The position numbers and the translations under genes are program-made. The notes beneath the pieces are model-generated. The model saw only the letters and a program-made list of their open reading frames with translations. It made no database searches and was not told the DNA's origin. DNA of 64,000 nt from Planctomycetaceae bacterium (GTDB lineage: Bacteria > Planctomycetota > Planctomycetia > Pirellulales > Pirellulaceae): NCBI GenBank assembly GCA_027487485.1, contig JAIYDN010000018.1, positions 186,001-250,000 on the forward strand, in the 5' to 3' direction. Of the stretch, positions 1 to 64,000 are shown piece after piece (position 1 is the stretch's first letter; each line of letters opens with the position of its first letter).

Positions 1-566
1 GACGCTGAATCTTCGGCATCAAAAACACTACCATATTCCTTGGTTGCGCAATAACGAAGCAACAAATCCGAATACGAAATCAATTTCTTCGCGTTATCAT
101 CGCGAGCAACTTGATTCGCATGGAGCTCCGAATCATGCCGCACTTCTGAACGCAACATCAACCAGTCGATTTGATCGTCATACGGAAGTTTTGCAAAATC
201 GATCCCGTCTAGTTTCTGCCCCCAAGCCTCTAACATCTTGGTCTTGTATTCCATCCCAATAGGATCGATCGACAAGCGAAAACGATGCCCTAAAGTTTTT
301 TGGTCGGCCTGGTATTGCAATATGAGAGACGAAATTGCAACATCTTTATCGGATCCAGACCAAGTCGCTATCGAGGCATTCGAGCCATCAGCCACATTCC
401 CATTCGTGGGTCTCGATAAATTCGATGCATCGGCCTTCTTGACAGTTGGCTTAGTACCCTGAGCCTGACCTTCTGCCGGCAAGCTCATTGCGTAAAGTAG
501 TACCAGTACCTGCAAAGCCTTGAACGTGTATGTGCCTAAAATGGAAAGTGGATATGCTGGAATCAT
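1..566 (-). CDS. DUF885-type secreted protein, N-terminal part (C-terminus off window)
   Basis: An open minus-strand frame runs from an ATG at 566 off the left edge of the window with no stop, giving about 188 residues. The N-terminus looks like a signal peptide: hydrophobic ALQVLVLLYAMSLPA followed by EGQAQG. A longer in-frame start at 659 exists but would precede the signal peptide with about 30 residues. The mature part contains a GIDFAKLPYDDQIDWLMLR-like stretch, which resembles the start of DUF885 proteins (uncharacterised, distantly peptidase-like). The family call rests on this stretch only. It is divergent from the phosphatase gene at 828, and the 260 bases between them must hold both promoters. 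Confidence 0.55.
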   Translation of the reverse strand, partial: MIPAYPLSILGTYTFKALQVLVLLYAMSLPAEGQAQGTKPTVKKADASNLSRPTNGNVADGSNASIATWSGSDKDVAISSLILQYQADQKTLGHRFRLSIDPIGMEYKTKMLEAWGQKLDGIDFAKLPYDDQIDWLMLRSEVRHDSELHANQVARDDNAKKLISYSDLLLRYCATKEYGSVFDAEDSA

Positions 567-827
567 ATCTTCATGCAACCCGTCTAGCGTGAAAACCTCT
601 TGCTCGAATCTTGCACCCCAGTATACCAAGACGCCGTTTTGAGTGGCGGTGAACGTCATCTTTCCTAAAGCGACGCGTATTCTCGCTACAACCGAATTTT
701 CGAAATTGGCGTCTGCTCCCTCGGTTTTGCTCGCGTTTTTATCTACCTTGGCAAGAAGCTTGTTTACAATAGCGGATTCCAGGCTCAACGAACCCACTTT
801 CTCCCCTTCCCCACAACGATCCGAACT

Positions 828-1658
828 ATGCCTTTCCGTTTTGCAATCTTGGTGTTGGCAATTGCGAATAGTTTTTTTGCTGGTGCAACTCCCCTTCTTC
901 TTGCCCAAGAAAAATCATCGTCGGATCCCGCGAAGCCTACCGGGACTCTGCGGCGTGAATCGCCACCATTTCGCGGGTTGGATGGGACTCTGTTCATGCA
1001 ACAGTCCGCCGAATATCGAGCGTGTTGTATTCAGGCCTTTCGCTTAGCGACCCATCTTGCCATGGCCAAAAATCGGGAACGAAAAAAACCTGAACTTCCA
1101 GCTGCTGTCGTACTCGATCTGGATGAAACCGTTTTGGACAATGGTTGGTTCCAGTCGCAGCAAATTCGGGAGCAACTGGCGTTCGATGCCAACCGCTGGT
1201 CTCAATGGGAGCAGGAAGGAGCCGATCAAGTGCGTCTAATCCCTGGAGCGAAAAAATTTATCGAAGCTCTTCGGGCTGCGAACATCCAACCAGTCTATAT
1301 CACTAATCGGAACAACGATGCCCGGCAACAAACACTGAAGGCCTTAGACAGACTAGGAGTCGCCGTACCTGACGAGCAGCTTCTTTGCGCCGACATGTCA
1401 ACAGGCTCCAATAAAACTAGCCGCCGCGAGACGATTGAAGCCAAGTTCGATGTCTTGCTCTACGTAGGAGACAATCTTCGCGATTTTGACGAACGCTTCC
1501 GTTTTGGCGAATCAGGCACCACAGGAAGATTCAACACACTGGACGAGCTGGAAGACAAATTTGGGGTGGAGTGGGTTATACTTCCTAACCCTGCCTATGG
1601 CGAATGGACCAAAGCATTCCGCAATTCGCCCGCCGATGCAGACTTGTTATACAAGTAA
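828..1658 (+). CDS. HAD-superfamily class B / lipoprotein e(P4)-type acid phosphatase
   Basis: 276 residues. A signal peptide (residues 1-26, ending GATPLLLAQ) indicates export. The HAD nucleophile motif is VVLDLDETVLDN, with the first Asp as nucleophile and the second as acid/base. Later motifs are VYITNRNNDAR (motif II) and LLYVGDNLRDFDERF (motif III/IV). This matches the class B acid phosphatase / 5'-nucleotidase e(P4) family, which dephosphorylates nucleotides and other phosphomonoesters outside the cytoplasmic membrane. Unlike e(P4) itself there is no lipobox cysteine at the cleavage region, so it is probably soluble in the periplasm. Substrate is not determined by sequence. The ATG directly precedes the signal peptide. 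Confidence 0.85.
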   Translation: MPFRFAILVLAIANSFFAGATPLLLAQEKSSSDPAKPTGTLRRESPPFRGLDGTLFMQQSAEYRACCIQAFRLATHLAMAKNRERKKPELPAAVVLDLDETVLDNGWFQSQQIREQLAFDANRWSQWEQEGADQVRLIPGAKKFIEALRAANIQPVYITNRNNDARQQTLKALDRLGVAVPDEQLLCADMSTGSNKTSRRETIEAKFDVLLYVGDNLRDFDERFRFGESGTTGRFNTLDELEDKFGVEWVILPNPAYGEWTKAFRNSPADADLLYK

Positions 1659-1742
1659 ATCATCGACCAAGACCAACCTCGGCCCGTCACATTAAAACAC
1701 TTTCTTCATTCCCTTTTACCGATCGAGCGAAGTTGCAATTTT

Positions 1743-3098
1743 ATGACTCAACGAACCCATACCAATCGACGTGATTTTCTAAAACAATCTGCTCTTGCTG
1801 GTTGCATGGCACCTTTGGTCGCACCCCTCGCCACCACGCAAGCTCGTAGCTTTCGAGCCAACGACAAACTGCGACTGGCCAGTATCGGTGTTGGAGGAAT
1901 GGGTGCGTCCGACTTGGCTTCGTTGAGCTCCCACGCTAAGGTCGAGGTGGTTGCGCTCTGCGACGTGGACAGCAACAACTTAGCAGCAGCCGCAGAAAGG
2001 CATCCCAATGCGAAGCTTTTTGCTGACTTTCGAAAAATGTTCGATGCGATGTCCAACGAGATCGACGCAGTCAATGTTGCAACACCCGATCATACACATG
2101 CTTCTGCAGCCATGACGGCCATGAATGAGAACAAACCTGTCTATTGCCAAAAACCCTTGACGCATGATGTTTTTGAATCCCGCATGCTGAGCCTCAAGGC
2201 ACAGAAGACCAAACTGGTGACTCAGATGGGAACACAGATCCATTCCGCAAGTCCCTATCGAACTGCAGTCGAGCTAATCCAAAGTGGCAAGATCGGCAAA
2301 GTCAAGGAAGTGCATTCCTGGAGCAACAAAACATGGGGCTACGAAGGACCAGCACCCGTCGAAGCTCCCGTGCCATCACACGTGGACTGGGACCTATGGC
2401 TTGGTACGGCAGCGTTTCGACCGTTCGCCGAAGGTCAGTACCATCCAGGAAACTGGCGACGCTGGTACGATTTTGGATGCGGCACCATGGGGGACATGGC
2501 CATCCATATCCTAGACCCTGTATTCACCGCTTTGAAATTAGGAAATCCACGACGGGTCGTTTCTTCTAGCGATGCGCCACCTTCTCAATCGTATGGACTC
2601 AAAAATCAAACGAGGTTCGCTTTCGATGCGTCCCCCTTCACCACGCCAAACTTCCTTTTGACTTGGAACGATGGTGGTTCGATGCCTGACACTAGCGCCT
2701 GGCCAACCCGGGTTCGCGAAGACAAGCCTGAACCACTTCCTGACCAAGGCTCGATGTTTGTTGGTGAGAAGGGGTACGTTTTGCTTCCTCACATCGCGAT
2801 GCCAATCTTGCTTCCTGAAGGAGATTTTTCTGACACCAAAGTAGAAGCTGCTCCAGACGGGAATCATTACCATTTGTGGGTCGATGCTTGCCTTGGAGGT
2901 GCCCCAACCACGGCTCACTTTGGTTACGCTGGCCCGTTAACGGAAGCGGTTCTCCTTGGGGTTCTCGCCAATCGATTCCCCAAACAAGAACTCGTTTGGA
3001 ACTCAACCGGCATGACCATTGAAAATCATCCAGCAGCCCAAGCATTGATTCGGCGCACCTACCGATCCGGCTTTGAAGTCGACGGCCTAAGCAGCTAA
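1743..3098 (+). CDS. Gfo/Idh/MocA-family oxidoreductase with Tat signal
   Basis: 451 residues. The N-terminus carries a twin-arginine motif (NRRDFLKQS) followed by a hydrophobic stretch, so it is probably exported folded with its NAD(P) bound. The Rossmann start is LRLASIGVGGMGASDL (G-x-G-x-x-G type) and the family motif EKP appears as YCQKPLTHDV (Lys-Pro). Planctomycetes encode many such secreted paralogues, generally assumed to act on sugars or cyclitols; the substrate here is unknown. It follows the phosphatase by 84 bases on the same strand and is convergent with the GT4 gene. Family assignment is firm, function is not. Confidence 0.88.
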   Translation: MTQRTHTNRRDFLKQSALAGCMAPLVAPLATTQARSFRANDKLRLASIGVGGMGASDLASLSSHAKVEVVALCDVDSNNLAAAAERHPNAKLFADFRKMFDAMSNEIDAVNVATPDHTHASAAMTAMNENKPVYCQKPLTHDVFESRMLSLKAQKTKLVTQMGTQIHSASPYRTAVELIQSGKIGKVKEVHSWSNKTWGYEGPAPVEAPVPSHVDWDLWLGTAAFRPFAEGQYHPGNWRRWYDFGCGTMGDMAIHILDPVFTALKLGNPRRVVSSSDAPPSQSYGLKNQTRFAFDASPFTTPNFLLTWNDGGSMPDTSAWPTRVREDKPEPLPDQGSMFVGEKGYVLLPHIAMPILLPEGDFSDTKVEAAPDGNHYHLWVDACLGGAPTTAHFGYAGPLTEAVLLGVLANRFPKQELVWNSTGMTIENHPAAQALIRRTYRSGFEVDGLSS

Positions 3099-3115
3099 TC
3101 GAATTGAGAAGCTCG

Positions 3116-4180
3116 TCAGGCCGAAAGTGCCATTTCATATAATCGAATGACTCGTTCGCGAACAACGGACGGGGCACACATGGTGTTCACTCGGTCATGT
3201 GCGGATTTACCGTACATGGCCACGAGCTCAGGCGAATCTCGCAAATCTTGAATTGCCGAGGCTAACGCTTGATGATCCTCGGACGGGAAGACAACCCCAT
3301 CTATTTTGTCACGGACAATTTCTTTCATCCCACCGGCATCACTTACAACCGGACAAACAACTTGCCCCATCGCCTCCAACAAAGCCCGACATAAGCCTTC
3401 CTTCCGAGATGGCATCACAAACAAATCCATCGCTGGCATAAACGAAGAACCGTTTTGAACATAACCCAACCAACGGACACGGTCTCGAATTCGTTCATCT
3501 TTGCGAAGCCTTTCCACTTCGGGATCCTCAAGATTTCCAACCATAACGGCATACAAATTGGGGATCCCGTTACATTCCATCATGGCTCGAAGCAGGATAT
3601 CGATCCCCTTCACGGGGCGTATCGTAGCGACCGTCCCAACCACAAATGCATCCACTGGGACATTCAGTTTTCGACGAATTTCTTCACGTGATAAAGTCGG
3701 ATCGGGAACGGACACGCAATTGTAAATGACGTGGCAAAGATTTTCTCGAATGCCCGCTTCCAGCAAGGCAGCCTTCACCGCATCCGATTCACAAGCATGC
3801 AGAGCGACATAACGCGAAAGGTAAGTAAACCAGTTCGATGGATCTCGCCACGAAGGAGGTCTGGTGATCCCATAGAACGAGACGATTTTCGGCTTCCGAC
3901 GCATCCCCATCGTTGCTAATACCGTTTGAGCGAGCGACCTTGGTTCGAAAGCATGCACCACGTCGGGGGAAAACTCATGAATGGCGTTTCGCAACTGCCG
4001 AATGGTCGGCAGGTCAAATTTGCATCGGCACGGCAGAAACTGAAAAACAGCATTGCCAACGTTGTCGCTTAGTGGGTTCGTTCTGCCAGCGACCAACAGC
4101 TTAAAACTGGAATTTTGCTCCGCTGTTCGTTGAAGCTCCCGAGCAAGCTCGTCTGGACCATGGATGATCAGCAGGCGCAT
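3116..4180 (-). CDS. Glycosyltransferase family 4 (GT-B fold)
   Basis: 354 residues, typical for a GT4 enzyme. The N-terminal half carries SPDVVHAFEPRSLAQTV, the usual acceptor-domain D-V-V-H-x-H-like site. The C-terminal donor domain has VVGTVATIRPVKGIDILLRAM, then FVMPSRKEGLCRALLEAMG, the E-x7-E nucleotide-sugar motif. It should transfer a sugar from a nucleotide donor to an envelope or exopolysaccharide acceptor; donor and acceptor are unknown. No membrane segment is evident. It lies 21 bases downstream of the hydrolase gene on the same strand, so the two are probably cotranscribed. ATG at 4180. Confidence 0.85.
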   Translation of the reverse strand: MRLLIIHGPDELARELQRTAEQNSSFKLLVAGRTNPLSDNVGNAVFQFLPCRCKFDLPTIRQLRNAIHEFSPDVVHAFEPRSLAQTVLATMGMRRKPKIVSFYGITRPPSWRDPSNWFTYLSRYVALHACESDAVKAALLEAGIRENLCHVIYNCVSVPDPTLSREEIRRKLNVPVDAFVVGTVATIRPVKGIDILLRAMMECNGIPNLYAVMVGNLEDPEVERLRKDERIRDRVRWLGYVQNGSSFMPAMDLFVMPSRKEGLCRALLEAMGQVVCPVVSDAGGMKEIVRDKIDGVVFPSEDHQALASAIQDLRDSPELVAMYGKSAHDRVNTMCAPSVVRERVIRLYEMALSA

Positions 4181-4201
4181 CGAGTTCTATCGGCTTTCCA
4201 T

Positions 4202-5044
4202 TTAATTGGATCCGAACTCAATGCTTTCGCAATCCGCCGAAACTTCGGGCTGCAATTCGATACTCGTTCCAGTAACGATTCCCATGAGAAAGCGGTTCGC
4301 AACATCGAGCATGCTTCCATGAAGCTCGTCCGCTTGGTTAGCACCGTAGCAACTAGCGTTTGCCGAGTTCCCGCAGTCGCATTGGCATCGATTTTGAACG
4401 AAACGAAAGTTAAGTCCGGCTTGAAAAGCAATTTTGACGGCTCGTGCCATCTCGTCATGCGAACAAACCGTTGAGCCTTCGCATTGAGAGAACAACACCT
4501 CAAGATTCCGAGCTTTCTTCCAATTCGAAAGAGCCCTTGCAGTACGCGGAAATGCTCCTGACAAAGACACAACTCCAGCCACTTGTTCAGGATACTTCAG
4601 CCCAATCCACTGAGCCATCGTCGCGCCACCACCAAAGCCAGCCAAAAAAATACGGTCAGGATGTATCGAAAGCGAACTCATCGCGGCTTGGACACTTTCC
4701 CAGACTAAATCTTCAGCCGCCGCACAGTCCGTTAGGGTTTTGCCCCATTGAAATCGACGTTCAGCCCCTCGAGCCTTCACGTTCCCTCTGGGTGCGATCG
4801 CGACATAATTCTGAGTACTAAGCGATTCCATAACACCGTCCAACTCCATTTCCGAGCTGGAATCACTGTGAAGCCAAACGACTAATGGATAGGCATATCC
4901 CGGTTCGTACGATCGTGGAACAAACAGTCGATGAGGGAAATTGAGTTGAGTATTGGGTGATTCAGAAAGAATTCGATCTCGAGAGATCTGCGAAGCTTCA
5001 TAGCGTTGTTGAAGCGATTCTTGGAGCATCGAAAGGCGACTCAT
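4202..5044 (-). CDS. Esterase/phospholipase-like alpha/beta-hydrolase, catalytic residues apparently missing
   Basis: 280 residues from the ATG at 5044 (MSRLSML). The open frame continues upstream to 5254, but that part translates the 15-bp tandem repeat and is not credible protein. The fold is recognisable from PLVVWLHSDSSS (oxyanion strand) and IHPDRIFLAGFGGGATMA followed by AGVVSLSGAFP, as in phospholipase/carboxylesterase and PHB-depolymerase-like hydrolases. The nucleophile elbow normally reads G-F-S-x-G; here it is G-F-G-G-G, so the serine is replaced by glycine. The usual H-G-x-x-D region reads LFSQCEGSTV, so the Asp also seems absent. The C-terminal part is Cys-rich (CQCDCGNSANASCYG). 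It is probably a non-catalytic homologue, or uses other chemistry. Confidence 0.75.
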   Translation of the reverse strand: MSRLSMLQESLQQRYEASQISRDRILSESPNTQLNFPHRLFVPRSYEPGYAYPLVVWLHSDSSSEMELDGVMESLSTQNYVAIAPRGNVKARGAERRFQWGKTLTDCAAAEDLVWESVQAAMSSLSIHPDRIFLAGFGGGATMAQWIGLKYPEQVAGVVSLSGAFPRTARALSNWKKARNLEVLFSQCEGSTVCSHDEMARAVKIAFQAGLNFRFVQNRCQCDCGNSANASCYGANQADELHGSMLDVANRFLMGIVTGTSIELQPEVSADCESIEFGSN

Positions 5045-5200
5045 GCAATAGTTCCTAGTTTCCAAGCGACTGTACGGATGAGATGTTTTTGCCAGGAGCA
5101 ACGCGAAGAAAACACGTTGTATTAGGCAGGTCCATAGGGCGTCAATGGCGCAAATAATAATAATTTGACAATGCAAATTGCTAGCGTTTGGCAATCCGCC

Positions 5201-5260
5201 AGTCGGCACTGCGTCAGTCGGCACTGCGTCAGTCGGCACTGCGTAAGTCGGCACTGCGGG
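5201..5260. repeat. Four tandem copies of a 15-bp unit
   Basis: The unit AGTCGGCACTGCGTC is repeated four times head to tail. The third and fourth copies differ only at their last bases (GCGTA, GCGGG). It lies in the 258-base space between the hydrolase start (5044) and the end of mdh (5303). Because 15 is a multiple of 3, all frames stay open through it, which explains spurious open frames across it. No function is visible. Confidence 0.9.
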
Positions 5261-5302
5261 TGGTCGTGGAAAGTCACAACCACCCCGTGAACGAAATCAG
5301 GG

Positions 5303-6817
<1,515 letters not shown>

Positions 6818-7903
6818 ATGTCACGTTTGCGAAGCACTCGGTCGGCGTTTACGCTTGTTGAGCTTTTGGTAGTCATCGCCATCATCGGGATTTTGGTTGG
6901 GCTTTTGTTGCCAGCGGTTCAAGCTGCTCGTGAAGCCGCTCGGCGAATGCAGTGTGGAAACAATGTTCGCCAAATTGGTTTGGCGCTCTACAACTTCGAA
7001 TCAGCCCGTCGAAAACTACCACCTTCAAGCATTCAGTTCTTTGGAACGGGTGCAGCTCCCGCCAACGCTGCAACTGAGCTACAAGAATTCATCAAGGTCG
7101 GAACAACGGGTGCACTTTCTTCGGACTATGCCCAGCAATGTTTTTTGACAACGGTTCTTGCTCAGCTGGAACAGACCAATGTTCTGCAGGCTGGAACCGG
7201 CTACGATATTCGTCGCGATTGGCATGACCCATTGAATCGGCCTGCTGCTTCTTCTCGAATTCCAACCTATCTCTGCCCGTCCAGCCCTGCGGTAGAACGT
7301 GTTTTCGACACTACTCGGCTTCCATCGGGACATATTGCACGAGTCGGTGGGGATTGGCGTCCCGGGCTGTCGGACTATATGGCAGTGAATCGCGCTAACA
7401 ATCGCACCGTGGCCTGGAACAATATCACCAATTCCAACCCACCCTTCCCCGGCGCTGACTCTGTTCGAGCAGTACTTTCTTCCAACGCTTACACCCGATT
7501 GGCTGCCATTACGGATGGTCTCAGCAACACGATTATGATTGCGGAAGCGGCAGGCCGCCCAAGCCGATATGTTCGAAATCAAATGATTTCCGATTACGCA
7601 GTTTTCGGTAGCGGTATCGATATCAATGGCGTTTGGGCTCACTCTGGAAATGACATCGCTGTCGATGGTTCGAACATGACCGTTGTAGGGGGCATTCCAA
7701 CCGCCAGCAATATCTCAACCACGCTCGGACAAACCTGCTCCATCAATTGCACCAACCAAGGGGAAATTTACGCTTTCCATACCGGAGGCGCTCAAGTGGT
7801 GCTTGGCGATTCGTCCACACAGTTTTTGTCCGCCACCATCGACCTACGTGTTCTTCAACTATTGTGCTCGCGAGCTGACGGAACTCCTGTCAGCTTTGAA
7901 TAA
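6818..7903 (+). CDS. DUF1559 domain protein with type IV pilin-like N-terminus
   Basis: 361 residues. The N-terminus is a textbook class III/IV prepilin segment ([34 protein letters not shown]), cleaved by prepilin peptidase before Phe. The body is the DUF1559 / SBP_bac_10-type domain that is massively expanded in planctomycetes; its exact function is unknown but a pseudopilin-like surface or secretion role is usual inference. The C-terminal H-x9-D-G signature is altered: after [12 protein letters not shown] the usual D-G-S reads D-S-S. It stands alone, followed by a good terminator. Confidence 0.92.
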
Positions 7904-7936
7904 TCACATAGCTATTGCATTGCCGAATACGTCTTC

Positions 7937-7975
7937 AAAAGCCCGTGCGTCCTACCTGCGACACACGGGCTTTTT
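7937..7975 (+). terminator. Rho-independent terminator after the DUF1559 gene
   Basis: An 11-bp perfect stem (AAAAGCCCGTG / CACGGGCTTTT) with a 15-base loop is followed by a short T run, 34 bases after the stop codon. Confidence 0.85.
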
Positions 7976-8234
7976 CTATGAAAAAGCCTCCAAATACCGC
8001 ACTCATCCAAGCAATTGAAGACATCTTCACCCGTGATTGAATTGGATGCTTTGCCAATTGCTGCATCCAAATTTTTGCCCTCACCCAATTGGTTCGCGGT
8101 CGACAGGTTTTCCACCGACTTGACACCGTTGCAATTGGGATGGCAAGTATTTTTTGCACGACGGTTTCATACGGTCTTTACCGCATCTTCATCATTCGAA
8201 AAGTTTTTCTGAAGTCCCAAAACCATTTTGTAGT

Positions 8235-8262
8235 TTGACGCGAGAGCTAGCATTCCTAGAAT
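8235..8262 (+). promoter_or_regulatory. Candidate sigma-70-type promoter of dnaA
   Basis: TTGACG (8235-8240), a 16-base spacer, and TAGAAT (8257-8262) match the -35/-10 consensus at five of six positions each. It would start transcripts about 185 bases before the dnaA start codon. A DnaA-box-like nonamer overlaps the -10 element, consistent with autoregulation, but this is inference. Confidence 0.45.
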
Positions 8263-8403
8263 CCACACCTGTCGGACGCAATTTGGTGTTGCACGAAACG
8301 ATCGTTGGATTGGGCATTAGGCCATCAATCCGTCGATGTGAGTGCAACCGAGACAGCCGTTACGATCGACGTCAGGCAGGATGGTTCCTGTTTGAAAAGG
8401 AAA

Positions 8404-8431
8404 CCGCGGCAAAACCTCTGTTTTGCTGCGG
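8404..8431 (+). promoter_or_regulatory. Strong 12-bp hairpin in the dnaA leader
   Basis: CCGCGGCAAAAC and GTTTTGCTGCGG pair along 12 positions with one G-T wobble and a CTCT loop. No T-run follows, so it is not a plain terminator. It ends 24 bases before the dnaA ATG and 13 bases before the AGGAG ribosome binding site, so it could act on translation or mRNA stability. Confidence 0.6.
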
Positions 8432-8455
8432 ACTCGCATGGTTCAGGAGTTTGCG

Positions 8456-10105
8456 ATGAAAATAGCGCACGACGTTGCTATGATCGAAAGTTCGATTGCC
8501 GATTTGGCAAAAAGCAGGCTCAGGCAGCGAATTGGCAAAGATCGCATGGATCTTTGGTTCGGAGGTGATGCCAAATGGACCGCGATAGGTCATAATCTAA
8601 TCGGAATTGAAGTCGCTAGTTCTTTCGTAGCGGACTGCGTGTCCAAAATGTTCCGGGACGATTTGCAGGCTGTGATTCTCGAAACAGCGGGCCCAGACTT
8701 CGGATTCCAAATTACGGTTGCATCGGACCATCTCGAGGTCTTGGCAAACGATCCAATCAAGGTAGATGCCTCCCCGTTGCAAGCATCAGCCGACGCGCCT
8801 CACCAGTCGAATGTGAATCCAAACGTGTTAGCAGCTCATTCCTCATCGAACCCCCAAGCCATGAAGACGGATGCAACGCGTTCGTCGGCAGCTGGCCGAA
8901 GCTCGCATGAGTTGGATTCAGCCGGCCCGTTTCGCGTCGTTCGCCCAGGAGGCCCCTTTAGCCCAACCGAGGACGACTCTACGACCTCGTCGGATTCGTC
9001 GTCGCTGCGTTCGGAACACGAGAACACACCGACAGACGTCCATGTCGATCGATTGGTAGAAATTCGACGCGAAAATGAACGGCGATGGGACGAGTTCATC
9101 CCTGGGGATCATAACAAGCTTGCTTACACCGCGGCCCAAATGGTCATCGAACGTCCTGGTCAGATCAGCCCGTTGCTCATTCACGGACCAAGCGGAACCG
9201 GCAAGTCGCACCTTGCACTAGCACTCGCTCACAAGTTGCGTATGACTCACCGGATGAGACGTGTGCTGGTTTTGACGGCCGAGCAGTTCACTATCGAGTA
9301 TACCGAGAGTGCTCGCGGCGGCGGCTTCGCTAACTTTCGTCGCAAGTACCGCGATGTGGAAGCCATTGTGATCGATGACATCCAGTTCTGCTTAGGAAAG
9401 CTCGGTACCTTGGTCGAGCTTCGCAACACCATCGATATGTTGCTGCGAGAGAAACGGCAGATCGTTTTGGTTGCTGACCGCGGCCTGAATGAACTCTCGG
9501 GACTTGGTGCCGATCTATACGCTCGCTTGTCTGGCGGGATGGCCTGCAGCATCGACCCCTTGGACACCACCACTCGCGGAAACGTGCTTCGCCGGATGAG
9601 CTCCAAGCTTGGGCTATCCCTTGCCGAATCTACCATCCGCTCCCTTGCCCTTCAATGCAGCGGGGACGCACGTGTCCTACAAGGTATCTCGCATCGACTA
9701 GCAGCCCAACACCGTATTCTCGGTCGCGAACTATCGGAAGAAGAAGCGGTTCGATGCTGCTTGGATTTGATCCGTGCCAGCCAACCCGTCGTGAGACTCA
9801 CAGATATCGAAAAAGTAGTTTGCGAAGCCTTTGGGCTCGAAGAGAAAATGCTTCGCGAGAAAAGTAAGTGCCAAAGCATCAGTCAGCCAAGAATGTTAGC
9901 GATGTTCTTAGCGCGAAAGTACACGCGAACCGCCCTCTCCGAGATCGGGGAATACTTCGGTAATCGTCAGCATTCCACCGTTATCTCCGCTCAGAAAAAA
10001 GTGGAGCAATGGCTGGAAACCGACGGTCTGATTGGATGCGGTCGCGGGCAAATCGGCGTTCGAGATATCCTCAAAAACCTTGAAGCTACTCTTCAAGTTG
10101 GCTAA
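8456..10105 (+). CDS. dnaA: Chromosomal replication initiator DnaA
   Basis: 549 residues from the ATG at 8456, preceded by AGGAG at 8445-8449; an upstream in-frame start at 8423 lacks such a site. Domain I covers about residues 1-90, then a long Ser/Asp-rich linker (about 105-200). The AAA+ core has Walker A GPSGTGKS near residue 244 and Walker B AIVIDDIQF near 303. Domain IV carries the box-binding helix-turn-helix, with signature GNRQHSTV near 501 where most DnaA proteins read GGRDHTTV. It binds DnaA boxes and opens oriC. No dnaN or recF neighbour is present, so it is not in the classic dnaA-dnaN cluster. Confidence 0.93.
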   Translation: MKIAHDVAMIESSIADLAKSRLRQRIGKDRMDLWFGGDAKWTAIGHNLIGIEVASSFVADCVSKMFRDDLQAVILETAGPDFGFQITVASDHLEVLANDPIKVDASPLQASADAPHQSNVNPNVLAAHSSSNPQAMKTDATRSSAAGRSSHELDSAGPFRVVRPGGPFSPTEDDSTTSSDSSSLRSEHENTPTDVHVDRLVEIRRENERRWDEFIPGDHNKLAYTAAQMVIERPGQISPLLIHGPSGTGKSHLALALAHKLRMTHRMRRVLVLTAEQFTIEYTESARGGGFANFRRKYRDVEAIVIDDIQFCLGKLGTLVELRNTIDMLLREKRQIVLVADRGLNELSGLGADLYARLSGGMACSIDPLDTTTRGNVLRRMSSKLGLSLAESTIRSLALQCSGDARVLQGISHRLAAQHRILGRELSEEEAVRCCLDLIRASQPVVRLTDIEKVVCEAFGLEEKMLREKSKCQSISQPRMLAMFLARKYTRTALSEIGEYFGNRQHSTVISAQKKVEQWLETDGLIGCGRGQIGVRDILKNLEATLQVG

Positions 10106-10122
10106 GCTGGAATTGCTCTCGC

Positions 10123-11511
10123 TTAAAACAAGCGATTGTAACCGTTCAAGGCAGCGACTCGATAAGCTTCCGCCATCGTCGGGTAGTTGAACGTCGTGTT
10201 GATGAAATACTCCAGCGAGTTCAACGGCGGCGGCTGTTTCATGACCGCCTGCCCAATGTGAATGATTTCCGAGGCGTTAGGACCAAAGCAGTGCACCCCC
10301 AGGATCTCAAGCGTCTCACGGTGGAACAATAACTTGAGCATGCCGATGGCTCGGCCAGTGATCTGGGCGCGCGCTAGACTCTTGAACTGAGACTGACCCA
10401 CTTCGTACGGAATCTTAGCTTCCGTCAATTCACGCTCGGATTTGCCAATCGAACTGATTTCAGGGCTCGTGTAAATTCCATTCGGAATATCCGTCAGTTT
10501 CATGATCCCGTCGGTCGCGCCGCCGATATGCTGGGCAGCAGCACGCCCTTGCATATAGGCCGCACTCGCCAATGAGGGGAACCCAATCACATCACCTACC
10601 GCATAGACGTTCGGACAGGTTGTTTGAAATCGATCATTGACCTGCAATGCTCCTCGGCTGTTCACTTCAAGTCCAATCGCTCCAAGATTGAGATCCTCCG
10701 TGTTCCCTGATCGACCATTCGCCCAAAGCAAGATGTCTGTTTTGACTTGCTTGCCGCTCTCCAGATACAACACAACCCCATCGTCATGAGGAACAATCTT
10801 CTCAAACGTTTCGTTGTGACGAAGCACCACTCCCGAATCTCGCATCTGGTAACTCAATGCATCAATAATTTCATCATCCAGAAACTCCAACAGTTTCGCT
10901 CGCGTGTTGACGAGATTCACTTTGATGCCAAGATTTCTAAACATGGACGCATACTCGCACCCAATAACACCTGCACCGTAAATCGCTATCGATTGAGGCT
11001 TCGACGACAAATCGAGGATCGTATCGCTATCGAAAATTCTTGGGTGTTTGAAATCAACCCCTTCCGGACGAAAGGGACGAGATCCGGTAGCGATCACGAT
11101 ACTGTCACCACGAATCGTCGTTTCGGAATTGATCTGGATCGTGTTCTTGTCGACAAACGATGCTTTGCCATGAATGACAGGGACATTGTTACGTTCGTAG
11201 AACGTCTGTCTCATGGAAACTTGTTTTGCAATGATCGATTTGCTGCTGGCACGCAACTGAGCAAAGGTTGGATTGAGATGCACACCCAGTTCCCGAAGGA
11301 TGGGGTTGTTCATGGCTTCCATCACACTGTAAATCGAAAAGCGAAGAGCCTTGCTTGGAATGGTTCCCCAATGCGTGCAACCACCACCAATCTTGTCATA
11401 CGCTTCGATCACAGCGACTCGTCGCCCTTCCTTAGCGGACTGCATGGCAGCTCCTTCGCCCCCCGGTCCGGTACCGATCACCACGACATCAAACTTTTGA
11501 TCCCCCATCAC
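10123..11511 (-). CDS. sthA: Soluble pyridine nucleotide transhydrogenase (Si-specific)
   Basis: 462 residues, the usual length. The FAD-binding start is [16 protein letters not shown]. The region that in related disulfide oxidoreductases carries C-x4-C reads [15 protein letters not shown], with only the first Cys, which is the hallmark of SthA as opposed to lipoamide or glutathione reductases. The NAD(P) motif is [16 protein letters not shown]. It transfers hydride between NADPH and NAD in the cytoplasm and balances the two pools. It is convergent with dnaA, with 17 bases between stops. Start is ATG 11511 or the adjacent ATG 11508. Confidence 0.93.
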
Positions 11512-11643
11512 AACTACGCTCCCTCAAGTCCTGTTTGCAAATCAAAAAATTATCACCGCTGGACGCACCAAGCGGGGTGCGACCAGCATTACGGCATGTC
11601 CCAATCAACATGCAAGTGCAAAGAATCCAATGCCACTCGCTGG

Positions 11644-12123
11644 CTAGAACAACGGCCCCTTGCCGGTAGCACGTCTCCAAGCAGATAACTGCCCTAGGTG
11701 AAGATTCGCGTGCGAAACCAAAAGAAAGGTAGACATATCGTCGACCGTGGGGAGTTCGGTTTCGAAGAATCCGAGCTTTTGAGGGGCTTGCAGGGATTCG
11801 GGCGTCATCTTGGCATAAAGTTCAGAGGCATTCTTGTATGCCGCTTCCAAAGTAGCGACGAGCACGTCCTTTGCAGGATAGTCAGCCCGATTCTTGGATA
11901 GAGGCTTCTTGGTGTCCGCCTTTTCATTCCAGTCTGATGGGCAAACTCCATCACCCCCCAACAACTTCGCAGCATAGTCCGCGGCTGTTGCTAAGTGGAG
12001 TAGAATCCAAGCAGGGTGGTTCATGCCGAGCGGTTGTTCCGTCATCGATGCATCGTCGACGTCGGCTATAATGGTTTTGGCGTATCCAATGGTAGCCGCA
12101 ATGTTGCTACAAACTGCGTTCAT
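11644..12123 (-). CDS. DinB-like (four-helix bundle, DUF664-type) protein
   Basis: 159 residues from the ATG at 12123 with GGAAAG just upstream; the longer open frame starts at a TTG that overlaps this ribosome binding site. The three metal-ligand histidines typical of DinB-like folds can be placed in MNHPAWILLHL (near the N-terminus) and VSHANLHLGQLSAWRRATG near the C-terminus. DinB-like proteins include thiol-dependent S-transferases; substrate here is unknown. It follows thiG by 42 bases on the same strand. Confidence 0.75.
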   Translation of the reverse strand: MNAVCSNIAATIGYAKTIIADVDDASMTEQPLGMNHPAWILLHLATAADYAAKLLGGDGVCPSDWNEKADTKKPLSKNRADYPAKDVLVATLEAAYKNASELYAKMTPESLQAPQKLGFFETELPTVDDMSTFLLVSHANLHLGQLSAWRRATGKGPLF

Positions 12124-12165
12124 AAATCTTTCCAAATGTTCTGTTCGAGGTTCCGGGACTTGTAT

Positions 12166-13014
12166 TCACCAAGGCCGCGATGTAATCAGTCCCTCTTCAG
12201 GACTGCTCGCGGTCGCATACAGTTTACGCGGAATCCTACCTGCAAGGTAAGCCAATCTACCTGCTTCTGTCGCATGCCTCATCGCACTGGCCATCGCCAC
12301 CGGATCTCGCGCATGAGCGATCGCGGTATTCAGAAGAACACCATCAGCACCAAGCTCAAATGCGATCGCAACATCGCTGGCTGTTCCAACCCCAGCATCG
12401 ATGATGACCGGATAATCCGGATCGTCACTTTTTAAATATTCGAGAATGATCTTGAGATTGTTCGGGTTCAAAATCCCTTGGCCGCTTCCAATCGGAGACC
12501 CAGCCGGCATCACACTGGCCGCCCCTGCCGACTTCAATCGCACCGCCATAATCGGATCATCGCTGGTGTAACAAAGTACTTGAAAACCATCGTCGACTAG
12601 CCGCTTGCAGGCCTCCAAGGTTGCCAAAGGATCGGGAAGAAGGGTCTTCGAATCTCCCAAAACTTCTAGCTTAACCCAATCAGCACCCGGGTTTTCGAGC
12701 GACCGAAGTATCTCACGTCCTAGACGAGCAACACGAACTGCGTCCGTCGCGTTGTAGCAACCTGCCGTGTTGGGCAAAAGCGTGAATCGATCCAAGTCAA
12801 TGAAGTCGAGGAGGTTCTTGCCCTCGCGATCGTACAGTTTCTCCCTTCGAACAGCCACCGTTACGCAATCAGAACCACTTGCGGCCAAAGAATCTCGCAT
12901 CAACGCGAGCGTATCGTACTTTCCAGTACCAACAATCAAGCGACTCTTCAGCGAATGAGTACCGATCTTGAGAGGCGAAAACATGTCTTGGTTGGTCTTG
13001 TCTGGCGTGGACAT
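12166..13014 (-). CDS. thiG: Thiazole synthase ThiG
   Basis: 282 residues, slightly longer than usual because of an about 15-residue N-terminal extension. Motifs are [20 protein letters not shown] (including the Schiff-base lysine), [31 protein letters not shown] (phosphate-binding end of the TIM barrel). It condenses 1-deoxyxylulose 5-phosphate, dehydroglycine and the ThiS thiocarboxylate to the thiamine thiazole. It lies six bases after thiS and both continue the long respiratory transcription block. Confidence 0.95.
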
Positions 13015-13020
13015 AAAAAA

Positions 13021-13224
13021 CTATCCACCACCTACCAAAGTTACCACTTCCAATTTGTCGCCCGAAACAAGTCGCCTGGAACCATACTCGTCCTTCGGGA
13101 CGATTTCCAAGTTCAACTCCACAGCACAGAAGCGGCTTGAAATCTCCGACTGCTCCAGCAACTGCGCAATGGACACATCATCCTCGATCTCTTTGCGGTT
13201 GCCATTCATTTCAATGCAAATCAT
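13021..13224 (-). CDS. thiS: Sulfur-carrier protein ThiS
   Basis: 67 residues with a beta-grasp pattern and the required C-terminal GG (ending VTLVGGG), which is adenylated and thiocarboxylated before donating sulfur to ThiG. A second Met at residue 6 (MNGNRKEI) is an alternative start that matches the usual N-terminus better. The start lies 11 bases after the coxD stop, with no room for a promoter, so thiSG is probably read through from the cox genes. Confidence 0.92.
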   Translation of the reverse strand: MICIEMNGNRKEIEDDVSIAQLLEQSEISSRFCAVELNLEIVPKDEYGSRRLVSGDKLEVVTLVGGG

Positions 13225-13235
13225 CAGACTGCCGA

Positions 13236-13652
13236 TTACTTGCTGACTTCCACAACCGTAGCGCCCGGTTGCGACTGCTCAAGCGTCGAGGTCATAATCA
13301 AGTTATCTCGATACCCCTCCGCGTCCATCATCGTAAAGCCCAAAAACAAAGCTACGAAAATCAAACTACCCAAAATGATAATCGCATTCAAAGGCTTGTC
13401 CCAAACTAAGTGCATGAAGAAAGCAATCACAAGTCCCGCCTTGATCGTAGCGATGGTTAAAGACAACCAGATTTCCATGTTCCCTAGGTCAAACGTCGAC
13501 TGATAGACAGTGGCGACAGTTAAAACCAGCAGTGCAAAGAAAACCGACAACAGCATCCAAATGGGCATTGGATGGGAAAAGCCCGAATGTCCGTGCCCAT
13601 GCTCATTACCGTTGCCGTGTGCGTGATCTGCGTGAGTGCTTGGTGCCGACAT
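13236..13652 (-). CDS. coxD: Cytochrome c oxidase subunit IV family protein
   Basis: 138 residues. A His-rich N-terminal tail (about eight His in the first 28 residues) precedes three membrane helices: IWMLLSVFFALLVLTVATVY, IWLSLTIATIKAGLVIAFF and IIILGSLIFVALFLGF. This is the small bacterial subunit IV (COX4_pro-like) that stabilises the aa3 oxidase. It is the last oxidase gene of the cluster, 74 bases after coxC. Confidence 0.88.
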   Translation of the reverse strand: MSAPSTHADHAHGNGNEHGHGHSGFSHPMPIWMLLSVFFALLVLTVATVYQSTFDLGNMEIWLSLTIATIKAGLVIAFFMHLVWDKPLNAIIILGSLIFVALFLGFTMMDAEGYRDNLIMTSTLEQSQPGATVVEVSK

Positions 13653-13726
13653 GTTGAATTCTAAGTATTACAGAGTGAAGTGATAAATGGATGCGATGAA
13701 CAGACTTCCTGCGGTTAGCAGCAAGT

Positions 13727-14812
13727 TTACGTGATCAAGTAGAGCAACGGAAATAGGTAAATCCAGATGAAGTCCACCAAGTGCCAATACAACCCAACGT
13801 TGTCCACCGGGCCAAAATACTCGGAGTGGAACTCTTCGCGTGAAGCCTTCACGATCAGCCATGTAATGACCAGCATTCCACCAAGAATGTGAACTGCGTG
13901 AACACCCGTCATGCAGTAATAAATGCCGAAAAACAAACCGGCCATCGCACTTTGGTTTACGTTCGACTGAGGTGTTACCGATTCCGCCGGTGTCACCAAC
14001 ACATCATGGATCGGGCTGTTATCGACCGAAACCAAACTCAACTTTGCTTTCGCTGGTTCTTCAGTGCCGTGTCCTGCACTATCATGAGCCCCATCGGCAT
14101 GTTCAGCATGCCCGTGTTCCGACGATCCATGATGGCCGGAAGATGCATGTTCGGAGTGCCCCTCTCCCGACTCGAGATAATTCCCAAGACCAACTCCACC
14201 GAAAAAACAAGCAGCCGCAACCACCATCGGACCCGCAACCCGCAAATGGAACTTGCTAGCCGTTACCAAAGCATAAACATAGTACAAGGCACATGCGATC
14301 AGCATAACCATGGGTACGATGCAGAGATTGTACAGATAGTTGTTGTCAACATGCACCGGGTTCTCCAACTGGGACCGATAGAACTTACCTGGCAAAAGGC
14401 CTAGGCCCCATTTGTGGCTGTATTCAACTGCCTTCACACCCAAAAATATCGCAGCACAACCGAGAGTCGCACCCAGCATACCAATCAAGATCTTTGTCTG
14501 TTTCAGTTGCGATGCACGGACCGCCCAAGCCATTGTTAGAGAACTGAACAACAACACGCCTGTGTTAATCGCCCCAAGCTTTTCGTTCAAAAACTGCGAG
14601 CAAAACTCAAACACCTCGGGATTACGATTGCGATACAACGCGTACGCGCAAAACATACCGCTGAAAAAGAGAACTTCGGTCACCAAAAACAACCACATAC
14701 CCAGCTTACCAGAGTCAAACTGCTGTTCGGCATCATCAAAATGGTGAGCAAGCCATGATGGATGCTCGTGGTGATCATCGTGATGGGCAGTTGCAGTATC
14801 GTGGACTGTCAT
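13727..14812 (-). CDS. coxC: Cytochrome c oxidase subunit III, with His-rich insertion
   Basis: 361 residues; related subunits of this architecture are usually 200-270. The standard helices are clear: GMWLFLVTEVLFFSGMFCAY (with the conserved Glu), then INTGVLLFSSLTMAWAVRAS, and near the end GLYWHLVDFIWIYLFPLLY. Residues about 212-287 form a non-membrane insertion between helices, with nine His between residues 219 and 248 alternating with Gly, Ser, Glu and Asp, followed by a 35-residue linker. The N-terminus is also His-rich (HDTATAHHDDHHEH). Subunit III holds lipids and stabilises proton uptake in subunit I. The insertion might bind metal; this is inference. Confidence 0.93.
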   Translation of the reverse strand: MTVHDTATAHHDDHHEHPSWLAHHFDDAEQQFDSGKLGMWLFLVTEVLFFSGMFCAYALYRNRNPEVFEFCSQFLNEKLGAINTGVLLFSSLTMAWAVRASQLKQTKILIGMLGATLGCAAIFLGVKAVEYSHKWGLGLLPGKFYRSQLENPVHVDNNYLYNLCIVPMVMLIACALYYVYALVTASKFHLRVAGPMVVAAACFFGGVGLGNYLESGEGHSEHASSGHHGSSEHGHAEHADGAHDSAGHGTEEPAKAKLSLVSVDNSPIHDVLVTPAESVTPQSNVNQSAMAGLFFGIYYCMTGVHAVHILGGMLVITWLIVKASREEFHSEYFGPVDNVGLYWHLVDFIWIYLFPLLYLIT

Positions 14813-14923
14813 AGTTCAGTGCGTGGGTTGTAAGGGAATTCAACGTGCATAGGCCGTTCGAATCCGAACGGCCCAGCGCCTTTTTTAATTTATCTTTCTC
14901 TCGAACTCTGTGAGTCCGGGATG

Positions 14924-16606
14924 TTATTTCTTTTTCTTAATGTACCCGCCAGATTTTGGATCGTATTCGATTCCGGAGAAATCATACGGATCGCCCACCG
15001 TTGGCGGAGAACTGAAGTTATCGTGCGGCGGTGGCGTCTGACATTCCCATTCCAAAGTAGCTCCACCCCAAGGATTCATCGGGGCTTTCTTACCATAGAA
15101 CAAAGAATGCAACAGAGTCAAACCAGCTACCAACAATCCGCAACCAAGCATCATTGCTCCGATCGTAGACAACTGATGCAACTGCTGAAACTCTTCAACG
15201 TAGCTAGCATAACGGCGAGGCATGCCCCGTGTTCCAAGAACAAACTGGGGCAAGAACGTCAGATTGAAACCTACGAACACAATTGCCGCAGAAACAATAC
15301 CAGCGAAATCGTTGAACATCTTGCCCGTCATCTTGGGCCACCAGTGGAACAGTCCACCCAAGAACGCAACCAGCGTTCCACCCATCATCACGTAATGGAA
15401 GTGAGCCACGACGAAGTAGGTGTCATGCAAGTGCATATCCGTCGAGAGAGCTCCCAGAAACAAACCTGTCAAGCCACCGATCGTGAACAGGAAAATGAAA
15501 GCCAGTGCGTACAACATCGGGGTATTGAGCACCACCGTGCCCTGATACATAGTTCCGATCCAGTTAAACACCTTGATCGCCGAGGGAATCGAAACCGTAA
15601 ACGTTAACGCACTGAACACGATCGTGGTTACGTCTGCCATCCCGCTCGTGAACATGTGGTGCCCCCAAACAAGGAAACCAAACAAAGCGATGGCAACAGA
15701 GCTGTAAGCGATCATCCGGTAACCAAAGATTCCCTTGTGGCTATGGACACTCATTAGTTCACTAATGATTCCCATGGCTGGAAGAATCATGATGTACACC
15801 GCTGGGTGCGAATAAAACCAGAAGAAGTGCTGGAACGTAACGGGGTCCCCGTTTAGCTTTGGATCGAAAATACCAATGCCCAATATTCGCTCGGCAGCCA
15901 ACAACAAAACCGTGATACCAAGAACCGGAGTTGCAAGCACCTGAATGATCGAGGTCGAGTAGGTCGCCCAAAGGAACAAAGGCATTCTGAACCAAGTCAT
16001 TCCGGGTGGACGCATCGTATTGATCGTCACGATAAAGTTAAGACCCGTGAAAATCGAACTAAAGCCCAGTACGAAAACACCCATGGTCGCCGCAACCACT
16101 GGCCCTTGCGATTCGATACTGTAGGGCGTGTAGAACGTCCATCCCGTGTCCAAACCTGTTGCGAACAGCGAGAACAAGAAGAAAATCGCACCGCAAATCC
16201 ACAAGTAAAAGCTACCCAAGTTCAATCTCGGGAACGCCACATCCTTGGTGCCCAACATAATGGGCAGCAAGAAATTGCCCAACGCAGCGGGGACGCTCGG
16301 GATAATAAACAAGAACACCATGATCGCGCCGTGGAGCGTGAAAACTTGGTTGTATTGCTGATTGGTCAACCAAGCTTGTGACTTGTCTATATTCGGATTC
16401 CACAAGTGCAACCGAATCATGAGCGCTAGAATCCCTCCCGCGGTAAACGCGGTCAAGACACCAGCCAAATACATCAGACCAATTCGCTTATGGTCCAGTG
16501 TCAAAGCCCAACTCAAGAAGCCGGAGGTATGGGTAAGGTAATTATCTTCCTTTCCCAAATCCTGACTCTTGTCTGGCATTGTCACTGGCGAAGTAACAAC
16601 ACTCAT
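14924..16606 (-). CDS. coxA: Cytochrome c oxidase subunit I (aa3, A2 type)
   Basis: 560 residues from the ATG at 16606, preceded by GGAAAGAAATC; an in-frame upstream start lacks this site. Haem and CuB ligands are present: LHGAIMVF (low-spin haem His), [12 protein letters not shown] (CuB His with Tyr cross-link), WGHHMFTSG (two CuB His) and [11 protein letters not shown] (haem a and a3 His). The YSHP motif in place of XGHPEV places it in the A2 group, lacking the D-channel Glu. The K-channel Lys is in PSAIKVFNW. It reduces oxygen to water and pumps protons across the cytoplasmic membrane. Confidence 0.96.
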
Positions 16607-16671
16607 GATTTCTTTCCTATCTTGGAGACCCAATGATTCGACTGTATGTTTAGTGGACGATTTCGAACCGG

Positions 16672-17679
16672 TTACTTTTTCGGTGGTTCTGCCGATTGAA
16701 GCGATTGGATGTATGCCGTGATCGCTTCGATTTGTTCTAGTTTAAGCTGTCCTTTGTAGGACGGCATCGCGGAGGCCGTTTCATAGCCTTTTCGATACTG
16801 ACCTTGCGGGTTCAAAATAGCGTTGCTGACGTAATTCTCGTCGAAAACTACTTCACCGCCACCGGCCAAAGGTACAGGCTTACCCCAAGACCCATTGTAG
16901 GATGGACCTGGTCCCTGAGCACCTTCTGTGCCCGCATAGTGACATCCCTTGCATGCCTTACGCTCATACAACCACTTACCACGTTCGACAATGTCATCCG
17001 GCTCTTTCGCCAACAAAGCCAACGTCTTGTTGTACTCTTCTTCGCTTTGAACGATTGCCTTCGTTATCATTCCACTGTGGTTATCACCGCAATACTCAGT
17101 GCAAAACAAATCGAAAGTGCCTTCGACCGTCGGTTGAAACCACATGTAGTTGTATCTGCCCGGAACAATGTCCCGTTTCGCTCGGAAGGCAGGGACAAAG
17201 AAACTATGCAGCACGTCATCCGATCGCATGATCATCTTCGCATCCCGGCCGACTTGGAGATAAAGCTTGTCGCTTTCAGCTCCGTTCTTGTACTTGAAGC
17301 TCCAGACCCACTTCTTGGCGGTTACCTTCACATCCTCGGTGTCTGACGGAAGCGTTTGCATTCGCAAATAGCCAACCATCCCCTCCCAGAAAATCCACAC
17401 CACAACGAACGTGGGCACCACGCTCCAAGTCACCTCGAGGAAAGTATTGTGCAAAGCCTCCGTCGACCCTTTGTATCCCGGGCGCTGGCGGTACTTCACC
17501 ATGAAATACACCATCGCAATCACGATTGGGATGAAAAAGATGATGCTTATCCACAAGATGACATCGTACAAAAAGTCAACCTGAGGAGCGAAAGTCGATG
17601 CCTGTTTTGGAAACCAAAACGTATCATGGACGTCTGCAAAAATAGGAAGCATGGAAAGTCTTGAAATGGTAGTGTTCAT
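16672..17679 (-). CDS. coxB: Cytochrome c oxidase subunit II fused to cytochrome c
   Basis: 335 residues. Two N-terminal helices (about 36-62 and 79-104) anchor the protein. The CuA domain has the ligands His158, Cys193 and Cys197 in [13 protein letters not shown], His201 and Met204. A C-terminal cytochrome c domain follows, with haem motif CKGCH (243-247) and a likely Met ligand at 305 in SAMPSYKG. It is thus a caa3-type subunit II that takes electrons directly. There is no clear cleavable signal; Met10 is an alternative start without a better ribosome binding site. It lies 20 bases after sco and 65 before coxA. Confidence 0.95.
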
Positions 17680-17699
17680 AATACTATCTTAATCCAACC

Positions 17700-18548
17700 T
17701 TAGGCCGGAACAGCGTGACTTATTGTCCCGCCCCCACGTCGTTTCGATAACCAAAAAGGGAGCGAGATCGACAAACCAACCGTCAAAAACAACCCAGCAG
17801 CAACCGCTAGAATCGTCTTCGCGTTAGCGGAATATCTGTTTTCATTGGCATCATAGTGGTAACACCATAGAACGATCGAATCCAAAGGACTTCCGATTCG
17901 TCCTTCGCCAGCTTCGACCAACGCCATCTTCAACGTCTCAGGCGTAAAACCGACTTCGTATAGGTACCGAGTCACACGTCCCTTGGGCGAAATAAAAATG
18001 GCCGCAGCACCATGATTGTAGCGGTTATGCTTGGCATCATAGGTGTAGCGAAAGCCGACGGTGTTTGCGATTTGCTGGATGTTCTTTTCAGCCCCCGTCA
18101 AAAATCTCCAACCTGCCACTTCATGGTGGTCTTCCAAAGACTCCACATATTTCGCCTTCGTGCTTGCCGACCGTTCCTTACTTTCTTTAGGATCAATGCT
18201 CAGCGATACCATTTTGAAATCCTTTCCCAAGGAAAGAGATCCAACACCATTGATTCCCTTGCTGAGACCGTTCAACTGGGCAACACATAAACCAGGACAG
18301 TCGCTGTAATTCAAAGTAAGAATCACAGGTTTTCCATCCTTCAACAACTCGCCAAACGTGAAGGAGCTCCCAGTTTCGTCCATAAATGGAACATCCAACG
18401 GGATCTCCACGTCCAAAAACTCCTCGATCGCCACCCCATTCAGCCTTTCAGGGAGCGCATCCTCCGAATCCGATCCGTACGCTCCCCCAACCAAGAAGCA
18501 GGTCGCTGCAAGGCAGAGGGAGATTGAAGGAACAGGTACGGTAAACAT
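17700..18548 (-). CDS. SCO1/SenC/PrrC-family copper chaperone
   Basis: 282 residues. A signal peptide or anchor (residues 1-25) precedes a thioredoxin-fold domain with the copper-binding C-x3-C in SDCPGLCVAQ; the third ligand His is probably in NRYNHGAAAIF. A C-terminal helix (ILAVAAGLFLTVGLSISLPFWL) anchors the domain on the outer face of the membrane. SCO proteins deliver copper to CuA of oxidase subunit II, which fits its place directly upstream of coxB. A longer C-terminus than classic SCO, including the anchor, is common in planctomycete-type SCO proteins. Confidence 0.92.
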   Translation of the reverse strand: MFTVPVPSISLCLAATCFLVGGAYGSDSEDALPERLNGVAIEEFLDVEIPLDVPFMDETGSSFTFGELLKDGKPVILTLNYSDCPGLCVAQLNGLSKGINGVGSLSLGKDFKMVSLSIDPKESKERSASTKAKYVESLEDHHEVAGWRFLTGAEKNIQQIANTVGFRYTYDAKHNRYNHGAAAIFISPKGRVTRYLYEVGFTPETLKMALVEAGEGRIGSPLDSIVLWCYHYDANENRYSANAKTILAVAAGLFLTVGLSISLPFWLSKRRGGGTISHAVPA

Positions 18549-18600
18549 GGCTAAAATTATAGTTCTTCGCTGATGAGCTGGGCCTGGAACAACTTGGCAG

Positions 18601-18954
18601 TTAAGTACCAGGAGCGGTCGCTGGCTGGCTTGCCATTTCCTTAAGAATCAACTTTTGGGCTTCTTCTACGGGTATACGAATGACCTTCTTGGTCGGCATC
18701 TCTTCTCCCTTTCCCGGTGGTGGGGCAGATTCGTCGATCACCGACACTCTTTTGAAACCGTTGAGCGATTCCAGTTGTTCACGCTTTGCCTCGTAGGCCC
18801 TATCAGATTTATTCCCTTCTTTGATCGAACTCTCGTAATTCACCATATTGTACGAAAGAGCTTGGGTTAACTGCAAAACAATTACCAAGATGACAATGCT
18901 GAGCACTGTCGCGTAGGCGATCATTTTCGTGTTGAGGTCGTCGTATCGAGCCAT
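18601..18954 (-). CDS. Small single-span membrane protein in the act-cox cluster
   Basis: 117 residues. One transmembrane helix (MIAYATVLSIVILVIVLQLTQAL, about 11-33) is followed by a charged periplasmic or cytoplasmic tail with a KKVIRIPVEEAQKLILKEMA segment and a Pro/Ala/Thr-rich end. I do not recognise a family. Its place between actF and sco, with 25-52 base gaps, suggests an accessory or assembly subunit of ACIII or the oxidase. Confidence 0.75.
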   Translation of the reverse strand: MARYDDLNTKMIAYATVLSIVILVIVLQLTQALSYNMVNYESSIKEGNKSDRAYEAKREQLESLNGFKRVSVIDESAPPPGKGEEMPTKKVIRIPVEEAQKLILKEMASQPATAPGT

Positions 18955-18979
18955 GATGCTTTTATGGAAAGGGTAAATG

Positions 18980-20218
18980 CTATAGGAGTGGGTTTGCGTA
19001 CTTCATCGCCTCAGGAAGACGTGGATCTCGCATCGCAACCAGAGGAACTCCGGTTGCTCGGACAATAAACAGAGCAGCAAAAATGCAAAGCATCCCGAGA
19101 CCACCAAGTAGGTGCCCCGCAAGCGGGAAAAACGAAGCAGGGCCAGCGTTTGGCATGATCAAGAAGGTCATGTCGAGCCAATGCGCAACCAAAATCCAAA
19201 TGGACCAGAACAGTAGCCCAACTCGGTGACGACGAACGTGTCGGCTCAACAATCCAAGGAATGGGATTGCAAAGTGAAAGGCAATCAATCCGTAGGAAAG
19301 GTACTGCCAACCATCCCGCAAACGCACATCGTACCAGTACGTTTCCTCAGGAATGTTACCGTACCAAAGCAAGATCAACTGCGAAAACGCGATATACGAC
19401 CAAAACATGACAAATCCAAACAGGAACTTGCCCATGTCATGAAAGTGCTCCACAGTGATCCACTTCTGGACTTTACCAGCATTTTGGAGCGACATGCTGA
19501 TCACAATCATCATTGCGAAAAATGCCATCATGCTTGCAGCGAACAGGTAAACTCCAAAAATAGTGCTATACCAATCAGCATCGATACTCATGACCCAATC
19601 AAATGCAGCGAAAGTCATGGACAACGCAAACAACATGATCAATGGACCAGCCCATTTTTGACGGACTGAAGACAGTTCTACATCTCCAGATTCGTCTTGA
19701 GCCCGGCTAATGCGAAAGAACCAAGTCGCGGTGACGATCCACAAAGCAAAGTAACCAATGGACCGAATCGTAAAGAACTCCTTGGTCAAATAAAACTTTG
19801 CCTTCTCGGCAATGATGCTGTTAGTAATGCCTTCTGCATTCCACTCGTACAAAGACGAACTGCCCTGAAACAACATGAACAGAACAGGCAAAAACAGCAA
19901 CGCAATGTACGGGATCATCATCATGATGATTTCAGCAAGCCGACGAATCGATGAGCTCCAACCTGCTCGTGTCAAAAACTGGACAAGGATGAAAAACAAA
20001 GCCCCTAGCGTGAACGACAGAACATAAATGAAGTTCGCCAAGTACGAGTGGGCCAAATAACGAAAGGCCTTCGAATTGGTTCCGTCCGCAGCGGGAGCCA
20101 TGAAGAAACACGCAGCCCCAAACAGGATGCAAACCACACCCACAAAAGCAAAAATCGGTGTCTTTGCTCGCCAGGCTTCAGGCAATTCAATCGAGGCTTT
20201 GTCGTAATTCAGGTTCAT
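18980..20218 (-). CDS. actF: Alternative complex III subunit ActF (NrfD-like quinol-binding membrane subunit)
   Basis: 412 residues with about ten hydrophobic helices, for example TPIFAFVGVVCILFGAACFF, FLFGFVMFWSYIAFSQLILLWYGN and LLGGLGMLCIFAALFIVRA. It is the second NrfD-type integral subunit of ACIII, which together with ActC holds the quinol site and likely proton paths. Start ATG at 20218, 87 bases after actDE ends. Assignment rests on topology, the motif YGNIPEETYWY and gene order. Confidence 0.9.
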   Translation of the reverse strand: MNLNYDKASIELPEAWRAKTPIFAFVGVVCILFGAACFFMAPAADGTNSKAFRYLAHSYLANFIYVLSFTLGALFFILVQFLTRAGWSSSIRRLAEIIMMMIPYIALLFLPVLFMLFQGSSSLYEWNAEGITNSIIAEKAKFYLTKEFFTIRSIGYFALWIVTATWFFRISRAQDESGDVELSSVRQKWAGPLIMLFALSMTFAAFDWVMSIDADWYSTIFGVYLFAASMMAFFAMMIVISMSLQNAGKVQKWITVEHFHDMGKFLFGFVMFWSYIAFSQLILLWYGNIPEETYWYDVRLRDGWQYLSYGLIAFHFAIPFLGLLSRHVRRHRVGLLFWSIWILVAHWLDMTFLIMPNAGPASFFPLAGHLLGGLGMLCIFAALFIVRATGVPLVAMRDPRLPEAMKYANPLL

Positions 20219-20305
20219 GTCAGTTTTAGCTGCTGGTGTGTACCGGTAATCAAATTTTGTGCAGGATCTTCTCTCTGGATGCGAAACATCCGCATCACTC
20301 GAGAA

Positions 20306-21913
20306 CTATTTCGCTTCTTCCAATTTCGATCGATCTTCGACTGGCACATCCTCAATCGATGCATTTCTAGATCGTTGTAGAGCCTTGACGTAGAGAACAA
20401 TCGCCCATCGTTCTTTGGGTGTTATGGAGGTGGCGTAAGACGCCATTTTCCCTTGCCCCTTGGTAATGGTATGAAAAATCTGTCCCACTGGCTGAGTTCT
20501 TACCCGATCCGCGTGTAAGGAAGTTGGGGGAATCCAAGTTGGTTGCAGCAACGATTCAGCCCGCTTGTGCACCAAACCATCACCAAATCCCGCATAGCCA
20601 TGGCAGGCGGAACAGTAGGTTTCGTACTTCAGCTTACCTAGCTTCATGTGGGCTTCGGTGGCCTCAATGGGTAGCTTCTCAACCCAAGGTAAATTCAATG
20701 CCGGCGTCCCAGACGCGGGCGCCGCCGCTTGTGCTGGAGCCGGAACTGCTGCTGGAGCAGGCTCTACCGCCTTCGCAGGCTCCAAGGGAGTCGCTGGAAT
20801 TTGGCTCGGTGCCGTTTCTGCAGGGACAGTTTCAGTGGGCGTCGCAGGTTCCGTTGCTGGCATCTCGCCTTCAGCAGGCGGCTGCTCCGCGGGCGGTTGT
20901 TCCGCTGGTGGCTGATTCTCTGGCGTGCCTTCGGTCTTTACTGGTTCGGCTGGTGCTGGCTCGGCCGGTGCTGGCTCGGCCGGTGCTGGCTCGCCTTCAG
21001 GTGGCTGTACTGCGGTTGAAACAAGCATCAAATCGGAGCGGCCGGTCGTTGCGGAGATCTTCGCAGGATCAAAACCCAAGTAAAATGGATCTTGCTCTTC
21101 CAATTGCCCTCGAGCGATCGTTCCAGCAACCTGAGGCCTCATCGTTCGACCGTCAGCGAAAACAGTGGTCTGTTGCTGCGACTTCTTCTTCGGCTGGAAA
21201 TCCATATCAAAGAACACGTGCAGTCTCGGCAAATTGCTAAAGCCAGCTCGCATGTTCAAGATGATGGCACCCGGAATCAAACCAGCAAACACAAGCAACA
21301 TCGCACCGAGCAAAATAGGTCGAGGCAAAGCAGCAGGCGTTGTATCTTCCATCACTTCATCCAAAGACTCTGGATGCGTGGCAGCTAACAAGTCCTTCAC
21401 CGATTCTCGGTTGTAGTACTTATCTGCTGAGCTGACATACAAAAAGAAACGATCGTTCGTCGCTCGGTCAAACTTTGGATTCGTGAAAACAGGGTTACTA
21501 AACTTTGGCAGTTGATTCAAAGCAAACATGCCCAAGAACGACGTGAATGCTGAGAACAGAATCGTCAATTCAAAAGCAACCGGGATGGATGCTGGAGTGA
21601 TTCCAAACGGCTTCCCCGAGATAATGTACTTGTAATCCACACCGTTCATCCACCATTGCATCAGCAAAGCGGTTGTCATGCCCGTAAGACCAGCGCAAAG
21701 CACTAAGAACGGAAGAATCGTTGGCTTGATCCCAAGCGCTTCATCGATGCCGTGTACTGGAAACGGAGTGAATGCGTCCGTCTTGGTATAGCCCGAGTCG
21801 CGGACCTTTCGGGACGCGGACAACAGACTCGCTTCATCTACGTATTCAGCCATCCATCCAAAGGCTTTCGGAGGCTTACTTTCATTCGACTTGCGTGGCT
21901 TGTGCTCACTCAT
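20306..21913 (-). CDS. actD/actE: ActD-ActE fusion (DUF3341 membrane protein plus monohaem cytochrome c)
   Basis: 535 residues. Residues about 18-60 and 64-190 are the DUF3341/ActD part with two helices (about 64-86 and 110-132). A third helix (about 198-220) is followed by an ActE-like start (FADGRTMRPQVAGTIARG, about 252-269). A Pro/Ala/Glu-rich repeat linker (about 303-402, PAEPA and PPAEQ units) then leads to the cytochrome c domain with CSACH (434-438) and a Met ligand near 490. Separate ActE proteins are usually lipid-anchored; here helix three replaces that anchor. The electron path would run from ActA/ActB haems and clusters to this haem and on to the oxidase. The ORF is continuous with no sign of a sequencing join. 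Confidence 0.92.
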   Translation of the reverse strand: MSEHKPRKSNESKPPKAFGWMAEYVDEASLLSASRKVRDSGYTKTDAFTPFPVHGIDEALGIKPTILPFLVLCAGLTGMTTALLMQWWMNGVDYKYIISGKPFGITPASIPVAFELTILFSAFTSFLGMFALNQLPKFSNPVFTNPKFDRATNDRFFLYVSSADKYYNRESVKDLLAATHPESLDEVMEDTTPAALPRPILLGAMLLVFAGLIPGAIILNMRAGFSNLPRLHVFFDMDFQPKKKSQQQTTVFADGRTMRPQVAGTIARGQLEEQDPFYLGFDPAKISATTGRSDLMLVSTAVQPPEGEPAPAEPAPAEPAPAEPVKTEGTPENQPPAEQPPAEQPPAEGEMPATEPATPTETVPAETAPSQIPATPLEPAKAVEPAPAAVPAPAQAAAPASGTPALNLPWVEKLPIEATEAHMKLGKLKYETYCSACHGYAGFGDGLVHKRAESLLQPTWIPPTSLHADRVRTQPVGQIFHTITKGQGKMASYATSITPKERWAIVLYVKALQRSRNASIEDVPVEDRSKLEEAK

Positions 21914-21964
21914 AGTTTAGTCAGTTGTTGCAGTTACTTAACGTTGGTGTTTCTAGCTTATAAT

Positions 21965-23401
21965 TCAGTGTGCCGAACCATGATCATCATCATGTCCGTG
22001 AGCATCGTGGTTGTCCGCTGACATGATCCCCTTCACTTCCGACATAGCGATCGTCGGCAAGAAGCGGCAGAACAGCAAAAACAACGACATGAAAACGCCG
22101 AAGCTTCCGAAGAACATCAGTCCGTCGTACATCGTCGGTCTAAAATAACCCCAAGAACTTGGAAGGAAATCCCGGCTGAGCGACGTGACCGTAATAACAA
22201 ACCGCTCGAACCACATCCCGATGTTCACAAAGATACACACGACAACCATCCAGAATGGCGAAGTACGCATCTTCTTGAACCAGAAAACCTGAGGCGAAAT
22301 CACATTGCACGAAACCATGGTCCAATAAGCCCACCAATAGGGACCAAAGGCTCGGTTCATAAACGTAAAGCTCTCGTACTGATTTTGACTGTACCAAGCG
22401 ATGAAAAACTCCGTCGCATAAGCAAGCCCCACCAGAGATCCGGTTGCCAAGATGATCTTGTTCATGTTGTCCAAGTGCCGCAACGTGATCAAATTCTCTA
22501 GCTTGTAGATAGACCTCACCGGGACCAGCAACGTTACCACCATCGCGAATCCGCTAAAAATAGCACCCGCAACGAAGTAAGGTGGGAAAATCGTTGTGTG
22601 CCAACCCGCAACTTGCGAAACCGCAAAGTCAAAGCTAACAACCGTGTGAACGGACAAAACCAGCGGAGCAGCAAGAGCAGCAAGCAAGGTGTACGCTTTT
22701 TCGTAAACGAGCCAATGCCTCGATGAGCCTGTCCAACCCATACTCAGTAAGCCATAAACCATCCGTCTCAGAGGGGACTTGCTTCGGTCTCGATAGGTTG
22801 CCAAATCCGGCACCATACCCATGTACCAGAACACGAGCGATGTGGATGCGTAAGTTCCAACGGCGAAAACGTCCCACAAGAGCGGACTGCGGAACTGCGG
22901 CCACATCCACAAATTCAAACTTGGATAGGGCAACAACCAAAACGCAAGCCATGCGCGGCCAACGTGAATGCCAGGATAGATACCCGCACAAATAACAGCA
23001 AAAATGGTCATTGCTTCTGCGGCTCGGTTGATACTCGTTCGCCAGTTCTGACGGAACAAGAACAAAATTGCCGAGATCAGCGTTCCCGCGTGCCCAATAC
23101 CAACCCAGAACACAAAGTTCACGATTGGCCACGCCCAGAAAACTGGGTTCATATTCCCCCAAATACCAACCCCAGTCAGGATCAAATAACCAATCAATGA
23201 CAGGAACATCAATGCAGTCAGGGACGAAAACCCAAACAATACATACCATAGCATCGGCTGCGGATCTTCCGCAACGCGACACACCATTTCAGTAACCGAA
23301 CCGTAGGTTTGGTTACCGGTGATCAACGGGGCGCGGCGCCCCGGCACATCAGCTGTATTGTCTATTTCTCGTGGATTGATTGAACTAGCTATGGTGGCCA
23401 T
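21965..23401 (-). CDS. actC: Alternative complex III subunit ActC (NrfD/PsrC family)
   Basis: 478 residues from ATG 23401; a GTG two codons upstream is possible. About ten membrane helices, starting [27 protein letters not shown]. Motifs typical of ActC include [18 protein letters not shown] and a conserved GWTGSSRHW. The C-terminus is His-rich ([14 protein letters not shown]). It binds quinol and pairs with the Fe-S domain of ActB. The start overlaps the actB end by 17 bases, indicating translational coupling. Confidence 0.95.
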
Positions 23402-26400
23402 GGTCACCCGATTCGTGAGAGTGTTCGTCGCCGTGGCCGTGACCGCCTGGGCGCTTTGGACTGATTTGAGTTGCTGTCGCCAAACGCTTTGGAACGTTGC
23501 GAATACGCGACAAATACATAGTTCGTGGTTTGATGTTCAGTTCTTCGAGAACAGCATACGATCGCGAATCGTTTTGCGATTGATACACTCGACTTGTGCG
23601 ATCATTGAGATCACCGAATACGATTGCATGACTTGGGCAGGCTTCCTGGCAAGCGGTTCGGACATCTCCATCATGAACCTTTCCATCACCCTTGGTCCGG
23701 GCGTAGATCTTGCCATTCTGAACACGCTGAATGCAGTAGGTGCACTTCTCCATCACACCGCGACCACGCACAGTTACCTCTGGATTCAACACCAACGACT
23801 GAAGCTTCTGCGAAGCTTGCTCTCGCTTATCTTGCCAACCGTAAAAATACCCATACTCGGTGTTGTAATTGAAGTAGTTGAACCGACGAACCTTATACGG
23901 ACAGTTGTTACCACAATATCGCGTGCCGATGCATCGGTTATAAGCCATCGCATTGATGCCTTCTTCCGTATGCACGGTTGCAGCAACAGGGCACACTTCT
24001 TCGCAAGGAGCCAGTTCGCAATGAGCACACGCCATGGGTTGCGTCACGATCGTCGGATCGATCGGATCCTTGAACGAACCACCACTCTTGGTTGTCTCAA
24101 AATCACATTGGAAATAGCGGTCAATCCGCAACCAATGCATTTCCCGACCACGAATCACCTGTTCTTTGCCGACGATCGGAATGTTGTTTTCAGACTGACA
24201 AGCAACCACGCACGCATTGCAACCGGTGCACTTGTTCAAGTCGATCGTCATGCCCCACTTGTGATTTTCGTCAACAGTAGGCTCTTTCCACAACGACTTG
24301 TTTTCGAAGTGATGCTCCACCGTCTTACTAGTGAAGCTCGCATCTTTCTTGTATTCGTCCAAAGTCCCTTCACGAATGATCTGAGGAGCACGCTTCGCGT
24401 TTTCTCGCATCCCACCTTCATCATCGATGGCAAAGTGATCTTGAGTGGTCGCCAACGGATAAGCAATGCTCGTTCCGATCGCCTCCACCCCGGTGTAAAT
24501 CGAAGCCTGGTTCCACTGCCGGAAACGCGATACGTTTGTCCCAACAGCACCTCCAACGACCCCACCCTTCTCTTTGGTTCGACCGTATCCGATATTGACG
24601 GTGAACGAACCTTCGGCATGGCCGGGAACAACAAACACCGGCAACTGAACACTAACGTCCCCTTGCTTTAGCGAAACAAGTTCGCCATGAACCAAGTTGA
24701 GCTTCTTGGCGGTTCCAATACTGCAAATCGCCGCATTATCCCAAGTCAATTTAGTGATCGCTTGTGGCAACTCTTGCAACCAACCATTGTTGCTCAAACG
24801 ACCGTCGTAAACGGTTTCGCTCGCATGCAACACAACTTCCAACTTCGAAGGATCTAGCTCAAGCCGAATCTCTCCAGCTGGCAATTCGTACGCAGTGGCA
24901 GTCAACTCGCCCCCAGCGATGGGCTTCGAATCTGTCTTTACCTCGCCAGAAAACTCTGGTGCTTCGGTACCGGCTAAATAACCAACATGAAGACATTCTT
25001 TCCATTGACGCTCGCTAAGCGATCCACCCAACGCAAGCCGGGCAGTTTCCATCACTATCTTTTCAGCACGAACCTCTGGCAAATCAGCCATGATCGACAG
25101 AAACTCGATTGGCGACTTGCTACCGATCAACAACGGATCGATCATCGGCTGCCCAACTCCATAAACCCCACTCGAGGACTGCACGTCCCCCCAAGCCTCT
25201 AACGGATGGGTCGAAGGAACCGTCCATGCACAAAAATCTGAGGTTTCATCGTCGTAATTGGACAAGTAAACACTGTCAGAAATCGACTGAATCGCCTTAC
25301 CTAGCTCCACATCGCCAGCGACCGTGAAAACAGGGTTTGGAGTCACGATCCAAAGCGACTTGAATTCTTTGCTCCTCAGAACAAACTCATCCAACTTCAA
25401 GGCCTCAACTCCAGCCAACTCATTGGCCACTTCATACAACTTCACCGTCTTGCCAATGTTTCCAAGCTTGGCATTGATTCGAATTGCCGCAAGCTGTGTC
25501 TTCATGTCGTGATGCGACCCCACAGCCAAAACGCTCGAACCTGCATTTGCCAAAAGATCCGTCACGACAGAATCGATGACTCGCTGTAGCTTTTCATCGT
25601 TGGTCAACTTGTTGTAAGGAACCGACTCCTCAACATCTTCCACCGATTTTTTAGCATCGAGAGCTTCTTCGATCTTACGCAACAACAACGGAACCTGACT
25701 CGACTGCAAAGCCAACCTAAAGTCGGCCGAAGAACCTGTAATCGAGTACTGAGATTCCACACAATACAAACGGTTCATCCAAGGCCCTGTAGGGGACCGA
25801 TGATTTGCGAACTGGCGAGAATAATGCACGCCATTAGGGTCATTTCCAAACAAATCCGCATCAAGCGAAACAATAACCTTCGCTTGGTCGAGATCGTAAA
25901 CCATCGAGGCTTTGCCTGCACCCGCAGCCTCAACAGCCTTGCCAACATTCCCGGAGAAAATGGACTCGTAGCGAACCAAGGTCAATTTAGGATACTTCTT
26001 CTTAACCTCTCCCAAAACCCGCCTAAACGAAGGACTCTTGGACGGCTCAAACAAAATAGCCAGACCTTCTCCTTGGGATTCAGCCAACTTAACTCGCTGA
26101 GCCACTACGTAATCCGCGAAGGCTTCCCAACTAGCGAGCGCATTCTTTCGGTCGTCAGGATCGCCCTTCTTATCAAAATTGGTGTACCGCTCAGGTTTCT
26201 TACCCGGCGACTTTCGATTCAAAACACCTGCGATTCGGTCTTGATCGTACAGCGAGAGAATCGACGCCTGAGTCACCGCATCCGTACCTGCAGAACGAAG
26301 CTTCTCATTCGCCGCAAACTCTGTCGGCTGACTCTTTGCATAAGCCGGGTGGTCCGCATTGCCGTCAACGCGGATCGGCCGACCTTCCAAATTCGTCACC

Positions 26401-26711
26401 TGAGCATGCACAACCCGACCAGCCCACTCAAAGTTGGTCGCGAAGAAATCAGGCAAGCCCGGAACACGCCCCTCGGGACGAACGACAAACGCAGCAATTT
26501 CCTCACGGTTGTAGCGACAACCAGCCATTCCACCGAGCGCCAGCGACGCACTCATCATCTGAAGCCAACGACGACGAGAAACCCCTTCAGGAAACTCGGA
26601 CGCAGCCTGTGGAAACTCGCGGGACAAGAATTGCTCAAACTCAGGGGTTTGCTGCAATTCATCCATGCTACGGAAATAGCGATTTCGGTGATCAGTACCA
26701 GATTGGCTCAT
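23385..26711 (-). CDS. actB: Alternative complex III subunit ActB (TAT-variant molybdopterin-like plus ferredoxin domain)
   Basis: 1108 residues. The N-terminal region has the TAT-variant motif [21 protein letters not shown], with a Cys (about residue 64) at a lipobox-like position. The large middle part is the vestigial molybdopterin-oxidoreductase domain, which in ACIII lacks the cofactor. The C-terminal third is a four-cluster ferredoxin domain: [37 protein letters not shown] and CTYCIQR...CQEACP. A His-rich tail ends the protein. It shares ATGA with the end of actA and overlaps actC. It relays electrons from ActC-bound quinol towards the haems. Confidence 0.96.
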
Positions 26712-27397
26712 CGGTGGCAGACCGCACAGTTTTCTTGAGGATTGATATTATTGTCGTTGATGTGTTTCGAAACGTCAAACTCCGGTGACATTTCAGGAGT
26801 CCAGGCAAGATTCGTTACCTGGTCAACAGGCCTTAAATGCGGCTCTGGATTGCGATGGCAATCAATGCACCACGCCATCGACTGGTCCTTTGCCTGATGC
26901 ACCACCTCCATCTTGTCGACTCGACCATGGCAGGTGACGCAAGAAACGCCACGATTCACGTGAGCCGAATGATTGAAGTAGACATAGTCTGGAAGCCGGT
27001 GAATCCGAACCCAATCCACCGACTCTCCTGTTCGCCAGCTATCGTGAACCGGCTTGAGCTTTGCGCTTTCCGAATGGATCGCGGACAAAGCAGGCGTTCC
27101 ACCCGCAGCGTTGGTCTTGGGACTGTGGCAATTAATGCACGTCTGAGTCGCAGGAATGCTTGAGTGCGCAGATTTGTCTACAGAATTGTGACAATACCGG
27201 CAGTCCATCTTCAATTCGCCAGCATGTAGCGCATGACTGAAGGGGACAGGCTGCTCCGGTCGGTAGCCTGTATTGAGTGTGACCGGATCGGTTGCACCCA
27301 AAAACAAGACTCCTGCGTAAGCACCTCCAGCAGCAGCCATAACACCTAGCAAAGCCAGGAATTTGTTGGTCCAGCGAGGGAACAAAAATCGTTGCAT
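26708..27397 (-). CDS. actA: Alternative complex III pentahaem cytochrome ActA
   Basis: 229 residues. One N-terminal anchor helix (FLALLGVMAAAGGAYAGVLFL) is followed by five C-x2-C-H haem sites: CRYCH, CINCH, CVTCH, CIDCH and CAVCH, the last ending four residues before the C-terminus. This is the expected haem count of ActA. It is the first gene of the long respiratory block. The stop overlaps the actB start by four bases (ATGA). Confidence 0.96.
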   Translation of the reverse strand: MQRFLFPRWTNKFLALLGVMAAAGGAYAGVLFLGATDPVTLNTGYRPEQPVPFSHALHAGELKMDCRYCHNSVDKSAHSSIPATQTCINCHSPKTNAAGGTPALSAIHSESAKLKPVHDSWRTGESVDWVRIHRLPDYVYFNHSAHVNRGVSCVTCHGRVDKMEVVHQAKDQSMAWCIDCHRNPEPHLRPVDQVTNLAWTPEMSPEFDVSKHINDNNINPQENCAVCHR

Positions 27398-27711
27398 GAT
27401 GAATTAAAAGAGTTGCTTCTTTTGGCGATTGTTGAGCGACATCAGGATGCCTAGCTCGAATTTTGGAAAAGTTTACTTGATCGTTCTCAATGACGAAAGG
27501 TAGCTTGCACCAAAGTATCTATCAGGAGCACCTTCCTTCGACACTTTTGCAACCGAAATATTGATAAATGAATTGACAACAAGACAAAGAGGCAAATGGT
27601 CGCAGCAATGAACGGCGCATCTTGCTTATTGTGAAAAGGTGTTCACAACCGAATTCGTTGCAGCCTGGAACTAGCCCGTTATCCATCAACCAGCCTAATG
27701 CACTGCGTTCC
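27398..27711. promoter_or_regulatory. Upstream region of the act operon, with a 7-bp inverted repeat
   Basis: 314 bases between actA and the beta-propeller gene, both on the minus strand. It must contain the act-cox promoter, though I cannot place a convincing one. A perfect inverted repeat TTGTGAA-N6-TTCACAA lies at 27629-27648, about 230 bases before the actA start, a plausible operator. No gene is visible. Confidence 0.45.
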
Positions 27712-28656
27712 CTAATCGATTGGTATTGCGACGGGCAGGGCGTTTCCGAATCGTTCGAAGTCTCGGAACGACCAAACAACCTTTTTGTCAGGGCTCACTT
27801 CCAAAATCTGCGGATTTCCTGGCCCTGCGTGGCAATTCACGACCCAAGTGTTACCGTTAGGAAGCCTATCTACCATCGTGACCCAGGCCAAGGTGACTCC
27901 TTCGAGATCTTTATCGCGGAGCTCCCACACCGTTTCCTTGTTCTTCGCTACTTCAAGCACTCGGTGCCCATCACCGGTGCCAATCAGAGTATTTCCGTTG
28001 GGCAAACGAACTGCCGAATACAGCTTCGAGCCTACTTCGTATTCCCAAACGACTTTTCCGGTTCGATCGTATTCGCGCACACATAGCTCCGCCTCGTGCG
28101 AAACCAAGTAATTTCCTTCAGGGGTCATTCTTACCAGCCGCGTATCGCGGTGCGGATCTGACTTTTTAACTTGCAAGGGGATTTGATGACGGACCTGCCC
28201 TTCCCGGTCTACCTCCACAATTCTAGAAGCACCGCTTTCGGCAATCATGGTTAGGCCATTTTCGAGCCTTCGGAAAGCATGGATTTCGATTCGGCCGTGA
28301 CTCATGTCCGGTTCGTACTTCCAAACTTGCTTGCCTTTCCCATCCACTTCTACCACATTGGTAAACGCTGTTTGGATCAGCCAATTTCCATTCTTGAGCA
28401 ATTGAGCGTCGTGAATGTCCCCGATCGCGTCTCGATAACCTAGCGTTCCGTCCTTGTTGACGACTGCCGCCAGCTTTTTTTCATAATCCGCAGCAAAGAA
28501 TGCCCTAGGCTTGCCCGTTTGTTGTGCTTGAACCGTCAATTCAGCCGAACCAAACGCAGCCAAGAATGCCATTGCCAAGGCCATTCGCCCTGCAAATGGT
28601 TTTGTCAACAAATTGGTAAAACAACCCTTCAAGCTAACTGGTAAAAGAGAAAACAT
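27712..28656 (-). CDS. Secreted beta-propeller (PQQ/WD40-like) protein
   Basis: 314 residues from ATG 28656. An ATG at 28584 (MALAMAFLAAFGSAELTVQAQ) would give a shorter protein with a more compact signal sequence, and start choice is uncertain. Repeated blades show the N-G-N-x-L-I and G-K-x-V-W-E-Y patterns (for example PNGNTLIGTGDGHRVLEV, DRTGKVVWEYEVG), as in PQQ-like propellers used as scaffolds or enzyme domains. No PQQ-ligand set is evident, so a catalytic role is not claimed. The start overlaps the end of the flhF-like gene by 23 bases. Confidence 0.78.
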   Translation of the reverse strand: MFSLLPVSLKGCFTNLLTKPFAGRMALAMAFLAAFGSAELTVQAQQTGKPRAFFAADYEKKLAAVVNKDGTLGYRDAIGDIHDAQLLKNGNWLIQTAFTNVVEVDGKGKQVWKYEPDMSHGRIEIHAFRRLENGLTMIAESGASRIVEVDREGQVRHQIPLQVKKSDPHRDTRLVRMTPEGNYLVSHEAELCVREYDRTGKVVWEYEVGSKLYSAVRLPNGNTLIGTGDGHRVLEVAKNKETVWELRDKDLEGVTLAWVTMVDRLPNGNTWVVNCHAGPGNPQILEVSPDKKVVWSFRDFERFGNALPVAIPID

Positions 28657-29803
28657 GTTGAGCGAGTCTCGCGTTGGTGGCAGGAATGAGATCGGAAGGA
28701 ACGTGCTGACCGTTGGTAAGAAAGCTAACAGGAATAGAGCTGTTCTGCAAACACGAGAACAAAGGGCCAAGGCCGCCGGACTCGTCCAATTTGGTCAGAA
28801 CCATGCTGTCTGGACCGAACCCTGCAAAACTCAGTTCATATCGCTGAAAGGTGTGCGAGTTGCATATGCTGGGTACAACCAGGAGAGTCGAAGTAGGGCA
28901 AGCCAAGTTCAGGCTCTGCTCCAACCACTCCAACGAACCTCGGTCCGAAGGAGAACAACCCGGCGTATCCACCAAAATGCGATCGCATCTCTGCAGCCGC
29001 TCCAAGGCGCCAGCAATTTCATCGAGCTTTGTCGCAACTTCAAATTCCCATCCCATCAGTTCTTGGTAACCCAAAAGAGATCGACATGGGCCCAAATTCC
29101 TTGGATCCAGCTGAAGAATACCAACCTTTCCTTGACTGTCCATCGATAGCGTTGCGGCTAGCTTTGCAATCGTCGTTGTTTTTCCGGCTCCGGTTGGACC
29201 AATCAACGCGATCCGCAAGAGACTTCGCGAGTCCAAGTCCAAAGGAGGGGCGCAATGCACAAAATCCCGAACCCATGTCAAAATCTCAGACCTTAAGGAC
29301 CAAGCATCTTGAAAAACGGCTGGATCGCAGGTGGCTCTCGCAGCCATAATCCACTGCTCCACAATGCTCACTTCCAGTCCCGCCCCAAGCATTTCCTGGC
29401 TCACCTGCTGGCAAATCCGGTCCAATTTGGCGCTCGCGTTCCCCTGGAAATGCGAAACGGAGACTGGCTCCATTCGATCCTTGGCCCCCCCTCGATCCCC
29501 GTCGGACGGTCCAGCCACGCTCCGATCTGCACCCAAAGGTGATTCGATCGACCTGTCCGTGCCAAGCATGGCAGCTTCGTTCGGCTTCGGAATGGAATCC
29601 AAAGTCTCTTCCTCCTTGGTAGCTGGCCTCTCAGCTACCTTCGTGCTTGCAGTAACCTCAAAAAGACTCTTGCCAAAAAAACCTCGCTTAATCGGCTTCG
29701 TTTCCAGAACGGAAGCGTCGGGGCCAAATTCGCTCCGAATCTGCTCGTAGGCAACCTGAAGGGAATCGGCACGGAATGTCTTGATGCGCACAGGTGTGGT
29801 CAT
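28634..29803 (-). CDS. flhF: FlhF-like SRP-type GTPase
   Basis: 389 residues from ATG 29803 (MTTPVRIKTFRADS), which matches the usual FlhF N-terminus; the open frame extends upstream without support. The B domain is SYEQIRSEFGPDASVLET-like, a variable Ser/Glu-rich region follows, and the NG GTPase domain has P-loop GPTGAGKTTTIAKLAA, LLQLDPR-like G2, VDTPGCSP (G3) and LTKLDES (G4). FlhF places the flagellum and recruits FliF at the pole in many bacteria. No other flagellar gene is in the window, but che genes lie at 62-64 kb. Confidence 0.88.
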   Translation of the reverse strand: MTTPVRIKTFRADSLQVAYEQIRSEFGPDASVLETKPIKRGFFGKSLFEVTASTKVAERPATKEEETLDSIPKPNEAAMLGTDRSIESPLGADRSVAGPSDGDRGGAKDRMEPVSVSHFQGNASAKLDRICQQVSQEMLGAGLEVSIVEQWIMAARATCDPAVFQDAWSLRSEILTWVRDFVHCAPPLDLDSRSLLRIALIGPTGAGKTTTIAKLAATLSMDSQGKVGILQLDPRNLGPCRSLLGYQELMGWEFEVATKLDEIAGALERLQRCDRILVDTPGCSPSDRGSLEWLEQSLNLACPTSTLLVVPSICNSHTFQRYELSFAGFGPDSMVLTKLDESGGLGPLFSCLQNSSIPVSFLTNGQHVPSDLIPATNARLAQHVFSFTS

Positions 29804-29936
29804 AGGACAGCTCTTTACGAATTGAAAACCTAGCTGGCTTTCATGCCAGTCGGCACGGAAACTTGCCCGGGTAGAACTCGACAAGGCGAGCGAACTCAGC
29901 GAAATACAACACCGCGTCTACCGAGCTCCTTATTTG

Positions 29937-29994
29937 GCTAGCATCTTATAGGGACTCGCGAGTTCTATTGGAATAGAACTTCGGGAATGCTAGC
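29937..29994. promoter_or_regulatory. Nested inverted repeats between flhF-like gene and moxR
   Basis: An outer 8-bp pair GCTAGCAT (29937-29944) / ATGCTAGC (29987-29994) encloses an inner near-perfect palindrome of 20 bases (29961-29980) with arms AGTTCTATT / AATAGAACT around GG. It lies in the 282-base divergent spacer, about 92 bases before moxR and 134 bases before flhF. Likely operator or cruciform; no T-run for a terminator. Confidence 0.6.
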
Positions 29995-30085
29995 AAGGCT
30001 CAAGTGGGCTATTGCAATCTCCGCTTGCTTGGTCTAAACCAGGAGTAGATTATTTTGCTGCAGATTCCTTTTTGAGCCCGGTTCC

Positions 30086-31111
30086 ATGAGCACATCCGCC
30101 ACATCTGGCAACACTTCATCGTCCTTGACAGATCAGGACGTCCAAGCCATCGACAGCTTGCGTCAGTCTTACCACGGTTTTGCTAGCGAGCTTGGCAAAG
30201 TGATCGTGGGGCAAAAAAGCGTGATCGAGCAGGTCGCTATTTGCTTGTTTGCTCGCCGGCATGCTCTGCTGATGGGGGTTCCAGGCTTAGCGAAAACACT
30301 GCTCGTCAGCAAAATTGCTGAAACCATGTCGCTGGGTTTCAGTCGAATCCAATTTACACCGGACTTGATGCCGATGGATATAACTGGAACGGACATCCTT
30401 CAGGAAACTCAAGAAGGCCGACGGGAGTTTCAGTTCATCAAGGGCCCTATTTTCGCGAACATCATCTTAGCCGACGAGATCAACCGCGCTCCACCAAAAA
30501 CTCAGGCCGCTCTGTTAGAGGCCATGCAGGAACAACGCGTTACAGTGCTTGGCAAAACGTTCGACCTAACCAGTCCGTTCATGGTCTTGGCGACTCAGAA
30601 CCCGGTTGAACAAGAAGGCACCTACCCGTTGCCCGAAGCCCAGCTTGACCGATTCATGTTTCTAGTCGAACTGGACTACCCCAACGAAGAAGAAGAAATC
30701 CAAATCGCTCGTTCCACCACAGGGGACGACCACGTAACGCTCAAAGCATTGATGAGCGCTGACGAGATCATTGGGCACCAACGGCTAGTGCGACGTCTTC
30801 CTGTGCCAGACCACATCTACAAATACGCAGCAAGATTGGTTCGCAAGACAAGGCCTCAAGGGGACACCGCCCCTTCATGGATGAAGTCTTTGGTGAGCTG
30901 GGGTGCGGGGCCTCGAGCCGTCCAAAACCTGATCCTTGGAGCAAAAAGCCGAGCCGCGTTACAAGGCAGTTACATGGTCCGCATGGAAGACATCCAAGCT
31001 GTTGCACAGCCCGTCTTGACTCACCGGATCATAACGACTTTTGCCGCTCAAGCCGAAGGAATGTCGGCGAAAAAGATTGTTCAGCGATTGATCGATGAGA
31101 CGGTAGAGTAG
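30086..31111 (+). CDS. MoxR-family AAA+ ATPase
   Basis: 341 residues. Walker A GVPGLAKTLL and Walker B IILADEINRAPPKTQAALLEAMQE with sensor 1 VLATQNPVEQEGTYPLPEAQLDRF are diagnostic. MoxR proteins are chaperones that act with VWA-domain partners in assembly or maturation of complexes. It is the first gene of a three-gene operon with a DUF58 and a BatA-like VWA protein, the standard arrangement. ATG at 30086; 12 bases to the next gene. Confidence 0.95.
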   Translation: MSTSATSGNTSSSLTDQDVQAIDSLRQSYHGFASELGKVIVGQKSVIEQVAICLFARRHALLMGVPGLAKTLLVSKIAETMSLGFSRIQFTPDLMPMDITGTDILQETQEGRREFQFIKGPIFANIILADEINRAPPKTQAALLEAMQEQRVTVLGKTFDLTSPFMVLATQNPVEQEGTYPLPEAQLDRFMFLVELDYPNEEEEIQIARSTTGDDHVTLKALMSADEIIGHQRLVRRLPVPDHIYKYAARLVRKTRPQGDTAPSWMKSLVSWGAGPRAVQNLILGAKSRAALQGSYMVRMEDIQAVAQPVLTHRIITTFAAQAEGMSAKKIVQRLIDETVE

Positions 31112-31123
31112 CGAACTAAAGAT

Positions 31124-32032
31124 ATGATACCGGTATCGCGATCGTTTCTTGATCCTCAAGTTTTGTCTCGGCTATCTTCCATACCGCTCGTATCGCGGCA
31201 TGCGATGCAAGGTAGCGTCTCGGGACGACACGCCTCGCCCCATCGAGGCTCGAGCGTAGAATTTGCAGAGTACCGAAAGTATGTTCCCGGGGATGATCTT
31301 CGCCGTCTCGATTGGCGAGCCTTTGGACGCACAGACCGCTACTATGTGAAAGAGTTCGAGGCGGATACCAATCTGCGTTGCTGCGTTGTGCTGGACACCA
31401 GCGGTTCTATGGCTTACGCATCCAAGAATCAGATGAGCAAGATCGATTACGGTCGCCGAATCGCAGCCTCCTTGGCGTATCTTGCAGCGCAACAAGGGGA
31501 TGCCGTGGGATTGGCTTGTGTTGCAAATAAGCTAGTCCAGAACATTCCCCCGCGCCGATCAGCAGCTCATTTGAAAGTGATGCTGGATACACTGGAGCAG
31601 ACACAACCCAAGGGCGAAACGCAGCTTCCAGCCATTTTAGACGAGCTTGCCGAAACCATCCGACAACGTGCTCTGATCGTGGTTATTTCGGACTTTTTTG
31701 TCGAGCCGGCCTTATTGAAAAACAGCTTTGAACACCTGCGATTTCGCAAGCATGATGTGGCCGCATTTCACTTGCTAGATACCCAAGAGCTCGAATTCTC
31801 ATTCCAACGCCCCGTTCGTTTCAATGACATGGAAGGTGGCACCCATCTCTTTGTCGAACCTTCCGAGATCGCAGACCGATACCATCGCGCTCTACAAACG
31901 TACTTGATCGATATGCAAAGGATCGTGCTGGAATCCTCCGTCGACTACCATCGCGTCACCACGTCCGAAGCCTACGAACACCCACTCATGCGGTTTCTGG
32001 TAAGAAGAACTCAATCGCGAGGGGTCCGATGA
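31124..32032 (+). CDS. DUF58 domain protein with VWA-like fold
   Basis: 302 residues. The DUF58 signature is GDDLRRLDWRAFGRTDRYYVKEFEAD, followed by a VWA-type metal site in VVLDTSGSMAYAS. It is probably the cytoplasmic or membrane-associated partner of the MoxR ATPase. The last four bases (ATGA) overlap the start of the next gene, indicating coupled translation. Confidence 0.93.
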   Translation: MIPVSRSFLDPQVLSRLSSIPLVSRHAMQGSVSGRHASPHRGSSVEFAEYRKYVPGDDLRRLDWRAFGRTDRYYVKEFEADTNLRCCVVLDTSGSMAYASKNQMSKIDYGRRIAASLAYLAAQQGDAVGLACVANKLVQNIPPRRSAAHLKVMLDTLEQTQPKGETQLPAILDELAETIRQRALIVVISDFFVEPALLKNSFEHLRFRKHDVAAFHLLDTQELEFSFQRPVRFNDMEGGTHLFVEPSEIADRYHRALQTYLIDMQRIVLESSVDYHRVTTSEAYEHPLMRFLVRRTQSRGVR

Positions 32033-34188
32033 GTTTTCTACAGCCATGGATGCTGATCGCGTTGCCCTTGATCGCTGCTCCTGTCATCATTCATCTGGTC
32101 AATCAACGGCGGTTTCAAACCGTCCCTTGGGCGGCCATGATGTTTTTGCTTCAGGCAAGCAAGATGTCCAGCGGTTACAGCAAACTTCGACAATGGTTGA
32201 TCTTGGCCCTGAGAACGCTGGCTGTCGCGGCATTGATCTTGTTCACGGCTCGCCCTCTTGCAAGTGGTCTGCTCGGGTTGCTAGGAAACCGAACGGACGA
32301 AGTTGCTATCGTTCTGGTGGATCGTTCGCCCAGTATGCAGCAGACGCAACCTGGCACAGGCATGACGAAGCAGCAGTCTGCTTTGATGCAACTCTCCAGC
32401 ACGCTCGCAACTTTAGGAGTGAAGCGAGTGGCTGTCTTCGATTCCTACGGCGAAAAACCAATTGAACTTGAAACACCCGAAGACATCGCAACGAACGTCG
32501 GTCTCTTGCCCAACGGAGCGACCAGCGACCTGCCTGGGCTAATGGAACGGGCATTGGTTTACATCAAATCCAACCAACTGGCCAGCACTGACGTTTGGAT
32601 CTGTTCCGACATGCGGGAAAGTGACTGGAAGAGCCGCGATGGGCGCTGGGTCGCAGCGCGCGAAGGATTTTTGAATTTGGCTCAGGATGTTCGCTTCCAT
32701 ATCTTGGATCTTAGCAGCGGGTCGGGGGATAACTTGGCAATTCGCATCGTGAATGCCAAGCGAGTCGAAGAACCGTCTGGTCCGGAACTATCGATCAGCT
32801 TTAAGCTCCAACGCGGTTCCAACAACCGATCTTCCGAAAAGAATGAAGCAGATACGATTGCCGCATCAGGCCCCTCCATTCAAGTGCCGGTACAAATCGA
32901 AGTGGGCTCCGTACGCAGCGTATTGCCAGTGGATTTGCAATCGGGATTGGCGGAAGTGAACGACTACCGAATCCCGCTCCTGGTGGAAGGACCTGCCAAG
33001 GAAAATGACTCTCGCGAATCACAAGCGGGCTGGGGCGCCCTGCGAATTCCCGCCGACACCAACTTGGCTGACAACACCAGCTACTTCGTCTTTGAAAAAC
33101 CAGCAATTCGGCGGTCGATCATCGTCAGCAGCAACCCAACGCTGATCGAAGCGATCGAATTATGCACCAACATCTCGCCCGAGCAGTCCATTCGAGTCGC
33201 TACGGAAACCGTGACGTCGTCGCAGCTAGATTCTGTCGACTGGAACGCTATCTCGCTCGTGATTTGGCACGAACAGCTGCCCACCGATCGATCCCTTGAA
33301 CTATTGGCCAATTTTGTGTCTTCAGGCGGGCAGGTTTTGTTTTTGCCACCAGAATCGCCCAATACAACACAAGCCTTTGGCTTTCAATGGACAACCTGGG
33401 AGACGGTTCAGCCGACACCATCCGATACACAACCGCAACCTCTGGACGAGCCGACCAATGAAGATAGCCAAGCCGCCTTACTGGCGCGTGTGCAACAATG
33501 GCGAAATGATTCTACGATCCTCAGCAACACCCTTAATGGAGCAGCTTTGCCAGTGGGACAGATCGGAATCAAACGTATCTGTCGGGTGGAAGGGAACGGC
33601 ACAGCGCTTGCCTCCATTAATGACACCACACCCTTTCTTTTAAAAATGGATGCGGCCGAATCCGATACGTCGAACGCGGGTCCCAATCAAGGCGTTTACG
33701 TTTGTACCACCACTCCAGCTCAAAGCGACTCAACGTTGGCCAAAGATGGAGTTGTCATGTACGTTGCCATCCAACGCGTGCTGGCCGCAGGAGCCGAACG
33801 TGTCGGGTTCAGCAAAATGCGAACGGTTGGCGAGTCCGATCGAAAGCAACTGGAACTGGCAACTCAAGAAGTTGGGGACTCCACCGTTTTTTCCAACAAC
33901 TACGTCGAACACACTGGCGTTTATCGAACGCCTGATTTATTGATTGCCCAAAACCGTACCGCCGACGAGGACAACAATGCTTTCGTTCAAGAGTCCAGCA
34001 TGGCAGAGCTGTTTGGAAGTCTTCCTTGGTCCCGGATCGAATCTGGGGCAAATGCCAACAGCTTGGTCCAAGAGATTTGGAAGTGGTTCGTAATCGCCAT
34101 GTTGCTAGCCTTGGTGATCGAAGCAGCGTTATGCATTCCCAAGCGGCGAGGGGCTTCGCGCCCGCTCGGTTTGACGCAACCGACGTAA
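32029..34188 (+). CDS. BatA-type membrane protein with VWA domain
   Basis: 719 residues. The N-terminal BatA segment (MSFLQPWMLIALPLIAAPVIIHLVNQRRF) and a second helix (LRQWLILALRTLAVAALILFTARPL) anchor the protein. The VWA region has VDRSPSMQQTQPG (D-x-S-x-S). A large periplasmic region follows with a gatase-like LVIWHEQLP segment, and a C-terminal helix (WFVIAMLLALVIEAALCI). This is the third partner of the MoxR system, thought to act in envelope assembly or stress tolerance. Function in planctomycetes is unknown. Confidence 0.9.
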   Translation: MSFLQPWMLIALPLIAAPVIIHLVNQRRFQTVPWAAMMFLLQASKMSSGYSKLRQWLILALRTLAVAALILFTARPLASGLLGLLGNRTDEVAIVLVDRSPSMQQTQPGTGMTKQQSALMQLSSTLATLGVKRVAVFDSYGEKPIELETPEDIATNVGLLPNGATSDLPGLMERALVYIKSNQLASTDVWICSDMRESDWKSRDGRWVAAREGFLNLAQDVRFHILDLSSGSGDNLAIRIVNAKRVEEPSGPELSISFKLQRGSNNRSSEKNEADTIAASGPSIQVPVQIEVGSVRSVLPVDLQSGLAEVNDYRIPLLVEGPAKENDSRESQAGWGALRIPADTNLADNTSYFVFEKPAIRRSIIVSSNPTLIEAIELCTNISPEQSIRVATETVTSSQLDSVDWNAISLVIWHEQLPTDRSLELLANFVSSGGQVLFLPPESPNTTQAFGFQWTTWETVQPTPSDTQPQPLDEPTNEDSQAALLARVQQWRNDSTILSNTLNGAALPVGQIGIKRICRVEGNGTALASINDTTPFLLKMDAAESDTSNAGPNQGVYVCTTTPAQSDSTLAKDGVVMYVAIQRVLAAGAERVGFSKMRTVGESDRKQLELATQEVGDSTVFSNNYVEHTGVYRTPDLLIAQNRTADEDNNAFVQESSMAELFGSLPWSRIESGANANSLVQEIWKWFVIAMLLALVIEAALCIPKRRGASRPLGLTQPT

Positions 34189-34267
34189 CGGCAGGGACAT
34201 ACAGGGCACACCACACGTGGCACCGAGAAAAAACCGCTCCTGCTGTACAGTGACATGATTGGCGATG

Positions 34268-35812
34268 CTAATCTGCTGATTGCTTCGCATAATCGTTTCG
34301 ATCCCATTCCTCTCGTACTCGGTTTGGCAACGAATCTCGAATAAGTCGCTGCTTATCCGGAGTCGCTTGCATGATCTTCATGTCGCGGCTCGCAGCGTTA
34401 TAGAATTCGTTCGAAGTTAACTGCCCCACCAACTTGTTGGCGACGTAGCCCATTTCAATTCGAGCAATGGTTCGCAGCACATCGTCCGCAAATTGGGAAT
34501 TGATCACTTTGGTGAGCGATTCGGCAGCCATCTGGTAATTCTCCCCTTCGATGGCCAGCCTCGCAATTTGCAACTCCGCTTTTAGCTCATAGTTGCGAGT
34601 GGTCGCATCCTTGCCAGGAAAATATTCGGATACGCCGCGCCAGTGCTTCAGGTCGTTCTCGATCAAAGCAAGCGCATATTGGCGTTGTATGGTTGGTTGG
34701 CGTTGTACTCCAGCCGTAGACCTCGCCTCCATACTTAACAAGTCGTTGCGCATGAGATAAAGTGCCCCGGCGATTCCGACCAGAACCGAACAGCCTGCAA
34801 TCGCAACTCGCTTGGCAGATCGTCCAATCACCCACCGTGATTTGCTTTTTGGCGAAACTGCATTGGTTAGCTTCTGTAGCTGTTGCGTCACTTCAAGATG
34901 GCTGACATGTTGATGCTCGATCACCAAACCCGTAAATGGAATCATTTGATCCACTTGGCCGGCCAAACTGCTATCGACCACCTCTCTCAGGGCTCGGGCT
35001 AATTCCATGGCGGACGCGAAGCGTTCATCAGGGCTTTTCGCCAACAACTTATGAACAATTTTTACTAACGCAGGGGGAAGATCCGGACGCAGAGTCGCTA
35101 GCGATGGCACCTCCGCTTGCAAATGTTGCATGGCTAGCGCCAACGCGGTCTCGCCCGAAAACGGGGGACGCCCGGATAGCATATGGAAGGCGGTAGCACC
35201 AAGCGAGTACAGGTCACTACGCGAATCTACTGTCAGCCCCTGAATCTGCTCGGGGCTCATGTACAACGGCGTACCAAGCGTGACTCCAACCGCGGTCAAA
35301 TTTTGCGATTGGCCTCGCGATCGAGCTAAACCAAAATCGGCAACTTTAGCTTCTCCATCCGGTGTCAAAAGGATATTGTCCGGCTTGATGTCGCGATGCA
35401 CTAAACCAATCGATGCAGCCTTTTGCAAAGCAGCAGTCGCTTGCCATAGGATAGAAACCGATTCCGCCAACGGCAGCGCTCCGCGACGCTGAATGTACAA
35501 ATGCAGGTTGCTGCCTGGGACATATTCTTGCGCGATGTAATGGATCGATTCAAACTTTCCAATATCGTAAACTTGGACAATGTTCGGATGCATAAGCTGA
35601 GCTACCGCTCTGGCTTCTTGAAGAAAGCGTTGCTCATGATCGCTCGATCCCACAAAATCCGAACGCATTACCTTCAGCGCTACGTGACGATGCAAGGACT
35701 CCTGAAACGCCAAATATACCGACGACATACCGCCCACACCCAACCGGTGCAGGATGGAAAAACCAGCAATCGACTGGTTCGTCAGGTCGTTTTGCGTTGA
35801 AATACTGCTCAT
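34268..35812 (-). CDS. Membrane-anchored Ser/Thr protein kinase
   Basis: 514 residues from ATG 35812; the longer frame begins at TTG inside the preceding gene. Hanks motifs are complete: glycine loop LGVGGMSSVYLAF, ATP Lys in VALKVM, catalytic loop HRDIKPDNILL, ADFGLARS (DFG) and GTPLYMSPEQ. After the kinase domain (about 20-285) comes a helix (VAIAGCSVLVGIAGALYLM) and an extracytoplasmic part of about 140 residues rich in helical repeats. It is 29 bases downstream of the large protein gene on the same strand, so the pair is likely cotranscribed. Confidence 0.93.
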   Translation of the reverse strand: MSSISTQNDLTNQSIAGFSILHRLGVGGMSSVYLAFQESLHRHVALKVMRSDFVGSSDHEQRFLQEARAVAQLMHPNIVQVYDIGKFESIHYIAQEYVPGSNLHLYIQRRGALPLAESVSILWQATAALQKAASIGLVHRDIKPDNILLTPDGEAKVADFGLARSRGQSQNLTAVGVTLGTPLYMSPEQIQGLTVDSRSDLYSLGATAFHMLSGRPPFSGETALALAMQHLQAEVPSLATLRPDLPPALVKIVHKLLAKSPDERFASAMELARALREVVDSSLAGQVDQMIPFTGLVIEHQHVSHLEVTQQLQKLTNAVSPKSKSRWVIGRSAKRVAIAGCSVLVGIAGALYLMRNDLLSMEARSTAGVQRQPTIQRQYALALIENDLKHWRGVSEYFPGKDATTRNYELKAELQIARLAIEGENYQMAAESLTKVINSQFADDVLRTIARIEMGYVANKLVGQLTSNEFYNAASRDMKIMQATPDKQRLIRDSLPNRVREEWDRNDYAKQSAD

Positions 35813-35841
35813 TCGAGATCTGCCTATTTGGTTTGTCGCCG

Positions 35842-38811
35842 TTAGGATTGTTTCCAACGCATCAATATTCGCGACTGTTCATTCGCCTTGATTTGGATCG
35901 AAATCTGTCCATCGATCACCGTTAACGACTCAAACTCGCGGCCCTGCGAGTCAACTCGCCAAGCCTCTGCGACGTCGCGAAAAAACGAAAGTCGAGCGGA
36001 ACCGGATTTGGCCTGCGTCTCGCATAGCAAAATACAAGCGTCGCCAACTTTGCCAGCAAGCATAGTATCTTTCTGTTCCTGACACTCGCTAGCATCAATC
36101 GCAGGAGCTGCATCCACGAACGACATGTGAACGCTCGGCAACGAACATTGAGCTAGCCAAGCCCCCTCATCGACGGCACTCGAACTCATGGACGAGTCTT
36201 CAACAATCCACGGGGCATCACAAAAATCCATGGCGTTCTCGTATGGACGCGGCCAATCGATTCCAATCGAAAAATGCCCCTTCACGCTTCCGTCCGGCCC
36301 GATTGGCACATCGGAAATAAGAAACCGACTGTCCGATCGGCGGTGGAAGCTGAGGCCCTTCGATGCAATATAAATGCGGTGCTCCGCGTCATCGATCTCA
36401 ATCAATTCCACGGTGGCTTGAAGTGGCCCCTGCAGCTTACCTTTAACACCATGTTGCCAAGCTGCCAAAGTAGCCCCTTCGTTCAACCAAGCTGTTCGCC
36501 AAACACATGAGACCGACTGAGAATCAAGATTTTCACTTTCGACGACAACCTCAACCGATCGAGCACCTTTCCACAAGGTGTATCTTGTCTTCAACACCAC
36601 CGTTTGCCCCGTGGATAGCTTCGCTTCGCCAGTCATCTCGATAGAACCCACTAAGGGAGTGTCTCTGACGATACGCAGCTGGATATTCGACAATGTCAAG
36701 CAGTCCGCATCATTCCACTTTCGTTTCGCATCCGATCCTCCCTCAACCAAAGATGGCATCCCGCTCAAACGACTTCCTCGTTTGTTGGCAATGTACATCG
36801 AGCGAAGATGGCCTCGCTTGGGGTCAATCTGAAGCTCCATGTATTCGTTGGCCAGTGTCCAGTCGGTACCTACAATTCCCGAACGTATGCCCGCAAGCCG
36901 TGTTAACCAAGATGATTTACTTGGCTTGTCAGGGGAAGTCAAACTAGCAGAGCGAATGCCGCTAGCAGCATTCAATCGCATGCGGACAAATCCAAACGGG
37001 GGAATGTCGACCACCGCATCGGTTCGGCCCGATCGTGCATCGCATGCGATGATGCGCTTGCTGGAACTCGGATCTACTTCCCCTTCGAGTCCTTCCAGAA
37101 ACAACCTCATCGGATGGTTTCCTGGATTGATCAATAGATAGCCCCTGCCACTTTCCGGCAGATCGGGCCGTCCAGTCGTTTTCGACCCGTTGGAAAGAGT
37201 TGCTTGAATCTGACTTAACAGAGATTCGCGTTGCTCAGCGATCCTAGCCTCAATGCCAACGTTGATTTCCGATTCCAGGCCCGCATCCAGTTCTTCCAAA
37301 ATTGCGTTCGTTTTGTCTGCAAAGCCTTGCTTCGATTCAAGTGAATTATTAGACGCCGTTTGGGCTGCGATTTGATCCCACAGGTACGAAAGTGATTGCA
37401 TTCGTTCCGTACGTACTCGAAGCTGTTCATACTGAATCATGCGTTGATGTTGCATCGCCTGCTGATTCGTTGCACCAGGTACCGCAAGCTTGAATGCATT
37501 GCTCGGAAATGTCGTACTCGAATAAGGCTGGCTCGTGGTTGCGAAATAGTGATCCACTGTTTGAAATGCACCCAATGCAGGCGATCGAGCAATCAGCCTT
37601 AGCAAATCTTGTTGCGGTTGCGACGGCAACTCCGGCCAATGAGCCAAGATCAGTGTTGGAACTTGGTGATAATCCAACTGACCGGATAAGTTCACAGCGA
37701 GATCCAGATAGCTATCTGCACTACTTGCGTCCAGCACATGGCTTACCAAAGCATCGACGCTTGAGCCCTCGTGACTGGATTGCCATTTGATTTTGGCTTG
37801 GTCGCCATCAGGAACAGTCCCTTCGGACCACGCATGCAGCATCACATTTCGAAAGCCGAACTTGGATAGCCAGTTCGGAGCATTCGCAGAAAAGCCTGGT
37901 CCAAATCGGGAGAAGACACTGGGCACGTCCAACCCCAATGCGTTGTACGCTTTTTGCCCTTGCCGCATTTGTCTCCATTGAGCCTTGACTGAACCACGGA
38001 CCAACATCTGGTCGCTCTCCAGTCCGCCTATGACCGCAAGGTTCTTTGCCGACATCTTCGCCTGAATGACTTCCCATGCCGCCGGATTGCGATCTTGAAG
38101 CTCTTGAAGCAAGCTAGCGCACGCAAGGAGGTTTATTGGGTGGGTCGACTGAAGCTGCTGATCGAGCGTACTTTGCAAAGTCGACGGAGCCAACAAAATC
38201 ACTTCCAGCAGATACGCTTGTTGCGAACAATAGCGATCTCGCTCTTGCGATAACGAGTCAAAACAAACTTGCAGCCAACGTTCCGCCTCCGTCGCATCGC
38301 CAGCCATCGATGCTTTGGCAGCAGACAATGCTTGCTCAGTGAACGCGATCCAATCGATGTTCCACGAGTATCTCAGCTTTCGGGCCAGTATTTGAATCTG
38401 AAGGACCGCGTATCCCAAAGCATAGAAGTCATCGCACAGAATTGGCTTACTACCGGCAACACTCGACTCTAGATTCAATCCGCTAAGGATACGAGCCACC
38501 AGCTCCGGACGAGAGTTCGATTCGGAATCGATCACCAAGCATTCGCCCAACTGAAGCCGTTCACGTTGCGGCTGGTCCAGTTTCTTTCGCGATGCTTCCG
38601 GACAAAGGATCAATGCATGTTCGAGATCCAAAGAGTTGCCATCGATCTTCTTCCATTCAGGCACATTGCCCAAACCGACCAGCAATCTCGGGTCCCATTG
38701 ACTTGTCCAAGCCGTCAGAAAATCCAGCGCGAGCGGATGCCCCATTCTTTTGGGAAGTTCCTCGAGAGCTGTGCTGGGAATTACGAAGATTGATCGTTGC
38801 AGAGAAGTCAT
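35842..38811 (-). CDS. Very large protein with glycoside hydrolase family 38-like C-terminal part
   Basis: 989 residues from ATG 38811, with AGG six bases upstream. No signal peptide is apparent. The middle is helical; the second half contains ANEYMELQIDPKRGHLRSMY, followed by beta-rich sequence with EMTGEAKLSTGQTVVLKTRYTLW and YTLWKGARSVEVVVESENLD, resembling the C-terminal beta-sandwich of GH38 alpha-mannosidases. The GH38 catalytic site (W-H-x-D near the N-terminus) is not visible, so activity is doubtful. It may be a diverged or non-catalytic relative. It precedes a Ser/Thr kinase. Confidence 0.6.
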   Translation of the reverse strand: MTSLQRSIFVIPSTALEELPKRMGHPLALDFLTAWTSQWDPRLLVGLGNVPEWKKIDGNSLDLEHALILCPEASRKKLDQPQRERLQLGECLVIDSESNSRPELVARILSGLNLESSVAGSKPILCDDFYALGYAVLQIQILARKLRYSWNIDWIAFTEQALSAAKASMAGDATEAERWLQVCFDSLSQERDRYCSQQAYLLEVILLAPSTLQSTLDQQLQSTHPINLLACASLLQELQDRNPAAWEVIQAKMSAKNLAVIGGLESDQMLVRGSVKAQWRQMRQGQKAYNALGLDVPSVFSRFGPGFSANAPNWLSKFGFRNVMLHAWSEGTVPDGDQAKIKWQSSHEGSSVDALVSHVLDASSADSYLDLAVNLSGQLDYHQVPTLILAHWPELPSQPQQDLLRLIARSPALGAFQTVDHYFATTSQPYSSTTFPSNAFKLAVPGATNQQAMQHQRMIQYEQLRVRTERMQSLSYLWDQIAAQTASNNSLESKQGFADKTNAILEELDAGLESEINVGIEARIAEQRESLLSQIQATLSNGSKTTGRPDLPESGRGYLLINPGNHPMRLFLEGLEGEVDPSSSKRIIACDARSGRTDAVVDIPPFGFVRMRLNAASGIRSASLTSPDKPSKSSWLTRLAGIRSGIVGTDWTLANEYMELQIDPKRGHLRSMYIANKRGSRLSGMPSLVEGGSDAKRKWNDADCLTLSNIQLRIVRDTPLVGSIEMTGEAKLSTGQTVVLKTRYTLWKGARSVEVVVESENLDSQSVSCVWRTAWLNEGATLAAWQHGVKGKLQGPLQATVELIEIDDAEHRIYIASKGLSFHRRSDSRFLISDVPIGPDGSVKGHFSIGIDWPRPYENAMDFCDAPWIVEDSSMSSSAVDEGAWLAQCSLPSVHMSFVDAAPAIDASECQEQKDTMLAGKVGDACILLCETQAKSGSARLSFFRDVAEAWRVDSQGREFESLTVIDGQISIQIKANEQSRILMRWKQS

Positions 38812-38977
38812 TGACCTAATCAAGTACGAGTGGAGAAACTTGCTCTCCATAGTAACACAAGCACTTTCGACTTACGACATCTATTCCTGAGGCTCCTCGC
38901 CCCCAAACCGCCCACCGCCCAATCACGTCCGTCTTGGCATGACTTGGTCGCGTCCCTGGCCAAACCAGGTCAATTCA

Positions 38978-39006
38978 ATAAAAAACGCGTGGCAAAACCA
39001 CGCGTT
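38978..39006 (-). terminator. Rho-independent terminator of the Cys-rich protein gene
   Basis: On the minus strand a 9-bp perfect stem (AACGCGTGG / CCACGCGTT) with a five-base loop is followed by a TTTTTTATTG tail, 53 bases after the gene's stop codon. Confidence 0.85.
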
Positions 39007-39058
39007 GGATGAGACGGAAGACTGCCTGAGCGGCTAGCTCGCGGCCTTCAACGTCAAA

Positions 39059-39706
39059 CTATTGAACTTTAGCGTCTGTTTTCGCAGGAGCCATTGCGAC
39101 CAAGGCTGCCTTGTACTTCGCACGAGCCAAGTTCAGGCGAGCGGAATACTCGCATTCAGTTTCTTCATTGTCGACAACGAACAGGGTCTTAAGCTTCTTT
39201 TCAGCAGCAATTGTCTTGGCTTCGACGGGGCAATGGCAGGTCTCGTCGCCAACCTTGTAGGAAATCGCAACGGAATCCATAGCCTTCTTGACTTTAGAGG
39301 CAACTTCACCTGCTTTGACGGAACAAGTCATCGATTCGCCAGCGATGGTTGTGGTGCCGGAAACTTCGCAAGTGCTTGGGGTAGCAAAAGCGGAAACGAA
39401 CTTCTCAGTTTGCTCGACCAGACCCACAAAGGCCTTCTCGGAGGAATCAAACTTCTCGTCGCCAACAACATACATCAGCTTTTCCTTGGTCGAAGCGGCA
39501 ACCGCTTTGGCGGACCCTTCACAGCACATAGACTCTTCGCCAACCATGTAAGTCATTTTCGGCAACTTTGCCAAACCTTCGGTCACGCAGCAAGTGTTTT
39601 CTGTTGCACAAACTCCGTCACACTTTCCTTTGGAATCGTCGGCTTGAACCATCGAAGCGGTCGTTGCCAGGGCCAATGCCATCAATCCAAGTTTGAAACA
39701 CTTCAT
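39059..39706 (-). CDS. Secreted Cys-rich protein built of five degenerate repeats
   Basis: 215 residues. A signal peptide (1-22, ending SMVQA) is followed by a Cys cluster (29-40: CDGVCATENTCC). Then come five units of 28-34 residues with the pattern hydrophobic-x-V-G-x-E-x3-C-x3-A-x3-A-x4-K: about 51-77 (YMVGEESMCC), 78-108 (YVVGDEKF, Cys lost), 117-144 (TIAGESMTCSV), 146-173 (YKVGDETCHC) and 174-202 (FVVDNEETECEY). The Cys count is 12, suggesting metal or haem binding or disulfides. I do not recognise a family. It has its own promoter region (274 bases divergent from the UXS gene) and a good terminator, so it is monocistronic. Confidence 0.85.
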   Translation of the reverse strand: MKCFKLGLMALALATTASMVQADDSKGKCDGVCATENTCCVTEGLAKLPKMTYMVGEESMCCEGSAKAVAASTKEKLMYVVGDEKFDSSEKAFVGLVEQTEKFVSAFATPSTCEVSGTTTIAGESMTCSVKAGEVASKVKKAMDSVAISYKVGDETCHCPVEAKTIAAEKKLKTLFVVDNEETECEYSARLNLARAKYKAALVAMAPAKTDAKVQ

Positions 39707-39980
39707 TCGAAACGATCTCCCATTAAGTGAACTTCAGGACACAATTACAATATGGTATGCACAGTTGGCTACTTAGTACAATTCGACTAAACGGTACAAT
39801 AGGAATGACATACGCGGCCTTCTCCAATTCGGTTCAATTCTGCGGGTCTACCACAAAACGCCTTCGATTGTACCGCTGGCACTTACGATAATCAATGATT
39901 CTGCAAAGCGTGCGGCACGCTTCCAAAAGGCCGCGGTCGACGGTTTTCTTTCGTTTCATTTTATTCGACGGGATGTTCTT

Positions 39981-40958
39981 GTGGCAAAATTGCATCGAAT
40001 TTTGGTAACGGGCGGTGCCGGCTTTCTTGGCTCTCACATGTGCGAACGACTGGTGGACGAAGGGCACGATGTGATTTGTTTGGACAATTTCTTTACGGCA
40101 CAAAAGTCCAACGTTGCCCATCTTCTCCATCGTCCCAACTTTGAACTCATACGGCACGATGTGACGTTGCCCATTTTTTTGGAAGTGGATCAGATCTATC
40201 ACATGGCATGCCCGGCTGCGCCCGGACACTATCAATTCAACCCGATCAAGACCATTAAGACTTCGGTCATGGGCTCGATCAATATGCTCGGGATGGCAAA
40301 ACGATGCGGAGCTAGAATTTTATTAGCCAGTACCAGCGAGATCTATGGCGATCCGCTTATCCATCCACAGCCGGAATCCTACTGGGGAAATGTCAACACC
40401 ATCGGCCTTCGATCTTGCTACGACGAAGGAAAACGAGTGGCGGAGACTCTTTTTATGGACTACTACCGATCGAACAAAGTTGACATTCGAATCGTTCGGA
40501 TTTTCAACACGTACGGACCTCGTATGCACCCCTACGATGGACGCGTTGTTTCCAACTTTGTTCGACAAGCAATCCAAGGTCACCCAATTACCATTTTCGG
40601 TGAAGGGGAGCAAACGCGTTCCTTCTGTTATCGAAACGATCTGGTCGAGGGGATTTTTCGATTGATGAATAACCAAGAGAATTTCATCGGCCCGGTGAAC
40701 ATCGGGAATCCAGGTGAATTCACCATCCGCGAGTTGGCTGAATTGGTGATCGAACTTACCGGCAGCAAGTCCACCATCGAAAAGCGACCTTTACCGCCAG
40801 ACGACCCTTGCAGACGTCAGCCCGACATTACTCTGGCCAAGAAGCATTTGAACTGGGAACCTCAGGTCCCGCTTCGCGAAGGATTGAAGAAGACCATCGA
40901 GTGGTTTAGTTCGGTTGATTTCGAGGACTACCGCCCACCGACTCCTAACTATGTCTAA
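39981..40958 (+). CDS. UDP-glucuronate decarboxylase (UDP-xylose synthase), SDR family
   Basis: 325 residues starting at GTG 39981; there is no ATG in frame at this position and the Rossmann start ([18 protein letters not shown]) is complete. The catalytic set is SEIYG (Ser/Thr-Glu) and YDEGKRVAE (Y-x3-K). [17 protein letters not shown] is a UXS fingerprint, usually LACPASPxHYQxNPIKT, and [14 protein letters not shown] is the UXS substrate loop. It converts UDP-glucuronate to UDP-xylose with NAD for polysaccharide synthesis in the cytoplasm. Confidence 0.93.
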
Positions 40959-41060
40959 GGCACTGTTAGGTTTCAATCGTTCGCTATGGACCGTCACGGA
41001 TGTAAACTACTGAGCTTCAGGCAATAGCCTCGCTATACATTCCCCGCAAAAAACATCCAT

Positions 41061-41083
41061 CGCGGCTAGCGCCCGCGGCTCAA
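41061..41083 (+). repeat. Dispersed 23-bp repeat, copy 1
   Basis: CGCGGCTAGCGCCCGCGGCT followed by CAA. It matches the copy at 54442-54464 at 22 of 23 positions. It lies in the spacer between the UXS and folP genes. The unit contains a short direct repeat GCGGCT and resembles small intergenic repeats common in planctomycete genomes. Confidence 0.75.
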
Positions 41084-41094
41084 AAGCAAGCAAC

Positions 41095-41988
41095 ATGAAA
41101 TCCAATCTGACTATAAGCCCGACGATAAGCCCGACTGCCGCACGTTGGCAACTACGAACTCGATCCTTGGAATTTGGTCCGTGTCCGTTGGTGATGGGCA
41201 TCTTGAATGTAACCCCCGATAGCTTCTCCGATGGTGGACGCTACTTCACTTTCCAAGCAGCCATCGATCAAGCCAAACGCATGGAAGACGAAGGAGCGAA
41301 TATCCTGGACCTCGGCGGTGAAAGCACTCGACCTTACAGCCAAGATGTCAGCGAGGACGAAGAACTCAGTCGTATCGTTCCGGTGCTCGAGCAACTGATC
41401 GGAAAAGTCTCGATCCCTATCTCGATCGATACGAAGAAATCGAAAGTTGCGGAAGCAGCCATGGGCTTGGGTGCTGAAATCATCAACGACGTCTCTGGAC
41501 TGGAGGCCGCCCCGGAGATGGTACATGTCGCAGTCAGAACCAGAGCAGGCATCTGCGCCATGCACATGCAGGGGACTCCTCAAACGATGCAAGACTCCCC
41601 CAGCTACGTCAATGTCGTCGAAGAAATCTTGAGCTACCTGCAGCAACGCGACCAATGGTTGCAACAGCAAGGTGTTGCTGCCAATCAGATCTGCCTGGAC
41701 CCTGGCATTGGATTTGGCAAGACACACCAGCACAACCTAGACCTATTGCAAAACGCCGGCGTTTTTCATCGAACAGGCCGACCGATTTTAGTGGGACACT
41801 CTCGCAAAGGGTTCATCGCCAAGGTGCTCGGAAATAAGGATCTGGATCGTTGTTTTGGAACCGTCGGTGTATCGCTTGCGCTCGCTCTTCAGGGAATTCA
41901 AATCCTTAGGGTGCACGACGTGGCGGCCAATGTCCAAGCGTTGAAGCTTTTCATGGCCTCCATCAGCGAAGCCACCCTACGCGGCTGA
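41095..41988 (+). CDS. folP: Dihydropteroate synthase
   Basis: 297 residues, with a slightly long N-terminal region. Both DHPS signatures are present: MGILNVTPDSFSDGG near residue 35 and DLGGESTRP near 72, plus the substrate Lys in VGHSRKGF and RVHDV at the C-terminal end. It joins p-aminobenzoate and 6-hydroxymethyl-dihydropterin pyrophosphate in folate synthesis. The 5' coding sequence includes a 12-bp near-duplication (ATAAGCCCGACG, ATAAGCCCGACT). Convergent with the DciA-like gene. Confidence 0.95.
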   Translation: MKSNLTISPTISPTAARWQLRTRSLEFGPCPLVMGILNVTPDSFSDGGRYFTFQAAIDQAKRMEDEGANILDLGGESTRPYSQDVSEDEELSRIVPVLEQLIGKVSIPISIDTKKSKVAEAAMGLGAEIINDVSGLEAAPEMVHVAVRTRAGICAMHMQGTPQTMQDSPSYVNVVEEILSYLQQRDQWLQQQGVAANQICLDPGIGFGKTHQHNLDLLQNAGVFHRTGRPILVGHSRKGFIAKVLGNKDLDRCFGTVGVSLALALQGIQILRVHDVAANVQALKLFMASISEATLRG

Positions 41989-42025
41989 ACCATCAGCGTT
42001 GGAACCGCGTGCCTTGGACTGGATG

Positions 42026-42376
42026 CTAACGATTCAGAACGAATCGGATATCTTTGATTTTGAAGCCGGGCAGGGCAGATTGCAAATGCTTCAGCGCTTT
42101 GCTTTTCGAATACCCGAGCTCTGCCATCACGATGGCATTGAGCGCATGGACTTGCAAAACGCCTCGCTGGATTTTCCCGATGCGCGACTGTTCGAACAAA
42201 GCATCGCCGACCGCGATTCTCCATTGATCTTGAATGAGCTGCGTCGATTGCTCAGCAGCATACCCTCGTTCGGTGAGCAGTCGGTCCAAGATGGAGGAAA
42301 CCGATTTGGGCCTCAGTCGAGACGACATCGCCTTGGGTATTTGACTCAGCCACATTTTTTCGTCGTCGTTCTCCAT
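42026..42376 (-). CDS. DciA-like (DUF721) protein
   Basis: 116 residues from ATG 42376. The longer frame starts at TTG 42478 and adds 34 unremarkable residues. The family pattern is visible: LLTERGYAAEQSTQLIQDQWRIAVGDALFEQSRIGKIQRGVLQV, then HALNAIVMAELGYSKSKALKHLQ. DUF721 proteins include DciA, the loader of the replicative helicase in bacteria that lack DnaC/DnaI. Divergent from the small membrane protein. Confidence 0.8.
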   Translation of the reverse strand: MENDDEKMWLSQIPKAMSSRLRPKSVSSILDRLLTERGYAAEQSTQLIQDQWRIAVGDALFEQSRIGKIQRGVLQVHALNAIVMAELGYSKSKALKHLQSALPGFKIKDIRFVLNR

Positions 42377-42581
42377 GCCCTCGCCGCTCCGACCTAAAAA
42401 ATTTCCAATATTTGAATGGCTATTCCGAATCCTTTCAATCGTACCTGCGATTGCCAAAACTTGGTTGACCAATTTCAAAATCCCATCTTTTGGCTCATGA
42501 GGCTACCCAAAATGGGGCCTGAAGCATTACATTAGCAAGCATTCTCGAAGAATAGTACTAATCGACATAGGCTGACTTATC

Positions 42582-42815
42582 ATGAGCATTTTAGCTGTAT
42601 CATCACCCAATGAACTCATGATCGTTTTTGGTGCCATCGTGCTCTTGACCACCGTTCCAACCGGGTTGGTCTATTGGTACAAAACAAAGCGGGCAGCCAT
42701 GGATGCAGACCTAAAAATGAAAATGCTAGAAATGGGCATGTCTGCGAACGAGATTGAACGCGTTTTGGCGGCGGAAAGTTCAACGGATGGAGACCCCAAA
42801 CGAAAATCTCGCTAA
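42582..42815 (+). CDS. Small single-span membrane protein
   Basis: 77 residues. One N-terminal helix (LMIVFGAIVLLTTVPTGLVYWY) is followed by an amphipathic cytoplasmic tail (KRAAMDADLKMKMLEMGMSANEIERVLAAES). The end of the tail, MSANEIERVL, resembles a short protein-binding helix. ATG with AGG upstream. I do not recognise a family. The next gene starts 42 bases downstream on the same strand. Confidence 0.7.
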   Translation: MSILAVSSPNELMIVFGAIVLLTTVPTGLVYWYKTKRAAMDADLKMKMLEMGMSANEIERVLAAESSTDGDPKRKSR

Positions 42816-42857
42816 TCCACTCAAGACAATCGCCCCCCAGTTAGCCCCCTTTTTGCC

Positions 42858-43334
42858 ATGAATTCGCACGAACACATCACCGCTTTTTTTGTTTATGGCA
42901 CCCTAAAATCAGGCCACCTGCGGGGAGGGTTGTGGCCCTGCAAGCCTCAATCGATTGAACCGGCCGTTATTCGTGCTGCGCTTTTTGACCTGGGTCCTTA
43001 TCCTGCCATTACGCCTGGAAATTACTGGGTTTTAGGCGAACTTTGGAAATTCTGCTCCTCGGACATGCCTAGGACGAAAACGGTCCTAGACCAAATCGAG
43101 GGGTACCAGGAACTCGGTCAGGGAAATGAATACGATCGTTTCGTCGTTGACGCGGAATACCTAACTTTGTCTGGGTGCCACACTGAAAAAGCCTTTGCTT
43201 ACTTTGCCGCCGACCCGAAGGTGCTGGAAATCGCTCGACCCATTCCACCCTTTGCAACCGCCCTGAATCGCCCCGTCGCCTATTGGCCCGACTCGCTCTC
43301 GAAAGTTCCGGCAAGTTTTTCCGAGGAACAGTAG
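42858..43334 (+). CDS. Gamma-glutamylcyclotransferase-like (AIG2/GGCT) protein
   Basis: 158 residues. The GGCT signature FFVYGTLKSGHLRGGL lies near residue 10 and the catalytic Glu is probably in the DQIEGYQELGQGNEYDRF region. Members release 5-oxoproline from gamma-glutamyl peptides or amines; specificity is not readable. A terminator-like hairpin follows at 43402. Confidence 0.85.
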   Translation: MNSHEHITAFFVYGTLKSGHLRGGLWPCKPQSIEPAVIRAALFDLGPYPAITPGNYWVLGELWKFCSSDMPRTKTVLDQIEGYQELGQGNEYDRFVVDAEYLTLSGCHTEKAFAYFAADPKVLEIARPIPPFATALNRPVAYWPDSLSKVPASFSEEQ

Positions 43335-43401
43335 GCTGAATCGAACTTTTTCTCGTAGTGGTCTTGTCGCTACAATGTTGACATATCCATCGACCATTTT
43401 G

Positions 43402-43433
43402 AGGACTGGGTTGATAGTCTCCCCAGTTCTTTT
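43402..43433 (+). terminator. Terminator-like hairpin after the GGCT gene
   Basis: A 9-bp stem AGGACTGGG / CCCAGTTCT with one G-T wobble and a loop of 11 bases is followed by TTT, 67 bases after the stop codon. Confidence 0.5.
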
Positions 43434-43466
43434 CCTACCGCCAATCCAGACATCAAGGTTTTGATT

Positions 43467-45266
43467 ATGCCTATTTCGCTCCGTGCATGCGATCAATCCA
43501 CTCGACAACGCCGTCGTTTGCATTCACTTTCGCCAAGGCAATTCTTGAGGATTGCAATCGCGTCTGGAGTTCTGTTTTCGGCGGTGCCTGCGCTGGCTCA
43601 AGAACCTGCCACCGAACCCGCGACTCAAAACGACCTGATTCCGAAATCATTTGACGGCGAGGAAGACTTTGAAGAAGCGAGTCGACTGCGACTCAAGGTG
43701 GATTCGCTTGACACCTTGAAAGAGTTGATTGGTTTAGCCGAGTCGGCCATCAAGAAGGGGCTCGATGCGGCCGACATGGAAGCAGCTAAGAAACTGGTTG
43801 CATCCAGCTATATCCAAAAAACAGAACTGATGATTGGGATGCTTAATGGTTCCCAGCAACTATCTCGGGCCAGAGTTGAAAAGCTTCTCAAAGAGTTTGT
43901 GACCGACCTCGAGCAAGCCATCGAATACGATCCCAAACTGGTCGATGCTTACTTGATCAAGACCGAACTGCATGCGAGACGAACAGAAAAGGACCTAGCA
44001 TTCGAAACGGCAAATTCGGGTGTTGAAGCTTTGCTTCCAGACTCCAAGCAGTCGGACCCTGAAAGCAAAGAAAAACTAAGCCGATTGATCATGATGCGGG
44101 CGGGGCTTCGAACGAATCCAGCCGAACAACTAGATGACCTGAAGCTTTCCATCCAAACCAATCCAAGCAACGTTGCTAGCATCACTCTTTATCGAGCCAA
44201 CGCGATGCAGCAAAGCAAAGCGGCGGAAGCCATCGAGTTTCTTAAATCGATGGTAGAGCAACACCCAGAAAATGAATTGCTCGCATGCTCCACTGCAGAA
44301 CTCATGGCAATCACTCCTGAAAGCATCCCAGATGCAATCAAGCTGCTGACGGACAAGCTCAGCGCGATGCCTAACTCCGTCGAAATGCTGAAGTCTCGCG
44401 CAAAAATCTACTCCGTCAATAAAGAAGCTGATCTCGCCAAAGCGGATATGGACAAGGTGGTCGAACTGGCGTCCGCGGATATCGAAGGACTGCTTCTACG
44501 TGCTCAAGTTCTTTTGGATGATGAGAAACTGGACGAAGCTCGAAGGGATGTGGACGCCGCCTACGACCTGGACAACAACCGCGTTGGAACCATTCTGTTA
44601 CGCGCAGCCATCGCTTCGGCTCAAAAGCGATTTGGTGATGCGATCAGCGATTACCAGTTGATTCTGAAAAGCACACCAAAAGGGCAAGAGAAAAATCCAA
44701 GGTTGCTGATGCAGTTGGCGTTGCTTTACTCGCAAGACAATCGCCCGACGCAAGCCATCAAGATTTTTGATCAAGTGATCAAAACCAATCAAGATTATTG
44801 GGAAGCATATCGCCTGCGAGGTGACACACGACTCGGACTTGGCGATCATGAAAACGCGATCAAAGACTTTGAGTCTGCTCTTGAATTGGCCCCCGAGGCC
44901 GAACAAGATCGTTCGGGCATCTTGAACAATCTATCCTGGGTTCTTTCGACAACACCGAACGATGCTCTTCGCGATGGCAAACGAGCGCTCGAATACGCAA
45001 TCGAAGCATGCAAGCTAACCGATTACAAAGCCCCCCACATTTTGAGCACTTTGGCTGCGGCTCATGCGGAAGTAGGCGAGTTTGATCAAGCGGTGGAGTG
45101 GTCCCAAAAAGGTGTAGAACTAGCTCGCGAAACCAACGCGGCTCAATTGGAACAGCTTGAAAACGAACTCAAAAGTTACCAAGAGAAAAAGCCATGGCGT
45201 GAAAAGACCGAAACCAAAGAAAACAAAGCACCTATCGGGCTGGGAAACACGGGCGTTGATTCCTAA
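43467..45266 (+). CDS. Secreted or periplasmic TPR-repeat protein
   Basis: 599 residues from ATG 43467 with AAGG upstream; a TTG two codons earlier is not needed. The Arg-rich n-region is followed by an h-region (IAIASGVLFSAVPALAQ), a signal peptide. The rest is helical with TPR-like pairs, for example LLLRAQVLLDDEKLDEARRDVDAAYDL, LQLALLYSQDNRPTQAIKIFDQVI, AYRLRGDTRLGLGDHENAIKDFESALEL. TPRs mediate protein interactions; the partner is unknown. Convergent with rnc. Confidence 0.9.
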   Translation: MPISLRACDQSTRQRRRLHSLSPRQFLRIAIASGVLFSAVPALAQEPATEPATQNDLIPKSFDGEEDFEEASRLRLKVDSLDTLKELIGLAESAIKKGLDAADMEAAKKLVASSYIQKTELMIGMLNGSQQLSRARVEKLLKEFVTDLEQAIEYDPKLVDAYLIKTELHARRTEKDLAFETANSGVEALLPDSKQSDPESKEKLSRLIMMRAGLRTNPAEQLDDLKLSIQTNPSNVASITLYRANAMQQSKAAEAIEFLKSMVEQHPENELLACSTAELMAITPESIPDAIKLLTDKLSAMPNSVEMLKSRAKIYSVNKEADLAKADMDKVVELASADIEGLLLRAQVLLDDEKLDEARRDVDAAYDLDNNRVGTILLRAAIASAQKRFGDAISDYQLILKSTPKGQEKNPRLLMQLALLYSQDNRPTQAIKIFDQVIKTNQDYWEAYRLRGDTRLGLGDHENAIKDFESALELAPEAEQDRSGILNNLSWVLSTTPNDALRDGKRALEYAIEACKLTDYKAPHILSTLAAAHAEVGEFDQAVEWSQKGVELARETNAAQLEQLENELKSYQEKKPWREKTETKENKAPIGLGNTGVDS

Positions 45267-45417
45267 CCTAACCGAGCAAAGTAGGCCGTAACAAGTCGCT
45301 TTGGACGCCGTTACGGCATGGCATGCTAGGTATGACTTGACTCGTTCGATGGTGCCATTCGATTCAAAGGTAGCTCGTTACGATGTTGATCTAATTGTAG
45401 GCAAACAGCAGGTCTGT

Positions 45418-46152
45418 CTACATGCTGGTGTACGGCGGGTCTTCACCGCGGAGCTGGCAAAGAGCGTTTCCGGCAGCTCTTTGCTCCGCTTCCTTTTTGT
45501 TACGGCCCCAAGCAGGCGCGTAGCGTTTGCCGGAGATCTCAGCCACAATCTGAAAGTGCTTGCTATGGTCGGGGCCATTTTCATCAACAAGCCTGTAAAG
45601 AGGCGTGCCCTTCAAATCACGTTGTGCAAGTTGCTGAAGCAAGGACTTGTAGTTACCGCCACCGTGGCCATCCACGGCCAAGCGAATCTCAGGCTCCATA
45701 TGTTCAAGAATAAAGGTGCCAACCGACTCATGACCGCCATCTAAAAAAATAGCTGCGACGATTGCTTCAAACACGTCGCTTAGAAGCGATCTTGGCATTC
45801 CCGTCCGCATCATCCCACGGCCTACGATAAGGCACGTATCCAGCTCAAGTTGACGAGAAATCTTGGCGCAGACTCTTCGCGAAACCACCACTGATTTTAT
45901 CTTTGTTAACTCTCCCTCCAAATACTCAGGGTACGCTCGAAAAAGTCGTTCGCATACAATCATTCCAAGAATGGAATCTCCAAGGAACTCCATGCGCTCA
46001 TTCGATTCGGTCCGAGTCGTTGCGACACTAGAATGAGTCAGAGCGGATAGCAAGATGGAGGGATTTTTGAACCGATAACCGATGATATCTTGGCATCGTT
46101 GGACTTTTTCGTCTGCGCTGAGTGTGTCGTCTGGGGTAGGAATTTCGTTCAT
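45418..46152 (-). CDS. rnc: Ribonuclease III
   Basis: 244 residues from ATG 46152 (MNEIPTPDDTLS); the open frame extends far upstream without homology. The catalytic RNase III motif is ERMEFLGDSILGMIV (consensus NERLEFLGDAVL), and the second metal site is SDVFEAIVAAIFLDGG. A dsRNA-binding domain follows (NYKSLLQQLAQ...TPLYRLVDE...GRNKKEAEQRAAGNAL). It cuts double-stranded RNA in rRNA and mRNA processing. Divergent from the ferredoxin-reductase-like gene, with 205 bases between starts. Confidence 0.95.
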   Translation of the reverse strand: MNEIPTPDDTLSADEKVQRCQDIIGYRFKNPSILLSALTHSSVATTRTESNERMEFLGDSILGMIVCERLFRAYPEYLEGELTKIKSVVVSRRVCAKISRQLELDTCLIVGRGMMRTGMPRSLLSDVFEAIVAAIFLDGGHESVGTFILEHMEPEIRLAVDGHGGGNYKSLLQQLAQRDLKGTPLYRLVDENGPDHSKHFQIVAEISGKRYAPAWGRNKKEAEQRAAGNALCQLRGEDPPYTSM

Positions 46153-46356
46153 GGAAATACAGTAGGAGGAGTTCGATCGGATGCTATCCAAAATTCTACC
46201 CGGGCAAGTTATCGCAGGATATGGTACGAAAAACCAGCCCGCATAGGAAAAAGCTCGCATTCCTTCGATACGAGTGCACAATTCTGTTTCAAATGGACGA
46301 AAAATAGAGAGCGAAGATCCTCGGGTTCTTCGCAATTTGAGAAACGTCAATTGGAT

Positions 46357-47628
46357 GTGGAACAGCACTTTGAAGGGAAGCCGAGACTGGTGATAGCGAC
46401 AGCCACCACAATTTTGATCGTCGTTGCGTCCGTTTTGTGTGGTGTTCTCTTTGCGAGGGCCCTCTGGGCGCTCCGTATCAGCTTGACCCAAAACCGAATG
46501 CAATCGATCGCAGTGCGGTCAGAACAAGGGCTGCTTTCCGTTGAGTTAGCGAGTAGGCTACGGAGAACCTATTTTGACCTTTCCATGAGCCGCAGAAAGG
46601 TGGAATGGCGTGAGGTTTTCGTCGCCAAGGTTGAACAGGAATCCGAAGATGTGCGGTCATTTTATTTGATTGATGTCGATCATGAGCCGTTGCCTGGTTC
46701 GCAGCCCGGTCAACATATCTTGCTGGAACGACCTGCTTTGTCGGACGTTGCAAAAGCATTTCGGTGCTATTCTTTGTCCGATGATTGTGCAGAAGGATAT
46801 TGGAGAATCTCGGTAAAGAAGAATTCAGAATATCCTGCAAGCGTCAGTCGTTGGCTACACGATGAAGTGAAGGTTGGGGATCGTATTCGCGTTCGCGGCC
46901 CATCGGGTGCTTTTTACTTGCGAACAGGCCAAAGTCGCTCTCTCGTACTTGCGAGCGCCGGGATTGGGATCACCCCTATGTTGCCTATGCTGATCGAGGC
47001 ATTAAGGCGTGGGTTCAAAGACATCCTGGTTTTCGCCCAGTATCGGGATGTAGGACACATGCCGTTCGTAGATTCATTGCTGGACATTGCCAGCAAGTAC
47101 CCTCAAGTAAGCATGAACATTTGGATCAGTCGATTTCCAAAAGGGGTTGGAAAATCGACTGATAGTCCATTCCATGAGGGGAAGTTTCACGCAGGTAATC
47201 TTGTCGAGAATCTGAAGTCCAAGTCCGAGACGGACTTTTATCTTTGCGGACCAGAACAATGGCAGACAAGCCTCACCGATAATCTCGTAGATCAAGGGGT
47301 ACCGCGTGCATCCGTAGCCTACGAACTGTTTCAACAATCCGAAAAATCGGCCGAGCCTGTTCAAGAGGTCAAGCCTCGAAACATTCACTTCAAGGTTACC
47401 GGAACAGTAGCTCAATTTAAGAAATCCCACCCAAGTTTACTAGGATGCGCCGACAAGAACCAAGTCATGATGGAAAGTGGTTGCCGCACGGGCGCTTGTG
47501 GAAGTTGCGTCGTACGATTGCTTGATGGCAAGGTACGCTACACACGGGAACCTCAGTTTCCAACGAAGCCAAATGAAATATTGCCTTGCGTCTGCGTGCC
47601 TGAGTCTGATTTAGTTGTGGAAGCTTAG
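46357..47628 (+). CDS. Membrane-anchored flavodoxin/ferredoxin reductase-like protein with C-terminal 2Fe-2S domain
   Basis: About 423 residues if the GTG at 46357 is used; a TTG at 46351 and a longer open frame back to 46090 exist, so the start is uncertain. An N-terminal helix (LVIATATTILIVVASVLCGVLFARALWAL) anchors it. The FAD domain has FRCYSLSDD (R-x-Y-S-L) and the NAD domain has LVLASAGIGITPMLPMLIEAL, with DFYLCGPEQW. The C-terminal plant-type 2Fe-2S motif is ESGCRTGACGSCVVRLLDGKV...PCVCVP. This is the Hmp/CDP-6-deoxyglucoseen-reductase architecture without the globin. It would pass electrons from NAD(P)H to a membrane-associated partner, not identified. Confidence 0.82.
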   Translation: MEQHFEGKPRLVIATATTILIVVASVLCGVLFARALWALRISLTQNRMQSIAVRSEQGLLSVELASRLRRTYFDLSMSRRKVEWREVFVAKVEQESEDVRSFYLIDVDHEPLPGSQPGQHILLERPALSDVAKAFRCYSLSDDCAEGYWRISVKKNSEYPASVSRWLHDEVKVGDRIRVRGPSGAFYLRTGQSRSLVLASAGIGITPMLPMLIEALRRGFKDILVFAQYRDVGHMPFVDSLLDIASKYPQVSMNIWISRFPKGVGKSTDSPFHEGKFHAGNLVENLKSKSETDFYLCGPEQWQTSLTDNLVDQGVPRASVAYELFQQSEKSAEPVQEVKPRNIHFKVTGTVAQFKKSHPSLLGCADKNQVMMESGCRTGACGSCVVRLLDGKVRYTREPQFPTKPNEILPCVCVPESDLVVEA

Positions 47629-47645
47629 ACGCCTGCAGATACTAA

Positions 47646-49145
47646 TCAGGAATACTGTTTCACGTATTGTTTGACGTGAAATTTGCTTTGCGTAGACTCA
47701 CTGGTCATATATCTAATTTTTCCAAAGATTGGACGCTCTGGCCCCCAGGCTCGGTCATACCGCCCAAGAACCCAAAAAATTCCGCTGTAAGAATTCGGGT
47801 CTCTACCGTCCAGAGCATACTTGTTATTCAGTTCGATCATGAACTTCAATGCCTGTCTTGGAGATGCCGTCCAATGCAGAATTTTTTTACCCCACAGCAT
47901 GCGAAGATAGTTATGGATACGCCCCTCGCGTTTTAGTTGTACCTGGGCTGCATTCCATAAAGGATCGTGAGTCTTTGCCTGATCGAACTCTTCAAGAGAA
48001 TAAACATTTGGTCGCTCATCAAGCTCGTGCTGCTCTAAAGTCTTCTGAGCCCAGTCTGGCAACGATTCAAAGCGATCGTAATTTTTCTCTCGCGAGCACA
48101 TGTTAAAACCGATCTCTCGCCAAGTCATCAACTGGTCCAAAAAAGCCTCAGCATTTTCATTCATGTTCCAAAAGCCTGTCATCTTGCCGTTTGGTTTTCC
48201 AAGCTTGGCTGGCGACCATTCGCAGGCTTCGGCCAATCGTTCAAAGAGTGTATGGGGACTAACATGCCCAAAATGCAAGTAAGGAGAAAGCCAACTGCTT
48301 CCGGCCTGCTCCGGCTCGTTACGCGCCTCGAAATAGTTCGACAGCCGACTTGTAAAAAATCGATTTACCACCAGCGATCCTTGAGCTGGCCCCCCTTTCT
48401 CTCCTGTCGGCGCAACCCCCTTATCGATTGGCAAAGCATCCAAGGATAGGTTGCTGATGTTTTTGGAAGCTTCTTCACCAACCCACAGTGGCCATTGCTG
48501 AAGAAGCGACGGTGGCAAAGACTCGAGTTTGGGAACAGATAGATTTTTGAGGGGATTCACTTCTGGAAATTGCGGCAGTCCTTGAGCTATCTCTTTCTGC
48601 ATGGCGCGACGGTAGGAGTGAGCAACGCTAAACGTTCGATCCATGGCTCGCATCGGTAGGATGGTATTGCTATCCACCAATTCCACCGAACACATCAAGC
48701 GACGAGCGAACCGCTCGTACATCGCAGGATGAAAGAAACAGGGGAAGTCATCGCTAACCACCGCTGCAGCATGAGACGAAAAATGTTCAATCAGGCCACT
48801 GCCGTTCCCAGATTCAGGTTCCACGTAGGCAACATAGAGTGCATTGGATCGCTGTACATTTGTCGCGTTGTCGACCATTCCGTCCAAAACAAATTGATGA
48901 AAGCGGTGACTTGCCCAGCGGTAATTGCATCGCAAAGCTTCCAGGATGACCAATGGCTTTTGAATCTGCCGGGCAATCTCCACCGCACGTTGCAAAGCAA
49001 AGTTGGACTGAGTGCGTCGAAAAGCTGTCATCCAATAAAGAACGAACGATCGCGATGCATTGATCGGAAGATGGGTCAGGTTTCGAATTCGTACTGAGGG
49101 AACTGTGGTGTTCAAAGATAACTTCATGGTGTTTTTATTGGACAT
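47646..49145 (-). CDS. phr: Class II CPD photolyase
   Basis: 499 residues. The class II hallmarks are the N-terminal VLYWMTAFRRTQSNFALQRA and the C-terminal LHFGHVSPHTLFERL, MTWREIGFNMC, YLRMLWGKKILHWT and GIFWVLGRYDRAWGPERPIFGKIRYM. It repairs cyclobutane pyrimidine dimers with FADH and blue light. Start ATG at 49145; ATG 49127 is also possible. Convergent with the ferredoxin-reductase-like gene, with 17 bases between stops. Confidence 0.93.
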   Translation of the reverse strand: MSNKNTMKLSLNTTVPSVRIRNLTHLPINASRSFVLYWMTAFRRTQSNFALQRAVEIARQIQKPLVILEALRCNYRWASHRFHQFVLDGMVDNATNVQRSNALYVAYVEPESGNGSGLIEHFSSHAAAVVSDDFPCFFHPAMYERFARRLMCSVELVDSNTILPMRAMDRTFSVAHSYRRAMQKEIAQGLPQFPEVNPLKNLSVPKLESLPPSLLQQWPLWVGEEASKNISNLSLDALPIDKGVAPTGEKGGPAQGSLVVNRFFTSRLSNYFEARNEPEQAGSSWLSPYLHFGHVSPHTLFERLAEACEWSPAKLGKPNGKMTGFWNMNENAEAFLDQLMTWREIGFNMCSREKNYDRFESLPDWAQKTLEQHELDERPNVYSLEEFDQAKTHDPLWNAAQVQLKREGRIHNYLRMLWGKKILHWTASPRQALKFMIELNNKYALDGRDPNSYSGIFWVLGRYDRAWGPERPIFGKIRYMTSESTQSKFHVKQYVKQYS

Positions 49146-49463
49146 CCGAATAACCGACCAACTCTCGGACGAGCGAATTGCTATCTATGCTTCTAACCTA
49201 TGCAGGGCCTTTCTGAGCCGGAGTCGCCCAGCCGCGACATCCGTTTGTCCGGTGGACGTATCTTCAGGAGAGGCCGTTGTCAAACAATAGTCTGCTGTAA
49301 AGTGGTCAAGCTTGGCGAATTGGGTTGAATGGCAAATCTGTTGTCGAAAGAATTGAAAAACAAATCAAATTTCCCGAATCAAGTTTGCCGATCATGATAG
49401 TCTTGAGGGCTAACCAAACCATGCTTTTCTGTTTTGATTCGCTTGATTCAGGAAGCTATCCAG
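49146..49463. other. Divergent spacer between photolyase and DUF1573 genes
   Basis: 318 bases with no convincing gene. Promoters of both flanking genes must lie here, but I see no clear hairpins, repeats or operator-like palindromes. Confidence 0.5.
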
Positions 49464-50510
49464 ATGTCACTTCGAGCTTGGAAATCTCTTGCCATGGTTT
49501 TATTCGATCTTCGTTCCAGAATCGCATTGATCCTGGTTGTTTTGGCGTTCGCATCAACTGCATCGAATTTGAACGCGGAGCAATGGGCTCGAAAAATGTT
49601 CACCGAAACGCATCATGATTTCGGAGTGGTCAGCCGCAATGCCAAAACGGAGCATACGTTCACGATTGAAAATTGCTTCGAAGAAGACGTACATATTGTC
49701 GCTGTTCGAAGCAGTTGCGGTTGCACGACTCCCATTCTTTCGAAGAAAACGCTGAAAGCCTGGGAAAAAGGCGAACTAATTGCTCAGTTCAACACGCGTT
49801 CATTCATCGGCACCAAGAGCGCAGAAATCACCTTGGTCATCGATAAGCCGTACTATGCCGAGGTCAAACTGACGGTTGGCGGAACCATTCGATCGGACAT
49901 TGTTGTAGAACCCGGCGAGGTTCGGTTCGGAGACGTTGACCAAGGCACCTCCAAGACAGTCGACTTAAAGATCTCCTACGCTGGGCGACGTGACTGGAAG
50001 ATCATGGATATCCGTGGAGACAGTGACTTTCTTGAAGTTCGCTTGGATCCCGTGCAACGGCAAGGTTCGCTGACCAATTATGTATTGCACATTAAAATCA
50101 AGGATAACGCGGCCGTCGGAGAATTGATGGACGAATTGGTGGTCGTTACCAACGACGAGAAGAATGACATGTTTACTCTGCCCGTTTCTGGACGGATCAT
50201 TCCTCCGATCTCGATTTCCCCCACGTTTGTTACGATGGGAGACGTGGGAAAAGGCAAGACTTCGCAACAGAAACTGATCGTGCGAGCCAAGAAACCGTTT
50301 CAAATCGCCAGCGTCGACTGCGAAGACAAACGATTCGAATTTGCTATCCCAGCCGGCGCACGTTCCGTTCATATTCTACCTTTCACCTTTCGAAGCGAGT
50401 TGTTGACACCGGAAGATGACGGTTCTTTAAAGAAGGTCATACTCGTTCGCACATCGCTAGGAGAAGAAATGACTGCGGAGGCAACCGTTTCCGGTCGAGT
50501 CGTCAACTAG
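49464..50510 (+). CDS. DUF1573 (Ig-like, C-G-C-T) secreted protein
   Basis: 348 residues from ATG 49464 with GGAAG about eight bases upstream; an upstream start adds ten residues. The signal peptide is SRIALILVVLAFASTASNLNA. The DUF1573 motif RSSCGCTTPILSKK follows an HDFGVVSRNAKTEHTFTIEN opening, then three Ig-like segments. DUF1573 proteins are exported and often occur in multiples in planctomycetes and Bacteroidetes; function unknown. A 12-bp direct repeat (CGTCAACTAGTC twice) overlaps the stop region. Confidence 0.88.
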   Translation: MSLRAWKSLAMVLFDLRSRIALILVVLAFASTASNLNAEQWARKMFTETHHDFGVVSRNAKTEHTFTIENCFEEDVHIVAVRSSCGCTTPILSKKTLKAWEKGELIAQFNTRSFIGTKSAEITLVIDKPYYAEVKLTVGGTIRSDIVVEPGEVRFGDVDQGTSKTVDLKISYAGRRDWKIMDIRGDSDFLEVRLDPVQRQGSLTNYVLHIKIKDNAAVGELMDELVVVTNDEKNDMFTLPVSGRIIPPISISPTFVTMGDVGKGKTSQQKLIVRAKKPFQIASVDCEDKRFEFAIPAGARSVHILPFTFRSELLTPEDDGSLKKVILVRTSLGEEMTAEATVSGRVVN

Positions 50511-50590
50511 TCGTGGCGTCAACTAGTCCAGCGAAGCCAAGTTGAATTCATGGCGGCGAACGACCGAACCCATACACAACAGGCGTTATC

Positions 50591-51988
50591 TTGGAAAATC
50601 TCATCGTGGTTCGTCCGGATTGGCTTGTGCCAATGGAACAACCGCCGATTCACCAAGGTTTTCTTGTTCTTCAGCACAATCAGATTCAGTATCTAGGGCA
50701 AGACCTCCCCAGCCAATTCGAGAACGTTCCCCAGATCCGTTTAGTTGACTATGCGATCTTACCTGGGTTGATCAACAGCCATTGCCATCTCGAGTTTAGC
50801 GATCTGACAGTGCCGATTTCGGCTGAAAAATCTTTTGCCAGTTGGATTCAATCCGTGATCCGACATCGCGCGACCGCAGCGCCAGCCCCTTCCGAGCGAA
50901 TGTCCCTGAGACGAGATGCGATGGATCAGGGGATCAAAGAATCGTACGAATGTGGTGTTCGCTGGATTGTGGACATGACCACTTCGCCATGGCAAGCCGA
51001 GTGGATCGAATCATCCGTGATAGCGATCGCACAGGCAACTCGTTCGTCGGCAAAGCATGTGTGGGCACCAACGATTCCGATCTCGGTGCAACCATGCATC
51101 GAACTGGTCGATGTGAACGAAACTCGACTCGAACAAACGCGTTCCTTTGCCGATTCGCTCTACCAGTCCGAGGCCCCAAAAAAAACTAGCTTAAGCCCCT
51201 TGGGCCGATTGGGGCTTGCACCTCACTCCCCTTATACAGCGTCAACCGAGCTTACACGATGGAGTCAACGCAAATCCTTTGAGCAGCATCGACTTGTCGC
51301 AATGCATTTGGCAGAATCCTTGGATGAAATGCAATGGATTGAGAAACAGGAGGGGCCTTTCGAAAGTCTGATGCGGCCGTTTCTCAATGAGAACTACAGG
51401 TCGGGCTTAGGCAGTATTGCGGAACGCTTGCATTGCCTCTCCCAGTCATGGAGGAGCTTGGTCGTTCACGGAAACTACCTGACCGATTCCGAATTAGCCT
51501 ATTTGGGTCTGGCATTTGAAAAGATGGCCATTGTTCACTGCCCTCGTACGCATGCACATTTTGGCCACCGTCGTTCTAGCGACCACGTCGATAGTGATCA
51601 TTCTAGTGGCGGGGGGTATCCTATGCAGGAACGAATTCAGATGGGAGTTCGTCATTTTCTAGGTACCGACTCACGTGCCTCGAATCCCAATCTGAACCTC
51701 TGGGCCGAGGCACAATCGGTTCGGGCAACCCAACGTGGAGTCTGCTCGTTGGATATTCTTCGAATGATCACGACCGATCCGTCCGAATTCCTACAATTGC
51801 CGGGTGGGACTGGACGGATTCAGGTGGGTTCCCAAGCGGGGTTAACGGCTGTCAAACTCAACAAAAACAAGGCTGCCACGATTTACGATGGTTTGCTTTC
51901 GCCAGAAACCACAAGTCTGCCGCTTGAGAAAGTTCTTTTGGGTGAACCAATCACTCCAGCCGCTTCCGAAATTGAGAAGTTGCGATAA
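50591..51988 (+). CDS. Amidohydrolase (cytosine deaminase/TrzN-AtzA/SsnA-like)
   Basis: 465 residues starting at TTG 50591; an ATG 14 codons later would remove conserved N-terminal sequence, so TTG is preferred. The metal and catalytic set is complete: NSHCHLEF (H-x-H), MHLAESLDE (H-x2-E-S), VHCPRTHAHFG and the final Asp in FLGTDSRASN. These enzymes deaminate or dechlorinate heterocyclic substrates such as adenosine, guanine or S-adenosylhomocysteine; substrate unknown. The gene ends 13 bases before the tRNA gene. Confidence 0.88.
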   Translation: MENLIVVRPDWLVPMEQPPIHQGFLVLQHNQIQYLGQDLPSQFENVPQIRLVDYAILPGLINSHCHLEFSDLTVPISAEKSFASWIQSVIRHRATAAPAPSERMSLRRDAMDQGIKESYECGVRWIVDMTTSPWQAEWIESSVIAIAQATRSSAKHVWAPTIPISVQPCIELVDVNETRLEQTRSFADSLYQSEAPKKTSLSPLGRLGLAPHSPYTASTELTRWSQRKSFEQHRLVAMHLAESLDEMQWIEKQEGPFESLMRPFLNENYRSGLGSIAERLHCLSQSWRSLVVHGNYLTDSELAYLGLAFEKMAIVHCPRTHAHFGHRRSSDHVDSDHSSGGGYPMQERIQMGVRHFLGTDSRASNPNLNLWAEAQSVRATQRGVCSLDILRMITTDPSEFLQLPGGTGRIQVGSQAGLTAVKLNKNKAATIYDGLLSPETTSLPLEKVLLGEPITPAASEIEKLR

Positions 51989-52001
51989 ACTAGGGCTCTG
52001 C

Positions 52002-52372
52002 GGGACCGTAGCTCAACGGTTAGAGCAGGGGACTTAAGCGAAGAAAACCTAAGGCAGAACGGTAGAACTGCATTGCTATGGTGACTTCGAGCGGGTTGCA
52101 AGCGATTTTGCTAGTATTGCCAAGGAATTGGTGCTGGCGAGGCTGCTTGTAGAATCTGTCAAATTCGGGGAAGGCTTCGTTTGTTTTGGTTGAATAGAAC
52201 CACAATAAATTGCTAATCCCGAGCCAAGCCGCCTTAGGCGGAAGGTGTAGAGACCAGACGGCAGACACGTAAAGTGAAGGTATGGTCCAGACCACAAACT
52301 CGAAAGAGGCGGCGAAAGCCGTGGTTGGTAAGCATAATCCCTTGGTTGCAGGTTCGAATCCTGCCGGTCCTA
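52002..52372 (+). tRNA. tRNA-Ile(CAU), interrupted by a group I intron in the anticodon loop
   Basis: The 5' exon (52002-52034) gives the acceptor strand GGGACCG, the D arm (GCTC...GAGC) and the anticodon stem GGGGA followed by CT. The 3' exon (52333-52372) gives CATAA, the stem TCCCT, a five-base variable loop, the T arm GCAGG-TTCGAAT-CCTGC and the acceptor strand CGGTCCT with discriminator A (no encoded CCA). Joined, the loop reads CTCATAA, anticodon CAU, and the sequence closely resembles bacterial tRNA-Ile2, whose C34 becomes lysidine. tRNA-Met is less likely given the CTCATAATC context. Exon borders are inferred and could shift by a base or two. The short variable loop excludes tRNA-Leu. 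Confidence 0.85.
52035..52332 (+). ncRNA. Group I intron (tRNA type, IC3-like) within tRNA-Ile(CAU)
   Basis: About 298 bases. Core elements are in order: P (TCAAATTCGGGGAAGG, near 52159-52175), Q (TGCTAATCCCGAGCCAAGCC, 52211-52230), R (GGTGTAGAGACCAGACGGCA, near 52244-52263) and S (GTGAAGGTATGGTCCAG, 52274-52290). The Azoarcus tRNA-Ile intron shows the same P, Q, R and S landmarks. Downstream, ACCAC (52291-52295) pairs with GTGGT (52321-52325) and encloses two GAAA-tetraloop hairpins (CTC-GAAA-GAG and CGGC-GAAA-GCCG). The final base is G. There is no endonuclease gene. The P1/IGS pairing is not clear, so the exact 5' splice site is inferred. Confidence 0.88.
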
Positions 52373-52446
52373 TTTTCTTTTCTTGCATTGCATCTTGAAG
52401 TGCTCGGGTGCAACTTGAGCGAGCCCTTTTCGACCTAATCCTACCC

Positions 52447-53109
52447 ATGACCCACCCCATCGACACCCCTCCGACCCAAGACCATTTGAAGCCCCATGCC
52501 GATTCGATCCAGGGCTTGAAGCGAGTCGGGGCTCAACTGTGGAACCGAGGCTGGTCGCTTGGCACCTCGAGCAACTACAGCGTTGTCGTTGACCGAGCCC
52601 CGTTAACGCTGTTGATCACCGCCAGTGGAAAAGACAAAGGGCATCTGGGAAGTGACGATTTTGTTTTGGTTGACCATTTGGGACAATTAGCGCTTCCAGG
52701 CCAAGCCAAAAGCAGTGCCGAAACGTTGCTTCACTGCACAGCCGCTCAGCATTGCGGGGCGGGAGCCGTACTTCACACTCATAGCGTTTGGGGAACATTG
52801 CTTTCGCAGCATTTCTTCGCCTTGGGCGGAATCCGATTGGAGGGTTTTGAAATGCTCAAAGGTTTGGAGGGGGTGACGACCCATGAGTCTTCCGTTTGGC
52901 TACCCATTTTTGACAACACTCAAGACATTCCAGCCCTGCAACGGCAAGTCGTCGAGTACTTGCAAAAGAATCCGAATGAGAAATGCTGGGGTTATCTTAT
53001 AAGACGTCATGGGCTCTACACCTGGGGCAAAGACTTAGCCGAAGCCACGCGTCATATCGAGGTTATTGAGTTCCTTCTGGAATGTGTCGGGCGGACGCTG
53101 CATCGTTAG
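52447..53109 (+). CDS. mtnB: Class II aldolase family, methylthioribulose-1-phosphate dehydratase-like
   Basis: 220 residues from ATG 52447; GTG 52408 would add 13 residues. Class II aldolase/MtnB features are GWSLGTSSNYSVV (related to the GW-x-x-TSGN-x-S motif), ITASGKDKGHL, SAETLLHCTAAQ (catalytic Glu) and zinc ligands in VLHTHSVWGTLLS with a further His in RRHGLYTWGKDL. It would act in the methionine salvage pathway, dehydrating 5-methylthioribulose-1-phosphate. No other mtn gene is nearby. Confidence 0.85.
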   Translation: MTHPIDTPPTQDHLKPHADSIQGLKRVGAQLWNRGWSLGTSSNYSVVVDRAPLTLLITASGKDKGHLGSDDFVLVDHLGQLALPGQAKSSAETLLHCTAAQHCGAGAVLHTHSVWGTLLSQHFFALGGIRLEGFEMLKGLEGVTTHESSVWLPIFDNTQDIPALQRQVVEYLQKNPNEKCWGYLIRRHGLYTWGKDLAEATRHIEVIEFLLECVGRTLHR

Positions 53110-53190
53110 TCCGGCTTGCGTACGATGATCTCTTCTGATCGCGGGCTGCAGTTCCGCGTTCTAATTTTGGCAAAGACCGAAGTCAAGCTC

Positions 53191-53688
53191 TCACGACGAA
53201 GACCGACTGTCTCGCTCATCATTGAGGACCTGGTCAATCACGATGCAGGTACAGAGGATTGGGATTTCATCAATTCCGTCTGCGATGGAAACACCATAGC
53301 TGTCGGTCCAAGCCCAGAATTTCTTACTAACAGTCGCAACGACTCTTCCTTCACGAACGAAGGTGAACTCATGGCACCAGAACGAGCCGTCGATGGTGTA
53401 GTCATTTGGTCCAGGAACATCCAGCGTGAATTTCTTGTTGAACCAAGTCCATTCCTTGACTACTTCGGCGAATTCCTGGCCTCGTACGAAGATTTGATAT
53501 CGAGGTTTCCAAGACAGCAATGTTTGGCTGATCCGAGCAATCTCGTTCCCCTCGAAATCTTGGAACGAGAGGTTGTCTCCCCAAGAGAAAACGCTTCCCT
53601 TTACATGGTAAACGGGATGGTCATCCGAATTCAAAATCGAGAAGGTATCACCCCAAGACCAAAACTTCTCTTTAATTCGAAAGTGCAT
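53191..53688 (-). CDS. LURP-one-related (LOR / tubby-like) family protein
   Basis: 165 residues from ATG 53688, with AAGGA six bases upstream; the longer open frame lacks a comparable site. The family pattern is clear: FRIKEKFWSWGDTFSILNSDDHPVYHVKGSVFSWGDNLSF and later KKFWAWTDSYGVSI, a 12-strand barrel around a central helix related to phospholipid scramblases. In bacteria the function is unknown. Alone on this strand, convergent with mtnB. Confidence 0.85.
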   Translation of the reverse strand: MHFRIKEKFWSWGDTFSILNSDDHPVYHVKGSVFSWGDNLSFQDFEGNEIARISQTLLSWKPRYQIFVRGQEFAEVVKEWTWFNKKFTLDVPGPNDYTIDGSFWCHEFTFVREGRVVATVSKKFWAWTDSYGVSIADGIDEIPILCTCIVIDQVLNDERDSRSSS

Positions 53689-53939
53689 GCGGGGTCCTTG
53701 GAAGAAAGTTATTGTTGTGGCCTGTTGAACTCGGTTTCGACAAATTCGAGCATAACAAAACACCAGCGTTTTTCAAAAGGTTCTGTCTAGCAATCTTTAC
53801 GCAGCAGGCTTATCACAATCCCGCATAGGCTTGCTAGGTTCATGTCCTCCGCTGTTTGCAAGATCTCAAGGAAGACACATTGATTTGGTTTATACGTTTC
53901 TGCAAAGACGAAACGGAGTACCGAATTTCGCGGACGGTT

Positions 53940-54242
53940 TTACTGAGGCCTAATCGGTGTTTTTGCATCTTTGCCGATAACGGTGGTCCACGCTCGAACC
54001 CTCCAGTTCGTTACCAGACCGTTCTTTACGTAGGGATCGTTCTCTGCAAAGGCCATCACATCATTCGAATTCTCGGTGTCGAACAACAACATGGCGCCGT
54101 CCACGGGTTCAGCAAAAGCGCCTCCGATTAATAGTTCGCCTCGGTCGTGAGCTTCCCAAGCCAAACGTAAGTGCTCCTGACGAAAAGGACCACGACGTTC
54201 CAAGATATCAGGTACATAGTCGTACATCAACAAAAAATGCAT
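53940..54242 (-). CDS. YCII-related (YciI-like) domain protein
   Basis: 100 residues from ATG 54242. The YCII pattern is MHFLLMYDYVPDILERRGPFRQEHLRLAWEAHDRGELLIGGAFA, with His in RQEHL and the second half DVMAFAENDPYVKNGLVTNWRVRAW. The D-P-Y motif is typical. A ferredoxin-like small protein with possible enzymatic role; substrate unknown. Confidence 0.88.
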   Translation of the reverse strand: MHFLLMYDYVPDILERRGPFRQEHLRLAWEAHDRGELLIGGAFAEPVDGAMLLFDTENSNDVMAFAENDPYVKNGLVTNWRVRAWTTVIGKDAKTPIRPQ

Positions 54243-54660
54243 AGTCTCTTCTTCTAAGTTAAGGGGGTCGTTCAATGACTGTCTAAAACAAAGGTGATCA
54301 GAAGGCTAATGGCCACCCGCTAAAGATCCCAGTGGCATTGTAAGGCTTATTCCGAAGCTTTGTAACGACACCCGCTGGAACGGCATTCAGGTACTTTCTA
54401 TTGAGCATTCTGCGATGTTTGTTTTTGCAGGGAATCCGTAACGCGGCTAGCGCCCACGGCTCAAGAAAGCCATCCTGGCTTCGCATCCGATGTGCCACAC
54501 TAGAGATACTGCACAATCTGAGTAACTTGCGCAATCTATTCTTCCTTGGGAATCTTTTCGGAACGGGTCAAGTTTGCCTTTTAGCCGGTTCGATAACACG
54601 AAAGCGGGATGACTCTCCCGCCTGGGTAAAGATTTCCGCTTGCATCGACAGGCACGTTCG
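54243..54660. other. Intergenic region with dispersed repeat
   Basis: 418 bases upstream of the BBP7 gene. Minus-strand frames here have no homology I can see. The region contains the second copy of the 23-bp repeat (54442-54464). The promoter of the BBP7 gene should lie near the right end. Confidence 0.5.
54442..54464 (+). repeat. Dispersed 23-bp repeat, copy 2
   Basis: CGCGGCTAGCGCCCACGGCT followed by CAA differs from the copy at 41061-41083 only by A for G at position 15. Both lie between genes in the same orientation, about 13 kb apart. Confidence 0.75.
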
Positions 54661-56253
54661 ATGCGAGTCTCCGGCCTCAAAACAATGGAAGCAACAGTCG
54701 TGAATCGCTTAACCTCCCTACTCCTCGTAATGACCCTTGTGGTTGGCAATGCGTATGGCCAGGGCCAGGCGTCTCGCCGCTCAGCAAACAACTCCACAGT
54801 TCGAGTTGCTGAAAACCCCGTTGTACCAGCTCGTTCGAGTTCGGTGCCTCGGCCTGCAAAACCTGCGGGGCGCGTCGTTTCACACAGTGTTGTTGTCCCG
54901 TCCGAAATGGGCGAGGAAGTCGTTTACGAAGACGATTCCGAAAGCATTGTGCTTGGCGATTCCTACGATCCGAATGAAGGGCTCGCTGAAATCGGCGGAG
55001 GGTGTGCATCTTGCGGCGACGAAGGTTGCAGTTCGTGTGGAACCAGCTGCGAAAGCCCGTTCGGTTTTGATCTATGCAACCCAGGTGGATTCGACGGCCG
55101 ACAGCTTTGTATCGCCTTGCCTTCGCACGGTTGGGTGAGTGTCGAGTACCTCATGTGGTACCAATCTGGAATGGAAACGCCAGCATTGGTGACAACTTCG
55201 CCTGCAGGAACTGCTCGAGAGAACGCAGGGGTTTTGTTTCGAAACCCAGCAACTTCGACAACACTCTACGGCGGTGACAACGATATCTTGTCGGACCGAA
55301 TGAGCGGCACTCGAGTGCGTTTCGGCTGGTGGTTTGCCAACAACCCGATGCTTGGTATCGAAGGTGAATACTTGGGCTTCAATACAAAAACAGAGAACTT
55401 TGATAGCGGTCTGTCGACAGGCGTTGCGCCACAGCCGATTCTAGCACGTCCCTTTTACAACGCACGAACAGGACTCGACGATTCCGAATTAGTTGCTTTT
55501 CCAAATGTTCTGACAGGCCGGGTCACAACTCAGGCGACCACCAAACTGGACGGTGCGGCGGTTCGATTCCGAAAAATCATGTGCTGCAGCAGTGGCTCCA
55601 GTTTCTCACCTATCGCGTGCGGTCCGGTACCTTCCCAGTCACGAATCGATGCGACTTTAGGTTGGAGATTTTACCAACTGAAAGAAAGTCTTGGAATTAC
55701 GGAAGATCTAAGCACCTTCAATAGAAACGCGGACCAAGGTGGTGGAGACTTCCTAATCAATGACAGCTTTAGCACTCGAAATCAATTCAACGGTGCTGAG
55801 CTAGGATTTCAATGGACTGGTCGTCGAGGATACTGGTCGCTGGATGCACTGATGCGAATGGGGATTGGAAACATGAAGCAAGAAGTCATGATCCAAGGCA
55901 ATACTGTAAGGACACCTGCAGGGGTTGCAGCTCTTCCTGCAGAGCAAGGAGGATTGCTAGCACAACGAACCAATATCGGAACTCACACACGAAACCAATT
56001 TGGCATCGTTCCTGAATTGGGTGCAACCCTTGGGTATCAAGTGACTCAAAACCTTCGCTTGACCGCTGGTTACTCCTTCATCTACTTCAGCAATGTAGTT
56101 CGCCCAGGGGACCAAATCGATACAACCGTTAATCCAAACTTGATGCCTCCCGAGAATCCCGTCGAAACTGCATTCTTGAACCCCAGGTTTGCCTTCCAAC
56201 AAACCGATTATTGGGTACAGGGACTTAGTCTTGGTGGAGAGTATCGCTGGTAG
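54661..56253 (+). CDS. BBP7-type outer-membrane beta-barrel protein
   Basis: 530 residues from ATG 54661 (AGG nine bases upstream); ATG 54685 is an alternative. The signal peptide is LTSLLLVMTLVVGNAYGQ. A Cys-rich segment (GGGCASCGDEGCSSCGTSCESPFGFDLC) precedes the barrel, then GWVSVEYLMWYQSGMETPALVTTSP and alternating beta strands with the MRVRFGWWFANNPMLGIEGEYLGF pattern. The C-terminal residue is Trp in YWVQGLSLGGEYRW, typical of barrel ends (aromatic). BBP7 is a planctomycete-expanded family thought to form outer-membrane barrels. The role (porin or structural) is unknown. Confidence 0.85.
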   Translation: MRVSGLKTMEATVVNRLTSLLLVMTLVVGNAYGQGQASRRSANNSTVRVAENPVVPARSSSVPRPAKPAGRVVSHSVVVPSEMGEEVVYEDDSESIVLGDSYDPNEGLAEIGGGCASCGDEGCSSCGTSCESPFGFDLCNPGGFDGRQLCIALPSHGWVSVEYLMWYQSGMETPALVTTSPAGTARENAGVLFRNPATSTTLYGGDNDILSDRMSGTRVRFGWWFANNPMLGIEGEYLGFNTKTENFDSGLSTGVAPQPILARPFYNARTGLDDSELVAFPNVLTGRVTTQATTKLDGAAVRFRKIMCCSSGSSFSPIACGPVPSQSRIDATLGWRFYQLKESLGITEDLSTFNRNADQGGGDFLINDSFSTRNQFNGAELGFQWTGRRGYWSLDALMRMGIGNMKQEVMIQGNTVRTPAGVAALPAEQGGLLAQRTNIGTHTRNQFGIVPELGATLGYQVTQNLRLTAGYSFIYFSNVVRPGDQIDTTVNPNLMPPENPVETAFLNPRFAFQQTDYWVQGLSLGGEYRW

Positions 56254-56509
56254 TCACGGACGTGATTGCAAGCAAACGAAATCAGACTCAAGGGCTCCCA
56301 GGATGTAAATCTTGCTAGCCCTTAGTCATTTGGATCCTTCCAATTCGATAATCCCGGGACGTCACGAGAGCGTCCGAAGCGAAAACAGTTCAAACAAGTA
56401 TTCAAGCAAACACGGTAGGCAGGGACGCTGATTAGTGGCGGAACGATTCCTAGGAAGGGAGCGTTCACCAGCGAAGCCCGAGCCGCCAAATAACCATGGA
56501 GCGTTAACG

Positions 56510-59500
56510 ATGGCCGGACTTTTCAATCGACTCTATGCAATGTTGAGTGGCTCGCGAACAAATCGCAGTATCGAAGCAAAGAAAACAACCGGTCGTCGAC
56601 GTCTCAAGATGGAGATGCTAGAAAACCGCTTTCCGATGGATGCGACCATCTCGGGCGTTGTCTTTAACGACCTCAATGGAAACGGCGTCCAGTTAGGGGC
56701 TGGGGAAGTTGGAATTGGCGGAGTAACGCTTCAACTGTTCAACGATGTCAACAACAATCAAGCGTACGACGCGGCAACAGATACGTTGGTAGGTTCAGCT
56801 ACCAGCAGTTCCAATCCCGGTACTCTCGGAAATTACTCGTTTAATGTGCCAGCCGTCGGACGCTATCTTGTACGTCAGACACCAACGCCTGGATTTGCAC
56901 AACTTTCCACACAGCGAACTCAAGCGGTTGAAATAACCGCTTTGGAGTTTGCGCAAAGCACGATTGTTACGACGGTAGATACTTTCGATGCTCAGCCTCA
57001 ATTGATCTCCGTTTTGACAGCCAATCCGATTACAGACAGTGCAACCGATGCAGGCATCATTGGGTCTGAACGTGACTTAGTAGCGAGCCGTTCGTCGGGA
57101 ACCGGCGACTTTCAAATCGGTGTCGATCAAGGCAACAACAATCTGTTGCGCATTTCAACGGACGGCGCAACAACAGGTGTTGCCAGGATCATTTATGACG
57201 GAAATGGAGCGGCCGACGTCGATGTTTCCCTAGCCGACGGGGCTTTCGCGCCCGCTGTTGATATTACTTCTGGCGGGACAGCAGTTGGAATGAGAATTGA
57301 TATGGCGGTCGACGCGAACGGGGCGTCAGCCGAGATCATTCTAAGAAGCGCCGGCGGTTCATCGACCACGGGACAAGTCGCGATCCCGCAAGTGGGCGCT
57401 GCGATCCCCGTTTTCTTCTCGTTTGGCGCTGGTGTCAATCCGTTCACAGGAACTGCTAACCTTGCGGCAATCACTTCTATTGAATTGGTAATTCGTTCCA
57501 ATCCCAGTGCCGACATCGACATTGATCAGGTAGGAACATTCAGACCGTTCAACGAAACGATTAGCTTGGCCAACGTTCCAGCAATGACCATTGGAAATCA
57601 AGTCTTTGCAGATCGAAACAACAATGGTGTGTTTGACAACACAGGTGGTTCACCTGAAGTTGGCCTGTCGGGCATCACGGTCCAGCTTTTTGCAGACACC
57701 AACAGCAACGGAACTTTCCAATCGGGAACCGACTTGGCCGCTTTGGATTCTTCAGGTAATGCAATCGCCGCGACCACGGATAGCAACGGTCTCTACACGT
57801 TCACCAATTTAGCACCAGGAGCCTACTTTGTTGTTATTCCGTCCAGCCAGGTAGGACCCAACTTCGTAGTTAGCTCAACGACTCCAGCTGGTACGAATAA
57901 CGTAAATAAAGGTGTTGCGGCTGCAGTTGGCGTCGTGAGCTCTTTGGTGACATTGGTTGCAGGATCCGCACCAACGACGGACGGTGACAGCGATGTAAAC
58001 ACCGACCTGAGTGTTGATATTGGTTTAGTTCCACAATTCGACTTAACTGTTACGAAAACAACGGCTTCGACAGTAGCCGTAACGGGTTCGACAATCACCT
58101 ACACAGTTACTGCTCGAAACGATGGTCCTGCGGCCGTCTCGGGTGTTGGCATTTTGGATAACATTCCCGATGGACTGCGAGTTATATCCGTAACGCCGGT
58201 TGGTTCCGATGTCATCAACATCCCTGCCTCAGCAAGCGATACCAACCCGCTCAATCCAGATGACATTAGCATTACGATTGGCACTCTGGCTCAAAGTGCT
58301 ACAGCTCAGCGAACCTATTCCATCGTGGCTGAAGTGCTTCCTATCACCACCGGAACTGGCACACCTGCCGCATTGGTGAACACGGTTACGATCAGTGGAT
58401 TGGGAACGGAGCTACAAACGCTCACCAACACCGCCACCGTCTCGTTGCCTGTTCAACTGTTGAATGACTTGGTTGTAACGAAAACGATCACAACCAATCC
58501 AGCTTCGACGGCGACACCTGCGATTGCAGCCCCGGGCTCCACGATTACTTATACAGTCGTCGGACGAAACGACGGGCCATCTCGAGCGACGACCGTTCGC
58601 ATTCTTGACAACGTTCCAGACGGGATTCAAATCCTGACTGCAACCTCAAGTGACGTGACGGATACAGTCACGATACCGCCATCGGCTTTGGATACGACGC
58701 CAGCAAACGCGGACGATATCACAATTGACATGGGAGACCTGTTGATTGGTGCTGGTAATCAAACCACGATTACGATCACTGCTGTGGTATTAGCATCGAC
58801 ATCTGGCTTGTTTACCAACTCGGCGACCATTTCATCCACCAACACGACCGTCAACAGTGAAGCGGGACAAACAGGTGCCAATACCGCTCAGGTTCAAGCC
58901 AACGCACAACGGGCGATCAATTTGGTCGCCACAAAGTCGATCACGACCAACCCAGCTTCTACCGCCAATCCAGCGGTTGCAGCCCCGGGTTCGACGATTA
59001 CGTACACCATCCTGGCACGCAACGATGGACCGTTTGCAGCAACAACTGTACAAGTAGTCGATGATCTTCCCGATGGAATACGTGTCTTAAGTGCAACGCT
59101 GAATGGCACCGCTGTGACTGTGCCGGCTTCTGCATCGGACACAACCCCGGCGAACCCTGACAATATCACGTTTGCGATTGGTAATTTGGCGACAGGTACT
59201 GGAAATCAAAGTACGATTAGCATCGTTGCCGTTGTACTACCGAGCACGCTTGGGCAATTCACCAATAGTGCTGTCATCTCTGCCACTGATACCGTAGCGA
59301 ACTTTGAGTCGACGCCGGACACCGCAAACAACACTAGCTTAATAACAGCCAACGCGGTGAGAACGGTCGATTTGAGTGTTGCCAAAAACGGTCCGACAAC
59401 GGCTATCTCTGGTAACACGATTACCTACACCATGACGGCCACCAACAACGGTCCTTCGGATGCGATAGGCGTCCAAGTGGTGGACAATATTCCTGATGGA

Positions 59501-60547
59501 ATTCGAGTGATCAGTGCAACCGTCAACGGCGTTGCAACCACGATTCCAGCCTCTGCATCGGACAACATTGCGGCCAACAACGATGACATCACCTTTGTAG
59601 TAGGAAACCTAGGCGCATCTGCAGTCAATAATACGATTACGATCGTTGCAGCGATCCTGCCGTCGTCGACAGGTAGTTTGGTGAACTCCGCGGTGATCAG
59701 TACAACCGATGTCAATTCCGTTGACCCCGTAAATACCAACTCAGCGTCGATCACCACAACGCTCACGCAACAAAATGATGTGACGGTCGACAAGATTGGT
59801 GCTGCGACAGCGGAAGCGGGCAGGACGATTACCTATACGATGAACGTTACGAACAATGGACCTTCGACAGCCACGTCGATAGCATTGGTCGATACGCTCC
59901 CCACAGGAGTGACATTCGTGTCCGGTAGTTTCTCCATCGGCGGTGGAGCCCCCACAAATCTCGTACCTGGCACCAACAATGCCTCAGCAAGTGTGACAAT
60001 CCCAGCCCTAGTTCCAGGTGAAACGGCTGCCGTCACTCTTGTTGCTCAAGTCGGTGTAGCGGTCCTAGGAAACGTCACGAACTCCGTGACAGTGACGGCG
60101 GCTAACGATACCGTTGCCAACAATACCGATACAGTGGTGACGAACATCACCGTACCGGCAGCAACAACCTATGCTGGGCGGATCACCATCGACAGCAACT
60201 TCAACAACGCGACGGACGCGACCGATGCACCTGTCGTAGGAACGGTTGTTACCTTGACGGGAACGCCAACCGGTGCAGCCGCACCAATTACGCGAACCAC
60301 AACGACCAATCAGAATGGCGAGTACTCGTTCGGTAATGTAGAAGCAGGAACCTACACTGTCTCCGTGGCCCAGCCTCAGGGTGCGTTGGTGTTCCGATCT
60401 GCGACCGCTAGCAATGTAACGCAAGGAACCCCGGGTAACCTACAAATTGCTGGTGCTAACGTGGCAGGTGTCAACTCGTCAGGAAACGACTTTAGATTCA
60501 CAAGGCCATTGAGCAAGAGATCGTTCCTGGCTTCAACCGTGGGCTAG
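56510..60547 (+). CDS. Giant surface protein with SdrD B-like and DUF11 repeats
   Basis: 1345 residues from ATG 56510, with GGAG about eight bases upstream; the longer frame begins at GTG. The N-terminus has the planctomycete motif GRRRLKMEMLENRFPMDA in place of a normal signal peptide. Then come two SdrD B-like domains (ISGVVFNDLNGNGVQLGAGE and IGNQVFADRNNNGVFDN), five DUF11 repeats (each with the T-I-T-Y-T-V and D-N-x-P-D-G motifs, for example TVTKTTASTVAVTGSTITYT) and a final SdrD-like domain (YAGRITIDSNFNN). It ends PLSKRSFLASTVG. Domains of this kind form rigid extracellular stalks, often with Ca-binding SdrD B units. It is likely a cell-surface adhesin or scaffold; no enzymatic domain is visible. 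Confidence 0.9.
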   Translation: MAGLFNRLYAMLSGSRTNRSIEAKKTTGRRRLKMEMLENRFPMDATISGVVFNDLNGNGVQLGAGEVGIGGVTLQLFNDVNNNQAYDAATDTLVGSATSSSNPGTLGNYSFNVPAVGRYLVRQTPTPGFAQLSTQRTQAVEITALEFAQSTIVTTVDTFDAQPQLISVLTANPITDSATDAGIIGSERDLVASRSSGTGDFQIGVDQGNNNLLRISTDGATTGVARIIYDGNGAADVDVSLADGAFAPAVDITSGGTAVGMRIDMAVDANGASAEIILRSAGGSSTTGQVAIPQVGAAIPVFFSFGAGVNPFTGTANLAAITSIELVIRSNPSADIDIDQVGTFRPFNETISLANVPAMTIGNQVFADRNNNGVFDNTGGSPEVGLSGITVQLFADTNSNGTFQSGTDLAALDSSGNAIAATTDSNGLYTFTNLAPGAYFVVIPSSQVGPNFVVSSTTPAGTNNVNKGVAAAVGVVSSLVTLVAGSAPTTDGDSDVNTDLSVDIGLVPQFDLTVTKTTASTVAVTGSTITYTVTARNDGPAAVSGVGILDNIPDGLRVISVTPVGSDVINIPASASDTNPLNPDDISITIGTLAQSATAQRTYSIVAEVLPITTGTGTPAALVNTVTISGLGTELQTLTNTATVSLPVQLLNDLVVTKTITTNPASTATPAIAAPGSTITYTVVGRNDGPSRATTVRILDNVPDGIQILTATSSDVTDTVTIPPSALDTTPANADDITIDMGDLLIGAGNQTTITITAVVLASTSGLFTNSATISSTNTTVNSEAGQTGANTAQVQANAQRAINLVATKSITTNPASTANPAVAAPGSTITYTILARNDGPFAATTVQVVDDLPDGIRVLSATLNGTAVTVPASASDTTPANPDNITFAIGNLATGTGNQSTISIVAVVLPSTLGQFTNSAVISATDTVANFESTPDTANNTSLITANAVRTVDLSVAKNGPTTAISGNTITYTMTATNNGPSDAIGVQVVDNIPDGIRVISATVNGVATTIPASASDNIAANNDDITFVVGNLGASAVNNTITIVAAILPSSTGSLVNSAVISTTDVNSVDPVNTNSASITTTLTQQNDVTVDKIGAATAEAGRTITYTMNVTNNGPSTATSIALVDTLPTGVTFVSGSFSIGGGAPTNLVPGTNNASASVTIPALVPGETAAVTLVAQVGVAVLGNVTNSVTVTAANDTVANNTDTVVTNITVPAATTYAGRITIDSNFNNATDATDAPVVGTVVTLTGTPTGAAAPITRTTTTNQNGEYSFGNVEAGTYTVSVAQPQGALVFRSATASNVTQGTPGNLQIAGANVAGVNSSGNDFRFTRPLSKRSFLASTVG

Positions 60548-60571
60548 TCAGAGACTCGGCCGTCGACAGAT

Positions 60572-61963
60572 CTAGTGTATCTCAACGGATAGTATAGACA
60601 CGTCGTCGAGCGGCCCTTTAGGCTGGCACCAACGATCGACGACGGAGCGAATATGAGCGACCTGTTCCGCTACGGACAAGTCGCGACTGGCATCCAGTTC
60701 CTGCAACATCCGTTCGTTGGTAAGCTGCTCCAAATGGAAGTCCATTGCTTCTGGGACTCCATCGGAGTACAACAGCAACCGATCCCCCGATTCTAGCTGC
60801 AACGTGAACTCATCGAATTCGATGTCGTCCACCCATCCAACTGCCAGCCCATCACCAGGTGCAAATTTCGCAGGTTGCCCCTTGGGTTGATGCACCGGTT
60901 GCGGATGCCCGCCGCAAGCGTATCGAAATAGCTTCGTTCGCAGATCGAGCAGACCGTAAAGGATGGTGAAATGCAAACCACCCTGGCTGTCCATGGGAAA
61001 TCGCTTGTTGAGTTCACCGACCACAGTGGTGGGTGGTGTCACGGCTCGCTTTCCTGTAAAAGGATCCAATCGAACCAGCAGCGACGTTGCCGAAACGACC
61101 GAGGTGAGAACTCGGCCAATCGCAACCGCGAGCAGTGCCGACGCGGCTCCATGTCCACTGACATCCACTACATATAGCCCCAGAGTGTTCTCGTCCAGCT
61201 TCGCATAGTTCAAGAAGTCGCCTGCCAGTTCTTCACAGGGCGTGTAATCCCATGCGATCGTCACCTCAGGACAATCGAGAGATTCATTGGGTAAAAGCGA
61301 CTTCTGCATTTTGGCAGCTGCGTGCAAATCGCGATTCATTCGCTGGTTCAAATCGCTCAACTTGCTATTCAGCGATTCTAGTTGTGAATTCCAAGCCGCA
61401 AGCTTCTCCTTGGCCAAGACGAGATGCTCATTGCTTCGGTGCAATTCCTTGTTCTTTTCGACGGCATTCTCGAAAACCGAAACAAGTAGGTTAAGCGTTT
61501 GTTGCCGTCCGGCACTCACATGGAATACCTGCCCGCCAAGCGTTACGGCAGTTGTGTCGGAAGGGTCTTCAGCACTATCATCGATCGGATGCGACCGCAA
61601 ATCCTCGATCCGGGCGATCAAGTAATTGATGTCGTAAGGTTTGGTAATGTAATTATCCGCTCGAGCAGCAAGCCCGCGAATAATGTCCTCCGCATCGTTC
61701 AGGGTGGACAGCAAAATGACTGGAATGCGTCGCAGATCTGGCGATTGCTTGATCGCGCTGCACAGCTCATAGCCAGTCATTTTCGGCATCTCGATATCCG
61801 AAACGACAATGTCTGGCTTTAATTGCTTTACCAGCTCCAACGCCAATTCGCCATTGAGACCAACATGGGCATCGTATCCGGCTGCGATCAAGCGTTGCTG
61901 CAAGACTTTTCCTTGGACCCGACTGTCTTCAGCAATCACGATAATGGGCCTAGGCTTATTCAT
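60572..61963 (-). CDS. Response regulator fused to PP2C-type (RsbU/SpoIIE) phosphatase
   Basis: 463 residues. A receiver domain (1-125) has the acidic pair in VIAEDSRVQG, the phospho-Asp in IVVSDIEMPKMTG and the Lys in NYITKPYDINYL. A coiled-coil linker (about 165-215) precedes the PP2C domain, which has EELAGDFLNYAKL, GLYVVDVSGHGAASALLAVAIG, YACGGHPQP and LLLYSDGVPEAMD. Such proteins dephosphorylate anti-sigma-antagonist partners in partner-switching. The anti-sigma and antagonist genes are not in the window. Upstream of cheB-cheY on the same strand order, with 45 bases to cheB. Confidence 0.92.
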   Translation of the reverse strand: MNKPRPIIVIAEDSRVQGKVLQQRLIAAGYDAHVGLNGELALELVKQLKPDIVVSDIEMPKMTGYELCSAIKQSPDLRRIPVILLSTLNDAEDIIRGLAARADNYITKPYDINYLIARIEDLRSHPIDDSAEDPSDTTAVTLGGQVFHVSAGRQQTLNLLVSVFENAVEKNKELHRSNEHLVLAKEKLAAWNSQLESLNSKLSDLNQRMNRDLHAAAKMQKSLLPNESLDCPEVTIAWDYTPCEELAGDFLNYAKLDENTLGLYVVDVSGHGAASALLAVAIGRVLTSVVSATSLLVRLDPFTGKRAVTPPTTVVGELNKRFPMDSQGGLHFTILYGLLDLRTKLFRYACGGHPQPVHQPKGQPAKFAPGDGLAVGWVDDIEFDEFTLQLESGDRLLLYSDGVPEAMDFHLEQLTNERMLQELDASRDLSVAEQVAHIRSVVDRWCQPKGPLDDVSILSVEIH

Positions 61964-62008
61964 AGTACGATCTGTCCGCGGGTTGATGAATCATGGTTAA
62001 CGAAATTA

Positions 62009-63148
62009 TCATGAGGCTGTTCGACTTGCCTCCACCATCCGTGCGATCCAAGTAGCCATTTTCTCAAGCGGTACAACTCGGTTGGCTAATTGCTCTTCGA
62101 CCACAGCTTTCGGCATACCATAGACGACGCATCCTTCTGGGTGTTGTGCCAGTACCGAACCACCGTGTTGCCTGACAAGCCGGCAGCCTTCCGTTCCGTC
62201 GCGCCCCATGCCAGTCAAGATAGCAACCAAAAGATGGCCCGAGTAAGCTTGCACTGCAGAGCGCAAGGTGTAGTTTACCGCAGGGCGACAATTGTGTTCG
62301 GGCGGCAAATCGGAGGTAATGATGGTGAATCGCCCCCGTTGACTTTCGATTCCCATATGAAGTCCACCTGGAGCCATATAGACTTGGTTCGGTTCCACGA
62401 CCATGTTGTTCGCCGCTTCCTGCACAGGCAACGAACTCATTTCTCCAATCCTAGCTGCCAATGATTTCGTATAACCTGGTGGCATATGCTGAACTACAAA
62501 GACCGGCACCCCCAAGGTTCCGGGAAGCTTGGGAATCACTTCACGCAGCGCTAAGGGACCACCAGTAGATGTGCCGATGATCACTGCATCGATTCGACTA
62601 GGTTTAGCAGATGATGTCGCAGGAATTGGTTTAACGCTTGCGACAGCCGCATCCGTCAGTGAATGCTCGACATCCACTTTGGATTTCGATTCGGTCGAAC
62701 GCGAAATCGCATCGATTGCTCTTCGAGCCGGCATGGTGAGGCTGCGGCTCTCTCGAAAGGCCTTGATCTTCTCCGAAAGCAGTTCATCAAGGAGCTTTCG
62801 ATTCGTCTCGGCATCATTGCTATTTGGCTTTTGGATGAAATCAAAGGCCCCTGCAAGTAGCGCATCCGTGGTCACTTGAGCTCCTTGTGCGGTCAGGCTA
62901 CTGAGCATAATTGCTTTGACCCCCAAGCGTCGCTTTTTGATCTCACGAAGCAATTCCAGCCCATTCATGTCGGGCATTTGAACATCCAAAGTCAACAGGT
63001 CCGGTCTCAGTTCCGGAATCTTTGCAAGGGCCTCCAGGCCCGTGCTGGCCAGACCAATGACTTGGATATCCGGCACATTGCGGAGCGTGTTCTTCACCAT
63101 TTGCCTGTAGAGTGCCGAATCGTCGACAATCATAACCTTCAAGGTCAT
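62009..63148 (-). CDS. cheB: Chemotaxis response regulator protein-glutamate methylesterase CheB
   Basis: 379 residues. The receiver domain has VMIVDDSALYR and LLTLDVQMPDMNG. The methylesterase domain has the catalytic triad: Ser in IIGTSTGGPLALREV, His in VQHMPPGYTKSLA and Asp in LTGMGRDGTEG. It removes methyl groups from chemoreceptors after phosphorylation by CheA. The start codon overlaps the end of the cheY-like gene by ATGA, so the pair is coupled. Confidence 0.96.
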   Translation of the reverse strand: MTLKVMIVDDSALYRQMVKNTLRNVPDIQVIGLASTGLEALAKIPELRPDLLTLDVQMPDMNGLELLREIKKRRLGVKAIMLSSLTAQGAQVTTDALLAGAFDFIQKPNSNDAETNRKLLDELLSEKIKAFRESRSLTMPARRAIDAISRSTESKSKVDVEHSLTDAAVASVKPIPATSSAKPSRIDAVIIGTSTGGPLALREVIPKLPGTLGVPVFVVQHMPPGYTKSLAARIGEMSSLPVQEAANNMVVEPNQVYMAPGGLHMGIESQRGRFTIITSDLPPEHNCRPAVNYTLRSAVQAYSGHLLVAILTGMGRDGTEGCRLVRQHGGSVLAQHPEGCVVYGMPKAVVEEQLANRVVPLEKMATWIARMVEASRTAS

Positions 63149-63513
63149 TCGTCGCGTCCTTGCTTTTCGAAGAGGCTTTCCAAGCGAGCGCGTTCAAATG
63201 GTTTTACTACGAAATCGATCGCCCCCAATCGAACACATTCACTTAGTTTTTCACGTTGATTGACGGCGCTCACCATGCACACTCGAGCGTGCGGTGCAAA
63301 TTCACGGATAATACGCAAGGCTTCAACCCCGTCCATGGTTGGCATCACAATATCCATCGTCACCAAGTCGGGCTGCAAGGTGCGGAACATTTCGATGGCT
63401 TGCTGGCCACTTGCCGCTTCGCCCACGACTTCCCATCCCGACTGAACGGCGATCTCGCGAATGCGCATTCGCATGATCAGTGCATCGTCAACTATCAAAA
63501 GTCTTTTTCTCAT
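63145..63513 (-). CDS. CheY-type single-domain response regulator
   Basis: 122 residues from ATG 63513, with AAGG about eight bases upstream; a longer frame begins upstream without support. Receiver residues are LLIVDDALIMRMR (Asp pair), LVTMDIVMPTMDG (phospho-Asp), SAV (Ser/Thr) and DFVVKPFERARL (Lys). It has no output domain, as in CheY, and lies between cheD and cheB. The 4-base overlap with cheB suggests cotranslation. Confidence 0.92.
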   Translation of the reverse strand: MRKRLLIVDDALIMRMRIREIAVQSGWEVVGEAASGQQAIEMFRTLQPDLVTMDIVMPTMDGVEALRIIREFAPHARVCMVSAVNQREKLSECVRLGAIDFVVKPFERARLESLFEKQGRDE

Positions 63514-63541
63514 CCCAGTAACCTTGGCAATGCGTGCGAGT

Positions 63542-63997
63542 TTAAAGCGGTACAACGGGCTGACCGATCACATGGATTTGAACTGCGCCACTCTCAACTT
63601 CTACGACCATACGTCGCCCAGCAGTTCCACCCAAATGACGCCCCAGAATTGGAATGTCCAAAGTAGCCAAAACCTTTTCTACCGCTGCCACGTTTTGCTC
63701 CCCAATGGTGTTGGTGGCATTCGGGGAAACATGCGCGAACATGTTCGCTCCACCGGCAATTTTTGCGGACAACGACAGCCGCAATCCACCTGCAAGCTCT
63801 GTCATCCGCCGAATGGTCTCCGGAATGGCGGTATCAGCATACTTGCCAGCCGGTTGGCAGCGTCCCATTGAATCGGGCATCACAATATGAGCAAGTCCAA
63901 CAAGCTTCAATTTTCGTTCGAACAAAGCGATACCAATACAAGACCCAAGCAGAGTTCGCAAAATGCCTTGATGCTGGGCGACCCCAATTCCTGCCAT
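63542..63997 (-). CDS. cheD: Chemoreceptor glutamine deamidase CheD (start may lie off window)
   Basis: 151 residues from ATG 63997, three bases from the edge. CheD catalytic residues are visible: Cys in LRTLLGSCIGIALF, His in LVGLAHIVMP and Thr in RTLLGSC. A nearby IGEQNV segment is typical. The N-terminus GIGVAQHQG looks short for CheD, so the true start may be beyond the right edge. It deamidates receptor glutamines and can bind CheC/CheY. Gene order cheD-cheY-cheB, all minus strand. Confidence 0.85.
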   Translation of the reverse strand: MAGIGVAQHQGILRTLLGSCIGIALFERKLKLVGLAHIVMPDSMGRCQPAGKYADTAIPETIRRMTELAGGLRLSLSAKIAGGANMFAHVSPNATNTIGEQNVAAVEKVLATLDIPILGRHLGGTAGRRMVVEVESGAVQIHVIGQPVVPL

Positions 63998-64000
63998 GGT

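Follow-up and report, generated by a model that had tools for sequence, protein, structure and literature searches.

In the accessible part of a review on the subject, the tRNA introns described are mainly those of cyanobacteria, with few from alpha- and beta-proteobacteria; they usually follow the anticodon, and most of the bacterial and plastid ones are located at 37/38 (PMC4033280). For the tRNA-Ile(CAU) intron of Azoarcus, the exon triplet is given as the CAU anticodon in the available portion of its description (PMC6274277), which places that intron after base 36. A survey with tRNAscan-SE 2.0 reported 36 bacterial genomes whose fMet or Ile2 gene is split by a group I intron, and its accessible text names Acidovorax and Burkholderia Ile2 among such tRNAs (PMC8450103). 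Introns in tRNA-fMet are described for cyanobacteria, including Synechocystis, in the excerpts available from three papers (PMC8450103, PMC1995217, PMC5733544), and the phage introns known at the time of one partly available report were all located in protein genes (PMC3984707). Searches of open-licence papers showed none that deals with a tRNA intron in a planctomycete.

The window analyzed here, a 64,000-nt stretch of DNA from a host that a first-pass annotation of this stretch had correctly noted to be a planctomycete, contains at 52002–52372 a tRNA-Ile2(CAU) gene split by an intron between U33 and C34 (Table 1). When the two exons were joined at 52034/52333, a 73-nt cloverleaf with anticodon CAU was obtained, which ARAGORN called and named tRNA-Met(cat); run without introns over the whole window, the same program reported no tRNA. 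The same letters occur uninterrupted in a genome of the same genus (G006, copy L014), where the intact gene scores 74.2 bits against RF00005. Since the last base of the intron is G, unlike U33, and its first is U, unlike C34, only one junction is compatible with this empty site, and the exon and intron boundaries proposed earlier (52002–52034, 52035–52332 and 52333–52372) were exact to the base. The split gene was assigned to tRNA-Ile2 by exclusion together with exon features that we take to be typical of this tRNA; separate Met (C73) and fMet (C86) tRNA genes are present in the window's genome. The insert matched the group I intron family RF00028 at 52106–52312 with 47.9 bits (E 4.1e-11). This is the match that the first-pass annotation had expected, although it falls short of the gathering score of 50, and for that reason a default Rfam scan over the window gave no entry. 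The match spans positions 1–253 of the 253-position model, with the model's P1 falling downstream of the true one, and it is the sole one in the window's genome at E ≤ 0.001. As the wider scan described below suggests, split fMet/Ile2 genes are overlooked or wrongly named in default tRNA and Rfam annotation. Both GAAA loops (52302–52305 and 52314–52317) and the terminal G noted earlier are present, and the latter, omega G (G52332), is a G in 12/12 aligned introns. A homing gene is absent from the intron, in which the longest stop-free stretch is 99 codons on the minus strand and 46 on the plus strand. Its core may resemble that of Azoarcus (subgroup IC3).

Table 1. Features of the split tRNA-Ile2(CAU) gene, in window positions.
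Feature	Position	Strand	Basis
tRNA-Ile2(CAU) 5' exon, bases 1–33	52002..52034	+	identical to bases 1–33 in intact genus genes
Group I intron, 298 nt, omega G (52332) last	52035..52332	+	RF00028 match and empty sites
P1-loop hairpin (P1 extension), outer stem 52039–52043 with 52085–52089	52039..52089	+	minimum-energy folds, 12/12
CCUAAG, 5' half of putative 11-nt GAAA-receptor-like motif	52048..52053	+	sequence
UAUGG, 3' half of putative receptor-like motif	52077..52081	+	sequence
Internal guide GGGUUG	52093..52098	+	pair probabilities 0.88–0.99; tends to covary with exon base 31
P2 hairpin, outer stem 52098–52104 with 52144–52150	52098..52150	+	fold
P3, 52155–52160 with 52260–52265	52155..52265	+	12/12 paired, 2 both-sided pairs
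P4 (52164–52169 with 52218–52223) and P5 (52173–52175 with 52212–52214)	52164..52223	+	12/12 paired, one-sided changes only
P6, 52224, 52225, 52229 with 52245, 52244, 52241	52224..52245	+	12/12 paired, 1 both-sided pair
P7 guanosine-binding helix, 52252–52256 with 52283–52287	52252..52287	+	12/12 paired, 2 both-sided pairs
P8 hairpin	52266..52276	+	12/12 paired, 2 both-sided pairs
P9 and P9a hairpins, GAAA tetraloop on each	52299..52321	+	12/12 paired, 1 both-sided change each
tRNA-Ile2(CAU) 3' exon, bases 34–73, CAU anticodon first	52333..52372	+	joined-exon cloverleaf

Sixty related genomes were searched, comprising 27 of the window's genus and 33 outside it. Within the genus, the intron was found in 11/27 genomes, the window's included (G000, G005, G008, G011, G014, G016 and G020–G024), and an intact gene in 12/27 (G001, G003, G004, G006, G009, G010, G012, G013, G015 and G017–G019); the other four genus genomes (G002, G007, G025 and G026) gave no match. 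A class II aldolase gene (52447–53109, PF00596) lies downstream of the tRNA gene in the window, and it follows the tRNA in 10/10 other intron-bearing genus loci as well as in the intact G015 and G006, while it was not seen in the flanks of about 1.5 kb at four other intact genus loci (L018–L021). In a rapidly built rpoB tree with 25 genomes of the genus, 22 of them of known state, with G011 and G002 off the tree and SH-aLRT as its one support measure, intron presence required 2 changes compared with a mean of 7.4–7.5 after shuffling (0/500 equally low). One is a gain basal to a clade with support 100, the other a loss in G015, which is placed at 89 within a clade of 98. This host tree, a new element relative to the first-pass annotation, fits one gain and one clean loss, and the intron looks vertically inherited within the genus after that gain, with the loss in G015. 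Outside the genus, one of the 33 genomes (G045) carries an intron at the identical site. In a weakly resolved intron tree (93 rows, 13/90 branches starred), the 8 genus introns included formed one group (58), next to which stood three other planctomycete introns (90). The G045 intron was placed with Roseimaritima, close to Pseudomonadota (86), and is therefore no sister to the genus introns. Another group I intron was observed in a genus genome with intact tRNA-Ile2 (G012; L349, 313–1048), where it lies in a 23S rRNA gene and scores 55.3 bits against RF00028. Matches to RF00028 at E ≤ 1e-4 were obtained in 12/392 sampled genomes of the planctomycete phylum, the window's included (L070–L081); of these loci, four are situated in 23S rRNA genes and seven have a tRNA T-arm after them, some apparently being split after the anticodon.

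It had been proposed that AUA decoding depends on self-splicing if the only tRNA-Ile2 gene is split. The first half of this proposal stood: apart from the split gene, none of the 70 RF00005 candidates examined in the window's genome is an intact Ile2 of the window type, and the search for a second Ile2 gene identified none, two CAU tRNAs of uncertain identity being found in a tRNA array. The second half is weakened for this genome, because the array, 31 tRNAs at the end of contig C1, encodes a tRNA-Ile(UAU) besides the two CAU tRNAs (Met according to ARAGORN), and AUA reading there need not hang on splicing. The array (L053, 8151–11361, in the window's genome G000) is cut by the contig end and has a counterpart in G005 (L269, 990–4428); the two are 78–98% identical in aligned pieces, and the array is patchy in the genus and likely mobile. 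In G005, a single contig, the matches examined show Ile2 to be split and Met and fMet to be whole, and an array on the chromosome includes tRNA-Ile(UAU). When 22 genomes of the genus were searched by pattern, intact Ile2 was detected in 11/11 intact genomes and in 0/11 intron-bearing ones, so no spare copy was seen, and tRNA-Ile(UAU) in 2/11 and 3/11, respectively, with imperfect controls (Met in 10/11 and fMet in 5/11 of the intron-bearing genomes). One may accordingly suppose that the split gene is dispensable, AUA being read by the array tRNA-Ile(UAU), with Ile2 carried along as a passenger or yielding tRNA slowly. The array tRNA encoded both by the window's genome and by G005, together with the UAU matches in 3/11 intron-bearing genomes, speaks for this, and it could relieve selection on splicing in the window's genome. 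We nevertheless regard it as improbable, since 8/11 intron-bearing genomes gave no UAU match (7 informative, as G021 gave no match at all), the exons are conserved and the intron pairs compensated, and a tilS-family gene is kept (183.4 bits in the window's genome). Furthermore, the array tRNA-Ile(UAU) of the window's genome has U rather than A at position 73 by inspection, which makes its charging uncertain. AUA decoding thus likely depends on splicing of the split Ile2 in most intron-bearing genomes, as judged from gene content. A link by which the array tRNA would permit the intron was considered and rejected, the array being patchy and 8/11 intron-bearing genomes being without a UAU match.

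The fold of the intron was examined by aligning 12 introns without constraint and drawing 54 pairs, of which 33 belong to the intron and 21 to the tRNA. Across the 12 homologues, every one of the 648 pair cells is kept, compared with 31–48% paired when partners were slid by 1–3 columns; the window sequence served as the template for the drawing, which favours this share-paired measure and, less so, the both-sided changes. Such both-sided changes were found in 11/54 pairs, 9 of them in the intron, a number reached in 0/500 shuffles, whereas the measure of further pair types did not exceed the shuffles (414/500 equally high). The P3–P8 and P4–P6 domains and the P7 pseudoknot are present, the drawn P3–P9a pairs holding in 12/12 homologues, with both-sided changes in P3, P6, P7, P8, P9 and P9a. 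Taken with the RF00028 E-value, this conservation bears out the assignment as a group I intron in tRNA-Ile(CAU). A decaying pseudogene whose intron no longer splices might account for the sub-threshold Rfam score, but it is very improbable considering that 54/54 pairs hold in 12/12 homologues, both-sided changes included, and that another Ile2 gene was not found in the intron-bearing genomes searched. A tRNA-Leu(UAA) gene having its intron after position 37, as ARAGORN with -i100,500 would have it (tRNA-Leu(taa), 298-base intron), is scarcely conceivable, because 12 intact orthologues contradict it with CAU at the same place, a Leu(taa) gene exists elsewhere in the genome, and by inspection that junction would leave the intron without a terminal G. 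This misreading by the intron mode, seen for window positions 51901–52500, is a likely source of wrong annotations. The group I intron is hence regarded as genuine and, judging from its sequence, most likely working.

The 5' splice site would be defined by a P1 helix that had not been described for this locus. An exon pairing with CCUAAGG near the intron start was rejected as P1, as U33 faced A or the pairing failed in relatives; reading of 61 distinct introns showed GGGUUG, and the guide was therefore placed at this motif further downstream. P1 is short and consists of G30.U52097, A31-U52096, C32-G52095 and U33.G52094, two of them G.U-type pairs, and the U.G at the 5' splice site has a probability of 0.97. 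P10 looks weak in the window, with G52093-C34 as its one pair by inspection. Among the 61 distinct Ile2-type introns, GGGU[UC]G was present in the searched intron start of 45/49 with A31 and 1/12 with G31, GGGC[UCA]G in 10/49 and 7/12, and neither motif in 4/49 and 4/12. In these sequences, the guide thus tends to change together with exon base 31 (Fisher p 2e-4, a rough indication only, given the relatedness of the sequences and the counting of ten introns in both columns). Minimum-energy folds gave P1 together with a long inner hairpin in 12/12 homologues. The pairing of GGGUUG with exon bases 30–33 and this long P1-loop hairpin with a receptor-like motif are the new elements of the intron. 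Its CCUAAG and UAUGG form a putative 11-nt GAAA tetraloop-receptor-like motif, which may bind a GAAA loop. CCUAAG occurs in 9/11 genus introns and CCUAAA in 2/11, and both exact halves, CCUAAG and UAUGG, in 6/11; in two other genus introns, the UAUGG string belongs to the guide region.

What the sequences show are the anatomy of the intron, its empty site and the covariation; the two steps of self-splicing from the tRNA-Ile2(CAU) precursor, lysidine formation at C34 and the cell's need for them are inferred. We hold this reading, together with apparent vertical descent after one gain and with one loss, with high confidence. In the precursor, GGGUUG would pair with exon bases 30–33, setting the U.G at the 5' splice site, and a guanosine held in P7 would attack after U33. 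This U33 would next attack after G52332 and join C34, by which the anticodon loop CU-CAU-AA would be restored. TilS would then convert C34 to lysidine, enabling the tRNA to read AUA as isoleucine. AUA accounts for 56/962 isoleucine codons in 41 long ORFs of the window. If the tRNA is spliced in this manner, each AUA codon would wait on the ribozyme in genomes without the array tRNA, and the genus would offer a natural experiment with split and intact copies of the identical tRNA.

The distribution of the U33/C34 site was examined with a pattern for the 3' exon of a CAU tRNA having G in place of U before the anticodon. This yielded at least 117 stretches in genome_contigs and 39 in viral_contigs, of which 155 loci were scored, one at a contig edge (L117) being unscored. 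A good 5' exon was found in at least 116 of the 155, which look like fMet/Ile2 genes split at U33/C34, span many phyla and include viral contigs; this count comes from the 5'-exon test, which requires U33 and so assumes the 5' junction. The remaining 39/155 failed and were excluded from the counts; several are viral with a common tRNA-like end (...GCGAGCGACG/CATAATCGCC), and others have no 5' exon within reach. Among the matches listed, the genomes contributed at least 56 fMet and at least 43 Ile2-type loci, two of the 43 being genus-mates counted already (L082 and L156), and the viral contigs 17 Ile2-type loci. The latter were observed at L199, L201, L203, L205–L207, L209, L214, L215 and L217, and further at L218, L221, L226, L227, L229, L232 and L235. 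They comprise nine distinct introns, five of which match RF00028, above the cut-off in L217 and L209 and below it in L207, L199 and L206; no match was obtained at E ≤ 0.01 in L201, L205 and L232, nor in a cut-off-level scan of L218. With at least 116 of the 155 scored loci split there in appearance, U33/C34 is a common site, and the earlier view of it as unusual had to be abandoned. The present case is real, yet of a known sort, the same spot being common to many unrelated bacteria. The counts suggest that split fMet/Ile2 genes are much commoner than stated in the accessible part of the review (PMC4033280). As a tentative and rather doubtful extension, the U33/C34 introns of CAU tRNAs may constitute a large family, for the most part uncatalogued, that extends over bacterial phyla and phages, with a guide (GGGUY/GGGCY) tuned to exon base 31. 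In one branch, the P1 loop might serve as a receptor hairpin docking one of the intron's own GAAA loops, tying 5' splice-site choice to folding, and most intron-bearing Pirellula might read all AUA codons via one ribozyme product.

Compared with the described systems, the cyanobacterial fMet introns likewise interrupt a CAU tRNA, at U33/C34 in our pattern scan, although the tRNA is a different one; that of Synechocystis has a homing endonuclease gene according to the available part of its report (PMC1995217), in contrast to the window's intron. The Azoarcus intron shares with that of the window the same tRNA and the small group I type. As the first-pass annotation had claimed, their sites differ: as far as the accessible description goes, the exon triplet of Azoarcus is the anticodon itself and its intron follows base 36 (PMC6274277), whereas the window's lies between 33 and 34, the two being compared by description. 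The Ile2 introns of Acidovorax and Burkholderia, in the available text of their report, share both the tRNA and the intron class and were missed by tRNA finders (PMC8450103). Those of Burkholderiales in the pattern scan are split at U33/C34 as in the window, which differs from them in that its host belongs to another phylum.
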